From: Psococerastis gibbosa
Taxonomy: Eukaryota > Arthropoda > Insecta > Psocodea > Psocidae
Direction of reading: 5' to 3'
Length of the DNA: 64,000 nucleotides
Assembly: GCA_963971405.1 (NCBI GenBank)
Contig: OZ020490.1
Location: 4,993,897-5,057,896 of the forward strand
The notes under the pieces are model-generated. The model had not been told where the DNA came from. It was given only the letters and a program-made list of their open reading frames with translations, and made no database searches. Positions 1 through 64,000 of this stretch are shown here, piece by piece. Within the stretch, counting starts at the first letter, position 1, and every line of letters starts with the position of its first letter. The translations under genes and the position numbers were made by a program.

Positions 1-41
1 GATCTCGCTGGGTTCATGCTGCAGCCTGTGAACTCACCTCC
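1..41 (-). CDS. Aquaporin A exon 6, cut by window edge (second NPA box)
   Basis: Acceptor ATTACAG is followed by codons for [14 protein letters not shown], the second NPA box with its filter arginine. The window ends inside the exon. The same exon in copy B is 18252-18335. Confidence 0.88.
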
Positions 42-3000
42 CTGTAATTAATAAATATTATTTTAAATAATAGTAATTAATAAGAAGCGTAATAATAGTA
101 ATTTTTGAAGGGCTTTTTATGGACCCAGGCCTACTGTGGCCCATAGGTCCCTTGTCCATTGAAAACGACCCTATGGACTACAGATACATTGTAGTATTAT
201 ATGGTATACATAACACTTATTAACTTTGGTTCAAGAGGTAACCTCCTCGTTATTAACGAAATTAGAGGATATGGAAAAAACTGGACTTGGCGGGATTCTA
301 CGCCTAACCGGGGCGTCGTCTTAACCGCTGGACCACAAGCCCCTACAAGTCCAGTTATCGCCAAATCCTCTACTTATTCTCTAATTGGCATGATTCGTGT
401 TGCTAGACAGGTTAGGCGCCCATTCCACATACGTACAACGTCAATGAAAATTATGAAATTGAAGGACATTTCAATTTTACTCTATGCCATTGTTAAAATT
501 GATCAATGATCAATTGATAATAGAGTAAAATCACAAACAATGAAACAAACAATCTAAAATTAAAAAATGGCGTCATGTGATATGAAAAGTACAACTATTT
601 TAATTGATTTCTCTAAAAAGAAAGCATTTCTGTGCAAAAATTATAATAAGGATTAAATAATAAGGCGACGAAGAAAACAAATACAATTTCAAGAAGCAAA
701 TGCAAACAAATTTCAAAAATTTGGCGCATACGTTTCAATTGAAAATTGTCAATTTTTGAAAAAAACATATGGAATGGCCGCCATCAATGAGAAATTGAAA
801 TGTCCTTCAATTTCATAATTTTCATTGACGTTGTACGTATGTGGAATACCCGCCTTAGCACAACTACACAACTATCTAACCGAACAGGTCTGTGAACTTA
901 CATAATTGCATAAAGGCAATGCTTTATTCAATACATTGTAGTATTATATGGTATATATAACACTGACATCAAATTAACTTTGGTTGAAGTAGTAACCTCC
1001 TCGTTATAAACGTTGTTGTTGTTTCTAACGCCTGCTTTCAGTATTTCTGCTTTAAGCAACCCTGTCAGCCTGGCGGGGGGAGTGAGTCTGTTTGTTAACT
1101 TGAGGCACCCTAAGGGCAGACTCTTTCACCTCGGGGAAAGGGGAGTTGACTAACAGGGTGGACTTCCTGATTATGGTGGATTCCGAACCACTTGGGGAAC
1201 ATGGTAAAGTCACACGATTAAATTGGAGGTGATCAGGACTCGACTTATACTGCCTAAGCGCGTTATCATGTCCCACCAGGTTCCCCTGCCAACGCTGTGC
1301 ACACTACCAAGTTGCCGCAGTTTGAAACATGCTCTGCTCTAATGAAATCAACATGGTAAGGCCGTTGGCATTTTTGGCCGTTATAAACGAAATCCGAGGA
1401 TATGGACTACGGACATTATTTGTATTGTTTCCGTATGAATTTTTGACCATTGGCAAACTGATGTACTTTCTCGATGTCAACAGACACCGGCTACAAGCGA
1501 TAATGAACAAGCCGAGACAAGCTTACCATCGACGCTATGAGACACAGGAAGTAGATTGGAGCCATAACCCTCGTGGGGATAAACGAACTCTTTTGTTTTT
1601 TACTTCGAATTATGGTGATGTGAATTTCGGGGCATACTACGTCCTGGCAATGTGTCAGCGGATTGTGATTATGGTGATAATTATGGTTAGGCGCGACATA
1701 TTCTATTTTATATTCTGTATATATCGCAGGCCCGTACCCAGGATTTAATTTAGGGGGGGGGCAAGAACAATTTTTTTTTATAAATGGTAGGTACATCCGT
1801 AGTGATTTTAGTAGTTTTAGCTAAAATTCTTACATTATTTATTATGTTTTATCAAATTTAGTGGAGGCTCTGGCCCCCTTAGCCCCCCCCCCTCTGGAGT
1901 ATATCGTTGACTCACCCCGGCATACGCCAATGTAGATATGGCAAAGCCGAATTTCAATGAGACAGAATCGTGCGCCCCATTGTTGGGGTCCCATATGGAG
2001 CAGACGACAAGTGAAAGAATGGTGGTCATTATGAATTCATACAGAAATCCCTCGGCTACTGTTATCCGGTTGCTGAGCATAGTTGAGCAGTCGTGGCCAG
2101 TGATGACACCGTGTGTGAGACTCTGTAATTAGAGAATACTATTAACCGGTTAATGAGTGTAGTTGAGCAGTGTGGCCAATGCTAGTATTGTGTGTGAGAC
2201 TCTGTAATAAGAGAATACTATTAACCGGTTAATGAGTGTAGTTGAGCAGTGTGGCCAATGCTAGTATTGTGTGTGAGACTCTGTAATAAGAGAATACTAT
2301 TAACCGGTTAATGAGTGTAGTTGAGCAGTGTGGCCAATGTTAGTATTGTGTGTCATACCCTGTAATAAGAGAAAGATTATGTTTAGTGAGACCGTGCAGC
2401 ATGTAATAAGAGAAACCTTACATTTTGTGAGAGACCCTGCTGCCTGTAATAGGAGAGAACTGTTAAAGAACTGTTATCCGGTTATTGAGTGTAGTTGAGC
2501 AGTCGTGGCCAGTGCTGATCATCCGGTTACTGATTGATATTGAGAAGTCGTGGCCAGTGCTGATATGTGTGAAACCCTGTAATAAGAGAAACCTTACATT
2601 GTGTGAGAGACCCTGCTGCCTGTAATAGGCGAGAACTGTTTTCGGTAATTGAGTGTAGTTGAGCAGTCGTGGCCAGTGTTGATAATCCGGTTACTGATTG
2701 CTGTTGAGAAGTCGTGGCCAGTGCTGATATTGTGTGTGAAACCCTATCATAAGAGAATACTATTAACCGGTTACTGAGCGTAGTTGAGCAGTGTAGCCAA
2801 TGTTGATATTGAGGGTGATACCCTGTAATAAGAGAAACCTTACATTGTGTGAGAGACCCTGCTGCCTGTAATAGGAGAGAACTGTTATCCGGTTACTGAG
2901 TGTAGTTGAGCAGTCGTGGCTAGTGCAGGTCATCCGGTTACTGATTGCTGTTAAGAAGTCGTGGCCAGTGCTGATGTGTGTGAGACCCTGTAATAAGAGA

Positions 3001-3950
3001 AACCTTACATTGTGTGAGAGACCCTGCTGCCTGTAATAGGAGAGAATTGTTTTCGGTTATTGACTGTAGTTGAGCAGTCGTGGCCAGTGCTGATTATCCG
3101 GTTACTGAGTATAGTTAAGAAGTTGTGGCCAGTGCTGATATTGTGTGTGAAACCCTATAATAAGAGAATACTATTAACCGGTTACTGAGCGTAGTTGAGC
3201 AGTGTAGCCAATGCTGATATTGAGGGTGATACCCTGTAATAAGAAAATCATTACATTGTGTGAGGGACCCTGCTGCGTGTAATAAGAAAGAAAAAAAGTC
3301 TTTATTTTCGAAGTGGGCAAAGTTTGGGCCTTTCGGCCCACTCTTACAATTAACCATGAAGTTTTATCAAAATCGGATAATATTACGGAAGTTACAGTGC
3401 TTCCTAAATTCTATATGCATACATACATACATTTATATTTGTACATACTATATGTACATGCATATATACAATTATATATATAACATTTTGAATGGGGGGT
3501 GGGTTTAAACTTCGGGGGTCATGAAAGGAAAAATTGTGAAGATACATATGTTGCAGAAGTCGATTATTGGTCGCCGTCTCAATAGGTAGACGAATCTCCC
3601 TAAAATCCTATGTTTCCTTCGTTATAGGTTCTGATTAATTTCAACTAACCTTTAGAATTCCGTAGCCAAGGGTGGAACCCACAACTTGAGCGACCATATA
3701 GTTTATTGCCATCGGAATGGACAGTTTATTGAGAAAAAGACCACAAACTGTTATGGCTGGGTTTATATGGCCACCACTGTTGTGGCACACTACCTGTAAA
3801 AGAAATTAAAGCAAAAAAAAAGCTATTACTTTCATTATTTCCTGATGAAATGGGCCTAGGTCTACTAATAGTGGCAGGGTTTTGCCTAGGGGGACATGTA
3901 CTGCTTCGACCTTGCTCAAAAACCATAATGGCGCACTTCATAGGATAGAC

Positions 3951-3985
<35 letters not shown>

Positions 3986-6900
3986 GGGAGAAAATGAAAT
4001 CTTCTGTTTCTTAACTTCTTAGGGGCAGACTCCTTCCCCCTCACCAAGAATGGGAGTTGACTGACAGGGAGGACCTCCTGATTATAGTAGATTCTGAACC
4101 ACTTGAAGAACATAGTAAAGTCACACGATTAATTCGGAGGTGACCAGGACTCGACACGCATTTAGATTGGCTGGCAATCACAGCGCGTTGTCTTGTCCCA
4201 CCATGTTCCCCTGCAATGCAGTACCATGTTAGCTGGAGTTTGGAACAAGCTACGTTCTGGTGGATTCATAATGGTATAGCCGTTGGCTTATTGATATTGT
4301 GTCCGTTTGCCATGGGCAATCAGCTTCTCGATGTCAATTCACACCTTGTGATAATGGACAAGCTGAGGCAAGCTTATTATCGTCACAATCGTTATTAGGG
4401 CTGGCTTTGAAAAAAAAAAAAAAAACCGATTTGGTTTTGTAGCGTTGTTGTCGCTTGGCCCGGTGGTTGAAGGATTGGCCGACGGGGTAATTCTCGCCGT
4501 TACCAACAGGCCCATCATGGCGATTTTAATCCCGGGGGTAATATAATGCCATGTCACGTGATGGTATTAATACAATGGGGTTCATTTGTGGCGTCATTTT
4601 GTAGATGGCAGCACCAGTTGCAATGATATCAAAACGTTGATTTTTCCATAAGCCTCAATACTATTTTAAAATGATTTTTAATTACGTATTATTTTAAAGT
4701 GATATTTTTCTATAAATCATGAAGAATATATATATTTAATTATATGCAGCGAAATAAGGTCCAGGCATGGTAAAATATTATAAAAAATATTAAAAGAATT
4801 AATTAGATGCTAAGAGCTTAGTTTTCGCATGCAAACGGCGGCCATTTTGAATAATATGGATATCGTTTTGTCGTCAGCGAACCTAGTGACCAAAACTGTC
4901 CCTACAGAACCTCATTGTTTAAAATAAATGAATTGCAAATTTCTGATTTTTTTAATTCTTTATGTTGGTAATCGTCGCAAGAGTGGTAAGCGCGGAAAAT
5001 TCAAATTGTGTCTATTTAAACAATTCTATTTAAACAATTTTCTTCATTTTTTCTGCCTTAGATTTAGACAAATTATTTATAATCCTTAACATATTAATTC
5101 AAAATTAACACTTGTTTATTTCTAGGGCGATATGTGTTTATATTTGCTATTTATATTAGCTACAGCAGTCATTTCGGTTCTTCAGTATTGGTGTATTGTC
5201 AACATCACAATTAAAAATATTATGAAATTTGCTGTTCATTTATTTTAAACAATTGAATAAACACCATCACGTGACATAGTATTATATTACCCCCGGTATT
5301 ATAATAATACCACATCGCCATGAGCAGGCTGCAGGAACGCCCGATCGCTCATGCGAGTGCGGACAACTGCAGGGCGACGGCCACCTTCTGGTCTGCCCGA
5401 GACTGGGAGAAGCTGTGTCCCAGACGAATCTTTTGGACGCCAACGACAAGGCTATCCAGGCCGCAACGTTTTGGATCAACGTGTCCTAGGCCCGGACACG
5501 TTAAGTAAGTAAGTATCGTCACAATGCGACAGGCGACAACGTGACTTGACCAAGTTCGGCTACCTATTAAGTCATTAATTGTACAATGTAACAGAGTTAT
5601 TTATATATTTCTTTATTCTAGAAGATTGGCTGCCGAAATATCAAATCCTAGTAATGTCCTAACATATTTGTAAATTTTTCTTCATCAAGTGAAAACTTTC
5701 TTTCACTATACTTTATACTACAGTATATCGTAGTTTACCTGAATGGCTATAAATGCGGCAAGTCCAAAAAACAGGCATATTCCCATGTGATTATCCTGTG
5801 TTCTAACGCCCAAACAACCTACAAACATTAATATCCCTGTGCCGGTCATCTGTAAAAAACAAAAAACCTATAGACTAAATACAAATTTTAAGCCACTGTT
5901 TAGTGAAATTAATAATTAATATAAGTCCTATTGTAGCCTATTTTTAACTTTTCAACATTTTATACTTCAAAATTTAATTCACTCTGTACCTTTAAGAAAA
6001 TAATTAAACAATATCTTAGATAACGCTTGAGACTCTCCGGTATGGTAATGGTGATGATAATGGACCCCCTCCCCCCTGCATATATTTTATCCTTTTCCCC
6101 TCTTTTCTCCTTTTTTTTCCTGACATGTCAATAAAGTCGTTTTCATTTCAAATTAGGATAAAACATATGCCCACTATCTCATTACCTATGTACTGTATGT
6201 GATTTTTTATTCTTATTACTAATTTGTGGGATACAGAGTTATATTTTGATTTTTTATTGTGTTAATTGAATTAAATTTTTTTCTTTCGTTCTTTCCTAAT
6301 TATATTTATTATTTAAATTTATTACATATATTGTTTAAAATTTAAATTAAATTAAAATTGCTCTAGATGGCTTTGAGTTCGGAAAAGTTACTATAACAGG
6401 CTGCATTTTGAGATTTCGGCTCATCAGTACGCAATACTATTGAAAAGGGGTAAAATACGATTTATAAGATATTTTAACTGTATATACTAAAAAAGTAAAG
6501 TAAATTCGTGTCGGGGTGGTACTACCCGTGGTACAGGAGTTTTCAGGTTGCATCAACAGCCTCCTGTTTAACCTATCGACAGTCAGGGAAGACTGCCGGG
6601 ACCGCCGGCTTTACATGCCCTCCGACGCATTGTAGTCAGAAGATAAATAATTGTACAACTAGAAAATTTTGGCATTCGGGTGGGACTCGAACCAGTGACC
6701 TTCTGGATGATAGTCCGAGTCGTTACCTCTACGCCATTCTGACTACTACTGTATATACTAATAACCCTTGATTTACTAACTGTTCGAACTGCAAAATGCT
6801 AATTTTTCAGAAGAGCGTTCCAAAGTTCCTACACTTCAGCAGTGGTGTAAATAACTTCTGCTGCCCCCCCCCCCCCCCCGCAAGACCTTTGATGCGCCCT

Positions 6901-9900
6901 ACCCAGTGGCGTAACGATAGGGAAATTTTTTAGATTTTGCAGACGAAGACTTTATTAAGTTATTACTTTTTCTTTAAATAAATAGGCCCAAAATAGCGGC
7001 TTTCTACAAAATCGTTGGGCTTTAAGGCTTTAAGTGGTCACCTTATTCGCTTAGTGAATGTGGCGCCCCTGGACAAACTCTTGATACATTGCGGTTCCAA
7101 TTTTTTTTTTTTTTTAAATTTAATTTTCAATCAAAGAAAGACCTCTCAAATGTGGCAACGATAGAAAAAATGTCAATAAGCCTATAAATCCAAATAATTA
7201 CATTATATACTGTTATTTTTATTTTTAAATGTTTAATTTGTTTCATGCTGTATTTTTTTTTGTTTGAAATATGCATGTTGATTATTTTTTAACCAACTCG
7301 GCGCCCCCAGGCGATATGGCTCTACCTTTTAGGAGGGGGGGGGGGTGCGGAACACGACCCCGGTGACCTGACAGGGATCCGCCATTGAATCAAGGAGCGA
7401 ATTAATCTCGTAATCAAGTATAATGACTTTAGTATTATGATAATACTGTACTAGCTATAGTACTACCGTAACGAAAAGTGAGATGACATAAAGCTGTGTA
7501 CCTCTGTTATAAAATATTTGATGTATTTCGTACAAAGAAGATACCGATCGTCCTCCATTCTAAGTGTTCCTTGTACGGCTCCTGCAAAATTAATTATTAA
7601 TTATTTATAAATTAATTATTAATTATTTATACATTAATTATTAATTAATTAATTATTAAGTAATTATGTTGAAATTCCCCGAAACATGGAAAGTCTCTCC
7701 CCACATCACGATTCTTCTGGCGCTTCTCAATCATATGTGGCAGCCCACCGCGCAGTGGCGTAGGCAGAACTTTTATTAGGCGAGGTTCAGTTTTCTTGCA
7801 ACATCAATATTATAAGTACCTACCACGGAACAATGGCGTAACAATCGATTTTCAAAGGGCGGGGGGTGGTGTTTCATTTGGCACCCCCCCCCCCATTTTC
7901 GTACAAATGTAGAGGAAGAGGTTCTCGCGGACGTTATATTAGGGGGCATTATCTTAATGTCTTAATTTAAAAAAAAAATCTATCATATGAATTTACACCC
8001 CGCTCCCCCCCCCCCCCCGTTGTTCCGCCATAGACTAGCATTAAACATCCAGGGCTAATAAGGGTCTGCTGGAGCTGGATAGAACATACAGTATGTGCAT
8101 CGGGTGATATCCCTGCTCATTACTTTTCTTCATTACAATTTAGAATTTGGGGACTGCTGCTCAGAAAAAATAAATAATTAAATTAATATTGACTTCTCTT
8201 CTTCTATTACTAAGCCAACCTAGCGGAGTTAGGGCTGCCCTCTCTTACACTCAACTAGGAAGACCCGGGACCGCCTGCTTTACATGCCCTCCGAAGCATG
8301 GCCAGAAAATGTAAGTGCAGTGTAAGTACTCGAACCAACAACCTTTCGGGGTTAGTCGAAGTTAGTACCACTACTCTACATGTCTTGTCAGAAAAGGTAA
8401 GTCGTATGTTGTAAGCCACGGGGTTTTAAACCTGAACGTTCTTCTGCCGGGAGCCCTCAGACTGAAGGGTGACGGCAGGGGGGGGGGGCACTGCTCCCTC
8501 CTAAACCATCCTCTACCTCCCCCCCCCCCCTAGAGCCTGCTTTGGGAGCCCTGCCCCCACTTAGAGTTTTAGCGTTGGTACGGCATAACATGCATAGTGT
8601 GATTTGAGAACAATTGTTACCTATTTAAAAATAAAAGAAGAGGGAGAAATAATATTGTGCTTGAAACTAACTAGGCTTAAAAATATTAAAAAGAGCGGTA
8701 AGACGGTAAGACATGTATTTCACTTGTCTTATTTTCTTCATTTGTGAATTAAAAAATGATGAGATTTGTCTTTTGATGAGACTATTACGTAGATATTTAA
8801 CTTATCTATTATAAAATAAGTTATAATATGGTTGCAGACATCAATAATAAGTCTCTACCATATTATAACTTAATTTATAATAGATAAGTTAAATATCGAC
8901 ATAAGCAAAAATCTCATCATTTTTTAATGCACTGTACTAATATTACATCTACATGCTAAGCTATAATCATTCGTTTTCGAAATGACTTTTTAAGGGGGTG
9001 GGAACCTACCTCCTGCCCCCCCCCCTCCCCCTAGGGTTGCCAGATTTACAAAACATAAAAACCGGACAGGGACTGAATGGGTCATTCTATGTTGTCTAAC
9101 TTTTTCTAAAAATAGGTCATTTTATATAGTTTTAAATTTAGTGAATTTTGAGGAATTTTCATCATACTACATAAGTAGCTAGTATATCAGATTTTTAAAT
9201 CTACCGGTATTTCGTTCTATTTTCTAGAAACTTTTTTTTCACACTCGAGCGAAAAACCCGGACAAAGCAATAAGCATGGTCCGGTCAAATATTACCTTTT
9301 TCACTGGTCAGTGGTACAAAAAACCGGACACCTGGCAACCCTCCCCCCCCCCGCCGCCCCTAGCTGAAAACCTGGCGCCACCCTTGTTCAGTCTTCCTGT
9401 CATCCCTTGGATTATATAACATGCAGAAAGCGTTGTTTTTCGTTGCTCATCACTTTGTCAAAGTATGTTAGTTTCTGTTTCGTAACTTTCACTTTAACCT
9501 GCTGTAGTGATGCGCCAAGTTTAGCTAGGTGGTCTGCATTCTCATTTCCAGTCACACCTATGTGACTCGGAATCCACTGAAGTGCAATTGTCCAGCCAAC
9601 AGCAGCCATTTCGTCGAGTAGTCGCCTACATCGGATGGTGCGAGGACAGTCAGTTTCGTTATTGCTGGAGAGGGCGAGGATAGCAGCATGGGAGTTTAAA
9701 GTGAAAACTACACTCTCCTCTGCGAGATCACTAATAAACTGCACATGTGCTAATCAAGTAAAAACTCGTCATGCCACAGCTGCACAGGGCAAGAAGTGGG
9801 AGAGGCTAGTAAAGGACGGGCCAATCAACCGAAACCTCCCCCGCCACGTGTTTGTTGCCTCCTTCAGAGCCCTCACTGGACACGACTACCTAGCTTCACA

Positions 9901-10291
9901 CCTACATAGGATAGGCGTATTCGACTCGTCCTCATGCCCCCTGTGTGGACACCCCTCAATGGTGGCCGATCATCTCTTTGGATGCCCGGGGCTTGCAGAC
10001 GCTCGAGACTCGTCGGTGAACACAGGAGAATATCTCCTCGCTGATCTATACTGGCTTGCGCGACACCAAATGGCAGAGATGCCAAGAGTGGGCATTGGAT
10101 AATAATAATAATGTTTCGTAACTGTCAGCAGGAGCTTCAGCTATAAGCTATTGCACAACCCCTTTGGTGCACCAATCCACTTAGGCTACATGCTATAGTA
10201 TTTCTAATTACTTAGGTCTTAGAGTACCAACTTACGTCTTATCACGCCGCCCTGGCCTGACATTGTGGGTGAATGTGTTAAAGATTTGGAC
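1..10291 (-). CDS. Aquaporin gene, tandem copy A (partial, six coding exons visible)
   Basis: Major intrinsic protein family: a six-helix membrane channel for water and/or small solutes. Coding exons on the minus strand are 10236-10263 (ATG at 10263), 7502-7581, 5739-5849, 3650-3793, 1916-2122 and 1-41. All visible junctions are GT-AG and the phases are the same as in copy B. The protein starts MSGQGGVIR. Exon 4 has the first NPA box ([10 protein letters not shown]), exon 5 carries helix 4 and most of helix 5, and exon 6 begins the second box ([10 protein letters not shown]) before the window edge cuts it. The last exon must lie left of the window. Introns hold SINEs, a LINE insertion with inverted 5' end, nested MITEs and a splice-site minisatellite. 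No stop or frameshift is seen in the visible exons. Subfamily is inferred: the motifs around the second box resemble insect entomoglyceroporins. Confidence 0.88.
268..350 (-). repeat. tRNA-derived SINE fragment (family T2)
   Basis: On the minus strand it reads GGGGCTTGTGGTCCAGCGG then TTAAGACGACGCCCC, a tRNA-like head with A-box-like TGGTCCAGCGG. The same head is at 17988-18040 on the plus strand. Confidence 0.6.
412..858. mobile_element. Fold-back MITE, PIF/Harbinger-like, TTA duplication
   Basis: Inverted arms of about 65 bp start GGCGCCCATTCCAC on the left and end GTGGAATACCCGCC on the right. TTA flanks both ends, consistent with the 3-bp TWA duplication of PIF/Harbinger elements. It shares its terminal motif with elements at 13268, 37108 and 42814. 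Confidence 0.7.
1015..1369 (-). mobile_element. 5S-rRNA-derived SINE
   Basis: The minus-strand head GCCAACGGCCTTACCATGTT matches the 5S gene start (GCCAACGGCCATACCATGTT) found at 51-55 kb. The body has TGTGCACAGCGTTGGCAGG and the tail is a short (CAA)n run. Near full length. Confidence 0.8.
1378..1545 (-). repeat. Dispersed repeat family R copy
   Basis: Shares the core around TCGATGTCAAC with copies at 4300, 21775, 25379, 32185, 36620 and 41215. Class unknown; no Pol III box or coding potential is convincing. Confidence 0.45.
1916..2122 (-). CDS. Aquaporin A exon 5 (helices 4-5)
   Basis: 207 bp (69 codons), phase 0 at both ends, acceptor AATTACAG, donor GTGAGT. It encodes loop C, helix 4 ([20 protein letters not shown]) and most of helix 5 (LKFGFAISTLAYAG). 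It is one codon shorter than in copy B. The minisatellite that begins right at its acceptor is built from copies of this exon's own 5' end. Confidence 0.9.
2123..3290 (-). repeat. Minisatellite of 3' splice site plus exon-5 start, copy A array
   Basis: About 13 imperfect units abut the acceptor of aquaporin A exon 5. The first units are spaced exactly 79 bp (same motif at 2123, 2202, 2281). Read on the minus strand each unit has a T-rich stretch, an acceptor-like TTATTACAG, then a diverged copy of the first ~66 bases of exon 5, including the part encoding TGHDCS and LSNR. Distal units alternate between two subtypes. The end near 3290 passes into a dispersed 3'-end repeat (3297-3355). Confidence 0.85.
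3650..3793 (-). CDS. Aquaporin A exon 4 (first NPA box)
   Basis: 144 bp, phase 0 at both ends, donor GTTAGT. It encodes loop B with the NPA signature ([13 protein letters not shown]) and helix 3 ([20 protein letters not shown]). This is the clearest family signature in copy A. Confidence 0.92.
4004..4287 (-). mobile_element. 5S-rRNA-derived SINE (tail truncated)
   Basis: The 5S-like head ends at 4287 (GCCAACGGCTATACCATTAT on the minus strand), followed by the conserved body. It lacks the tail part seen in longer copies. Confidence 0.72.
4516..5328. mobile_element. MITE with ~50-bp inverted ends, itself holding another MITE
   Basis: The left end has CATGGCGATT, CCCGGGGGTAATATA and CACGTGATGGT; the right end has ACCATCACGTGACAT, TATATTACCCCCGG and ATCGCCATG. 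Related ends occur at 42280-42625 and near 26100-26205. Confidence 0.65.
4578..4916 (+). mobile_element. ~340-bp MITE nested in the MITE at 4516-5328
   Basis: Ends AATGGGGTTC and GAACCTCATT form short inverted repeats. A second copy lies in opposite orientation at 47388-47728, which defines the element's limits. Confidence 0.7.
5739..5849 (-). CDS. Aquaporin A exon 3 (helices 1-2)
   Basis: 111 bp, phase 0 at both ends, acceptor TTACAG and donor GTAAAC. It encodes the rest of helix 1 (MTGTGILMFVGCLG) and helix 2 ([15 protein letters not shown]). The Phe just before the GL pair occupies the helix-2 position of the aromatic/arginine filter. Confidence 0.9.
6505..6755 (-). repeat. tRNA-derived SINE (family T4)
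   Basis: The minus strand has A-box-like TGGCGTAGAGGTAACG and a B box GGTTCGAGTCCC at tRNA-like spacing. The 3' part shares CATGCC and CCGGGAC blocks with family T1. Confidence 0.6.
6900..8050. repeat. hAT-like MITE remnants with G/C runs
   Basis: Repeated CAGTGGCGTA / CAATGGCGTAAC ends at 6904, 7752 and 7832, next to long G or C runs, resemble the hAT-like termini resolved at 31284 and 59503. Exact limits and duplications are not clear here. The part near 6905-7060 is related to 55440-55600. Confidence 0.4.
7502..7581 (-). CDS. Aquaporin A exon 2
   Basis: 80 bp between acceptor GCAG and donor GTACAC. It encodes the cytoplasmic N-terminus running into helix 1 (MEDDRYLLCTKYIKYFITE). It completes the split Arg codon of exon 1 and ends in phase 0. 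It aligns without gaps to copy B exon 2 (22783-22862). Confidence 0.85.
8188..8394 (-). repeat. tRNA-derived SINE (family T1)
   Basis: Minus strand: GACATGTAGAGTAGTGG head, B-box-like GGTTCGAGTACT, body with CATGCTTCGGAGGGCATGTA, and tail GGTTGGCTTAGTAATAGAA. Confidence 0.7.
8749..8932. repeat. Long AT-rich palindrome
   Basis: Inverted arms of about 85 bp (ATTAAAAAATGATGAGATTT on the left, its complement on the right) around a short loop. No terminal duplication recognised; a fold-back element is likely. Confidence 0.6.
9487..10112 (+). mobile_element. LINE insertion with inverted 5' segment (RNase H and C-terminus)
   Basis: Flanked by GTTTCGTAAC at 9477-9486 and 10113-10122; copy B has a single GTTTCGTAAC at 23020-23029 and no insert. 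The minus-strand part (to ~9744) encodes an RNase H end (IALQWIPSHIGVTGNENADH). The plus-strand part (9770-10099) encodes the following C-terminus with zinc-knuckle-like CPLCGHPSMVADHLFGCP. The 3' end is a short (ATA)n tail. The two halves are consecutive pieces of one protein in opposite orientation. Confidence 0.8.
10236..10291 (-). CDS. Aquaporin A exon 1 (5' UTR end plus ATG)
   Basis: Acceptor TTTCAG ends at 10292. The ATG at 10263-10261 encodes MSGQGGVIR plus one base, followed by donor GTAAG at 10235. The acceptor implies at least one more noncoding exon upstream. The matching exon of copy B is 23451-23515. The start was chosen because it is the first ATG in the exon and the reading frame continues through exon 2 in both paralogs. 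Confidence 0.75.
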
Positions 10292-10866
10292 CTGAAACCA
10301 AAATCTGTCGCTAAATTTTAGTAATGAATCATTTTCCTAAAGAAATTTGCCTGTACCGTACCTAAAATGCGCCTGCAAAAATGCAATTATACTTTCTTTA
10401 TGCACACTTCGTATGGTAGTTCATTAACCTGTGAATTGAACTAATGGGTAGACAGGCCCTACTCATTGATTTTTTTGGGGGAGCTAATGAAAATTTTGTG
10501 GGGTTATTTTTCAACAACAAGTGAACTGTCACAACAACCTGTAGAGATTGAATTACTAAATAATTTTTATCATTTTTGCTGTTTATAAAAAACCCACTCA
10601 TTACTGCTGCGTTGTTATTGTTTTGAAAATGAATATTTGACTTACAAAACAGGCAGCCAATAGTAGGCAAGTTTTATAGAAAGTTCAAATACACTCAAGA
10701 TTGTTTATTAATATATTAATTTGATTGGTTAAAACTGGGACGCAAATATTTTGTGACGCGTCTCATGTAAATATCCTAGTTGGAGTCACAGGCTGCCCTA
10801 TACTGATTAGCATTCTATAGTAAATATTTATTCTACATGCCAGACTGCTGTTTATTTCGATTGACA
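10292..10866. other. Upstream flank of aquaporin A; no gene seen
   Basis: 10292-10530 is similar to 23516-23705 upstream of copy B, so it is ancestral to the duplication and may hold a 5' UTR exon or promoter. I see no defined element. The rest is AT-rich without recognisable content. Confidence 0.4.
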
Positions 10867-10870
10867 GGCT

Positions 10871-11020
10871 ATGGAGTTACATGATAAGGAAATAACTTAT
10901 TTGAATCATGCTAGTAGTGACAAACAAATAGCAGATATTCTTACCAAAGCTCTTGTTAATACCAAATTTACTAAACTGAAAAAAAAAGTTTGGTTGCTTA
11001 ATTTTGTGTACCGTACTTAA
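10871..11020 (+). pseudogene. Copia-type RNase H C-terminal fragment
   Basis: 50 codons ending in TAA. The stretch SSDKQIADILTKALVNTKF matches the usual Ty1/copia RNase H end pattern (ADILTKAL). No LTR found. Confidence 0.55.
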
Positions 11021-11167
11021 AGAAAAAGTTGTTTTGATGGTATAAATTTGAAGTAAATACTTTTGTTTTGAATTTGTCAGAATTAGGAGGAGTAGGTATG
11101 TCAATACCTAATAATACTAATAATTTGACGGTTTAGTTAGAATTTACCGCCAATGTTAAATTATGTA

Positions 11168-11282
11168 AGGTGACTATTCCACTTGTCAATTTTTCTTCAA
11201 TAATTGATGAGATTTTTTCTCATCTCATCAATTATTGCTGCTGAAATGACGGAATATTGACAAGTTGAATAGCCGACCATGA
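11168..11282. mobile_element. Short fold-back MITE
   Basis: Palindromic element with ends GGTGACTATTCCACTTGTC and its complement-like partner at 11260-11278. Related to the TATTCCACCGAC fold-back group. Confidence 0.6.
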
Positions 11283-11456
11283 AACGCATTTCTGAATGAA
11301 TTAAAGGTCGGCGAAACATAATTATTTACTTACAGCCCGCTTTATGTAGAATTTTTGCATTAGCAGGAATAGGCACTTATTGCCGAAGACAAATTTTATG
11401 GAAGAAACATGTCAGAGGCATGCAAATCCTTGCTTAAATTATAAATTATCTATAAG

Positions 11457-11598
11457 ACCTCTCTTACACTCAACTACAAAAGCCCGGGACCGCCTGCTTT
11501 ACATGCCCTCCGAAGCATGACCAGAAAATATAGCAAGTGTGGTATTCGAACCAAAAACCTTTCGGGTGAAAGTCAGAGTCCGTACCACTACTCTACAT
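11457..11598 (-). repeat. tRNA-derived SINE (family T1), tail truncated
   Basis: Minus strand TAGAGTAGTGGTACGG, CACCCGAAAGGTTTTTGG (B-box region diverged), then CATGCTTCGGAGGGCATGTA. Confidence 0.65.
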
Positions 11599-11644
11599 TT
11601 GGCTATTGAGTTTCTAACGTTCAACCATTTTTTATATTGCTTTT

Positions 11645-11822
11645 TTAGCCAGGACTTTTTTTCTGGGGGGGGGGGGTTCAGAAATGTCATTGGTTATTAC
11701 ATTGTAGTTTTTATTTTTATTTTCCTCTCATAATCCAATTCTATCTATTGCCAAGCCATTTCATTCCGGGGGGAGGGGGGGGGGGGTTGAACCCCCATGA
11801 ACCACCCTGGCTACGGCCTTGT
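11645..11822. mobile_element. hAT-like MITE (CAAGGCCGTAGCC family), degraded
   Basis: The right end GGCTACGGCCTTG and inner GGTTCATGGGGGTTCAA-type sequence match the complete copy at 32502-32678. The left end is incomplete. Confidence 0.55.
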
Positions 11823-11932
11823 GCAGGACCTAATTACAGGTAAAAACCACCCAGCGGCCGTAGAGGGATAATATGTAGGATTTAAATATTGTACTTTAAT
11901 GTAGCACATCACTTACTGCAGACTTTATTTGT

Positions 11933-12060
11933 GCCAACGGCCATACCAAGTTGAGCCCATCCGAACAGAGCCTGTTCAGAACTGCCTTAAACCTGGTAGT
12001 GGCAGGGGAACATGGTAGGACATGATAGCGCGTTGAGAATACCAGTCATTCTAAGTGCGT
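11933..12060 (+). mobile_element. 5S-rRNA-derived SINE head fragment
   Basis: GCCAACGGCCATACCAAGTT start on the plus strand, followed by the SINE body with GGGGAACATGGTAGGACATG. The head is closer to the 5S gene than in most copies. Confidence 0.65.
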
Positions 12061-12246
12061 CTGCGTGTTGCGGCCTGGTCACCTCTTAGCTTATCTATCT
12101 CTAAGCTTATCTCACTATAAGCTTTGTTTATAAACTCCCCCTACACTTAGTGGCTGGATAGGTTTCGATGGTTAAATAGTCTTAACTATGCTTTAGGTGT
12201 TCAACCTCTCACGTAACGTAAAGCTATAAAAATATATAAATATATT

Positions 12247-12452
12247 GACTTTTTTTGTTCTATTACTAAGTCAACCTAGCGGAGTTAGGGCTATAAAGCC
12301 CTGTTTTACACTCAACTAGGAAGACTCGGGACCACCTGCTTTACATGCCCTTAGAAGCATGGCCAGAAAATGTAGCAAGTGTGGGACTCGAACCAACGAC
12401 CTTTCTGATGAAAGTTTGAGTTTGTACCAGTGTACCACTACTCTACATGTCC
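12247..12452 (-). repeat. tRNA-derived SINE (family T1)
   Basis: Near full length on the minus strand, with GGTTCGAGTCCCACACTTG B box and the GGCTTAGTAATAGAA-type tail. Confidence 0.72.
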
Positions 12453-12723
12453 TGATCAGCTATAAATTAATTTTATGGCGAAAGTCACGTGTATTAATTT
12501 AACATATTAAAACCGCTTCTACAAAATAACATCTGATGGAATTTCCTATCTGACACTTCTAAGTTTTGTTTGCCGTTACAACTAAGTAGCCTACTGAGAT
12601 ATCCAATTATATTTTGTAATTTGCTTTTGTATTTTTTACTAAATAAATAAATTTCTCGGGCCACAGCCGCTGAGGCGCAAAAATATGAAACTGGTGAAAA
12701 TTCATAGCACTAATAGAATTTAT

Positions 12724-12832
12724 TGTTGTTGTTGTTTCTAACGCCTGCTTTCAGCATTTCTGCTTTAAGCAACCCTGTCAGCCTGGCGGGGGGAGTGAGT
12801 CTGTTTGTTAACTTGAGGCACCCTAAGGGCAG
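12724..12832 (-). mobile_element. 5S-rRNA-derived SINE, tail half only
   Basis: Matches the 3' half of the other copies, ending in a (CAA)n tail on the minus strand. The 5S-like head is missing. Confidence 0.65.
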
Positions 12833-13267
12833 AGAATTTATTAAACAAATACATTTTGCAGTATTATTAAATTTCGCGCCTGAAATATTATTACTCTATT
12901 GGTCTATTTGTTCAGAAGTCTTGTCTTTTTACAATTTTTCATAGACTTTTTTCATATAGGCCTACCTTTTTCTTATCATTGCGACTATAGAACGAGAAAT
13001 GAATTAATTTCGTCAAAAATACTGGGGCATCCTTTGTTTACGAAATATTTGCTTTAACTTATTATTTATACAGTTATTGTACAGACTATTTTGAATAATA
13101 AAACTCCATTTAAACAATTTAAACCTTTTTTTTATTAATTACCTACTAATAGGCAGTGTGATTATAGTAAATTTAAAACCAACATTTATTGTTAAGTTAA
13201 TAATGAATCAGGAAGCAGGTCGGTAGCCTAAGGGCTTCTACGAATAAAGTACCATAAATTTATACAT

Positions 13268-13427
13268 AAGGCGGCTATTCCACCGACGTCGATTTTGAAT
13301 GTGTCATGACGTGGTAGCAGACATACATACCTAACCTGTAGCAGAGACTTAATAATGATGTCTGCTACCTCGTCATGCATGACCCATTCACATTCAAAAT
13401 CGACGTCGGTGGAAAACCGCCTAACTA
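13268..13427. mobile_element. Fold-back MITE, TAA duplication
   Basis: Ends GGCGGCTATTCCACCGACGT and its complement, with TAA on both sides. The arms contain GTGGTAGCAGACAT, shared with 37108 and 42814. Confidence 0.72.
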
Positions 13428-13629
13428 ACAGGTTAATTAATATAGAATAGATCCCGCCTAGTCATGCGCTAAGTATTGCTGAAAGCGGGTAAACGCTGGG
13501 GGAAATATCAAAGGAAACGCGAACATTGTGGCTTGCAAACATTAATTTTTTTCGCTTATACGTGGCCACAACGTTGATTGACTCGTCTTGCTAGCATGGG
13601 TGACACCAATTCAGAATCTTTCAGTTTAC

Positions 13630-14412
13630 TAAGGAGGTTATTCCATCTGTCAATAATCCGTCATTTGTGCGTCAATTATTAATGATTTTTTTTACTCTAT
13701 GACATTGTCCATTTCAACTTCCTCGTGTTAAGGGCAAACCGGAGTCGCCGATATTCTATTTCTGTGCAAACTTTAATTTCTCATGAAATATGGAACGCAG
13801 AACAATTTTGTTATATATAGTATGTTGCAATCATCAATACCGATCGGCTATAGTTAGTGAACTTGATACGCAAAATATAACGGTCACTCAGGAGTTCAAG
13901 CTGAAGGAGTTAATCAACTGTGGCGAATTGGGGTTAGTTAAGGCCACATACTATACATCAAAATTAGGAGAAAAAATTCTTCTTGCCATTCAGCATTTTT
14001 TCATTGTTCTGCGTTCCATATTTTATGAGAAATTGAAGTTTGAATAGAAAATGGAATATCGGCGACTCCGGCTTGCCCTTAAAATTGTTCAATTTGCCTA
14101 TCATTGAGTAAAATCATGCTTTGCAAACAATAACATTGAACAATGGCGTCGTATGGAGATGATAAATAATTTAAATTAATTTCTTGAGAACGAACGAATT
14201 ATTTCGAAATTTTAATCATAAAGTTTCTTGTAGATTATAAAATTAAAAGAAAGACGGCGGTCAAACTTACAAAATTGGAAAAAATTGAAATAAAAAATGG
14301 TCAATTATTGAAAACAAGTGGAATGGGATGTAAAAATAAATAATGCATCATTAATGATTTTCCGTCTGTGACAAAAATTTATAATTGAAGAAAAATTGAC
14401 AGATGGATTAGC
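13630..14412. mobile_element. Large fold-back element with a TTAA element inside
   Basis: Outer arms (GGAGGTTATTCCATCTGTCA and the complement near 14395-14412) enclose a second element at 13727-14083 with its own inverted ends. Confidence 0.6.
13727..14083. mobile_element. piggyBac-like MITE with TTAA ends and an 85-codon ORF
   Basis: TTAAGGGCAAACCGGAGTCG on the left and its near-complement ending GCTTGCCCTTAA on the right, with arms of about 65 bp. TTAA at each end fits piggyBac-type target duplication. The centre holds an ORF at 13790-14047 (plus) with FKLKELINCGELGLVKATYY; its function is unknown. Confidence 0.6.
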
Positions 14413-14916
14413 CGCGCATTACTGATTTTTTTTTCCAAAGTGGACAGTGATTTCTGATACAATACAATATAATACAAAAATTAGAGTCCCTGACCAGCCA
14501 GAGCCGGATCGACCTGAGTTTCTGAATAGATTGATAGGGCCAACATGTCAAAAATGAATGTCGTCTGCTTTCTTTCCAAACGAGCGGGTAAGTTTTAACA
14601 CCATATAAGTTACCTACAAATAGATTAAATAATTCCCTGGGTAATTTATTCTTTTCCGTTGGTGCTATTTTACGGCTGCAGCGGGTCTACTAGGCTTATT
14701 ACGATTACCGTATTTTTTAATTTTTAGGACGGAAAGGACTGTTCAAAATTGTTTTTGTTTACATTTTGTAACCCCCATAGAATACTATATATGCGGCATA
14801 GCTTATCCCTAGCAGGTCACAACTGAGAAATGTTTAAATTCTTTGTATATCCGAAGGTTTTTTTTTAAACTTGGGCAAACCTCTCGACGCATTGTTGATG
14901 TACCTATACTCTAATG

Positions 14917-15042
14917 CTACGATACAGTTTGTAATTCTATTTTGTCGCTAATTTTGGGACAAGGGTTGAGAGGAGCGCAGAAGAACAGTCGGTAGGTTAT
15001 GCCTGCGAAGATTCCGCCGAAAATTGGACCTATCCAGTATAC
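14917..15042 (-). CDS. Aquaporin B exon 7 (helix 6 and C-terminus)
   Basis: 126 bp including TAG stop at 14917-14919. Acceptor GTTTCAG. It encodes [20 protein letters not shown] (helix 6) and a short tail ending IELQTVS. Confidence 0.9.
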   Translation of the reverse strand, partial: VYWIGPIFGGIFAGITYRLFFCAPLNPCPKISDKIELQTVS

Positions 15043-18000
15043 CTGAAACAAATAAACCCATCATTATAAGAGCTAAAGAAGAATATGGAGACATAAAAAT
15101 GTGGCGCCTTTTTTATTAATAAACAATTATTGGAGAGGGAAGACTTGTATGCTTTAAAATCTGATAACTGATAACAAATTAATTGAAATATCTAAAGCAC
15201 ATGAGCGCTTATAGGAGAGTTGACATGTTGCTATACATTGATAGAAAACTTGCCTGTCGGGTACAGATTAGAAGAGACTGCTTTAAAGATGAAGATATCC
15301 CAGATATTTTTCTAATTAGTAATATGGATGACAATGAGCTGTATTCGTATATTAAGGTTGAAAATATTAGGAAATTCAGTGATTATGTAGAAAATATGGA
15401 CAATCCAGCAAGATTTGTGACAATACATGATTCCGAAAATATGCAAGAAAATTTAAAGCAACTTTATAATGACTAGGCCTATCAACATTACAACAGGCCT
15501 GTACATTGGCTTGAAAAAGAAGGCGATAAATTCATATGGCGAGGAACACAAGAGGCTTGTCAAATTTGCGAAAGTTTATAGATACAAACAGCACTAATGA
15601 ATATGAAGTTAGTAAAATAACTGACATCCGTGAAAGAGAAGTAATATTAAGTGCTGAACCAGGTATGGGTAAGACTACAGTATTAACAAAGCTGGTAAAA
15701 AATTCCATAAAAGCCGATCCTTCGTTATGGGTTATAAGAATCAATTTGATTGAACTAACAAACAGTTTAAATAAAATGAATATGTGTGAAAATCAGAATC
15801 AAGCTACTGAATATTTATGGGATATGTTGAATTTGAAGACTCCCTTGGAGTTAGAATCACTGAAGTTCAGGATCCAAATACAAGGTAAAATAGCTTTATT
15901 ATTTGATGGTTTTGATGAGATTTGCCCAAATTATAAGGATAAAGTTATCAAGCTGCTGAAAACGTTAAAAAACTCAAAAGTGGAGAAGTTGTGGGTTACT
16001 ACTCGTCCGTGTTGGAAAAACGAGCTCGAAGACAATTTAAATGTACTCTCTTATACTATGAAACCATTGTCTATTGATGATCAGAAATTATTTTTTGAGA
16101 AGTTTTGGAATAAAAAATTGGATCTTCATATTTCGTCTAGTAATGAAAACTTTAATTACTAAGTAAGAAAATTGCAACAGGTTTTGTTAAATTCAATTGA
16201 GAATAAGGATGCAAAATTGACAGGATTGCCACTGCAGATAAGAATGTTAGCAGAAGCTTTCCAAGAAAATTTTAAAGAGTTTTATTGTGTATACAAAAAG
16301 CATCGTTACTTCGTTACTTGCCGAATAAGCTGAAACTCAATGATTTATATCAATGGCTATTTGATAGTAAGACTATTATATTTGAGGAAGAGAGAAAAAA
16401 ACACAGTCAATTAGACTTCGTTGTAGAAAGCGACAGCATCATCGGCTATCTTATTAAAAAAGAAGCCAATATAAATGTCATGAATGAAATAGGTACAACG
16501 ATTGCCTTGAGTGCGGCTTTAAATAATAATCGTGAAATACTGAAGTTTATATTAAGAAATGGCGCCAAAGTTAACACTAATCAAGGAATGTTTGGTAGAT
16601 TTCATATTACGGTGTTACATATTGCTGCTTTCCTCAATGAGCTGAAAATTATCACATTTTTAACACAAGAAAAAAATGTAGACGTAAACAGTGGAAGCGG
16701 TGTTAGTTTGACACCTTTACATTGTGCAGCAATATCTGAGAGTCTTGAAACCAGTGAGTTCTTGATAGAGCATGGTGCATATGTACATATGCTATTGTAA
16801 ATATTACAAACATGCTTAATTTTTTTAATAAAAAAAAACCGTGTGAGAAGATATTATTTGAAATACGGTTTTCACTCGCTAACAGAATGGTTAGGGCTGA
16901 CACCAAAAGTCTTGTCTGAATTACGTGGCCATGAAAACAAAAAATTAGCCGAAAAATCAGATATTGGGAAATTTATGAAAATAAAATGCTTTCTTTTAAA
17001 ACGTTATGAAATATGTTATCGGATTTTTATTGTATTTGGATTATTTAGTTATGTATTAATGTATTAATATTTTTTCTCTTAATCATCTTACGACTTCAGA
17101 CTGGGCGGGTGTTTAGCGCCTTGGTCTGTTTTTTTTATTTTTTATTTTTTATTACTTTTTAATCATAACGCAACGCCCTTTGGGGCTTACGCGTTGTATG
17201 TTTAAGTGTTGCAATGCTGTAGTTTTTAATGGGGTTGGTGTAGTGTGCACTACACTATTGTTTTTTTCTTCTTTTTTTTCGGCAAACTGCTATAAGCGCG
17301 CTGGGCAACGAGTTGCCCAGGTACCGTCTACAACAGTTTTGTTTGTCTATTTGTTCGATTTTTTTTTTTTTTTTAATGGATTAAGGGTTTTCACAGATTT
17401 TTATAGATAGTGGACTGGAACAGAAACGGGAGCGTGTGTTGGCGTAAAGTAGCTGCATCAGTAAGAATATCGGTCATAGAGGAGTTACTAGGGAAGGTGC
17501 GGTAGCAAGCATACGTAGGACAGACAAGGAGCAGGTGTTGTACATCAAGTAGTACCTGACAGGTTGGACACATGGGGGGTGGGGAACCCGTCATCAAGTG
17601 CCCATGGGTCAACGTCGTGTGCCCAATAAGCAGTCCTGTTATTAATACTTCCTCCATGCGGCTAAGGCTTATGTCAGCCGACACTTTCCCTACATGAGGT
17701 TTGATGGCCTGTTTGGTCTGTTTTATTATAGTGATTGCATTGTACGATCTTCTGTATCCGTGATTCTCATTGACTGACTTGATGTTTTTGTAAATGCATT
17801 TTCAACTGTCCATCTTCCCTGCACGTGTAACGCAGCTTACTACGATTGTAATTCTTTTCTCAAAAATGGCTCAGATGATTTTCATTAAACTTTGAAATTT
17901 GTGTAGCTGTGCTGACCTGTCTAATAATACGAATTTTGTGAATAAGAGCATTTAAGTAGAGGATTTAGAAGGGCTGCACTTGTCGGGGCTTGTGGTCCAG

Positions 18001-21000
18001 CGGTTAAGACGACGCCCCGGTTAGGCGTCGATCGCGTGGGGCAAAGACCAGTTTTTCTATATCCTTTAATTTCTCTTTCCTAACTTATTAATAATATAAG
18101 AATAAATTATGGCATGAAAAGGAAACTAAAAATTTTGAATTTTGACAACTTTTGAGTTTTTCCATTATAAGAAGACCTAATTGCCAACTGGAGCTCAGTT
18201 TATGAGTGATTATTATACAGTATATAGACTGCCAATGTTTTATCAACTCACCCAATGGTTTGCCCATTGACCAGTCCAAACTGCTGGTCCAAACGATCTC
18301 GCTGGATTCATGCTGCAGCCTGTAAACTCACTTCCCTGCAATGAATAAATAAAAATTAACAATAATTATTATTATTATTAATAAGAAGGGGAATAACCTA
18401 AAGCCAAAGGGTGTAAAAAACCAAATCAAATTAAATTAAATGTCAATTGCAGAGCCATAAATGAGATGTTATAGAGTAGTAAAAATGTTCCTCTACATTT
18501 TGATGCACATTAATAACCCGTCACTAGCACAACACATTATTGAACTTGATCCGTAAAAAAAATAGCGGACACCTAGGATGTCAGCATATGGTGGTGAATA
18601 GGTCGTGGTAGTTGTTATTGTTGTTTCCAACGCCTGCTTTCAGAATTTCTGCTTTAAGCAACCCTGTCAGCCTGGCGCGGGGACTGAGTCTGTTTATTAA
18701 CTTGAGGCACCCTAAGGGCAGACTCCGTCACCTCGGGGAAAACTGACAGGGTGGACCTCCTGATTATAGTGGATTCCGAACTACTCGGGATACATATTAA
18801 AGTCACACGATTAAATTGCAAAAAAAGCAACGTAAGATCAGACTCTTTTACCTCGGGGAGAAGGGGAGTTGCCTGACAGGTGGACCTCCTGATTATAGTG
18901 GATTCCGAACTACTTGGGATACATATTAAAGTCACACGATTAAATTGCAAAAAAAGCAACGTAAGATCAGACTCTTTTGCCTCGGGGAGAAGGGGAGTTG
19001 CCTGACAGGTGGACCTCCTGATTATAGTGGATTCCGAACTACTTGGGATACATATTAAAGTCACACGATTAAATTGGAGGTGACCAGGACTCGATACGCC
19101 CGTAGACGGACTGGTATATATAGTCTCAGCGCGTTGTCATGTCCCACCATGTTCCCCTGCCACACTACCAAGTTTGCCGCAGTTGTGCTCTCATGGAATC
19201 AACATGGTAAGACCGTTGGCAGGGGTCGTGTTAGTGAATCGTGTCAAAACTGCGGTGTTCGATGGGGTAACAGTCAAAAACTAAAACTAAATATAAGTAA
19301 TTTATACTGACCCGCCCCCCCCCCTCTCTGAGTTCCTGGGTACGGCCTTGGCCCTTGGGGCTTAGAATCAATCAAATGCTAATTGTAAGTTTTGACCCTA
19401 TTCACCACTATTCACGGGGTATGCGTATGTTTACGAAACCCTGCGTATTAGTCTTTTGTTTTTTACTTTAAGCTTTGGCATGTGAATCCAGTGACATACT
19501 ATATGTCCCGGCAATTAAGCGGAATGTGATTATACTGCAACAAGGATGAAGACCCATCGGCAGACCGAGGACAAGGAAAGGATTGGACAACTCGCCGGAG
19601 CAAAAGGGAAAACAATGGCCAAGCTCAAGCATCCGACCGGGGCGAGTTCAGGAAATGGATCCGGGGTGACCCCGCGGCACTAAGGGGGGAAGAAGGAGAA
19701 GAAGAAGTGATTATACTGATAATTATGGTTAGCTATTTTACTATCGTTGACTCACCCCGACATACGCCAATGTAGATATGGCTAAGCCGAATTTCAATGT
19801 GACAGAATCTATAAGCTGCCCATTGCGGGGATCCCATATGGAGCAGACGACCAGTGAAAGAATGGCCGTCATTATGAATTCATACAGAAATCCCTCGCCT
19901 ACTGTTATACGGTTGCTGAGCGTAGTTGAACAGTCGTGGCCAGTGCTGATGTTGTGTGTGAGACCCTGTAATAAGAGAAGATTGTTAACCGGTTACTGAG
20001 TGTGGTTGAGAAGTCGTGGCCAGTGCTGATATCGTGTGGGATACCCTGTAATAAGAAGACTGTTAAACTGTTACTGAACGTAGTTGAGCAGCAGTCGTGG
20101 CCAGTGCTGATGTTGTGTGTGAGTCCCTGCAGCTTGTATATAATAAGAGAAGATTATTAACCGGTTACTGAGTGCAATTGAGCAGTCGTGGCCAGTGCTG
20201 ATATCGTGTGGGATACCCTGTAATAAGAAGACTGTTAACCGGTTACTGAGCGTAGTTGAGCAGTCGTGGCCAGTGCTGATGTTGTGTGTGAGTCCCTGCA
20301 GCCTGTAATAAGAGAAGATTGTTAACCGGTTACTGAGTGCAATTGAGCAGTCGTGGCCAGTGCTGATATTGTGTGGGATACCCTGTAATAAGAAGACTGT
20401 TCACCGGTTACTGAGCGTAGTTGAGCAGTCGCGGCCAGTGCTGATGTTGTGTGTGAGTCCCTGCAGCCTGTAATAAGAGAAGATTGTTAACCGGTTACTG
20501 AGTGCAATTGAGCAGTCGTGGGCAGTGCTGATATCGTGTGTGATACCCTGTAATAAGAAGACTGTTAAACGGTTACTGAACGTAGTTGAGCAGTTGTGGC
20601 CCGTGCTGATATTGTGTGTGTGATACTGTAATAACAGAAAACATGGCTTTCGCCTCATAGTGGTACTTCTCGCCTCATGGTGCGTGTCTCTACATATCAA
20701 GTGATCAGAGACCTATCGCAGCTCAACACATGGATTACCTACAGAGGCGACTGTGGAGAATATAAGGATACATACATTCAGATTCTTGTATGCGCGATTA
20801 ATCCTTAAAAGCAAAAAATATAAATAATCTACAGACGCTAATATTTCAATGGGAATAGTTTATTTATTTATTTAATGTTTATTAGAAGCTAAGGCACTAT
20901 ATAGCCGGGTATTGTCATCCGCCATGTTGTATCCCATATTTCCTATAAGGTAAGTATCGTAAGAAAAGTAAAAGATTGAAAAATATTGAAAAAAACTAAT

Positions 21001-23515
21001 ATACGTTTTAGTAATTTTTTATTAAACACTTCCCTAATTGGTAGCACGTTTTTTAATGATAAATAAAGAACGATGAATTTCTAAAAATAACTAGGTAATC
21101 ACCCAATGCTTGACTTATAATGGATACAATATGGCGGATGACAATACCTGTCTAATATAGAGCCCTAGCCCCTATTAGATGCCGAATTAGGTTTCTTCAA
21201 CCCCATTGAGCAGCCTTATCACACATTATTAAGTCTTTCATGTGAAACATAAAATATTAAATCACTCTAAGCGTAATTCAGTCTAGTACTTCACAAACTT
21301 GAGTACCCACGAAAGTTTCAAATCCGTCACGTCAGAAACGTTCAGAAAGGCGCTTCCGAAAGTCCGAAGTATTGGGAATAGTGTAAACAGAGGGACAAAA
21401 AGTGAAACTTCAAGTTACAAAAAAGAGTGAAACCTGGTTATAATAATAAGTCAAAGACTGTAAGGGCTTACAAACACGACTTAGACAAAATTCTATGTTT
21501 CCTTCGTTATAGATTCTGAGTAGGCTAATTCCAACTAACCTGTAGAATTCCGTAGCCAAGGGTTGAACCCACAACCTGAGCGACTATAAAGTTGATTGCC
21601 ATCGGAATGGTCAGCTTACTGAGAAAAAGACTACAAACTGTTATGGCTGGGTTTATATGGCCGCCACTGTTGTGGCACGTTACCTGAAAAAAAAATCTAT
21701 AAATATATATAAAGTAAAAAGAGCTAGCCCTAGTGGGTAGACTCCTTCACCCCTGGGAAAATGGGAGTTGACTGATGGGGTGGCATTTTGGCCATTGGCA
21801 CACGTCCTTGAAGTCAACCCACGCCGGCGGCAAGCGATGTTGGACAGCTGAGACAAGCCTATCATTGACACAATGCAACAGGCGTCAGAGTGATCTGACT
21901 AAGCTCGGGTACCTATTACTTGATTGTATAATAAACAGATTTATTTATATATTTATTACGTTAGTCTGGATGATTGGCGTCCGAGATACCAAACGCCAGT
22001 AATATCCTAATATTTTTGTAAATGTTTCTTCAAGTGAAAACTTTCATACGGCACTATTAATAATATAATAATATAATACCATACTATTTTACGCTATAGT
22101 TTACCTGAATGGCTACAAATGCGGCAAGTCCAAAAAACAAGGCTATTCCCATGTGATTATTCTGTGTTCTAACGCCCAAACAACCTAAAAATACTAGTAC
22201 CCCCGTGCCGATCATCTGAAATAAAATAAAAATTAGTTTCTTTAAATGCAAACTTTTTGTCACTGTTGAGTGAAAATAATATTATTTAGTGCAAGAAATA
22301 ATAAATATTTTTTTTTATATAAATAAAAATAAAAATAATATAATTTAAAGTATTACAACAGGCCAGCGGCATATAACAATAATAAAATTGTTGGTAGAGG
22401 GACCCCTAAGGATAACCTCTTGCTGGGGTCCCCTTGCGATTAATATGAAATTTTTTAACTGCATACAAGTAATAAAGCACAATACTGTAATAACTTTAGT
22501 ATTATTCACTTATAATACTGTACTGGCTATAGTACTACCGTAATATGACATGTATGTAATGTATGTAATGTAATATAATATGACATGTAGAGTAGTGGAA
22601 CGGACTCCAACTTTTACCACACTTGCTGTATTTTCTGGCCATGCTTCGGAGGGCATGTAAAAGAGGCGGTCCCGGGCTTTCCTAGTTGAGTGTATGAGAA
22701 GGCTTATAGCCCTAACTCCGCTAGGTTGGCTTAGCAATAGAACAAAAAAAGTCTATATTTATTTATTTATAATGCTGCGTACCTCTGTTATAAAATATTT
22801 GATGAATGTCGTGCAAAGAAGATACCGGTTGTCGTCCATTTTAAGTGCTCCTTGTACGCCCCCTGCAAAATTAATTAACGCGATATTAGGTTCAAATTCC
22901 TCAAAACAAGGAAAGCAGTTTCTCCCTTCACGACACTTCTGACGCTTCTCGATCTTCTGAGGCAGTAAAAAGCGTTGTTTTTTTGTTCCTCATCACTTGG
23001 TCAAAGTATGTTAGTTTCTGTTTCGTAACCGTCAGCAGCAGCTCCTGCTATAAGCTATAGCGCATCCTCTTTGGTGCGCCGGCCGATCCACTTACCACTT
23101 ACCACTATAGTATAATGCTTGAAATTCAGAGGAACTTGTAACCAAATTTTATTGTAAGAATGGTAGTTAGGATATATTCATATATTACGTTGTTCTTTGG
23201 TTGTTGTCGGTTGGTTGTTCTTTGGTTGTTAGGTAGGTTTTTTTTTATAAATTTTTAATTATTTAATAAGAAGTTACAATAGGCTATAAACAGTAGGAAT
23301 TTTTGTTGTTGTTGTTTTTTCGCTTTACATTATGTAATATTTATACACATAAGGGCTACGGCTGTGTGATGTAATAAAAAAGTTTTCTATTCTATTTTCT
23401 ATTCTATTCTATGCTATTAGTATTTCTAATTAGATAGAGTACCAACTTACTTCTTATCACGCCGCCTTTGTCTTCTCGGCCTGCCATTGCGGGGGAAGGT
23501 GTTAAGAATTTGGAC
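14917..23515 (-). CDS. Aquaporin gene, tandem copy B (complete, seven coding exons)
   Basis: Complete MIP-family channel of 263 residues. Coding exons on the minus strand: 23451-23487, 22783-22862, 22105-22215, 21540-21683, 19756-19965, 18252-18335 and 14917-15042. All junctions are GT-AG and every phase matches. First NPA box at residues 87-89, second at 204-206 with Arg207. Helices are roughly at 32-52, 58-76, 106-122, 149-168, 178-194 and 223-243. Filter positions by alignment to the family: Phe67, Cys201 and Arg207. The helix-5 position is Ala191 or Tyr192, not the His usual in water-specific channels, which with the [12 protein letters not shown] motif suggests an insect entomoglyceroporin-like channel (inference). 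Loop C has an N-glycosylation sequon (NIS at 129). No disruption is seen, so it is probably functional. It lies about 4.6 kb upstream of copy A in the same direction. Confidence 0.92.
15201..16800 (+). pseudogene. Decayed NACHT-ankyrin gene, antisense in aquaporin B intron 6
   Basis: Intronless STAND NTPase-like gene. Order: N-terminal region (15201-15476), a linker with [21 protein letters not shown] domain with Walker [14 protein letters not shown] (about 15656) and Walker [11 protein letters not shown] (about 15894), a helical region ([15 protein letters not shown] at 16217), then two or three degenerate ankyrin repeats (16435-16790). Damage: in-frame TAG at 15474, a frameshift near 15555, in-frame TAA at 16160, and a frame change or deletion near 16285. 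It may extend to about 17067. It is not expressed as one protein in this allele. NACHT-ankyrin proteins in arthropods are thought to act in sensing or immunity (family knowledge). Confidence 0.78.
17394..17700 (-). pseudogene. Non-LTR retrotransposon C-terminal fragment
   Basis: [20 protein letters not shown] and [18 protein letters not shown] match the C-terminal zinc-knuckle region that follows RNase H in many arthropod LINEs. Confidence 0.65.
17988..18075 (+). repeat. tRNA-derived SINE fragment (family T2)
   Basis: GGGCTTGTGGTCCAGCGG then TTAAGACGACGCCCC, identical in pattern to the minus-strand copy at 268-350. Confidence 0.6.
18252..18335 (-). CDS. Aquaporin B exon 6 (second NPA box)
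   Basis: 84 bp, phase 0, acceptor TTGCAG and donor GTGAGT. It encodes [20 protein letters not shown] then TGQWANHW: second NPA box, LE1 Cys and filter Arg. Confidence 0.92.
18611..19220 (-). mobile_element. 5S-rRNA-derived SINE with a triplicated internal block
   Basis: Tail at the left, 5S-like head (GCCAACGGTCTTACCATGTT) at the right. A ~123-bp block containing GGTGGACCTCCTGATTATAG is present three times (about 18719, 18838 and 18963), joined by GCAAAAAAAGCAACGTAAGA. Confidence 0.75.
19480..19712 (+). repeat. LINE 3'-end fragments
   Basis: 19488-19545 matches the 3' UTR of the LINE at 39447-40166 (CCAGTGACATACTATATGTC, AAGCGGAATGTGATTATACT). 19545-19712 is a second LINE 3' end with GRPRTRKG-like coding remnants and a GAA-rich tail. 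Confidence 0.5.
19756..19965 (-). CDS. Aquaporin B exon 5 (loop C, helices 4-5)
   Basis: 210 bp (70 codons), phase 0. The acceptor CTTATTACAG ends at 19966. It begins [20 protein letters not shown] (loop C) and runs through helix 4 and helix 5 to LAYVG, with donor GTGAGT. The first ~66 bases together with the acceptor are the repeat unit of the adjoining minisatellite. I chose the acceptor at 19966 because it is the one nearest the intact exon and keeps phase 0. Acceptors inside the array are possible alternatives. Confidence 0.85.
19966..20640 (-). repeat. Minisatellite of 3' splice site plus exon-5 start, copy B array
   Basis: About 8 units of roughly 78-91 bp, alternating two subtypes (about 170-bp dimers), abut aquaporin B exon 5. 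Candidate acceptors fall at about 20046, 20127, 20218 and 20296. Minus-strand translation stays open for about 75 codons across the distal units and repeats the loop-C motif ([19 protein letters not shown] and relatives), which shows the units derive from the exon. Confidence 0.88.
20640..20815 (+). repeat. tRNA-derived SINE (family T3), diverged
   Basis: GCCTCATAGTGGTA-like head, then ACCTACAGAGGCGACTG and TTGTATGCGCGATTAATC shared with 24610-24779. Confidence 0.5.
20900..21150. repeat. Inverted repeat with ATATGGCGGATGACAATAC ends
   Basis: The left end carries GTATTGTCATCCGCCATGTT; the right end (21126-21150) carries ATATGGCGGATGACAATACC. A short MITE of about 230 bp is likely. Confidence 0.5.
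21540..21683 (-). CDS. Aquaporin B exon 4 (first NPA box)
   Basis: 144 bp, phase 0. It encodes [18 protein letters not shown] and helix 3 ending GYGILQ. Donor GTTAGT and acceptor TTTTCAG. Confidence 0.92.
21775..22040 (+). repeat. Family R repeat, uninterrupted, aquaporin B intron 3
   Basis: Matches 4296-4389 joined to 5514-5690 in copy A. It is therefore the ancestral intron arrangement. Confidence 0.65.
22105..22215 (-). CDS. Aquaporin B exon 3 (helices 1-2)
   Basis: 111 bp, phase 0. It encodes [18 protein letters not shown] and helix 2 ([15 protein letters not shown]). A tRNA-derived SINE separates it from exon 2; the SINE is absent at the matching place in copy A. Confidence 0.9.
22579..22775 (+). 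repeat. tRNA-derived SINE (family T1) in aquaporin B intron 2
   Basis: GACATGTAGAGTAGTGG head, body with CATGCTTCGGAGGGCATGTA, tail GGTTGGCTTAGCAATAGAAC and TATTTATTTAT. Absent from the matching intron of copy A. Confidence 0.75.
22783..22862 (-). CDS. Aquaporin B exon 2
   Basis: 80 bp, acceptor TTTGCAG, donor GTACGC. It encodes [16 protein letters not shown] and on into helix 1 (FIKYFITE). Confidence 0.87.
23118..23413 (+). mobile_element. 5'-truncated copy of the 56-59 kb LINE (3' UTR only)
   Basis: Same order of blocks as the minus-strand 3' UTR at 55840-56110: GAGGAACTTGTAACCAAATT, AAGGGCTACGGCTGTGTGAT, then (TATTC)n. ATGCT flanks it on each side, a probable short target duplication. 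The matching site in copy A (about 10190) is empty. Confidence 0.78.
23451..23515 (-). CDS. Aquaporin B exon 1 (5' UTR end plus ATG)
   Basis: Acceptor TTTCAG, then ATG at 23487 encoding [12 protein letters not shown] plus one base, then donor GTAAGT. It carries three codons more than copy A. The upstream sequence to about 23700 is also conserved with copy A. Confidence 0.78.
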
Positions 23516-23709
23516 CTGAAACCAAAACCGGTCGCTAAATGTTTATAATGACTCATTTTCCTAAATAAATTTGCCTGAATTTAGAAAGCGCCTGCAGAGA
23601 TATGATTATGCTTTCACGCACACTTTTCGTATTGTAGTTCATTGACCTTTGAATTTAACAAATTTAATGAGTAGACAGGCCCTACTGAGGAATTGTTTTT
23701 GGGGAGACG

Positions 23710-24087
23710 TTTGTTTGTTTGTTTCCAACGCATGCTTTCAGCATTTCTGCTTTAAGCAACCCTGTCAGCCTGGCGGGGGGAGTGAGTCTGTTTGTTAACT
23801 TGAGGCACCGTAAGGGCAGACTCCTTCACCTCGGGGAGAAGGGGATTTGACTGACAGGGTGGACCTCCTGAATATAGTGGATTCCGAACCACTTGGAGAA
23901 CATAGTAGAGCCACACGATTAATTCGGAGGTGACCAGGACTCGACACGCACTCAGACTGACTGGTATAGTCTCAGCACGTTTTCATGTCCCACCATGTTC
24001 CTCTGTCAACGCTGTGCTCACTACCAAGTTTGCCGCAGTTTGTAGCTGGCTCTGTTCTGGTGAATTCAACTTGGCATGACCATTGGT
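23710..24087 (-). mobile_element. 5S-rRNA-derived SINE
   Basis: Full-length type copy: tail (AAAC)n on the minus strand, conserved body, diverged head ending near 24087. Confidence 0.72.
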
Positions 24088-24387
24088 AATATTTGTGATA
24101 ACTGCTAAAATTAGTCAGTTTCTATTTCTTATTTAATTTACTATACGTAAGCTTAGTCTATCCAAGTTGATGAAGACTACATACATACCATATACAATAT
24201 CAAAAGGGATTTTTACTTTTTTGGACCTTTTTAGGGTCCCTAACATTGCAAGCAGAGTGCATTGCACCGGTTGCAAGGAACGTTATTATTATTATTTTGA
24301 ATATGCAGCTGTAAATGCATAATGACGCATAACATTCTATTTTAAACAACTAATTTGTTTTTTGTTGTTGTTTGGATGCAGGGCACA

Positions 24388-24494
24388 GGACAGCCAAAAG
24401 AGAGCTGTCATCTCTGACATGTGGAGTTATAACTTGCCAAGGAATACACGTGGGTCGATGGCGCTTTGCGCCGACTGTTTGTGAGTAAATAATT
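24388..24494 (+). other. Possible exon of unknown gene
   Basis: A T-rich stretch and GGATGCAG precede, and GTGAGT follows, a 107-bp interval open in two frames. One gives RTAKRELSSLTCGVITCQGI, the other DSQKRAVISDMWSYNLPRNT. No family recognised. It could be chance within repeat-rich DNA. Confidence 0.25.
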
Positions 24495-24609
24495 GCCCAC
24501 GGTCTGTATTTTCATATTTTTCTATATAAATCAATTATAATATAATAGAATTGATGGCACCTAACCATAAGCTAAGTAAAGCCGGCAGCAGTGAAACGTG
24601 AGAGGAAAT

Positions 24610-24779
24610 GACAAAGGACTTCGATGGCATAGTGGTAGCTTGTTCGTACTTGTGCGAGACACTCTACACAGCATGCGATCGGAGACGTGTCGTAACTCAA
24701 CACAGGTATTACCTACAGAGGTGACTGAAGAGGTTATTCGGAAACATTCATTGAATTATTTGTATGCGAAAAATCTTTA
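24610..24779 (+). repeat. tRNA-derived SINE (family T3)
   Basis: A-box-like TGGCATAGTGGTAGC, then CATGCGATCGGAGACGTGTC, ACCTACAGAGGTGACTGAAG and TTGTATGCGAAAAATCTT. Basis for recognising copies at 25118, 34580-35830 and 38818. Confidence 0.6.
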
Positions 24780-25117
24780 AAAAAAAATTCCCATGGTTTT
24801 TCATAGTTTACGACACATCGTAAGTAACCCTAATAGTGTTATGTACATTATGTAATGCATTATACATACGGCCATCGTATCTCCTCCCATGCTTCTTCAC
24901 TATAATAGGGAATTGATACCCTATGTGATTGCAGCAGGCGTCTGCAAGGCCGTCCGTACATAATATGACTTTTTAGTGGCTTACGTACAGTAGACAAAGA
25001 TTTTGTTAATTTTTCAAAGACATAACTTTACCGTACCGTACCCCACAAACAAATAAACTGATGTAAACTTATTCATCGACAGTAAAAACATTTCAAGAGT
25101 TCCGGAGCATCAGAACT

Positions 25118-25262
25118 AGTACCGACTTTGGTGGCAAGGTGGTAGCGTGCTTGTTCGAGTCCCTACGCGCCATGCGATCGAAGACGTGTCGTAACTCAAC
25201 ACAATTATTAATTTACTCATTGAGGCGACAGATGAGGTCAACTGGATGCATTAATTAAAAAA
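25118..25262 (+). repeat. tRNA-derived SINE (family T3)
   Basis: TGGCAAGGTGGTAGCGTG head and a better preserved B box GTTCGAGTCCCT than at 24610, then CATGCGATCGAAGACGTGTC. Confidence 0.62.
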
Positions 25263-25289
25263 ATCCGTTTGTGGCCACTAATCGTCTAG

Positions 25290-25366
25290 TTGTGATTTTG
25301 GAGCTTGTGGCAGGAATATGTCTGGCAGCCGCGTTTTTTCACATCAATGTTTCACATCAGGATTGG
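25290..25366 (+). other. Possible short membrane-segment exon
   Basis: Between an AG (GTCTAG) and GTGAGC lie 25 codons giving VILELVAGICLAAAFFH, a hydrophobic stretch with Glu and GI as in tetraspanin helix 3. No adjoining exons recognised. Low confidence. Confidence 0.2.
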
Positions 25367-25378
25367 GTGAGCTAATGC

Positions 25379-25685
25379 CTGTTACAATTTCAATGTTAAG
25401 CAAGTCTCAGTTTGTCCATTGTCACGTGTAGCCGGTGTAGGTTGACATCGAGGCCGAGAATCACTTTGTCAACGGTAAAACTTTTAGAAATAATAGGTAT
25501 AAGTCGTTGACTGAAATTAGAGGATAAATAAAAACTGGACTTGGTGGGATTCCATTGGTAAATCCAATAAAATGCAAATTTTTGGTTGTTTGGGCCCAAG
25601 AAAAAAAGTTTCTTTTTATCCCGATTCTTGAACCTTGACCTTTTGCGTTTAGTCAAGGTATCCACCAATTGGACCACAGGCTACA
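25379..25685 (-). repeat. Family R fragment and T2-like tRNA SINE
   Basis: 25379-25480 matches the R repeat core. 25508-25685 on the minus strand reads GCCTGTGGTCCAATTGGTGG with B-box-like GGTTCAAGAATC, a tRNA-like head followed by the T2 tail. Confidence 0.5.
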
Positions 25686-26019
25686 AAAAATAGGATTCGT
25701 ACCAATATAAAATGAACACGATTGATTCTGACATTGTATAAATGTCTAATAGGGATAGGGACAAAGCACTTTCTTTTTAAAATGCGCATGAATAATGCAC
25801 ACAAAAAAAAACATTCTGTCTGTCCTCAGTATTAACACGAACACAACTAAGGGACTTCGGAAGTGTTAGGCTGACAATGTAGATCTACTACGTTTTGACT
25901 ACGAAATTGCAGGGGGTCGTATAATTACAAATACCAAGGTTCGTCCAAAAGTCCTGCTATAATTTCATTATTCTTATATTTACGAGCTGCAACTAGAATA
26001 TATTTACCTGTTGCAACAA

Positions 26020-26608
26020 ACGGAAACCTGGAATCTTACTGTCAATGACGCATACAAGAGACAAGAAAAAAAACTTGAAAACTCACCAAAAATATAGCCG
26101 AGGATTAATTTATCAATTTGAATTTCCCGCGCATTTTACACTTATTTGTTTAAAACAATTGAATAAACCCCGGTGTTACGTTAATTCCAAATTGCCATTA
26201 TAGGGCTGCAGGATAATTAATTACCCTGTTCGCCGGGACTTTTAGTAAATTATAGAAATATATATACTTGTACACCTATAAGTATGGCAGTAGGGGGCTT
26301 TTTTAACATTGATATTTTATTTATTTAGTGCACCATAGAATAAACGAAAAAAGAGTTAATATGGCCACCATTTCAACAAGAAGAGGCAAATGGATGAGGC
26401 ATATTCTGAGACACTAAGGGCTCCTCAAGAACATCATTGAAGGTAAATAAGAAAGAAGAAGAAAGGTATGGTTGAAGGCACCGACTCAAGAGGACGACAG
26501 AGGGAGGAGTACCTAGAGGATGTCATGAAGGACATAGGGACTAAAGAACTAAAAAGAACCGCACAAAACAGACAAGAGTGGAGGAGAAGAATACAACATT
26601 CGCTGTAA
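26020..26608 (+). pseudogene. RTE-like retrotransposon C-terminal remnants and MITE end
   Basis: 26020-26050 resembles the ETWNLTVNDA part of the RTE copy at 33784. 26345-26608 encodes GRQREEYLEDVMKDIGTKEL and QNRQEWRRRIQHSL before a stop, after WMRHILRH. 26100-26205 carries ends of the MITE seen at 4516 and 42280. Confidence 0.5.
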
Positions 26609-27087
26609 ACCAATCCATAGATTGCAACTTGAGAATAATTTTATTTTTATTAAATCACTCTAACCTATTCTGTCAGAGGCACAACCACTATTTATTCAGA
26701 CGAACGGCAAAATAAATGAATCAGAAAGAAATATGCTTCCATTATTTTCTACACCTCTCGTATATTTACTTCACATTGTTTTTAAAGTTTCCTGGGGTGA
26801 AATATGAGGACAAATCTAACCTACTGAAAAAAAATCCCCCTTGTATTCAGCCCGAAATGGTGTATTTTGATTTGAGATTCCACTGAAGTCATGTAAATTG
26901 ACATACGATATTCTAACAAAATATACGATTTATAATAATAATAATTGTTATTATAAACTAACCTATCCCAACATACTGTAAATAGCCTACCTGCAATCAT
27001 AATCCATGCCTACTGTATACACCTGGCGAATCGTAAACATGTTTATGTCATGTAAATATGTTTTTGCCGCTATTTAGTTATTTTTTA

Positions 27088-27444
27088 ACTGTTGTTGTTG
27101 TTGTTGTTTCTAACGCCTGCTTTCAGCATTTCTGCTTTAAGCAACCCTATCAGCCTGGCGGGGGGAGTGAGTCTGTTTGTTAACTTGACGGCAGACTCTT
27201 TCACATCGGGGAAAGGGGAGTTGACTGACAGGGTGGACCTCCTGATTACAGTGGATTCCGAACCACTTGGGGAACATGGGAAAGTCACACGATTAAATCG
27301 GAGGTGACCAGGACTCGACTTATACTGCCTAAGTGCGTTATCATGTCCCACCATGTTCCCCTGCCAACGCTGTGCACACTACCAAGTTGCCGCAGTTTGA
27401 AACATGCTCTGCTCTAATGGAATCAACATGGTAAGGCCGTTGGC
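27088..27444 (-). mobile_element. 5S-rRNA-derived SINE
   Basis: Near full length with (CAA)n tail at the left and head GCCAACGGCCTTACCATGTT at the right. Confidence 0.8.
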
Positions 27445-28320
27445 TAATTTTTTAACTAGTCTCCCTGATTTTTTCTAATTAATTTACTAATTAGGGTCCT
27501 TTAGCTTCAGCCCGAAAAGGCTCAGAGATGTCTCCTGTAGGAAATCAACCCAACCAGTCCTATACCTGTGTGCTTATCTTTTTTTTAAACCCTACTATAG
27601 AAATGAGCCTGGAGAAGAACTTTTTAGACCACTAGGAAGATTACTTATTCTCCTTTAAATACCCCTTCTCTCGAAAATTGGCGATCATCATGGCGATTTG
27701 GACCTAGGAAACTGCTTCTTTGCAATGGGAGAATTCGTGCGTTTGCCAAACCACTGCCTCAGGTTTTTTAACCTGGATGTTCTTCTTTGGAACAGATTGT
27801 TCTTGGAATGACAATTAAGAAATGATCACAGATACACGGGGGTATATTGGATCGCCCTATGAATTTTTCTTGTTCACATTTAGGGGGGGGGGGAGGTTTG
27901 AAAACCCATCTATTTCATATGTACCTATACAAGTAGTCACTAATACCGAGATTGTTAAAAGGCTACATACTGTGCCTACTATCTGAAGCACTTACCACGG
28001 CTGTTACTGAATGAAGTAAGTATTTCGGTAAAAAAAATTAACGACTGAATTTGGGGGGGGGGGGGGGAGGCGGGCGGTGCTCTCCTATAATAACTCGGAG
28101 GGGGCTGAAGCCCCAAGCCCCCCTACTTGGCGCCCCTGACTCGAGGTTTCGAGTCATCTGAAACAGTTATCACTCATTTTTCGCCAACATATTTAGGGAC
28201 ATAACTTTTGGACAACCCCTCTGATAAATGACACGGGTGTTATTGTTTTGATGTTTAGACATTATATTTGAATAGCCGTCGACACGAATCGCATGAAATC
28301 ATTGCTGATGTAGATTTCGT
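27445..28320. other. No gene seen; G-run repeat debris
   Basis: AT-rich, with poly-G runs at about 27882 and 28052 of the type that sits at hAT-like MITE ends. Limits unclear. Confidence 0.35.
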
Positions 28321-28480
28321 TTTTCATGGGCCTGCTGTAGTCGAGTTGGTAAAGACCCGGAGTATTAACCTGAAGATCTGGGATCGATTCTTGCAATAGT
28401 TGGGATTTTTTTCCCCCCGGTTTTGAGTGGCTTCTAATATTATTAAGGACTTTTTATGGGCCCATGTAGGCCTATAGTAT
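28321..28480 (+). repeat. tRNA-derived SINE (T2-related)
   Basis: CCTGCTGTAGTCGAGTTGG has the A-box pattern, and GGATCGATTCTTGC the B-box pattern, at tRNA-like spacing. The tail ACTTTTTATGGGCCCATGTA also occurs near 112-130. Confidence 0.55.
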
Positions 28481-29199
28481 TAGGTTCTTGGGAATGAAGT
28501 GAGAGAGAATGAATGAGTGCCTGTTGCATTATTATTTTCTATCTTTTTCTTTTGCGGTTTTTTTTTTTCAGGAAAAATGTTATGATGTTAATATGAGGAA
28601 TAAATTGTAAACCATAATAGGTTAGCTGGAAGTGTAATTTCATATAGTGTCCCAATTGAACCTATGTCACCTATGGCGAATTTTCGGACATATAGCTTTT
28701 ACGCGGCTTCCGGGAATGTAGCTGACCCCAACAATCAAGAGCATTGCGCTGGTTGGAAAAGAAAATAAGTGATTTAATGCGTCTGACAAAAAGTGTTATT
28801 TTTTGCTGCCAAGAACAGAAATGTGTGCCAGCCAAAATTCTATGATGAAATAATTTATTTCAGCATCAACAGTTGTGTTTTGTCCCGAGTTTTTTGGTCT
28901 CCTCCGCACACTGTTTTGACTGCAAGAATAGACTGAATGGAAGTGGTGTTAGTAACCAGACGTTACTTTTGCTTCTTATTTTATTTAATTAAAAAAAAAT
29001 TAGCTCTGCGACAGAAATGAATAAAAAACAACAAATAAATAAATAAATCAGGACTTTTTATTGTTTTGTTTCTATTACCAAGCCAACCTAACCAACAAAA
29101 GGAAACACGTGGCAAGAGGTGGACTACATCCGATGTTCATAAGTTAATACCCAAAGGCAAAGTCACTTTGGAGCTAGGTTAGGTTAGATTTTTCTATTT

Positions 29200-29520
29200 C
29201 TATGATTGGCGGAGGCAGGGCGTAAAGTTGGGGGGGGGGGGCACGGTCCATCTTGCCCCCCAGCTCCTTGGGAGGGGGGGGGGGGGCAAAGCCTCGATTG
29301 AAAAACGGGTTCATGGAGATCTTTTGCAGCAATATGAAAATAAGCATTCCTTTATTACCTTTGTAAAATCTACAGCTATACTTTACTACTATTAAAATTC
29401 GTAAAACCCTACTATTTTGTTCTTATATTTTCAATTTTTCGTATCCTGCCCGATGACGTCACAAGGACCACTTAGTTTTGCCCCCGCCATCATTCTAAAA
29501 CTTTACGCCTATGGGCGAAG
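29200..29520. mobile_element. Probable hAT-like MITE with G runs
   Basis: GGCGTAAAGTTGGGGGG on the left and AAAACTTTACGCC on the right are inverted ends near G/C runs. Target duplications not resolved. The remaining stretch 28480-29990 shows no gene. Confidence 0.45.
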
Positions 29521-30275
29521 GTATCCTCACGCTGGGCTGTTTCTCTCTTTTCCCCCTTTTCCCTTTTCTACCAATACTGTGAATACCCCTACTTAGTCGA
29601 TAAATGGGAAAACATGTACGGGTCCTGTCATACCGGTTATTTGGCTGAAATATTTAATATATCATGGAAATATAGTCTATTTATGACTCATATCCTGGGC
29701 AAATACAGTAACATGTCACTTTAACCACTACATTTTTGATAATTATATAATTAATGCAAATGCTGTATTCTGAAGGCTATCACTATGCAATAATAATAAA
29801 TGCATTTGCTATGCATTGTCCACTAGTCTACCGCATCAGTAAGTCAGTTATGCTCGAATGGAGTAGGCTTTAATTTAATCTAATCCATCTATAACAAACT
29901 TCTTTCTCTATAAAGCAAAAGTAGGCGTTGTGACTAAGGTGAAAGATCTTATAATGCAATTAATACTATCATGCAATGCATTACTTAATACAATAGTTAA
30001 TAACTGCATGGGGAGGAGCATTTAAAAACACCATAGACAAGTTAAATGTTATACAACGGAAAATCCTAAAAATTATACATAAGAAACCAAACACTTTTCC
30101 CACAAGCACTTTATTTGAAATATCTAATACACTTACTATTCAACAAATATTTGTGAAAGAATCTATTCTGCAGATATACAAAAATAAGAAATCGAAGGAA
30201 ACAGTAAATCACAACCATACCACACGATACATACAAACACAACCATTAACACAAGTCAGACCCAAAACTACATTA

Positions 30276-30898
30276 CAGTACCGGCCAAAAAAATCTTGAC
30301 AAGGTGAAAAAAATACAATAAATCAGTTTTCATTGAGTTTATTTGTTATTTTATTTGTTTATTTTATTGGTGTTTATGTTTTAATTCAACAGCTGTTATG
30401 GACGGAGCCTTCAATACTTCTCGCTTTAGAAGTTCATCTGTTCGTTGGGAGGTCTTTCTAGGGGCTCCACACCCCTTTTTCCTGATCGGGACTTCCCCTG
30501 GTAGCAACTTTGAGGCTGTGCGTTTGAGCTGGTAAATGGTCTCCCTTGAGACTCCTAAAACACGCGCAACAGAGCTAACCGTGTCGCCCTTTTCCAGAAG
30601 TATTAGAACACGCGACTTTTCTTCCATTTTAAGCTTCTTACGCCCCATTGTAAATGAAATAAAACTCAGCAAACTTCCCAAATCAGAAAAAAACTAACAA
30701 CAAAAATCACCGTATTTTGTAACCTGTTTGACGCAATGAGACTGGAGTAGATGGCCTAGTGGCGCACGGACGAACTAAGTAACAGGCCAGGCGTCTCAAT
30801 TCAATAGGGTGGTTATGGCAAGTAAAATCATGACATGATGTTTGCTTGTCAGGTTTTTAATTGCCACCCAAGTGTAATGATTTTTTTTGCCGGCACTG
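30276..30898 (-). mobile_element. Internally deleted Tc1/mariner element
   Basis: Ends CAGTACCGGCCAAAAAAAT and ATTTTTTTTGCCGGCACTG form Tc1-type inverted repeats, flanked by TA on both sides (30274-30275, 30899-30900). 623 bp, against about 1.6 kb for a complete element. Confidence 0.85.
30364..30648 (-). pseudogene. Tc1 transposase, N-terminal part only
   Basis: 94 codons from MGRKKLKMEEKSRVLILLEK, including the helix-turn-helix stretch DTVSSVARVLGVSRETIYQL. The DDE catalytic region is deleted, so it cannot be active. Confidence 0.8.
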
Positions 30899-31283
30899 TA
30901 ATACAGAGTTAAACAGAATTCACTGGATTACATTACTACAACAAACTTCCCCTTGAGATTAAAACAGCTAAAAATGTATCCATCTTTAAAAGAAATTTAG
31001 AGAAATGGCTGAGAACAGAAATTTATTACTAACAAACATTACTAATTGAATTAACTTTTACTAACTTACTAACTATCTACTGATACAACTACTAACACAA
31101 CTAACCTGATTAATACTTCTAACCAATAATTAATTAATTATTTAACTACTGTGTTGTATTGCGATTGACTGTCTATTGGGCTGACTATTGGGCTGACTGA
31201 AGCCTTGCGGTATATGATTTTATTGTATCAATATAATGTATTGTACTGGATCAATATAATATTAATAATAATATAAAATAATA

Positions 31284-32181
31284 CATTGGCGTAAATTCCC
31301 AAAATTTCTGGGGGGGGGGGGGCTTTAAGACCCCAAGACCTTGAAACCGATAAATTGGCCCAAATTATTGAGGTTTTACGCTCGTTATACCCTGGAGAAA
31401 GGGGAGCCCCCCCCCCCTCTCGAAAAAAAACTGATAATTGTAAGGGCAAGTGTGGTTTTACAAATATTTTATCCTGAAGAAAGGGGGGCCCGGGGGTCTC
31501 CCCCGGAGAAAAAAATTGATGAATAGGCCCAAATTAAGGAGGTTTTACGCATTTTCGTTGAGATTATACAGACGAATAAACCTACCACTGAGTGGGGCCC
31601 GGGGGCAGCCCCGAAGAAAATTTTTTATAAAATAGGTCTGAAATATTGGGGTTTTAAGCATTTCGAGTAATATATTTTTTGTGAAAGTACTTTTTCATGA
31701 TGTCTTTCAAGTGAAATAAGCATGCCATGAATTAATTTCCCTTTCGTTTTTGTGGATATTATGCCTTTCGCCTCCAAAACGTCTTTGTCACCAGAAATCC
31801 TGGGGGGGGGGGGGGCAGGACCCCCCTATTTACGCCAATGTTTGCAAGAGGTACAATTGAGTTATTATAACGACGAATAACTACCATTGAGGGGGGCCCG
31901 GGGGTCTCCTCCGGAGAAAAACTTGGAAAAAATAGCTCTGAAGTATTGGGGTTTTAAGCATTTTGAATAATAAAATTTTTGTGAAAGTACTTGGTCAATA
32001 TGTTGATTTTTTTCATGTAAAATAAGCATACTAAGAATTTGTTTCCCTTTCATTATTGTGGATACTGTGCCTTTAGCCTCCAAAACGTCTATGTCACCAA
32101 AAATCCTGGGGGGGGGGGGGGGCTACGGGTGGACCTGGGGGGGGGGCTAAGCCCCCCAGGACCCCCCTATTTACGCCAATG
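31284..32181. mobile_element. hAT-like non-autonomous element with internal tandem units
   Basis: 898 bp. Ends CATTGGCGTAAAT and ATTTACGCCAATG, flanked by AAATAATA at 31276-31283 and 32182-32189, an 8-bp duplication typical of hAT. G runs lie just inside the ends. Inner ~300-bp units share GGGGTTTTAAGCATTT and a second terminal motif (ATTTACGCCAATG at 31840). Confidence 0.85.
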
Positions 32182-32184
32182 AAA

Positions 32185-32345
32185 TAATATAATAATACTA
32201 TTTTAGATATAGACTCGTATCTGTACTTGGTTAAGTCATGCTTCCACCTGTTACACTGCGCCAATGGTAAGCTTGTCCCAGCGTGTCTATCATCGCTTTT
32301 AGCCGGTGTAGGTTGACATCGATGTACCGGTCGCTGTATGTAACA
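32185..32345 (+). repeat. Family R repeat fragment
   Basis: GACTCGTATCTGTACTTGG, CATGCTTCCACCTGTTAC and the GTAGGTTGACATCGATG core as at 36620. Confidence 0.5.
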
Positions 32346-32379
32346 ACCTGACAAACTTATATGAATTTAAGTAATTGTA

Positions 32380-32900
32380 AGAGGCATACCAAAGGATTCT
32401 TTCAAGCCAAGGGCGGGACAGCTCACAAGACCGACGTCGCTGGGAAAACGAGGGAAAAACTAGTGCAGAAGAAAGACAGATCACCAAAGAACCTACCCAG
32501 GCAAGGCCGTAGCCAAGGGGGGTTCATGGGGGTTCAACCCCCCCCCCTCCAAAAATGAAATGGCTTGATACTAGTTAGAATCAGATTTTGAGAGGAAAAA
32601 TAAAAACCAGTATGTAACACCATATGAAATTTCTAACCCCCCCCCCCCCCCAAAAAAAAACAACTGGCTACGGCCTTGTACCCAGGTACCAATCAGTGGC
32701 AGACTTCAGGTTCACGAGTCATGACTATCTTCAAAAACATCTTCACCGAATAGGTGCAGCAGCGGAGTCTTTCTGCCCTTTCTGCCACACCCGGGAAGAA
32801 ATGGACAGAAAACACAATAAAATTTACTCTGCTCTACTCTCGTCAGTAGCAGAGGTTCACCAAATTATGTGTTGTATTGGGCTGCAAGAAATCTGATAGC
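32380..32900 (+). pseudogene. LINE C-terminal fragment split by a MITE
   Basis: HKTDVAGKTREKLVQKKDRS before and FTSHDYLQKHLHRIG with CPFCHTREEMD after the insert at 32502-32678. Same domain as in the insertion at 9770-10099. Confidence 0.6.
32502..32678. mobile_element. Complete hAT-like MITE, 177 bp
   Basis: Ends CAAGGCCGTAGCCA and TGGCTACGGCCTTG, 8-bp duplication TACCCAGG at 32494-32501 and 32679-32686, C and G runs inside. Reference copy for fragments at 11645 and 39077. Confidence 0.88.
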
Positions 32901-33086
32901 GGAAGCCCAATGCTATGGCGTAATTAAAGAAAATTAATGAATCGAAATGTAGAGGAGCATTTCTGCTAATTTAACGGCTATTTTTGAGTGCTCTACGATC
33001 AATGGTTCCAGGGAAAATTGACTTTCTACAAAAAACACGTAGTGGGGGTACTCCATAGAATAGCCCCTTGTAACCAACAGTATGTC

Positions 33087-33348
33087 CATGGTCGTGCCCA
33101 GGGGGGTGGTCCAAGGGGTCCGGACACCCCCCCCTCCACCCCCGAAATAAAAAAGCATCACACAAATTTAAATTTATATTTTAGGGATACAATTTATCAT
33201 TTTATGTAATTTTTACCCGTATTGTTTGAAGGATTGGAATAAATCTATTTGAGTTTCAAAACTGGATAGAATGGACTTTCATTAATAAATTACGTAAAAA
33301 TGTTTTTTGGACCCCCCCCCCCGAAATCGAAACCTGGGCACGGCCTTC
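33087..33348. mobile_element. hAT-like MITE (CAAGGCCGTGCCCAGG family)
   Basis: Ends CATGGTCGTGCCCAGG and CCTGGGCACGGCCTTC; flanks AGTATGTC and AATATGTC are an 8-bp duplication with one change. Relatives at 43647, 47772 and 63375. Confidence 0.78.
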
Positions 33349-33783
33349 AATATGTCTACCTATCCGACTCACCATAAATTCTTCATTGCATAAAACTGAG
33401 TTACTGCTGGCTCAACAGCAGTTCGGCAACTACTAACATTGGTTGGTTCCGGTATTGACTGCAATACAGATATATTCCCAGGTGGGTTTCATTAAGTCAG
33501 TGGCGGTTATACCTTATCTGAAGTCACTGATAATATTAGTCAAAATATTTCAAAGTTTATTTGATCAAATCAGTGGCGGCTATACCTTAATCATATCTAC
33601 AACTACTGCCAATATACAGCAAGTGATCAATACAAATATGTGATAATTAATTAAATAAATAAATAATAAGTGATACCGTAATAATAATAAATAATAATGA
33701 TAAATATATAGTTTAAGGAAATCAGTGATTTATGCCTTATTACTCAAGTCCAGATTTATATCCAGAGACACTTAATTAAGGAT

Positions 33784-34156
33784 ATATAAAACCCTTATAA
33801 GACCTATTGCAATATACGGCTGGGAAACCTTGAAACTAACTGTCAATGACGCAAACAAACTGCGAGTATTGGAAAGAAAGATAATATGGAGGATCTATTC
33901 GAAGACGGAGAGTGTCGTAAAAGAAACAACGCCGAAATGGACGCAATACTCAACAGAGAAGACATAGTCCTGTTCCTTAAAGCGCAACGCATAAGATGAC
34001 AGGAAGACGACCGGTGGGACGTCGTCGAAAACGCTGGAAGGATGAGTTGGAAACTGACCTTTGCAAGCTGGGAGTACGTAGGTGGTGGAGCGCTATTCAA
34101 AACCGAGATGAATGGAGGAGTGCTGTCGAGCAGGCCAAAGCTCATCAAGGGCTGTA
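33784..34156 (+). pseudogene. RTE-like retrotransposon C-terminus
   Basis: LIRPIAIYGWETLKLTVNDA and LRVLERKIIWRIY, then in another frame RRKRWKDELETDLCKLGVRR and QNRDEWRSAVEQAKAHQGL with stop. A frameshift separates the two parts. GAA-rich tail. Confidence 0.68.
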
Positions 34157-34579
34157 GAGTCAGAAGGAGAAGAAGAAGATGAAGATGTGCATTATGCCTC
34201 ATCTAAAAACTGTGGAGGATCCTTCGGGGGGTCTATTTAATATCGTAAATATTGTCTTTTTGATATCATAAGGGGAGGAAACATTGGTGAATAAGATAGC
34301 GATAAACTGCTATAGGGTTTAGCTGCAGCCTGCTATGGATAACGAAAAGGCCATCATATATGAAGACGTCAGGGGAAAAACAGGAAAGGTGCACTTTTGG
34401 TCGAAATTGAGATAATGCTGGCATTCTGTTCAGTTTTTAATGTAGTTTTAAATGACCTAACAAAACTGAAGAAAACCAAGTAAGCTAGGTTCTGCACAAA
34501 TGGCGCGGGGAAAAAACATAAAACATGGGAATAAACGGCTACTTTCAACTTTGAATTCTATTTCTGTAAAATCACCTTT

Positions 34580-35830
34580 TGATCACCTTACCGGTTTTTC
34601 CCCTGTCGTCTTCATATGGTGACCAGATGCGAATATAGCAAATAAGCAGTCGCCCCTTTCGGTTAGTACCCGTGTTGAGTTACGACGCGCCTCTGATCGC
34701 ATGGTGTGTAGAGACTCGCAAAAGTTGATTTGATTTTGGTTAATCGCGTACAAACAATTTAATGAATGTATCCGATGAACCTCTTCAATCGCCTCACTAT
34801 GTAACCTAATTGGTACTTGTGCCGAGTCACGACACATCTCCGATCACAGGGTGTGTTGAGACGAAAAGGTCACCATATGGTCGAATAAGCCGTCTCCTCT
34901 TTCGGTTAGTACCCGTGTTGAGTTACGACGCGTCTCTGATCGCATGGTGTGTAGAGACTAGCCAAAGTTGATTTGATTTTGGTTAATCGCGTACAAACAA
35001 TTTAATGAATGAATACGAATACTTCTTCAATCGCCTCACTATGCAACCTAATTGGTACTTGTGCCGAGTCACGACACATCTCCGATCACAGGGTGTGTTG
35101 AGACGAAACGGTCACCACATATGGTCTCCTCTTCCGGTTAGTAACCGTGTTGAGTTACGACGCGTCTCTGATCGCATGTTGTGTAGAGACTAGCCAAAGT
35201 TGATTTGATTTTGGTTAATCGCGTGCAAACAATTTAATGAATGAATACGAATACTTCTTCCATCGCCTCACTATGTAACCTAATTGGTACTTGTGCCGAG
35301 TCACGACACATCTCCGATCACAGGGTGTGTTGAGACGAAACGGTCACCACTCCTCTTTCGGTTAGTAACCGTGTTGAGTTACGACGCGTCTCTGATCGCA
35401 TGGTGTGTAGAGACTAGCCAAAGTTGATTTGATTTTGGTTAATCGCGTACAAACAATTTAATGAATGAATACGATTAACTTCTTCAATCGCCTCACTATG
35501 CAACCTAATTGGTACTTGTGCCGAGTCACGACACATCTCCGATCACAGGGTGTGTTGAGACGAAACGGTCACCACATATGGTCTCCTCTTTCGGTTAGTA
35601 ACCGTGTTGAGTTACGACGCGTCTCTGATCGCATGGTGTGTAGAGACTAGCCAAAGTTGATTTGATTTTGGTTAATCGCGTACCAACAATTTAATGAATG
35701 AATACGATTAACTTCTTCAATCGCCTTACTATGCAACCTAATTGTTACTTGTGCCGAGTCACGACACGTCTCCGATCACAAGGTATGTTGAGACTTGCAC
35801 AAGTAAAACCACGCTACCACCTTGCCACCG
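34580..35830 (-). repeat. Tandem array of a dimeric T3 SINE-like unit
   Basis: Five units of 224-243 bp; the marker GTTGATTTGATTTTGGTTAA recurs at 34724, 34967, 35199, 35423 and 35656. Each unit holds two diverged half-units (CTCCGATCACAGGGTGTGTT and CTCTGATCGCATGGTGTGTA) related to the SINE at 24610. Differences between units are few, so expansion is recent. Confidence 0.82.
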
Positions 35831-36600
35831 AAGAGTACAAGTATGATTATAAGTTAATAATTAAGACCAAGGAAAAAATACAGAAGCCATATTGAGGACT
35901 GGCACTGGAAGATGTGTGTGGACATCCAAAAAAGCTAAAACTGACCGTGAACTTCTTAATCTAATCTAAAATGGCTGCAAATACTATTCAAGGAAGCTTT
36001 AACCTTTGACCTATCACAATGTTTAGCGATAAGAAATGCGTCTAGCCTATACATATGTAATTAGGGTCACATAATAAATTAGAAGTTCACTTCAAAATTT
36101 GTTCGGTCCACGTCTAAAGCATGGTTTCTTAAAGTTTTTGCAGCTTATTTATTTATATATATTTATAAATTTGTTGGGTCAACGTCTAAAGCATGGTTTC
36201 TTAAAGTTTTTGCAGCTATAAAGTACAAACCACTTTCACAATTTAAATAACTCCACGAACTCCTGTCAAAGAATATATTTGGAAATAAAAAAAAGCCTCA
36301 TTTATATTAATAAAAATACTTTAATTGGTACTTTTATTCCACTTAATAACTATTTCTTAATAAATATGTCTACTGACTGACCAAGGTAGGTACTCGTATA
36401 TACGCAAACTAAGGAGTAAGGGCCCATAAGGAACACTGTTTGCCAGTTGACTTATCAACATTGAACTATACGTAATTTAAAATTAATTGTATCATTCAAG
36501 ATTCAAGCCTTTATTGGTTTAAATTGCATTAAATTGAGATAAAATGATATCTGCTTTATGTCCGTAGCTACAAACGTTTCAATTTAAAAAAAAAATCCAT
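35831..36600. other. No gene seen; local direct repeat
   Basis: AACGTCTAAAGCATGGTTTC and nearby sequence occur twice, at about 36112-36158 and 36176-36222. Otherwise AT-rich sequence without recognisable features. Confidence 0.4.
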
Positions 36601-36619
36601 GACAATTACTACCCACTAC

Positions 36620-36860
36620 CGGGACTCGTATCTGTACTTGGTTAGGTCATGCTTCCACCTGTTACGCCAATGGTGAGCTTGTCGCAGCTTGTCCATTGTC
36701 GCTTGTAGCCGGTGTAGGTTGACATCGAGGACGTATACCAGTTTGCCAATGGCCAAAAATTATTACGAAAACAATACAAATAATGTCCGAAAGCCATGGG
36801 GTCGTTGGCATTGGACAAGGGAACAATGGGCCACCATAAGTAGGCCCAGGTTCAGAAAAA
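36620..36860 (-). repeat. Family R repeat, one of the most complete copies
   Basis: Contains GACTCGTATCTGTACTTGG, GTAGCCGGTGTAGGTTGACA and AATGTCCGAAAGCCATGGGG, all also in the copy at 41215-41455. Confidence 0.6.
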
Positions 36861-37107
36861 AACCTTCAGAACCCACTACCGGTTTTCAATTCAATCATTC
36901 TATAATGTATGGAGGGTTGGATTTTGATAGAAGCTATGCAGCTCAGAATCAGTGCATTTCAAATGTGAATATATAGACGAATGGTGCGTATATTCTGGAG
37001 AGATCGTGTTGCTGCCAACCAATCGTTGAGATTGTGACGTTCAGAAGAAGGAAATGAAATCTGTCGCTATAGTATGAAGTTTGCATTCAGACATTCCACG
37101 TTCTTAA

Positions 37108-37498
37108 GGCGCGGTTTCCACCGACCGGCTAGGGCTAAATACAAATACGGTGACGTGGTAGCAGACATTCAAGACTTAGGCGGGGTTTCCACCGACCTCG
37201 CATTGCAAAATGCAAATGACATTGACGGAAATTCGAATTTTTCTTTTTATAGAAATCTATTAAAATGTTTGTACTTAACATATCCCATGAAGCCATTTTT
37301 TAATTTTTGTTTGTTTGTGATTTTACTCTATGATCATTGATCAATTTTAACTATGGCATAGAGGAAAACAAACATTTCCGTCAATGTCATTTGCATTCTG
37401 CAATGCGAGGTCGGTGGAAACCCTGCCTAAGTCTTGAATGTCTGCTACCACGTCACCGTATTTGTTTTTAGCCCTAGCCGGTTGGTGGAAACCCCGCC
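37108..37498. mobile_element. PIF/Harbinger-like fold-back MITE, TAA duplication
   Basis: 391 bp with long arms. Ends GGCGCGGTTTCCACCGACCG and GGTGGAAACCCCGCC, TAA on both sides. The empty copy at 38280 has a single TAA. Each arm contains a second terminal motif (GGCGGGGTTTCCACCGACCT) inside. Confidence 0.85.
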
Positions 37499-37529
37499 TA
37501 AACGTCGGTCTATATATAACAGCAGGAAC

Positions 37530-37775
37530 CAGTAGAACAGACAAAGTCAGGGAACGAAGACTGGCGTGGTGGGGCCATACGTAAAGAAGAGAAGACCTGC
37601 TACAACGTGTGAGGGACTATACGGTGGAGGTCACAAGACCTCTAGGACGACCGAGGATGTCACTTAAAACAAAAGTGAGGGGACACTTCAGGACTTCGGT
37701 ATCTCACAGGATGATATTCAAGACCGGAACACGTGGAAGTTGAAAATCCGCGACACCGGCCCCGTGGGAGGGATA
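37530..37775 (+). pseudogene. RTE-like retrotransposon C-terminal remnant
   Basis: Broken frame with RRLAWWGHT, REDLLQRVRDYTVEVTRPLG and, after a shift, DDIQDRNTWKLKIRDTGP: the usual tail of RTE-type proteins. Confidence 0.55.
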
Positions 37776-37989
37776 AGGCGCCGTTAGAGTAATGTACGGT
37801 AATAATGTAGATGAGGGCAGCCCAAAAAGGAATTCGTGGATAAACTGAAGGAAAACCCAGAAGCTCGAACATACCAAGAGCTTAAGAGGAAGGCGCAGGG
37901 CCGAGAGAGCTTGGGGATGATATGCAGGGAGTTGCTGCCAACCAAGTAGTAGTACGGTTGGATACAGTCCCAGGCCACGGTGTGGGCCC

Positions 37990-38182
37990 ATAGGACAGGG
38001 GACCTCCTGATTATAGTGCATTCCGAACCACGTGGGAAACACAGTGAAGTCACACGATTAGTTCGGAGGTGACCAGGACAAGTCCTACCATGTTTCCCTA
38101 CCGGCACTGTGCACACTACCAAGTTATCTGCATCTTTGAACCTGCTTTGGTCCGCTGGACTCAACTTGGTAAGGCGGCCGGC
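37990..38182 (-). mobile_element. 5S-rRNA-derived SINE, head half
   Basis: Diverged head GCCGGCCGCCTTACCAAGTT and body with TGTGCACAGTGCCGGTAGGG; the tail half is missing. Confidence 0.65.
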
Positions 38183-38817
38183 TTGCTGCCAACCAATCGT
38201 TGAGATTGTGACGTTCAGAAGAAGGAAATGAAATAAGTCACTGTATGTAGTATGAAGATTGTATTCAGACATTCCACGAACTTAAACGTCGGTCTATAAT
38301 GGCGGTAGCTTAAGTACAATAGATTCATTCATTGAGTGTGGGCACACAACGACCACTGGGGCCTATTATTTTCAACCTTGTCTTTGTTAAAAAAAAATTA
38401 CTTCCTCTATTTTAAGTTCTGGCAGTTAACTTAATTTCGCTGCAATACGCGGGAACTGAGCTCATGTATACACGTAGGTATCAACAGGTAGGGCCTATAT
38501 TTGATTTACTTATTCGGGGGTCATTTCAAGGTATGAAAAATATCCACATTCATAGTAGAGTAGACCACTGGAACATGATTAAAGAACTAAAGCACTCAGA
38601 AAATGTAAAAATGTATATTAGAGAGCCCTCGTATTGAGCCCATGTTTTGGGGGTAGTTGTGGGCCAAAATATACTTTTGTAATATCAGTAAAATTATAAA
38701 GTAATAAATTAACCTACAACTGACTTGCTAAAAAAAAAAATTTGGGGGAGGGCAGCTGCTACCCATATTGTACCCAATTAGCACATCTAACAACTTTTCT
38801 CTTTTCTTAATTTGTTT

Positions 38818-38970
38818 TATAAAAGACTAATAGCATACAAACAATCCAATGAATGTATCCAAATAACCTCTTCAGTTGCCTCTGTAGGTAATGCCTGTGT
38901 TGAGTTAAGAAAGGTCACCGATCGCATGATTTGTAAAGACCCGCAAAAGTACGAACAAGTTACCCCTATC
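38818..38970 (-). repeat. tRNA-derived SINE (family T3) fragment
   Basis: Carries AATGAATGTATCCAAATAAC, CTCTGTAGGTAATGCCTGTG and GATCGCATGATTTGTAAAGA in the same order as the array at 34.6-35.8 kb. Confidence 0.55.
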
Positions 38971-39076
38971 GAAGTTTTTAACTGTTGGCGATGTTTCTTG
39001 CAGTATGTGTCGAGGAGAGGCAGAGACATCCTGTCCGTATGCACCGCGTTTTGGCGGCAGATGATGGTGTCTTTCA

Positions 39077-39215
39077 AGGCCGTAGCCAAGAGGGGGGGTT
39101 CATGGGGGTTCTACCCCCTCCCCCTAAATGAAATCGCTTGATATTAGATAGAATCTGATTTTGAGAGGAAAAATAAAAACTACTATGTAATATGCAATGA
39201 AATTTCAGAACCATC
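39077..39215. mobile_element. hAT-like MITE (CAAGGCCGTAGCC family), right end lost
   Basis: Left end CAAGGCCGTAGCCAAG and about 120 bp match 32502-32678. Confidence 0.6.
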
Positions 39216-39446
39216 TTTGGGAGGAGTGCACAGACAATGGGGATAAGGTGGCAAAACACGGGTCCCAATAACTTTAAAGAGTTTTAACCTCAGTGGGCGC
39301 GAAAAAGTAAAGTAAAGTAAGTGCTACTGTACTGTAATAACGAACTTCATAAGCTGATGTTAATATACTGCTCAAATGTGACCTACGTCAGCTGCAGTAA
39401 TTAATTATTATTAATTAATAATCTTCTGAATACATATTATGGATTA

Positions 39447-40166
39447 TTCCACTCCCATATAAATTATGGTATTTTACTCTGGGGGCACGCTCCTGCTGCA
39501 AAGGATATACTCCTACTACAGAAGCGTGTGTTGCGAATAATAACTAACAGCAGATCTAGAGAGCCTTGTAGGCCTATTTTTTCCACCCTGGGTATTCTTA
39601 CAATATATGCACAATATGTACTCAATAGCCTTATATATATAAAGGAAAATCTAGTTAACTTCAGCAACAGATGTGATGTTCACAATTACCCCACTAGAAC
39701 AGCTCATCACCTACAAATCCCTAAGTGCAGATTAACAAAAACAAAGAGTAGTTTCCCAAATTTGGCCATTAAGTTATACAACTCCCTACCGAGGTCAATC
39801 CAGACAGAAAATCTGCCCCAATTTGGAAAAACTGTTGAGTACATATTAAAAACACATCCCATATATTCCATAAATGAATTTTATGAACTAGTTTGGAGTT
39901 AGGTATAGGCCTATGCACTGATAACGAAACCCTCGTGGTAAATTATTAATGTAATATTTATTATTAATGTAATATTAATGTAATATTTATTATTAATGTA
40001 ATATTATTGTGATAGTAGTGTAGGCTAATATTATTGTGATAGTAATGTAGGCTAATATTATTGTGATAGTCATTTTTTTTTGTACTTCAATTTTTGACGA
40101 TGTGAATCCAGCTATGTCCTGGCACTTAAACGGATTATACTGATTCTGATTCTGATTCTGATTGTA
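39447..40166 (+). pseudogene. Non-LTR retrotransposon C-terminus and 3' UTR
   Basis: The frame reads SHINYGILLWGHAPAAKDIL, LRIITNSRSREPCRP and SLPRSIQTENLPQFGKTVEY to a stop at 39902. It is followed by a 3' UTR and a (TGATTC)n tail. 5' truncated; no start codon of its own. Confidence 0.72.
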
Positions 40167-40199
40167 AATAATAATTAATTAATAATAAAATTTATTAAT

Positions 40200-40720
40200 T
40201 TACAGCATTATAACAGGTCAACACCACAATACATTAATTGGTGGAGGGGGAGACTCCAAAGTATTAACCCGTGCTGGGGCATTTATTGAACATTTATTTG
40301 CAAACAGACCTAAGAGTCCAATAAAATGCAAACCTTTTACAGAAAATAAATTATTAATAATACAAGAAAATGAACAAAATGGCCGAGTTAATTTATTATA
40401 AGTCAAAGCACTTACCTCGACAGGAAATGATAGTGTTATAGTGCGACCGCAGCCCAACAGCGGCGTGTGACGAATGGTGCCACCTCGATGACCGGGGGCA
40501 GACTGGGCTGCCGCCAAATCTTATTTATATTAAATTACATTCAATTAAGAGACAAATCGACTCCCCCCCACGATTTTGTTTTGTAAAAAGTCAAATTTCT
40601 CACGAAATATCGAACATCGTTCCAGTATTAATGTGGAGCCCCTTAGCAGTACACTCCCCTTCTTCAAATCAAATCAAATATATTAATCCCCTTCTTGAGG
40701 GGAATGAGTCTGCCCTTAGG
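40200..40720. other. Dispersed repeat, no gene seen
   Basis: Similar to 22370-22500 (TAACAGGTCAACACC-type start, GTGCTGGGGCATTTATTGAA). Probably the 3' end of another LINE. Confidence 0.35.
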
Positions 40721-40721
40721 A

Positions 40722-41120
40722 CAGTGGCGGACTGGGGATGGAAATCGCCCCTGGGTATTTTTGGATACCGCTTCCTCAGGCGGTCGGGCGCTTACATTTG
40801 AAATTAAAAAGGCTGTTGTAATGCTCGTTATTAACACAAATTTTATATTAGTTTACTTTGAAATATGTTAAGTTTTTTCCCTTGGGCGCCCGGCCCCATA
40901 CAACTATTTTTTTTATTGTCCGGCCCACCGGACCAAAAAAATGCCCGTCTGCCCAGAAATCTGAAGAAGTCTGCCCACAAATCGACAAACAGTTAGAAAA
41001 ATGGACATTTCGTAAAAACCAGAACAAAATTCCTCAAAACGTGTTAATCCCCTGCGAAATCTCGGAGTCAAAAATTTCGACCAACACAATATTATTTCCT
41101 AATACGACGTATAAATAGTA
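40722..41120. repeat. hAT-like end plus fragment of the GTCT-run element
   Basis: 40723 begins CAGTGGCGGACTGGGG. 40965-41115 on the minus strand matches the element at 52279 (CGAAATGTCC, GAGATTTC, CGTCGTATTAGG) but the GTCT run is lost. Confidence 0.45.
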
Positions 41121-41214
41121 TAGCAAAAAAAAAAGGTAAACTATCCATTGTCATAATTTAGTATAGACTGGTTAAAAGTCCTAAAAAACCTACGACAGTA
41201 TGTACCTGTATTAT

Positions 41215-41455
41215 TAGACTCCTATCTATACTTGGTTGTCATGCTTTCGCCTGTTTCATTGCGTTAATGGTAAGATTGTCTTAGCTTGTCCATTATCGCT
41301 TGTAGCCGGTGTAGGTTGCCATCGCGAACGTATACCAGTTCCAGGCCCAAATTACATACGAAAACAATCAAGCAATGTCCGAAATCCATGGGGTCGTTGG
41401 CGTTGGACAAGGAACCTATGGGCCACTATAAATAGGCCTGGGTCCATAAGAAGTC
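41215..41455 (-). repeat. Family R repeat copy
   Basis: Same blocks as 36620-36860, including GTAGCCGGTGTAGGTTG and AATCCATGGGGTCGTTGG. Confidence 0.55.
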
Positions 41456-41869
41456 CTTAAATAAATAAATAACTATGTACCTATAAAAAATTAATATGTA
41501 AAACATTGCTTTCTTGTGTCTGTGATACTAAAAATCACTGGTGTTACGTAGCCTACGCTAATACAAGTATAACCTCATGTAGTTATCTTGTCTAACCGGA
41601 AAGTTTCTGACCGAGATAGCATTATCTAAAATAGACAGCTGCATTATTTGCTTACCAAATTTAATTAAAACATTTCTATTCATAGACTGTTAGTGCCCCT
41701 ATATGTAATTGAGTAACCTATGACGTGATCTTTACATCAATTCCAATGCCAGTGCGCAAACGCAATGATCGCACTGGGAAATCTTTTATTGAAACAAATG
41801 AATTGGTACAAAAACAGAGTCTTCTCCAGAAGATTTCTTTCGGTGAGCCGATGCTGAGCTCATCAGGCC

Positions 41870-42168
41870 CAAGGACGGATCTAGGGAGGGGCGATTGGGG
41901 CGATCGCCCCCCCTCCCTGAGAATTAAATTATTTTTTCAAAAATTATTCCTCGCGATCTGAAGCCTTCTCCTGAAGAAGTTTTGAAATTATTTCTTTAAA
42001 AAAAAATCATTCATATGCTAGACTTCTAAATATAACAATAATATGTTGTAAAAGTGCCATTTCGTGTTAATAATTATTTTAATTCTCAGCTCTACCACCC
42101 CCTCCCCCCTCTTTCGCCACCCATATCCCCCCCCCCCCCCCCGAGAATCAATGCAGGATCCGTTCTTG
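41870..42168. mobile_element. Probable hAT-like MITE with G/C runs
   Basis: Left AAGGACGGATCTAGGGAGGG and right GCAGGATCCGTTCTTGG are inverted ends, with C runs between. Target duplication not clear. Confidence 0.5.
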
Positions 42169-42279
42169 GCTCACCCTGGTGCAAGGCGTAAGAAAAACAG
42201 TGGACTAGCCGCCCGATCTCAAAGTGCTTCCTTATTCAAAAAACTCTTGGATGTTGTGCATTTTATTTATTATAATTAT

Positions 42280-42625
42280 TATAATACCGGGGTTTATTTT
42301 TTAATACCGCAGTAGTAAGGTGTCACGTGGAGGTGTTAAAATATGCGCGGGAAATTCAAATTAATAAATTATTATAATACAAGAGAATCGGTGCATTGTT
42401 TAATAATTGAAGAAAATACAAACAAACATTATAATGTACATGAAGAATTTTGAAATAGGCCTATAATAAGAATTTTAATTAATGTGTCTACATCTAAGGG
42501 AGGAAAAAATTGAAAACTCAGTAAAAATATTAATGCATCAATTTGAATTCCCCGCCATTTTGCACTTTTTTGTATAAAACAATTGAATAAACCCCGATAT
42601 TATAATAATCCCAAATCGCCATGAT
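42280..42625. mobile_element. MITE related to that at 4516-5328
   Basis: The right end has CAATTGAATAAACCCCGATA and AATCGCCATGA; the left has TAATACCGGGGTTTATT. Internal ACAATTGAATAAACACC-type blocks are shared. Confidence 0.55.
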
Positions 42626-42813
42626 AGGGCTGCTGCTTCAGTTCAGCGTTCCAACAACCTATTTGCTCCAATGATATAGCTCTCACAGCGTCTGCATCCT
42701 GCCGTTTAAAATGTCTTTGCGACCATAGCCAATTATAGAAATAAATAGCCTGAAATTACCTGTATGTACCCCTTTTTTCTCATATTCCATTTCTTCAATG
42801 ACAATAATACTTA

Positions 42814-43194
42814 GGCGCCCATTCCATCGACCGGCTAGGGCTATTTACAAAAACGGTGACGTGGTAGCAGACATTCAAGACTTAGGTGACGCTTCCACCG
42901 ACCTCGCATTGCAGAATGCAAATGACATTGACGGAAATTAGAATTTTTCTTTTTATAGAACTCTATTAAAATGTTTGTACTTAACATATCCCATGACGCC
43001 ATTTTTTAATTTTAGTTTGTTTGTTTGTGATTTTACTGCATGATCATTGATCAATTTTAACTATGGCATAGAGGAAAATAAACATTTCCGTCAATTCTGC
43101 AATGCGAGGTCAGTGGAAAGGCCACCTAAGTCTTGAATGTCTGCTACCACGTCACCGTTTTTGGAAATAGCCCTAGCCGGTCACTGGAATGGGC
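42814..43194. mobile_element. PIF/Harbinger-like fold-back MITE
   Basis: Same two-tier arms as 37108-37498: outer GGCGCCCATTCCATCGACCG, inner GTGACGCTTCCACCGACCTC. Flanked by TTA on the left and TTG on the right. Confidence 0.78.
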
Positions 43195-43344
43195 ACCTTG
43201 AAGATACCTACAAGAATAGCAGACAATACTACTTACACAGGGGTGTGGGATACGCCTCCACTATAGCTAGAATGTACCCTGAAGATAGGCCACTCGGGGT
43301 ACATGACGACCAGTTTCCGCAGCAGTAAGGGAAGAACTGCTGAA

Positions 43345-44316
43345 CTCTGCTGACTTGACCTTTAAAATCTTGACATGGAAATTCACAATCAGCTGAATTG
43401 GAGGCTGTTTCCGGTTGGGGGTGTTTGAGCGTGTGGGGGTCCGTAATGGGCGCTGTATGTTTTTGAATTTTTGAGGGTTTTAACTGCGTATTTTATAAGT
43501 GGTTTTTGATGGAAGGTGGTGGTTTAGTTAAGAGGGTTTCAAGGTCAGTCAGGATGAAGAACTGAAGTGAGGGATGGTTGACAAGCAAATGAGGAAAATT
43601 CGAATTATCGTATTATGTAGAAGCAGTAACTGTTTGGACGCGGGCCGTGCCCAGGTTTTGGTTTCCGGGGGGAGGGGGGTCCAATTTTTTTTACGTAATT
43701 TATTAATGCATGTCTATTCCATCCAGTGTTTAAACTCAAATAAATTATTCTAATTCTTCAAACAACATAGGTTTACATATAAAAAAATATTTTGGGGGGT
43801 CCGGACCCCTTGGACCACCCCCCGGACAAGACCATGGTTTGGACATATGGACATGGGACGAGTTAAGGAGTTATAGCTACTCGGCTCGGCGTATCTGTCT
43901 TGCACAGTGGCGGAGCGTGCATGTAAGACGTGCAATGCCGCATTTCAAATCAAATCAAAAAGCTGTATATTTTTACAAGTTTTTTTTTACAATTATAGGG
44001 GTGACTTACCGCAGGACTAGTCCGTGTGCGGTTTAGGCTTTTATACAAGTAACTCAATAACTACAAATAACTGTATGGAAACCAAAGTTGAATTATGCTA
44101 GTTTTGTTGTTGTGTTAGTATATTAGTGTAATCACGTAGGCTTCCCTGGCCGGAGTCTGGTGAGGAGACAAAGGGATGCGAGCTAATAGGCCGTGGTCGA
44201 TCCGCTCGTACTCCTCCGTCTCCTCATGTTAGTGTATTAGTAATTAGTAATATGTTAGTATTGTGTGCGTAAAAGGTTGGAGATATTCTGTGTGTTATTT
44301 ATTTTTTTTGTCTATC
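43345..44316. other. hAT-like MITE and LINE 3' sequence; no gene seen
   Basis: 43647-43835 is a CGTGCCCAGG-family MITE with ends GGGCCGTGCCCAGG and CAAGACCATGG. The rest is probably 3' UTR of the minus-strand LINE remnant that starts at 44317, plus a stretch (44145-44230) of unclear origin. Confidence 0.4.
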
Positions 44317-44925
44317 TTATGCATCTATTTCTTGTTTTACCCATATTTTTAATTGTTTTTTGAATACTGTCATGTTTTCGATTGCTTTTAAATTTATGTT
44401 TAATCTGTTGTAGTGTTTTATTCCTACGTATTGCGTTTGGTGTTGTATTAGTGCGGTTCTTGCACGTTGCTGCTGCAGTGGGCGTGTGTGCTGCCTTCTT
44501 GTATCATAGGGGTGTTCATATAGGGGTATTATATGTCTATTTTTTTGTATTTCAATTATTGATTCTTTTATAAATAACTGTCTGATCGAAAGTATTTCAG
44601 CTGTTTGGGACAGTTCTTTTGTTGGGTGTCTGTTGTCTACTCTGTAGATAATTTTTAGGATTTTTCTTTGTACTACATTCAGCTTCTCTATCACATTTTG
44701 ATATGCTCCTCCCCATGCAGTTATTGCATAGCTCAAGTGCGATTGCACTATTGCGTAGTAAATAATTTTGTTTAGTTTAATGCTGACTATGTTTCGCAAT
44801 TGGACGAAGTTATGTAGTGTCTTCCTTAGTTTTTTTGTCGTGGTCCCATTTTAATTTTTCATCTATGATTATTCCTAAATATTTTGTTCCCTCCATTACC
44901 CTCAACAAATTCTTAGAATGTATTA
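44317..44925 (-). pseudogene. Non-LTR RT C-terminal remnant, one frameshift
   Basis: MEGTKYLGIIIDEKLKWDHD, then after a frameshift near 44835 HLSYAITAWGGAYQNVIEKL and KHYNRLNINLKAIENM to a stop. Thumb and C-terminal region of an RT, same family as 29995-31031. Confidence 0.72.
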
Positions 44926-45487
44926 AGAGCTTCGTTGAAGTCTATAAGAAGCCGCGAGCAAATAAGATTGTATGAGCAAGATGTTATTAAGCGCACTCTA
45001 AGAAAATTAAGAATCTCGTCACATTAGAATTCAAATGTTTTCCTTTTTGTTCTTAAATGTTTACTTTTTAAGAAGATAGAACATGCTATATTATTATTAT
45101 TACTATTTTCTTGTGTTTTTGTTTGTTTTTTAAAATGAAATACCACGAACCCACGAGTAATTTAATTTTTTCTACCTAAGTATACAAAAACAGCCAGTTC
45201 ATGATAAAATCTGCAAATTTGAAGTTATGCAATGGTGTTAAAACTTCGCAACAATCAGTGATTTCGCCGTCAATGAGTCGATTTACATATTACATGTTTT
45301 ATCGTTTCAAGCTATGAAAATGCTCATGTTGAATGCACACGGAGAATAGAAAGGAATGCACTTTGCCATACATTATTACATCAACCTGTTATGTATCAGT
45401 ATGAGATAGTTTTATGAGGTGCGCTCTGATTGGCTGATGAGTTAGCGCGCGTTGTTGTGGTTTGGGTGTAGGGAAGATGGCACGGAT

Positions 45488-45692
45488 TGACATGTAGAGT
45501 AGTGGCACGGACTTTCACCTGAAAGGTTGTTGGTTCGAGTCCTACACTTTCTACATTTTCTGGCCATGCTTTGGAGGACATGTAAAGCAGGCGGTCCCGG
45601 GCCTTCCTAGTTGAGTGTAAGACAGGGCTTTACAGCCCTGACTCCGCTAGGTAGACTTCGTAATAGAATAAAAAGTCATCATTTATTTATTT
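45488..45692 (+). repeat. tRNA-derived SINE (family T1), near full length
   Basis: Head GACATGTAGAGTAGTGG, B box GGTTCGAGTCCTACACT, tail to CATTTATTTATT. Confidence 0.75.
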
Positions 45693-45999
45693 TTTTATTT
45701 TAATAGTAAAATGTCTCTGAGTTTCGGAATTTATATAATCAACTTTCTAATTGGGTATCTGATGCCTTCATATATCTTCGAACCAATCCTAAATAAACCA
45801 TACATTATACCACCCTGATTCTAAAGGGCGCATGCGTTCCTGTCTACCCAAAGAAGTTGGGAAAGACCGTGGGCTTGGAAACCACTTCCAGTATTTTAAT
45901 TCAACTTCAACTTATATCCTTTAGTCGAAACTAAAAAAAGTCGGGCCCCCCCCTCTCAATTTTGGAAGCCCATTACCTTCTATCTTCCCATTGTATTAC

Positions 46000-46490
46000 T
46001 AGTATAACATGCAGAAGGTAATACTTTTCGTTCCGCATCACATAACCGAAGTACCTTCGGCAGTTGAAGAGGCCTTTGAAGGAGAAGAAAAGCAAGGAGT
46101 TGAATGGGGTGTTGAGCCGACGGGTACATAAGGTGGTCTATGCTAGATTGCTGCAGGTTACTAGCGGAGTCGCAGGTGGCGGACATCGAAAAGGCCATCT
46201 GAATATATAACGAATAAGCAGTCTCCTACCAAGCAGCGGCATAATCGGATGGTATGGTTGCCTAAAACAAAGCCTCAGTAGCCCGAGGATGACGAAGTGA
46301 CGGGGCGAATAGTTGCCGCCACTTAATAAGCAACCACTACGAGGGCACTCTATTGTCCTGGGGTTTGGCCCCGAAGGCGGAGGAACTCAATGAAGAGTCA
46401 ACGGCTTAAGGATGCAGAAGGCAACGGGAAACCACTGCATTACAATTCCCTAGTACAGTCATCATGACCAAGTACAATCTATACTCAACA
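46000..46490 (+). repeat. Dispersed repeat shared with 62760-63035
   Basis: CAGCGGCATAATCGGA, GCGGAGGAACTCAATGAAGA and GGCAACGGGAAACCACTGCA recur in the same order at 62770-63000. Retroelement UTR likely; class unknown. Confidence 0.5.
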
Positions 46491-46538
46491 TACTTGACTT
46501 CCTTTTGGGCAGTGTTTACAATTGCTGTTTTTATGTTT

Positions 46539-46902
46539 TCTTTTCCAACGCCTGCTTTTAGCATTTCTGCTTTAAGCAACCCTGTCAGCCTAGCGGGGGA
46601 GTGAGTCTGTTTATTAACTTGAGGTACCCTAAGGGCAGACTTCTTCACCTCGGGGAGAAAGGGAGTTGACTGACAGGGTGGACCTCCTGATTACAGTGGA
46701 TTCCGAACCACTTGGGGAACATGGTAAAGTCACACGATTAATTCGGAGGGGACCAGGATTCGACACGCGCTAAGATTGCCATTGCCTAAGCTCGTTATCA
46801 TGTCTCACCACGTTCCCCTGCCAACGCTGTGCACACTACCAAGTTTGCCGCAGTTTGGAACAGGCTCTGTTCTGGTTGATTCAACATGGTACGGCCGTTG
46901 GC
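46539..46902 (-). mobile_element. 5S-rRNA-derived SINE
   Basis: Full-length type with head GCCAACGGCCGTACCATGTT at the right end. Confidence 0.8.
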
Positions 46903-47387
46903 AATGAATTTACAAGTGCCGTTGCCGCATGAAGATCGCCAATCTTCAATAGAAGAGGCATTCGAAGAAGGAAAAGATGCAAAACATGGAATAGATGAAG
47001 AAGGAAAAGATGCAAAACATGGAACAGATGTACTGGAGAAGCCTCGTTGGGCACTCCTTTATGGGTTTCCAGTATGTAGGACTGGAGCGTGATATAGGTG
47101 ATAGAAGATGGGCTCGGTCAGTGGCATAAGTGGGGCCGCCGCGGGAAATGGGGCCGGGCCGTGACAGGGCGAAGTGTCTTCTTCAGCATTTCATGGCCAT
47201 TTGTGGTCAGGAGAAAGTCCGATGATGCAACTGGCAGGGCCAGCAACATCCATATTAACAACTCAAATAAAACGGTTCGGTAAATCATGGGATTGACTCA
47301 GGTAATGCAGTCCAATTAATTAAAAAGGTGCATCAGGTATAAATGCTGGGGATCCGTGCTGCGGTAGCCCTCCGCGGGCTAATGAGG

Positions 47388-47728
47388 TTCTGTAGGGACA
47401 GTTTTGGTCACTAGGTTCGCTGACGACAAACCGATATCCATATTATTGAAAATGGCCGCCGTTTGCATGTGAAAACTAAGCCCTTAGAATCTAATTAATT
47501 CTTTTAATATTTTTTATAATATTTTTACTATGCCTGGACCTTATTTCGCTGCTTATAATTTAATATATATATTCTCCATGATTTATAGAAAAATATCACT
47601 TTAAAATAATACGTAATTATAAATCATTTTAAAATAGTATTGAGGCTTATGGAAAAATCAACGCTTTGATATCTTTGCAACTGGTGCTGCCTATCTACAA
47701 AATGACGTCACAAATGAACCTCATTTAT
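47388..47728 (-). mobile_element. ~340-bp MITE, second copy
   Basis: Reverse complement of 4578-4916 over the full length, with ends AATGAGGTTC and GAACCTCATT. Confidence 0.72.
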
Positions 47729-47771
47729 AGTCAGTAGCGGGGGGGGGGGGGCAATGCCAATCAAATAGGGG

Positions 47772-47912
47772 AAATGTCATGCCCAGGGTGTGGTCCAGGG
47801 GGTCTGGACCCCACCGAAATAAAAAATTTACACTGGTTAGAATGAACTTTCATTAATAAAATACGTGGAAAAATTTTGCACCCCCCCCCAAAAAAACCTG
47901 GGCACGGCCTTG
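47772..47912. mobile_element. hAT-like MITE (GTGCCCAGG family), left end damaged
   Basis: Right end CCTGGGCACGGCCTTG intact, left end reduced to ATGCCCAGG. Confidence 0.6.
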
Positions 47913-48429
47913 CTTAGGGCAATGGTTCTCAAACTATTCACGACGGTGCCATGGGACAAATTTAATTCCATTTTCGAATTTAGACCAAGTAAAACATGAA
48001 TAAACGATAATTTACAACTATAAAAGGGTAAAGCTAGGTACCCCTAAAAAATAAAAAATAACAAAATTTGGTTATGTATTGTTTATTTAACTTAAGTTAA
48101 GAGAAACCCATTTCTGAATGAATTAATGGTCGGTGGAACATTTAAATGATTTACTTACATCCCATTTTTTTCATTTGTAGAGGTAGGTAGGCCTATAAGT
48201 ACTATATATTGTTTAACTTATGCGTCAAATTTTTATGAAAGGAACATATCAGATGTAAATAAAATAACCCTTGCTTAAAGTATAAATTAAGATATCTTGC
48301 CAATGGGACCTGTGCCTTTCACACTATATGCATTTTCATCCGACTTCTTGAATCATGAACTGCGGGGTAGCTTAACTAGATCTTTACCTATACATAGAAG
48401 TATTATTATTTTTTTTTTTTAAATTAAAA

Positions 48430-48605
48430 TATCTGTCTGAAAGTGTGCTTACAAACCTTTCGTCAACATCTGCGCTCAACATCTTCAGTGGCACTGCGCA
48501 GACTTCTAAGATTTTATCTGGGACCACTTGCTTCTGAGCCTCCTGTAATTGAAGATGTCAACCGCAGATGTTGACGAAACGTTTGGAAGTACGCTTTCAG
48601 ATCCT
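48430..48605. repeat. Inverted repeat with GTTGACGAAACGTTT motif
   Basis: AACCTTTCGTCAACATCTGCG on the left mirrors CGCAGATGTTGACGAAACG on the right. The motif is common at ends of some retroelements (possibly Penelope-like). The flanks 47913-48429 and 48606-49020 show no gene. Confidence 0.45.
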
Positions 48606-49077
48606 ACACTGCCCCGTTGGGGAATCGTTGAGATTGTGGCCTCGGAACAAGTAGGTACCTACCTGTAAGGGCGTAAGGCTGTGAATCAAAAATTCTGAAC
48701 CAATTTATCACACAGACTTGGCTGACTTGCCTGTCACTACTGAAAACCTGTGTACCTGCATATACTGTATTTGGCATTTTATGATATCGTAATTTTGGTG
48801 GCAATTATAATAATACAGCCTGTGTGTTTATTGCCAATTGTAATTGCTTTTCAAAAAAATCACCAGTGTCGTGCGTAAAAAATAGCAATAAAGCTATAAA
48901 TGTAGGCCTAGATAAAGTTCGCCAGTGATTTTCCGCTATAAAACTGGTACAATATGCCATTGTATACACGTATAGTATGGTATGTACTGTATATGATGTA
49001 TTTGCATGGCAACCCATTAAAGAGTTAGGCCCGAGGACCGGTATATTAAAGAACCGGTCCGAGTTTACTCGAACATG

Positions 49078-49243
49078 CTTTCCAATTTCCAAACAGACAT
49101 ACAGACAGACAGACAGAGCGACAGACAGACATTTCGTAAAAACCACTTTTTTGTGTTCCTACCTGTAAATCCGTTGAAATCTCGGAATCGAACATTTCGA
49201 CCATCACAAAGCTTTCCTTATACTACGTATAAATTGGAAAGCA
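49078..49243 (-). mobile_element. Short copy of the GTCT-run element
   Basis: Ends GCTTTCCAATTT and ATAAATTGGAAAGC, a GACA run and GAAATCTCGGAATCGAACAT on the plus strand: an internally deleted reverse copy of 52279-53138. Confidence 0.65.
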
Positions 49244-49319
49244 ATAATACGGAATACTGGACCCAGAAACTAGGAATTTCTACATCGGGCAAGAAAGAAA
49301 GAGAAAAGTAAAAAATAAA

Positions 49320-50815
49320 ATAGTTCAAATTGTTTTTTTCTCTCTCAAATTAGCAAGCCAGATAGCAAACCTACATACAAGTTCATTTCCTCCCATGGCA
49401 AATTTCTCAGAAAATCTGCACCGGCGTTCTTATCGCTCGTGTGTACCGGGCCTTGTTTTCCATCTATCGGCGTCTCTAACTATTCTTCTGGCTCAACCTC
49501 CATTGCTTTTGCTTCAGGCTGCCGCTCTAGCCTAATTTCAGACCTACCCACACGCTTTCTTTCTTTCCCAAGTGCCCTTCTTCTCCCCCTAACTAATCCC
49601 GCAGGTAATCCGGTGTAAAGAGATCACCGTGACATAATCGCGGCCTTGGCGACACTCCGACAAGGATGCGTGTCTTTCAATTTGGCGCGGGACGCGACCT
49701 TTGTGCCGCACCGCCAAGAGACCCGCCGCCACTGCTAATCAGTGGCGCTTCCTATGCTCTTTCATCTGCGGAGGAGCCGTCACAAAGCCGTGGCGAAGTG
49801 GATGCACCGCCTATAGCAAGGTCTATATAATTAAATCTCTGGTGGATGTGCTGTATAATATACCGCCTTTCAAGTTATCTGTGTCATAGGACTACAAGAA
49901 CTCAAAGGTGGTGGATTTTAGGATGCCTTATAAATATTGCCTAAATGGGTTTGTTGTAAGAGTGGGCTGAAAGGCCCTCAAAATTCGCCCATATGGAAAA
50001 TGAAGACAATTTCAATAAGAACGCGAGATTGTTTTTTTATATTTTTATTTTGGCTATGATACGATATTTTTTCCCTATTCTGTAGTTAATAAGTTCACTT
50101 CTGAAGATCTTGAGCGATCACAGGGTCACAGCATTGTTCGGCAGAGGAGAGACGCGTCATCTTACTTCTTCAGAAAGAAGGGAGAAATGGCGGGAATAAG
50201 GAATCTCTTGCAAAGATCGGAAGGAATGATTTTTCAAGCTTCGAAACAAGACCCCAAGATTGAAAGTAGGGGCAGAAAGTGGAAGAAAATACTGCATTTT
50301 GACCGATAGCTCTTAAGGAAGTCGAAGGCGATACCGCAAGTTCTTGAGACCTGAAAAAATGCCTAAACGCACCCATCAGCGAACAAAGTAATTAGGGGAC
50401 GGTAGCTTGAAACCTCCTTTCCTAGTCAATCTCCAAGAAATGTTTGACTTCTACCTAAAAAGAACCTATAACAGGGTCTAAGTAATTAATTCTCTGGTGG
50501 ATATAGATGCTGTAGTGCAGGTAATATACCGCCCCTCAAGTTATGTGTCATGGTCAGGGCCGTATCCAGAAATCCCCCCCCCCCCATGGTAAGGCTTGCC
50601 CGAGGTGTTGACCTGAGGAAGTCTTCTTCAAGTTACAACCGACTGACTGGCTGCCAGCAACATGTGGCATCGATGCCTCCACCTCCCTCCATCCTCACAC
50701 GCCCTCTTCTATAAGAGGCTAATCTGGTTATTGGCCACTTCTCTATTTGGGATGGTGTGGTCAGAAATAAGTCCATCTACTATTTTTCCCCTTTATAGAA
50801 AGAAAGTAAGTAAGT

Positions 50816-50847
<32 letters not shown>

Positions 50848-51170
50848 AAATTGTCTTTATTTTCCATGTGGGTGAATTTTTGGCCTTTCGGCCCACTCTT
50901 ACAATTAACCTATTATAAGGCATCGCTGGAGGATAAAACCATTACATTACCATTACAGGCGTAACAAATAGAATTTCACATTGGATGATGAGCCATACCA
51001 ATTGATCCTGGCCCATTTAAAGTTGAAAGAAGTGACTCATATGTAGAACGTAAGTGGCCGTCACCAATTGTCTCACAGAGATTGTTAATATATTCAAAGA
51101 ATTCCGAAGAAAAATATTAAAATAAAAAATGCCAACATTAATAAAAATAACATCGAATGAAAAAAAAATG
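49320..51170. other. No gene seen
   Basis: 49840-49885 and 50480-50555 share TCTCTGGTGGAT and AATATACCGCC blocks. 49955-50010 and 50855-50920 carry the dispersed GGCCTTTCGGCCCACTCTTA end also at 3297-3355. (AAAG)n microsatellite at 50802-50850. Confidence 0.4.
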
Positions 51171-51171
51171 A

Positions 51172-51290
51172 AGCCAACGGCACGTGGTGTTCCCAAGCGG
51201 TCACCCATCCAAGTACTAACCACGCTCGATGTTGCTTAACATCGGTGATCGGACGAGAACCGGTGTGTTCAACATGGTATGGCCGTTGGC
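51172..51290 (-). rRNA. 5S rRNA gene, minus cluster copy 1
   Basis: 119 nt, start GCCAACGGCCATACCATGTT, end GCCGTTGGCT. Carries a change to GATGTTAAGCAAC and GAGCGTGG; together with copy 2 a slightly diverged subtype. Confidence 0.9.
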
Positions 51291-51382
51291 GATATTTCTA
51301 CTGTTGTTATAAATACTTCAGTATCACATTAATTTCAAATATTAATAAAAAAAATTAAAAAAAATGATGGCCATAAAAAAGT

Positions 51383-51501
51383 AGCCAACGGCACGTGGTG
51401 TTCCCAAGCGGTCACCCATCCAAGTACTAACCACGCCCGATGTTGCTTAACATCGGTGATCGGACGAGAACCGGTGTGTTCAACATGGTATGGCCGTTGG
51501 C
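51383..51501 (-). rRNA. 5S rRNA gene, minus cluster copy 2
   Basis: 119 nt, 211 bp from copy 1. Shares the GATGTTAAG change. TATAAATA-like sequence is not immediately upstream; the spacer matches that of the plus cluster. Confidence 0.92.
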
Positions 51502-51593
51502 GATATTTCTACTGTTGTTATAAATACTTCAGTATCACATTAATTTCAAATATTAATAAAAATAATTAATAAAAATGATGGCCATAAAAAAGT

Positions 51594-51712
51594 AGCCAAC
51601 GGCACGTGGTGTTCCCAAGCGGTCACCCATCCAAGTACTAACCACGCCCGATGTTGCTTAACTTCGGTGATCGGACGAGAACCGGTGTGTTCAACATGGT
51701 ATGGCCGTTGGC
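51594..51712 (-). rRNA. 5S rRNA gene, minus cluster copy 3
   Basis: 119 nt with the majority GAAGTTAAGCAACATCGGGC internal sequence. Confidence 0.94.
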
Positions 51713-51797
51713 GATATTTCTACAGTTGTTATAAATATATCAGTATCATATTATCTTCAAATATAGATAAAAATAACAACGAATGAAAAAAAAATGA

Positions 51798-51916
51798 AGC
51801 CAACGGCACGTGGTGTTCCCAAGCGGTCACCCATCCAAGTACTAACCACGCCCGATGTTGCTTAACTTCGGTGATCGGACGAGAACCGGTGTGTTCAACA
51901 TGGTATGGCCGTTGAC
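51798..51916 (-). rRNA. 5S rRNA gene, minus cluster copy 4
   Basis: 119 nt; starts GTCAACGGCC, with one change in the first stem. The upstream spacer is unlike the array spacer, so this is the array's edge. Confidence 0.9.
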
Positions 51917-52278
51917 ATTGTCACCACCCGATATCTTTCTATTCGAAGAGCGTGTTGCATTAATATATTGCTGTGTTATCATTCACATTTCATCATTTCT
52001 GTGAATATATTTCTGTTAAACTATAGGGAAACCTTAATGTTGTGATTGGTTGAGCCTATGATTTGAATGACCTGATTGGTTAGCCGCCAGCATTTTCCGT
52101 TACAAAACAAGTCCAGTTATCAATATACTGCGACCAAGTTGCTTTCCCATACAAAGATTTGTGTTTAAATATTAAAATATTAAAATATAAAAATATTAAA
52201 AATAAAAAAATAAAGTAGATAATGTAGATAATTCATGCCCCAATGCAGAGCATGCCCTGTTAATATTACTTTGTTATT

Positions 52279-53138
52279 GCTTTCCAATTTATACGTAGTC
52301 TAAGGAAAGCTTTGTGATGGTCGAAATTTGCGATTCCGAGATTTCAACGGATTTACAGGTTTTGAGGTCCCAGGAACCCAAAAAAGAGGTTTTTACGAAA
52401 TGTCTGTCTGTCTGTCTGTCGCTCTGTCGCTCTGTCTGTCGCTCTGTCTGTCTGTTCACCGTATTCCGGGTAAACTACTCGGTCGATTTTGATGAAATTC
52501 AGCATGTAGGTTTACAAAAATCATACCTCGGGATCAATTTTTTTATTTTGGGCTAACTCAATTTGGGGGGGGGGTTTATTTTCAAAAACTCATAAAAAAC
52601 GTCTAAAAACATTATTTCTTGAAAAGGGCTCCAACGATTTCTTTTAAATTCACAAATATTGTAGTCGTTATTAATGTTGCTGACAAAATGCGGGGGATCG
52701 CTTGCCCCTTGATATTTTGCTTCTGTGGGTAAAAAAATAAAAATAACTAAATTTTAATTAATAAAAAATGACTAAAAAATAATTTTTCTTCGAAACCTTT
52801 CTATTGATGATTTCTACCTTCAGGCATGTTTTAGGTGTTAAATTGAGTAACGAAACCGGATAGGTTGCTTTAAAAAATATTTTTTTTTGCACAAAAAGTT
52901 ATTTTTTGAAAAAATGATAGAAAATTCGCGCTCAAATGCATTGCGTGCCCTGTCAGTATTGCTGTGTGGTAATTAATGTGTTGGTCTGACCTATCCAGAA
53001 TTTACCTCACTTCCAGTGACGTCAGGTGGACAACTCTCCCCCCCCCCCCGATATATCGGAAATTTAACCACTGGAAAATTATTTACCATGAAATTACTCA
53101 TATTCTCTATCTACCAATGTTGATAAATTGGAAAGCAT
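52279..53138 (+). mobile_element. Element with GCTTTCCAATTTAT ends and a GTCT microsatellite
   Basis: Inverted ends GCTTTCCAATTTAT and ATAAATTGGAAAGC about 860 bp apart. Inside: GAGATTTCAACGGATTTACA, a (GTCT)n run after ACGAAAT, then TCGATTTTGATGAAATTCAG. Other copies at 49078 (short) and 63437 (runs off the window). Superfamily unknown. Confidence 0.65.
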
Positions 53139-53360
53139 GTTCAAGTAAACTCGGACCGGTTCTTTGTAATGTGTTGGTCTACCCGTTCTAGACTATGCAA
53201 TCGGACCACCAAACAATTACGTGCTTTGGAATAGAGAAAGTCATAACCTAATTTTTACCATAAGACATTTATTTGCCATTTGGAACTCATATTAGCTGTC
53301 TTGGTACCTATACTAGTTTATAAATTAGAAAGCATGCTCGAGTAAACTCGGACCGGTTAT

Positions 53361-53750
53361 TATGAGTGTACAGCCCGTAGGGAATTGGCAACCCGAAATT
53401 TATTCCATTTTATTTTTTATTTAATTAACTAAGCATATTATTAAAGATTTGGCTCATCAAAGTTGTAGAAGACTACTTCATGCATCATATAATAAGGTAT
53501 TTTTTGTTTTCGAAATTGTAGTTTTTTTATAAAATCGCTTTTACGTGAAAAGTTATTGTTTATAAAATATCTGCATGTTTATGAAAAATCTACAATTTCG
53601 AAAATTAAAAATATCTCATAATATGATGCATGAAGTAGTCTTCTACAACTTTGATGAGCCAAATTTTTAATAACATGCTTAGTTAATTAAATAAAAAATA
53701 AAAAGGAATAAATTTCGGGTTCGCAATTTCCTGCGGGCTGTACACTCTTA
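53361..53750. mobile_element. Fold-back element between the 5S clusters
   Basis: Arms of about 180 bp: GAGTGTACAGCCCGTAGG on the left, CCTGCGGGCTGTACACTC on the right, with TCATCAAAGTTGTAGAAGAC mirrored inside. TA at each end would fit a mariner-type target. Confidence 0.75.
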
Positions 53751-54137
53751 ACGTAGAGATTCCCCAATATTGGGTAAACAATTAAGAGTGTACCTATGCA
53801 TCCCGTAGGAAAAAATGGTCAATTATTGAAGACCAGTGGAATCAGGTGTAAAAATATAAATGCAACATTGATGATTTCCCGTCAATGGCATTTACTAAAT
53901 TGAAGAAAAATTGACTAGTGGAATAATAGCCTTCACAAATATTTATATAATAATAAAATTCATTATTGGGTTCCATCCATTGCCTTCGAATTCTTTACTG
54001 GTCTATTTATTATTTATATTTAATATTGTATGGCCCATTTAGGCCGCAATTTTGCTAATGAAGGCTCGGAGTAATGGATTGGGACTTTGTAATACACTGT
54101 AGGCAATTTGAATGGCAAGATAACGAGTTAACACATT

Positions 54138-54256
54138 GCCAACGGCCATACCATGTTGAACACACCGGTTCTCGTCCGATCACCGAAGTTAAGCAACATC
54201 GGGCGTGGTTAGTACTTGGATGGGTGACCGCTTGGGAACACCACATGCTGTTGGCT
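54138..54256 (+). rRNA. 5S rRNA gene, plus cluster copy 1 (array edge)
   Basis: 119 nt. CACATGCTG near the 3' end breaks pairing with the 5' end seen in other copies. The upstream flank is unlike the array spacer and lacks TATAAATATC. Confidence 0.88.
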
Positions 54257-54341
54257 TCTTTTTTTACGGCCATCATTGTATTTTTATTAATATTTGAAAT
54301 TCATACAATATTGATGTATTTATAACAACTTTAGAAATATC

Positions 54342-54460
54342 GCCAACGGCCATACCATGTTGAACACACCGGTTCTCGTCCGATCACCGAAGTTAAGCTA
54401 CATCGGGCGTGGTTAGTACTTGGATGGGTGACCGCTTGGGAACACCACGTGCCGTTGGCT
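54342..54460 (+). rRNA. 5S rRNA gene, plus cluster copy 2
   Basis: 119 nt with GTTAAGCTACATCGG (one change in the internal promoter region). Spacer T run follows. Confidence 0.92.
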
Positions 54461-54546
54461 ACTTTTTTATGGCCATCATTATATTTTTATGAATATATTT
54501 GATATTAATGTGATACTGATGAATTTATATCTATGGTATAAATATC

Positions 54547-54665
54547 GCCAACGGCCATACCATGTTGAACACACCGGTTCTCGTCCGATCACCGAAGTTA
54601 AGCAACATCGGGCGTGGTTAGTACTTGGATGGGTGACCGCTTGGGAACAACACGTGCAGTTGGCT
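54547..54665 (+). rRNA. 5S rRNA gene, plus cluster copy 3
   Basis: 119 nt. TATAAATATC abuts the start; the 3' end reads ACACGTGCAGTTGGCT. T7 terminator follows. Confidence 0.93.
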
Positions 54666-54750
54666 TCTTTTTTTATGGCCATCATTGTATTTTTATTAAT
54701 ATTTGAAATTAATGTGATACTGATGAATTTATAACAACAGTATAAATATC

Positions 54751-54869
54751 GCCAACGGCCATACCATGTTGAACACACCGGTTCTCGTCCAATCACCGAA
54801 GTTAAGCAACATCGGGCGTGGTTAGTACTTGGATGGGTGACCGCTTGGGAACACCACGTGCAGTTGGCT
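54751..54869 (+). rRNA. 5S rRNA gene, plus cluster copy 4
   Basis: 119 nt; one change GTCCAATCACC. Exactly 204 bp after copy 3. Confidence 0.93.
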
Positions 54870-54954
54870 TCTTTTTTTACGGCCATCATTGTATTTTTAT
54901 TAATATTTGAAATTAATGTGATACTGATGAATTTATAACAATGGTATAAATATC

Positions 54955-55073
54955 GCCAACGGCCATACCATGTTGAACACACCGGTTCTCGTCCGATCAC
55001 CGAAGTTAAGCAACATCGGGCGTGGTTAGTACTTGGATGGGTGACCGCTTGGGAACACCACGTGCTGTTGGCT
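54955..55073 (+). rRNA. 5S rRNA gene, plus cluster copy 5
   Basis: 119 nt; majority internal sequence, 204 bp spacing, T7 terminator after the gene. Confidence 0.94.
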
Positions 55074-55158
55074 TCTTTTTTTACGGCCATCATTGTATTT
55101 TTATTAATATTTGAAATTAATGTGATACTGATGAATTTATAACAATGGTATAAATATC

Positions 55159-55277
55159 GCCAACGGCCATACCATGTTGAACACACCGGTTCTCGTCCGA
55201 TCACCGAAGTTAAGCAACATCGGGCGTGGTTAGTACTCGGATGGGTGACCGCTTGGGAACACCACGTGCCGTTGGCT
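55159..55277 (+). rRNA. 5S rRNA gene, plus cluster copy 6
   Basis: 119 nt; GTACTCGGATGGG change. The downstream spacer diverges, so this is the last unit. Confidence 0.93.
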
Positions 55278-55289
55278 TACTTCTATTTT

Positions 55290-55770
55290 ATGCTCATGCA
55301 TTGTTATTTTTATTATAATTTGAATTAAATTTGGTGTTGAGTTTGATTTTAAAGAGTATACTCCAAATAAGCTGGGGTGGAGAATTTCTTCGAGATAATT
55401 GGCTTGAAATAAGTGCGGTTTCACGCATTCAATCAGCAAAATATTTTATATTTTGCTGACGAGGATTTTGTCAAGACTTAAGTTATTATTATTATTACGT
55501 AAATACACCCAACATATAGCGACTTCCTACAAACTCGTGGGGCTTCAAGGCTTTAAGTGGTCGCTTTATTCGCTTAATGGATGGTAAAAAACGTATCGAC
55601 TTTACGGTTTTTTATGATCCTAGGGGGGGGGGGGCAGGGACAGACCTGGGGGGAGGGGGCCTATCCCCCCCAGGAACTTACTTAACTGAAGCATACTGTG
55701 CAAGTGTTACGCGAACAACAGTCATCTTACAAATGATATAATTATGTTTCTGTGTCTGTAGTTACTTGTT
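55290..55770. other. No gene seen
   Basis: 55440-55600 resembles 6905-7060 (hAT-like MITE body), followed by poly-G runs at 55622-55670. Nothing else recognised. Confidence 0.4.
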
Positions 55771-56059
55771 TGTTTTCCAACGCCCGCTTTCAGCATTTCT
55801 GCTTTAAGCAACCCTGTCATCCTGGCGGGGGGAATAGAATAGAATAGAATAGAATAGAAAAAAATTTTATTACATCACACAGCCGTAGCCCTTATGTGTA
55901 TAAATATTACATAATATAAAGCGAAAAAACAACAACAAAAATTCTTACTGTTTATAGCCTATTGTAACTTCTTATTAAATAATTTAAATTTATATAAAAA
56001 AAAACCTACCTAACTACCAAAGAACAACGTAATATATAAATATATCCTAACTACCATTC

Positions 56060-58918
56060 TTACAATATAATTTGGTTACAAGTTCCTCTGTATAATTCTA
56101 AGCTTTGCATAAACGGATCTAAGGTGTCATGATCATTTAGTAAATGAGTGAGCCTGTTTACTGGAGAATTTATGGCTACGTCAATCCTGTTTTGCGGCTG
56201 GTAAAATAAGTTAAAATTTCTTGTTGGAAACTGGGGTACAGTAAAATTTAGTTTGCTCAAGAAATTTTGATTGTCTTCTAGGCCATTTAATACTTTATAG
56301 ATATATACGGCATCAGCAATTTTACGTCGTGCGCACAGACTCTTCGCCTCATATTTTTCTAACAGAGTAGAATATGGTATATATGTGGGATCAATTTTAT
56401 CAAACTTTCTCGTCAAATATTTTAAGAACTTTTTTTGCACTTTTTCAATTTGTTTTATTTTGGTTTGGTGGTAAGGATTCCACACCACACTACCATATTC
56501 AAGCTTGCTTCGAACAAATGAGTTGAATAATACCATAATCGTTTTCCATTCCAGGAAATAAACTGAGCATCTTTTGATGAATCCTAACATACGATAGGCC
56601 TCATTAACTTTTTTACTTATGTGGTTTTCGAACGTTAGTTTAGAGTCAAAGATAACGCCCAGATCCTTTGTCTCTTCCTTTCTCTCTAAAGGTCTATCTA
56701 ACAGTGTGTACTCATTCAATATTATATCATGTTTTAACGTATATGTTATGATAAAGCATTTTTCTACATTTAGTTGAAGCTTATTTCTTTCACACCATTC
56801 TACCACTCTTTCTATGTCCCTTTGGAGTAATTTACAGTCATTTCTGTCAGTAATTTTTTTACACAGTTTAAAATCATCTGCAAATAGATAACAACTGCAA
56901 CTTCTTATTACCTCTGGTAGATCATTTATTATTAATAGGAAACATAACGGTCCTAGATTTGATCCTTGCGGTACCGATGAGTTAATTGAATAGGTTTCCG
57001 AGTAACTACCATTATATAATACTGTTTGTGTCCTACCACATAAGTAAGAGTGAAAGAGTTCTATCAGTTCATCAGAAAATCCAAATTGTCTTAATTTCCT
57101 TAGTAGGACTTCGAAATCCACTAGATCGAAGGCTTTGCGATAGTCTGTGTACACAACGTCAAATTGAAGCCTATTATTGAAGCTTAAAATAATTTCTTCT
57201 TCAAAGTTCACTAGATTTGTCACTGTTGACCGCTTACTCATGAAACCGTACTGATGCTCAGAAATTAGTGATTTCACTTGTTGAATAATTTTTTTATACA
57301 GAATAGATTCTAATATTTTACTTGGAGTGCTCAAAAGTGAAATTGGCCTATATTGATTAATCTGTTTCGCCATCGGCGTTTTAGGTATAGGGCATACAAT
57401 GGAGTTTTTCCATACGGTAGGAAACTTGTTATTTTTAAGTGACAAGTTGCAAATATACCACATTGGATCAATGAGAAAGGTTGAATATAATTTATAAAAG
57501 AATTGTGGTATTCCATCTCTTCCTTTCGATTTTTTAGGCATTAATTTTTTAAATGCTTCAATGATATCACTCCTTTGAAGACAACCAATTTTTACCATAT
57601 TAACTCCTACAGGTATTGGTTCTGAAATAATGGCCTGTAAATCAAAGCTGGGTGGATGCTGCGCGTACACTGATTTAAAGTAGCTGGCAAATGCTTGTGT
57701 TTTTTCTTTATCGTGTAGTAAAATGTTTCCATTATTTAACAACACTTGATCACCATTTGAATTTGACTTTTTACTTTTAATAAATTTCCAAAAATCCACT
57801 GGATTTTCCACTATATTTTTTTCTTGTTGACCATTATAAGTCCGTAAAACTTGCTTAATTTCTATTTTTAACTCGCTGCGGACTTTTGAATAAGATGCAT
57901 AGTCTGAACCTAAATTAGTTTTTTTAAATTTTTTCCTTAGACGCTCTTTCAACTTAATTTTATTTATAATTTCTTTGGTAAACCAGATAGGCCACTTGCT
58001 CTTTTTAAAAGAAATTTTAGGTACAAAGGCGTTTAATAATTTATATATAATTTCATAAAATATTGTAACTGCAGCATCCACATCACTTTGTTGGTACAAT
58101 TCTGACCAATCAACCTTGCTGATTGATTGAAGTAAGCCCTGACTATCAGCTTTCTGAAAATTATACTGAGCTTCTTTTGGAGTTTCAGGCCATTTTGCCT
58201 TGAAGGTACAAATAGTTATTTCTAAGCTTGGGTGATTTCTATCATTTTTAACTAAAGGAAACGTCGCTTTTCCTACCGTACACACCTGCAAATTTGTCAA
58301 TACATAGTCAAGATAGTATCCATTAACATTTGTCACATGGTTAAATTGGCTCAGATTGAAATATGATATATTCCTTAACACATAATTTTCCAAAGCCGGT
58401 ACAGTGCCAATCATATTATTCATCCAGTATTTACTAAGATTTTTTAAGTTAAAATCACCCATAAGTAAAATTTTACCATTAATCTCCTTCTCATATTCAT
58501 GTAATTTGTCAAAAAAACTTTTAAAATGACTTCGTGGGGCGTTTACAATGAAATAAACTACTCCAATGCATAAGCAGGAGTTGGGTCTAATATATACTTT
58601 AATCCAAATGGACTCGGTGACGTCATCTTCCAAAATAAACAATCTCTCAGTTTTATATTCCTTCTTTATGGCTATTGCCACACCCCCTCCATCACCCTTA
58701 TTCGCCTTTTTCAGATCTCTATCTTTGCGATATACTGTGTAGTTTCCCCCGAAAATTTCAGAATTTAAGTACCCATCATTTAACCATGTTTCAGTAAAAG
58801 TTACACAGTCGTAGTCCGTAATGGACAAGTTCATATATAATTCTGAAGTTTTAGTTTTGGCCCCATTTAGATTTTGATAATATATATTAAAATTATTTAT
58901 ATCTTTATCCATAGCCAA
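56060..58918 (-). CDS. LINE ORF2: endonuclease plus reverse transcriptase (952 aa)
   Basis: Drives target-primed reverse transcription of the element. The N-terminal ~240 residues are an exonuclease-endonuclease-phosphatase-type endonuclease: YYQNLNG, FTETWLNDGY (catalytic Glu) and LLMGDFNLK. The usual SDH box reads DRNHPSLEI, so the Asp is replaced by Asn. The central RT has YRPISLLSTPSKILE, YTDYRKAFDLVDF (catalytic Asp), SSVPQGSNLGPL and YLFADDFKLC (FADD box). KDLGVIFDSKLTFENHI follows, then a C-terminal region without RNase H. The ORF is uninterrupted, which suggests recent insertion. Whether the endonuclease is active with Asn is doubtful. Confidence 0.92.
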   Translation of the reverse strand: MAMDKDINNFNIYYQNLNGAKTKTSELYMNLSITDYDCVTFTETWLNDGYLNSEIFGGNYTVYRKDRDLKKANKGDGGGVAIAIKKEYKTERLFILEDDVTESIWIKVYIRPNSCLCIGVVYFIVNAPRSHFKSFFDKLHEYEKEINGKILLMGDFNLKNLSKYWMNNMIGTVPALENYVLRNISYFNLSQFNHVTNVNGYYLDYVLTNLQVCTVGKATFPLVKNDRNHPSLEITICTFKAKWPETPKEAQYNFQKADSQGLLQSISKVDWSELYQQSDVDAAVTIFYEIIYKLLNAFVPKISFKKSKWPIWFTKEIINKIKLKERLRKKFKKTNLGSDYASYSKVRSELKIEIKQVLRTYNGQQEKNIVENPVDFWKFIKSKKSNSNGDQVLLNNGNILLHDKEKTQAFASYFKSVYAQHPPSFDLQAIISEPIPVGVNMVKIGCLQRSDIIEAFKKLMPKKSKGRDGIPQFFYKLYSTFLIDPMWYICNLSLKNNKFPTVWKNSIVCPIPKTPMAKQINQYRPISLLSTPSKILESILYKKIIQQVKSLISEHQYGFMSKRSTVTNLVNFEEEIILSFNNRLQFDVVYTDYRKAFDLVDFEVLLRKLRQFGFSDELIELFHSYLCGRTQTVLYNGSYSETYSINSSVPQGSNLGPLCFLLIINDLPEVIRSCSCYLFADDFKLCKKITDRNDCKLLQRDIERVVEWCERNKLQLNVEKCFIITYTLKHDIILNEYTLLDRPLERKEETKDLGVIFDSKLTFENHISKKVNEAYRMLGFIKRCSVYFLEWKTIMVLFNSFVRSKLEYGSVVWNPYHQTKIKQIEKVQKKFLKYLTRKFDKIDPTYIPYSTLLEKYEAKSLCARRKIADAVYIYKVLNGLEDNQNFLSKLNFTVPQFPTRNFNLFYQPQNRIDVAINSPVNRLTHLLNDHDTLDPFMQSLELYRGTCNQIIL

Positions 58919-59051
58919 ATTTTAACATTACATAGTCATAAACAAAATGAAAATAAATAAAAATTCTTCCTAATAGGTAATACATTACCATTGAATGGTG
59001 TACTATACTATTGTATTGGTAGTTTCCTAAATTCAAACAATAGAAGAGTAG

Positions 59052-59262
59052 TCAGTCCATTGCCTTGATGCCAGTTGGGATGTCAGCAGGAGTTTTAATT
59101 AGTAGCACCGGCGAGCCCTCGCTTTTCCTCATATGCACGTTACCATTAGAATCAACCCAGCAGTATGCGAAGTTATGTTTTTTCTTTGCCTCTCTTGCTC
59201 TCCAATACAGTTCTTTTCTCCATGGACTCAGGTTTACATTAATATATATTTTTTCATCATCA
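59052..59262 (-). pseudogene. LINE ORF1 C-terminal fragment
   Basis: Frame with INVNLSPWRKELYWRAREAK, FAYCWVDSNGNVHMRKSEGS and LLIKTPADIP to a TGA at 59052. This pattern is typical of the C-terminal domain of ORF1 nucleic-acid-binding proteins in such elements. The upstream part is missing at the insertion's 5' end. Confidence 0.7.
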
Positions 59263-59502
59263 CTCCCTCCTTGTGAGTCTGTTTCTTAACTTGAGGCACC
59301 GTAGGGGCATACTCCTTCTTCCCCGCAGGGAGACGACTGACAGGGTGGACCTCCTGGTTATAGTGGATTCCGAACCACTTGGGAAACATAGTAAAGTCGC
59401 ACGATTCGGAGGTGACCAGGGGTTGGCACGCATTTAAACGGACGCGTTGTCGTGTCCATCCATGTACCCTTGCCAACACTGTGCCCACCATCAAGTTTGG
59501 AA

Positions 59503-60435
59503 CATTGGCGTAAATTCCCAAAATTTCTGGGGGGGGGGGGCTTTAGGACCCCAAGACCTTGAAACCTAGAAATCGATAAATGGGCCCAAATTAGTGAGGT
59601 TTGTACGGAAATTATACCCTGGAGAGAGGGGAGCCCGGGGGTCCCCCCGGAGAAAAGAAATTGATAATTGCAAGGACAAGTGAGGTTTTACGAACATTCA
59701 ATCCTGGTGAAAGGGGGCCCGGGGGTCTCCCCCGGAGAAAAAAATTGATGAGTATGCCCAAACTAAGGAGGATTTACGCATTTTGCAAGCAGTACAGTTG
59801 AGATTTTACAGACGAATAAACCTACCACTGAGGGGGGCTCGGGGGTCCCCCCCGAAGAAAAAATTTGAAAAAATAGGTCTGAAATATTGGGGTTTTAAGC
59901 ATTTTGAGTAATATATTTTTGTGAAAGTACTTGGTCAATATGTTGATTTTTTTCATGATTTCTTTCATGTGAAATAAGCTTTCCAAGAATTAATTTCCCT
60001 TTCGTTATTGTGGATACTATGCCTTTCACCTCCAAAACGTCTTTGTCACCGGAAATCCTGGGGGGCAGGACCCCCCTATTTACGCCAATGTTTGCAAGCA
60101 GTACAATTGAGATATCATAACAACGAATAAACCTACTATTGAGGGGTGCCCGGGGGTCTCCCCCGGAGAAAAATTTGGAAAAAAAGCTCTGAAGTATTGG
60201 GGTTTTAAGCATTTTGAGTAATATATTTTTTGTGAAAGTATACTTAGTCAATATGTTGATATTTTTCATGTAAAATAAGCATACTAAGAATTAATTTCCC
60301 TTTCATTATTGTGTATACTATGCCTTTAGCCTCCATAACGTCTTTGTCACCAAAAATCCTGGGAGGGGGGCTACGGGTGGACCTGGGGGGGGGGGGGCTA
60401 AGCCCCCCCCCAGGACCCCCCTATTTACGCCAATG
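59503..60435. mobile_element. hAT-like element inserted in the SINE
   Basis: 933 bp, ends CATTGGCGTAAAT and ATTTACGCCAATG, duplication GTTTGGAA at 59495-59502 and 60436-60443. Same family and inner tandem units as 31284-32181. Confidence 0.88.
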
Positions 60436-60489
60436 GTTTGGAACAGGCTCTGTTCTGGTGGATTCAACTTTGTATGGCCGTTTGTGTAT

Positions 60490-61067
60490 ATTTGAGTACC
60501 TACTTACATGGTATGCCTAAACTAAACGTTGTTTAATTATTACGGCAGTTTACTACAGTATGTTAGAATATAAGACCAAAGCAATACTTAAATATTATTG
60601 TATATTCACAAAAATTTACATACAAATATACATGGGATTTGCTATTTACTACAATAACTTAAAACTATCTAGAAAAAATATTACAAGAGATTCAGTTAAG
60701 GGTGGTACCCACCACGCTTAGAAAATATATTTCGTTTGGGAATACTGGGGGAACATGGCCGTGCCGTCAAGAATTATTTACTGATCTGAAATCCGAAATT
60801 AGAGGATTTCAAATAATTTGGAATTGGCGGGATTCTCCTGATCCTTTAAGTGATCTCACAATAAACTCCATTTATAAACAATAAAAAGCACCAGGAAAAA
60901 TTCTACACATTGCCTATGACAATTAAATAGTAAATGAAGGTTATGGATCCGTCCCAGAATCATTCAGGTAGTTAAATAAGTTGCGTTCCAAAATAAATAA
61001 AATTTGCTGCATTATGCAGACGTACAGTACATTATAATTGACAATATTAATAAATGATAATATAAAA
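60490..61067. other. No gene seen
   Basis: AT-rich. 60785-60845 resembles the T2 SINE tail (GAAATTAGAGGATTT, GGCGGGATTCT). Confidence 0.35.
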
Positions 61068-61255
61068 TATGACTTTCACCCGAAAGGTTGCTGGTTCGAG
61101 TCCCATACTGGCTACATTTTCTGGCCATGCTTCGGAGGGCATGTGAAGCAGGCGGTCTCGGGCCTTCGTAGTTGAGTGCAAGAGAGGGCTCTATAGCCCT
61201 AACTCCGCCAGGTTGGCTTAGTAATAGAACAAAAAGTCCTTATTTATTTATTTAA
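61068..61255 (+). repeat. tRNA-derived SINE (family T1), 5' truncated
   Basis: Starts at GACTTTCACCCGAAAGGTT, with B box GGTTCGAGTCCC, body and TATTTATTTATTT tail. Confidence 0.72.
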
Positions 61256-62135
61256 GATAGATAATATTTTTGAGCATTCGGTATTCGCTAAATTGAGCAT
61301 ATTGTATTGTCATAATTTTGAGAATAAGCGGAATCTTTACAAAAAAATTAATTTAAAAATAATATGGGCAGCCAATTAATTAATTTTAATTAATTCACAA
61401 CCCTTATATTGACAAAACTGCTCTTAAAACACCCCCTAAAATATAAAAACTGTGATAATGCACAATTGATAGTGTCTTGTGAAATATCCCTAACACAGGA
61501 AAAAATAGTTGAATTAAGTCTTATTTCTGGAACGCGTTGTCTGCTTCTTCTATTTAGAATATATTATTTTATACTTGGAACCCCTCTTATTTACTGAGAG
61601 GTTTTGCCTCAGCTGTCAATAAATATTTTCGCTATACTGTATACTATTTTAAAGCGGTATGTGTAGGCTTGACAAAAGTTCATATAAACAAATATTGTAT
61701 ATTATCAAACTAAAATTATTTTTAAACGGTGCTCAAAGGGAGATTCTGCCAATATAGTCACTGTGGATTGAGAATTTAATTAATTAGCTCCCCCGCAAAG
61801 TCGTGTGTCTAATGATGAAGCAGTAAAATCCAGGTACGCAGAAGTAAGCTTGCAGATCGACCACAGCCTTTCATTCCGGATTCTATTACTTCATCACGTA
61901 ACTCCGGCTGTAAATTTTTCGTGATTATATGTGTTAAAACAATTTGAAAGATTCCCCTTAAAATGATCACAATTAACACTGGATGCTGGGAAATACTAGC
62001 ACACAATAGAAATAGGTAACATAATACACCAAACAGCTACCAGTATAAATAAAATAAAAAACAGGGAGTGTCTCAAGGGGAATGTCTAGGACCACTATTT
62101 CACTGGGTTTTCATCAACGACCTGTCAAGTCATCG
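61256..62135. other. Probable 3' UTR side of the KLF gene; nothing else seen
   Basis: AT-rich DNA downstream of the KLF stop codon on the minus strand. No ORF, SINE or MITE end recognised. Confidence 0.35.
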
Positions 62136-62308
62136 CTAATGTCTTTTCATATGGAGGGATAGATGATCGGAGCGGGAGAATGAGCGAGCACACAAATGGC
62201 ATTTGAAGGGCTTTTGTCCCGTATGTTTTCTATAGTGGCGGGTCAGCTCGTCAGAGCGCGCAAACTTCCAGGTGCAGCCGTCCCAGGTACATCCATATGG
62301 CTTTTCAC
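62136..62308 (-). CDS. Krueppel-like factor (KLF), terminal exon
   Basis: Sequence-specific transcription factor, DNA-binding end. The exon begins after an AG acceptor (TTTCAG) in split phase and encodes [20 protein letters not shown], then zinc finger 2 to the linker HTGQKPF and finger 3 ([21 protein letters not shown]), then TAG at 62136-62138. C2H2 spacing is intact, and the linker and RSDEL/RSDHL contact residues are those of KLFs. It resembles the dar1/luna type, but the exact member is not certain. Upstream exons lie beyond the window or are not recognised before 64000. Confidence 0.88.
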
Positions 62309-63436
62309 CTGAAATATGAAAAACGACATTGACATTACATGTTTTATAACGTTCCTCATCATAGCTGAGCTTAGGCCTGGCTGCAGTGCCGGTTTTGGCT
62401 ATGGGGCCAGGAGGGCATCCACAAAAAGTAGCAAAATACCAAATTACAACAGATCAAAAAAATTCAACTTTATCAAATAAACTTTTCGAAAAATTTGGCG
62501 GGAAATTGGAACATGCCGTGGCATTAATGATTAATCGCCTAACTCTATTCTATTTTGCATCCTGTGTCTATTCATTTCATAATTGATAGTAGAATATTCG
62601 TTTAAGGATATACTGTATGACGTTTCTGCCTGAGGCACCCACACAATTCCGGTCCACGGGCCCCCACAAGGCTAAACCTGGTACTGCTGAGCTGTAGGGA
62701 GCGGATAGCGAAAAGACCACCAGATATGGTGGCTAGCGACGAATATAACGAATATAACCGATTCCCCGACCAAGCAGCGGCATAATCGGAGGGTATGGTG
62801 GCAAGTCTGGTGGTGCAGGCTTGTATAGAAAAAGTCACAGTAGCCCGAGGATGGCTATGTGACGGTGAAAATAGTTGCCACTACTAAAAAAGCAGCCACA
62901 ACTCGGGCAATCTCTTGTCCTGGGGTTGGGCCCTCGAAGGCGGAGGAACTCAATGAAGAGTCAACGGCATAAGGATGCAGAAGACAACGGGAAACCACTA
63001 AATTACAATTCCCTAGTATAGTCATCATGACTACAATCGCCATGATGATCGCCATTCGCCAATCCTTGATGGAGGAGGCAATAGAAGAAGTTCGGTTGCT
63101 TTACATCAAGGCTTAACGATTTTAGACTAGTGCAGGTTTCCATTGGTCAGGCAGCTTCAGGAATGTTTTTCATTGCTTTTCTATACTGTACAATCACGGC
63201 ATGGCATATCATGCTATCTAGATAATTTCTTGGAAGCTAATTCCCCGCTTTGACGTCATATCGCACATATCAGAGGCACTTTAAAATGCGCGCCAATATA
63301 CTGTGATTTGTGTTTCAATTAGAGTTCTATTCAGAAGAGCAATACAGGTACAAGTACAACATTCCCCTCTGCCAAGGCCGTGCCCAGGTTTTGATTTCAG
63401 GGGGGGGGGAGGGTCAAAAATTTTTTCCCCCGTAAT
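62309..63436. other. KLF intron side; dispersed repeat, no exon seen
   Basis: 62760-63035 is the repeat shared with 46000-46490. 63375-63425 is the left end of a CAAGGCCGTGCCCAGG MITE with G run, which joins directly to the next element. Confidence 0.45.
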
Positions 63437-64000
63437 TGCTTTCCAATTTATACGTAGGATAAGGAAAGCTTTGTGACGGTCGAAATTTTTGATTCCGAGA
63501 TTTCAACGGATTTACACGTTTTCAGGTACCAGGAACCCAAAAAAGTGGTTTTTACGAAATGTCTGTCTGTCGTTCTGTCTGTCTGTGCGTCGATTTCCGG
63601 GAAAACTACTCAGTCGATTTTGATGAAATTTAAGGCATGTAAGTTTACAAAAATCATACCTCGGGGCAATTTTTTTTATTTGGGGCTAACTCAATTTGGG
63701 GGGGGGGGGGGTTAATTCTCAAAAAAACTCCAAAAAAACGTCTAAAAAAATTATTTCCCAAAAACGGCTCCAACGATTTCTTTTAAATTCACATATATTT
63801 TAGTTGTTATTAATGTTGACAAAATTTTCATGAAAAATGACTAAAAAATAATTTTTCTGCGAAACCTTTCTATCGATGATTTCTACTTTCAGGTATGTTT
63901 TAGGTGTTAAATTGAGTAACGAAACCGGACAGGTTGCTTTCCCAGAAAAGTATTTCGTTTTGTACAAAAAAATGTTTTTTTTTTTTTTTTGAAAAAATGC
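63437..64000 (+). mobile_element. GTCT-run element, cut by window edge
   Basis: Begins GCTTTCCAATTTATACGTAG and follows 52279-53138 in order (GAGATTTCAACGGATTTACA, GTCT run, TCGATTTTGATGAAATTT). The (GTCT)n run is shorter here. Confidence 0.65.

Follow-up and report, generated by a model that had tools for sequence, protein, structure and literature searches.

A minisatellite of probable 'mirage' type, built from copies of an intron/exon boundary, in two neighbouring aquaporin genes of Psococerastis gibbosa

Two aquaporin genes and the arrays in front of their fifth exons

The window, by which the whole 64-kb stretch of DNA under analysis is meant, carries on its minus strand two neighbouring aquaporin genes, A and B, for which gene models of up to six exons were built (Table 1). 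Gene A extends from near 10.2 kb, where a probable first exon retains the ATG with a 9-nt gap relative to copy B, to exon 6 at the very beginning of the window. The reading frame is open throughout exons 2-6 in A (208 codons) and in B (209 codons), and these exons match the Pfam MIP profile with E values of 3.2e-45 and 4.9e-46, respectively, and contain both NPA motifs (HINPA and SMNPARS). Divergence between the genes over exons 2-6 amounts to a dS of 0.175 and a dN of 0.099; the dN/dS of 0.57, as a sequence-derived estimate, speaks for open frames and is no strong argument that both genes are constrained. Exon 5, with a length from the true acceptor of 207 nt in A and 210 nt in B, is followed in A by the donor GTGAGT from 1915. 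As already noticed in the preliminary description, it opens with loop C and is the exon which the array adjoins, as judged from its translation and from the alignment of copy B to aquaporin-5, in which the loop C part shows zero added residues.

Besides these genes, the window contains two oppositely oriented 5S rRNA clusters about 2.2 kb apart, at 51172-51916 on the minus strand and 54138-55277 on the plus strand, with four and six full-length genes, respectively, and a 232-bp tandem array of 4.9 copies with 93% matches at 34649-35794. A repeat of about 350 bp is dispersed in introns and spacers (1012-1370, 4003-4286, 18614-19221, 23719-24086 and, by eye, about 27100-27440), and is tandemly enlarged at 18743-19076 (129 bp, 2.6 copies).

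Table 1. Positions within the window of the aquaporin exons and of the arrays adjoining exon 5
Feature	Position	Strand	Basis or remark
Aquaporin A, exon 6 start	1..41	-	second NPA motif; exits the window, remainder in L040
Aquaporin A, exon 5	1916..2122	-	phase 0, 69 codons; translation, exon model, Pfam MIP match, aquaporin-5 alignment (made with copy B)
Three consecutive 79-bp units adjoining exon 5 of A	2123..2359	-	tandem-repeat and profile searches
Composite outer array A	2360..3248	-	6 full, 4 half, 4/5 short units; 411-bp higher-order repeat
Microexon-like cassettes (acceptor, 22 nt, GTAAGG donor) in short units	3008, 2843, 2597, 2421	-	
Outermost degenerate short unit of A	3250..3287	-	weak match, E 0.18; also by eye
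Aquaporin A, exon 4	3650..3793	-	first NPA motif; exon model
Aquaporin A, exon 3	5739..5849	-	exon model
Aquaporin A, exon 2	7502..7581	-	exon model
Aquaporin A, probable exon 1	10236..10263	-	alignment to copy B exon 1 region; boundaries hand-counted
Aquaporin B gene, exons 1-6	18252..23487	-	exon model, Pfam MIP
Aquaporin B, exon 6	18252-18335	-	
Aquaporin B, exon 5	19756..19965	-	70 codons
Sister array, aquaporin B	19966..20642	-	8 full units upstream of exon 5; 165-bp higher-order repeat
Aquaporin B, exon 4	21540-21683	-	
Aquaporin B, exon 3	22105-22215	-	
Aquaporin B, exon 2	22783-22862	-	
Aquaporin B, exon 1	about 23451-23487	-	

The array in intron 4 of gene A, beside exon 5, is real and not a product of chance. 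On the minus strand, the stretch from about 3287 down to 2123, immediately before exon 5, consists of tandem copies of the intron's end joined to the exon's start. A full unit takes about 14 nt (TTCTCTTATTACAG) from the former and about 65 nt from the latter, with TTATTACAG-like acceptors within the units. A profile built from the two real intron/exon boundaries of A and B and run over the window gave 29 matches, the sole one outside the arrays and exons having an E value of 1.0, while the best full units reach 1.3e-20 in A and 2.1e-24 in B; the derivation of the units from splice acceptor and exon start, as initially proposed, is borne out. In A, the profile recovers the exon and, according to our own sorting into classes, nine full, four half and five short units, the half units being about 45 bp long and devoid of an acceptor and the short units, of about 43 bp, combining an acceptor with roughly the first 20 nt of the exon; an extra degenerate short copy near 2400 was seen by eye only. 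The preliminary picture of a unit of about 79 bp repeated about 13 times against exon 5, each with an acceptor and 66 exon bases, thus holds for the tandem arrangement, its adjacency to the exon and the content of the full units, but not for a regular series of 79-mers nor for the half and short units. Equally, its extent of 2123..3290 needs to be trimmed, as the outermost full unit begins at 3248 and only the degenerate fragment (E 0.18) reaches 3287. Among the three units nearest to the exon, the first and second differ at 1 of 79 positions and the third differs from the second at four.

Copies outside the arrays were not found among the best candidates in the insect's own genome, where the matches, at least 15, all fall into arrays A and B and the exon starts adjoining them; unrelated repeats elsewhere, put forward in the preliminary description as the source that would overturn its reading, are therefore unsupported. 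Derivation of the exon itself from a dispersed repeat was considered and is equally unsupported, with genome matches confined to the arrays and exon starts and a loop C that aligns normally to aquaporin-5.

Tandem copies that overlap the coding match were looked for in 61 loci, comprising 22 aquaporin, 9 sugar transporter and 30 mitochondrial carrier loci with 13 overlapping pairs, and were present in three, all of them aquaporins: A, B and a third gene at C1:7.377 Mb. The latter possesses its own 89-bp boundary duplication (L034:1266-1434; 1.9 copies, 93% alike), which joins 47 nt of intron end to 42 nt of the start of an NPA exon that differs from the exon concerned in A and B; splicing at the upstream acceptor of this gene would lengthen the exon by 89 nt and change the frame, and the resulting frame is stop-free in the 74 codons read. 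In the 39 other surveyed loci no boundary duplication was counted, a weak negative, as the true exon edges are not known there. Two further repeats were excluded, namely an intronic one beside another aquaporin exon (L009), the copies of which contain neither acceptor nor exon, and a 45-bp coding stretch (L041) with its second copy 257 bp on, beyond the stop codon.

Common marks and probable separate turnover of the two arrays

Arrays A and B stand at the equivalent boundary, directly upstream of exon 5, and in B the unit at 20161 has a degenerate acceptor. In the alignment of units and exons, column 88 is T in 17/17 full units and C in both exons, and an insertion GC[A/T]GCAGG right behind the acceptor AG is common to the short A units and alternate B units. 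Because of these two common marks, the sequences suggest that the founder duplication predates the split of the A and B genes and was followed by separate turnover. As a less simple alternative, conversion between the two genes following their split could in principle account for the marks as well. The mean identity of units, 0.85 in A and 0.87 in B, is only slightly higher than that between the arrays (0.83), and in a FastTree unit tree deep support is weak and the units are not cleanly divided by gene. The near-identical neighbours in A and the higher-order repeats of the arrays fit local turnover.

Upstream acceptors and the weighing of explanations

Upstream of the true acceptor, 20 sites resembling acceptors, 13 in A and seven in B, were picked by our own motif and pyrimidine filter, and the frame was followed from each as far as the exon 5 donor. 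Every one of them leads to a premature stop (13/13 in A, 7/7 in B; 20/20 altogether), in 19 cases before the true exon and in one (B, 20045) inside exon 5, while the true acceptors give open frames. A lengthened loop C is thereby ruled out for the 20 acceptors tested, so that of the initial expectation that use of an upstream acceptor in A lengthens or shifts loop C only the shift can hold. The stops do not imply selection, since shuffled extensions produce them about equally often: in 300 shuffles for each array, dinucleotide-preserving where the shuffling walk succeeds and otherwise single-base, all acceptors ended in stops in 96% (A) and 94% (B) of cases, with means of 12.96/13 and 6.94/7. 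Selection for premature stops is thus unsupported.

Upstream sites have 10-12 pyrimidines per 16 positions, against 10 at the true acceptor of A and 12 at that of B, and motifs resembling a branch point, under a loose pattern, accompany 10/13 of them in A and 5/7 in B. For the true acceptors, the nearest such pattern match lies at -23, TTAAT in A and TTAAC in B, in the part of the last unit that derives from the exon; in A, an AG is present at -18. By such simple measures, applied to sequence, the true acceptors are not set apart from the upstream ones, so that sequence alone leaves the predicted success of the last acceptor unexplained.

A minisatellite of the 'mirage' type with a founder older than the gene split, separate turnover thereafter and splicing only or almost only at the exon-proximal acceptor is considered the probable explanation. 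The last approximately 14 nt of intron 4, with pyrimidine tract and AG, together with the first approximately 65 nt of exon 5, would have been tandemly duplicated once before the split of A and B. The copies would have become intronic because the spliceosome stayed with the acceptor nearest to the donor of the exon, and slippage or unequal exchange within each gene may subsequently have led to growth, loss and rearrangement and thereby to the 411-bp pattern of A and the 165-bp pattern of B, presumably without the arrays acquiring a function. Most likely, only or almost only the exon-proximal acceptor is used, as predicted from the exon of normal length (207 or 210 nt) which it yields, compared with the mRNA with a premature stop expected from the upstream ones. 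Under exon definition, the short distance to the exon's own donor would favour the last acceptor, which is why this acceptor can be expected to win.

A contribution of the arrays to expression, with some transcripts taking upstream acceptors and the resulting premature stops lowering or tuning aquaporin output, is unlikely. Such a decoy would be in accord with the stops behind all 20 acceptors tested, with the similar apparent strength of upstream and true acceptors and with the presence of an array at the equivalent place in both sister genes; the stops, however, are at the level of chance in the shuffled extensions, the equivalent place is explained by common origin, and splicing is reported to be undisturbed in the lancelet mirages. 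Distinctly unlikely is a function of the arrays, retained in both sister genes, as a set of rival 3' splice sites, in which the choice of acceptor would set the share of premature stops and the aquaporin dose, the number of units would be a heritable dial and the 22-nt cassettes would be nascent exons. That new exons or introns could arise from the array, with its short units in A serving as microexons or as a new intron position as has been proposed for the lancelet globins, is very unlikely, even though the succession of CAG, 22 nt and GTAAGG occurs four times in array A and a model of intron gain from mirages has already been published. Against it, the four cassettes seem to go back to a single event, array B had zero matches to the donor pattern applied, and 22 nt entail a frame shift unless three cassettes are used.

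Equally, the array might be thought of as a store of loop C variants which recombine into the exon and speed up the change of the loop, a highly improbable reading. In gene A, exon 5 starts with an A rather than a G, and hence with Ser rather than Gly; among full units, only the two nearest have this base as well, which can be seen as the one sign of exchange between exon and array. At columns 48, 50 and 54, however, exon A is unlike 17/17 full units, whereas exon B matches 17, 17 and 15 of the 17, and at column 81 exon A matches 1/17, which points to exon A and its array having mostly evolved apart. Furthermore, the start of exon 5 is no more divergent between A and B (9/66) than the other aligned exonic bases (59/560; Fisher p 0.41), which leaves a faster change of loop C through exchange with the array unsupported. 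Collapsed or multiplied repeat units in the assembly, finally, are an extremely improbable source of the pattern: the unit number rests on one haplotype of one assembly, but two differently organised arrays are present in two genes, the units differ on average by about 15% in A and 13% in B, and the genome paper gives a QV of 60.4 for the primary assembly.

Relation to mirages of lancelets and other splice-site repeats

The preliminary description was aware of no system in which a minisatellite multiplies a 3' splice site together with a coding start next to the true exon, a view that is superseded by the published 'mirage' minisatellites of lancelets and by related cases. Mirages have been reported in the globins BflGb6 and BflGb9 and in Adh3, with TnC and PGBD5 added by the paper on PGBD5. 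The BflGb6 array repeats an intron's 3' end together with the 5' part of the exon in tandem units of 150-160 bp, which are 81-100% identical and number six or three in two haplotypes. The authors of the globin work take the Adh3 data and their own RT-PCR to suggest that regular splicing is not interfered with, and splicing is again called undisturbed in the paper on PGBD5.

Other repeats that touch upon splice sites are related cases. The minisatellite of human IFI6 (6-16) contains several splice donor sites that are reported to be used in transcripts (Turri 1995, via a citing paper); it resembles arrays A and B in units that offer repeated splice sites, but the sites are used donors there and putative acceptors here. 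Internal tandem repeats in human genes of segmental duplications change the lengths of exons and introns between recent paralogues, with cryptic splice sites that can become active, and differ from arrays A and B in not being defined by the copying of one acceptor and exon start. Among the matches listed for mirages, acceptor minisatellites and psocid aquaporins in the literature, there was no insect case.

As judged from their sequence, two anatomical features of mirages are present in arrays A and B. Like the lancelet arrays, they are composed of tandem units that span the boundary and adjoin the real exon, and splice signals are kept in many but not all units, the exceptions being the four half units without acceptor in A and the degenerate unit at 20161 in B. 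Unlike those of lancelets, the arrays reside in an insect host, with units shorter than the 150-160 bp of BflGb6; they are common to two sister genes and have a higher-order structure, and they are known from the sequence of one haplotype, whereas splicing and haplotype variation were examined in lancelets. The phenomenon would thus be one already known from lancelets which arrays A and B extend to an insect, Psococerastis gibbosa. If true, mirages leave the lancelets for an insect host in which one is apparently old enough to have been inherited by two sister genes, and the two arrays, differing in the number and order of their units, would offer a natural test not only of the choice of the spliceosome among near-identical acceptors, but also of the proposed role of such arrays as seeds of new introns.
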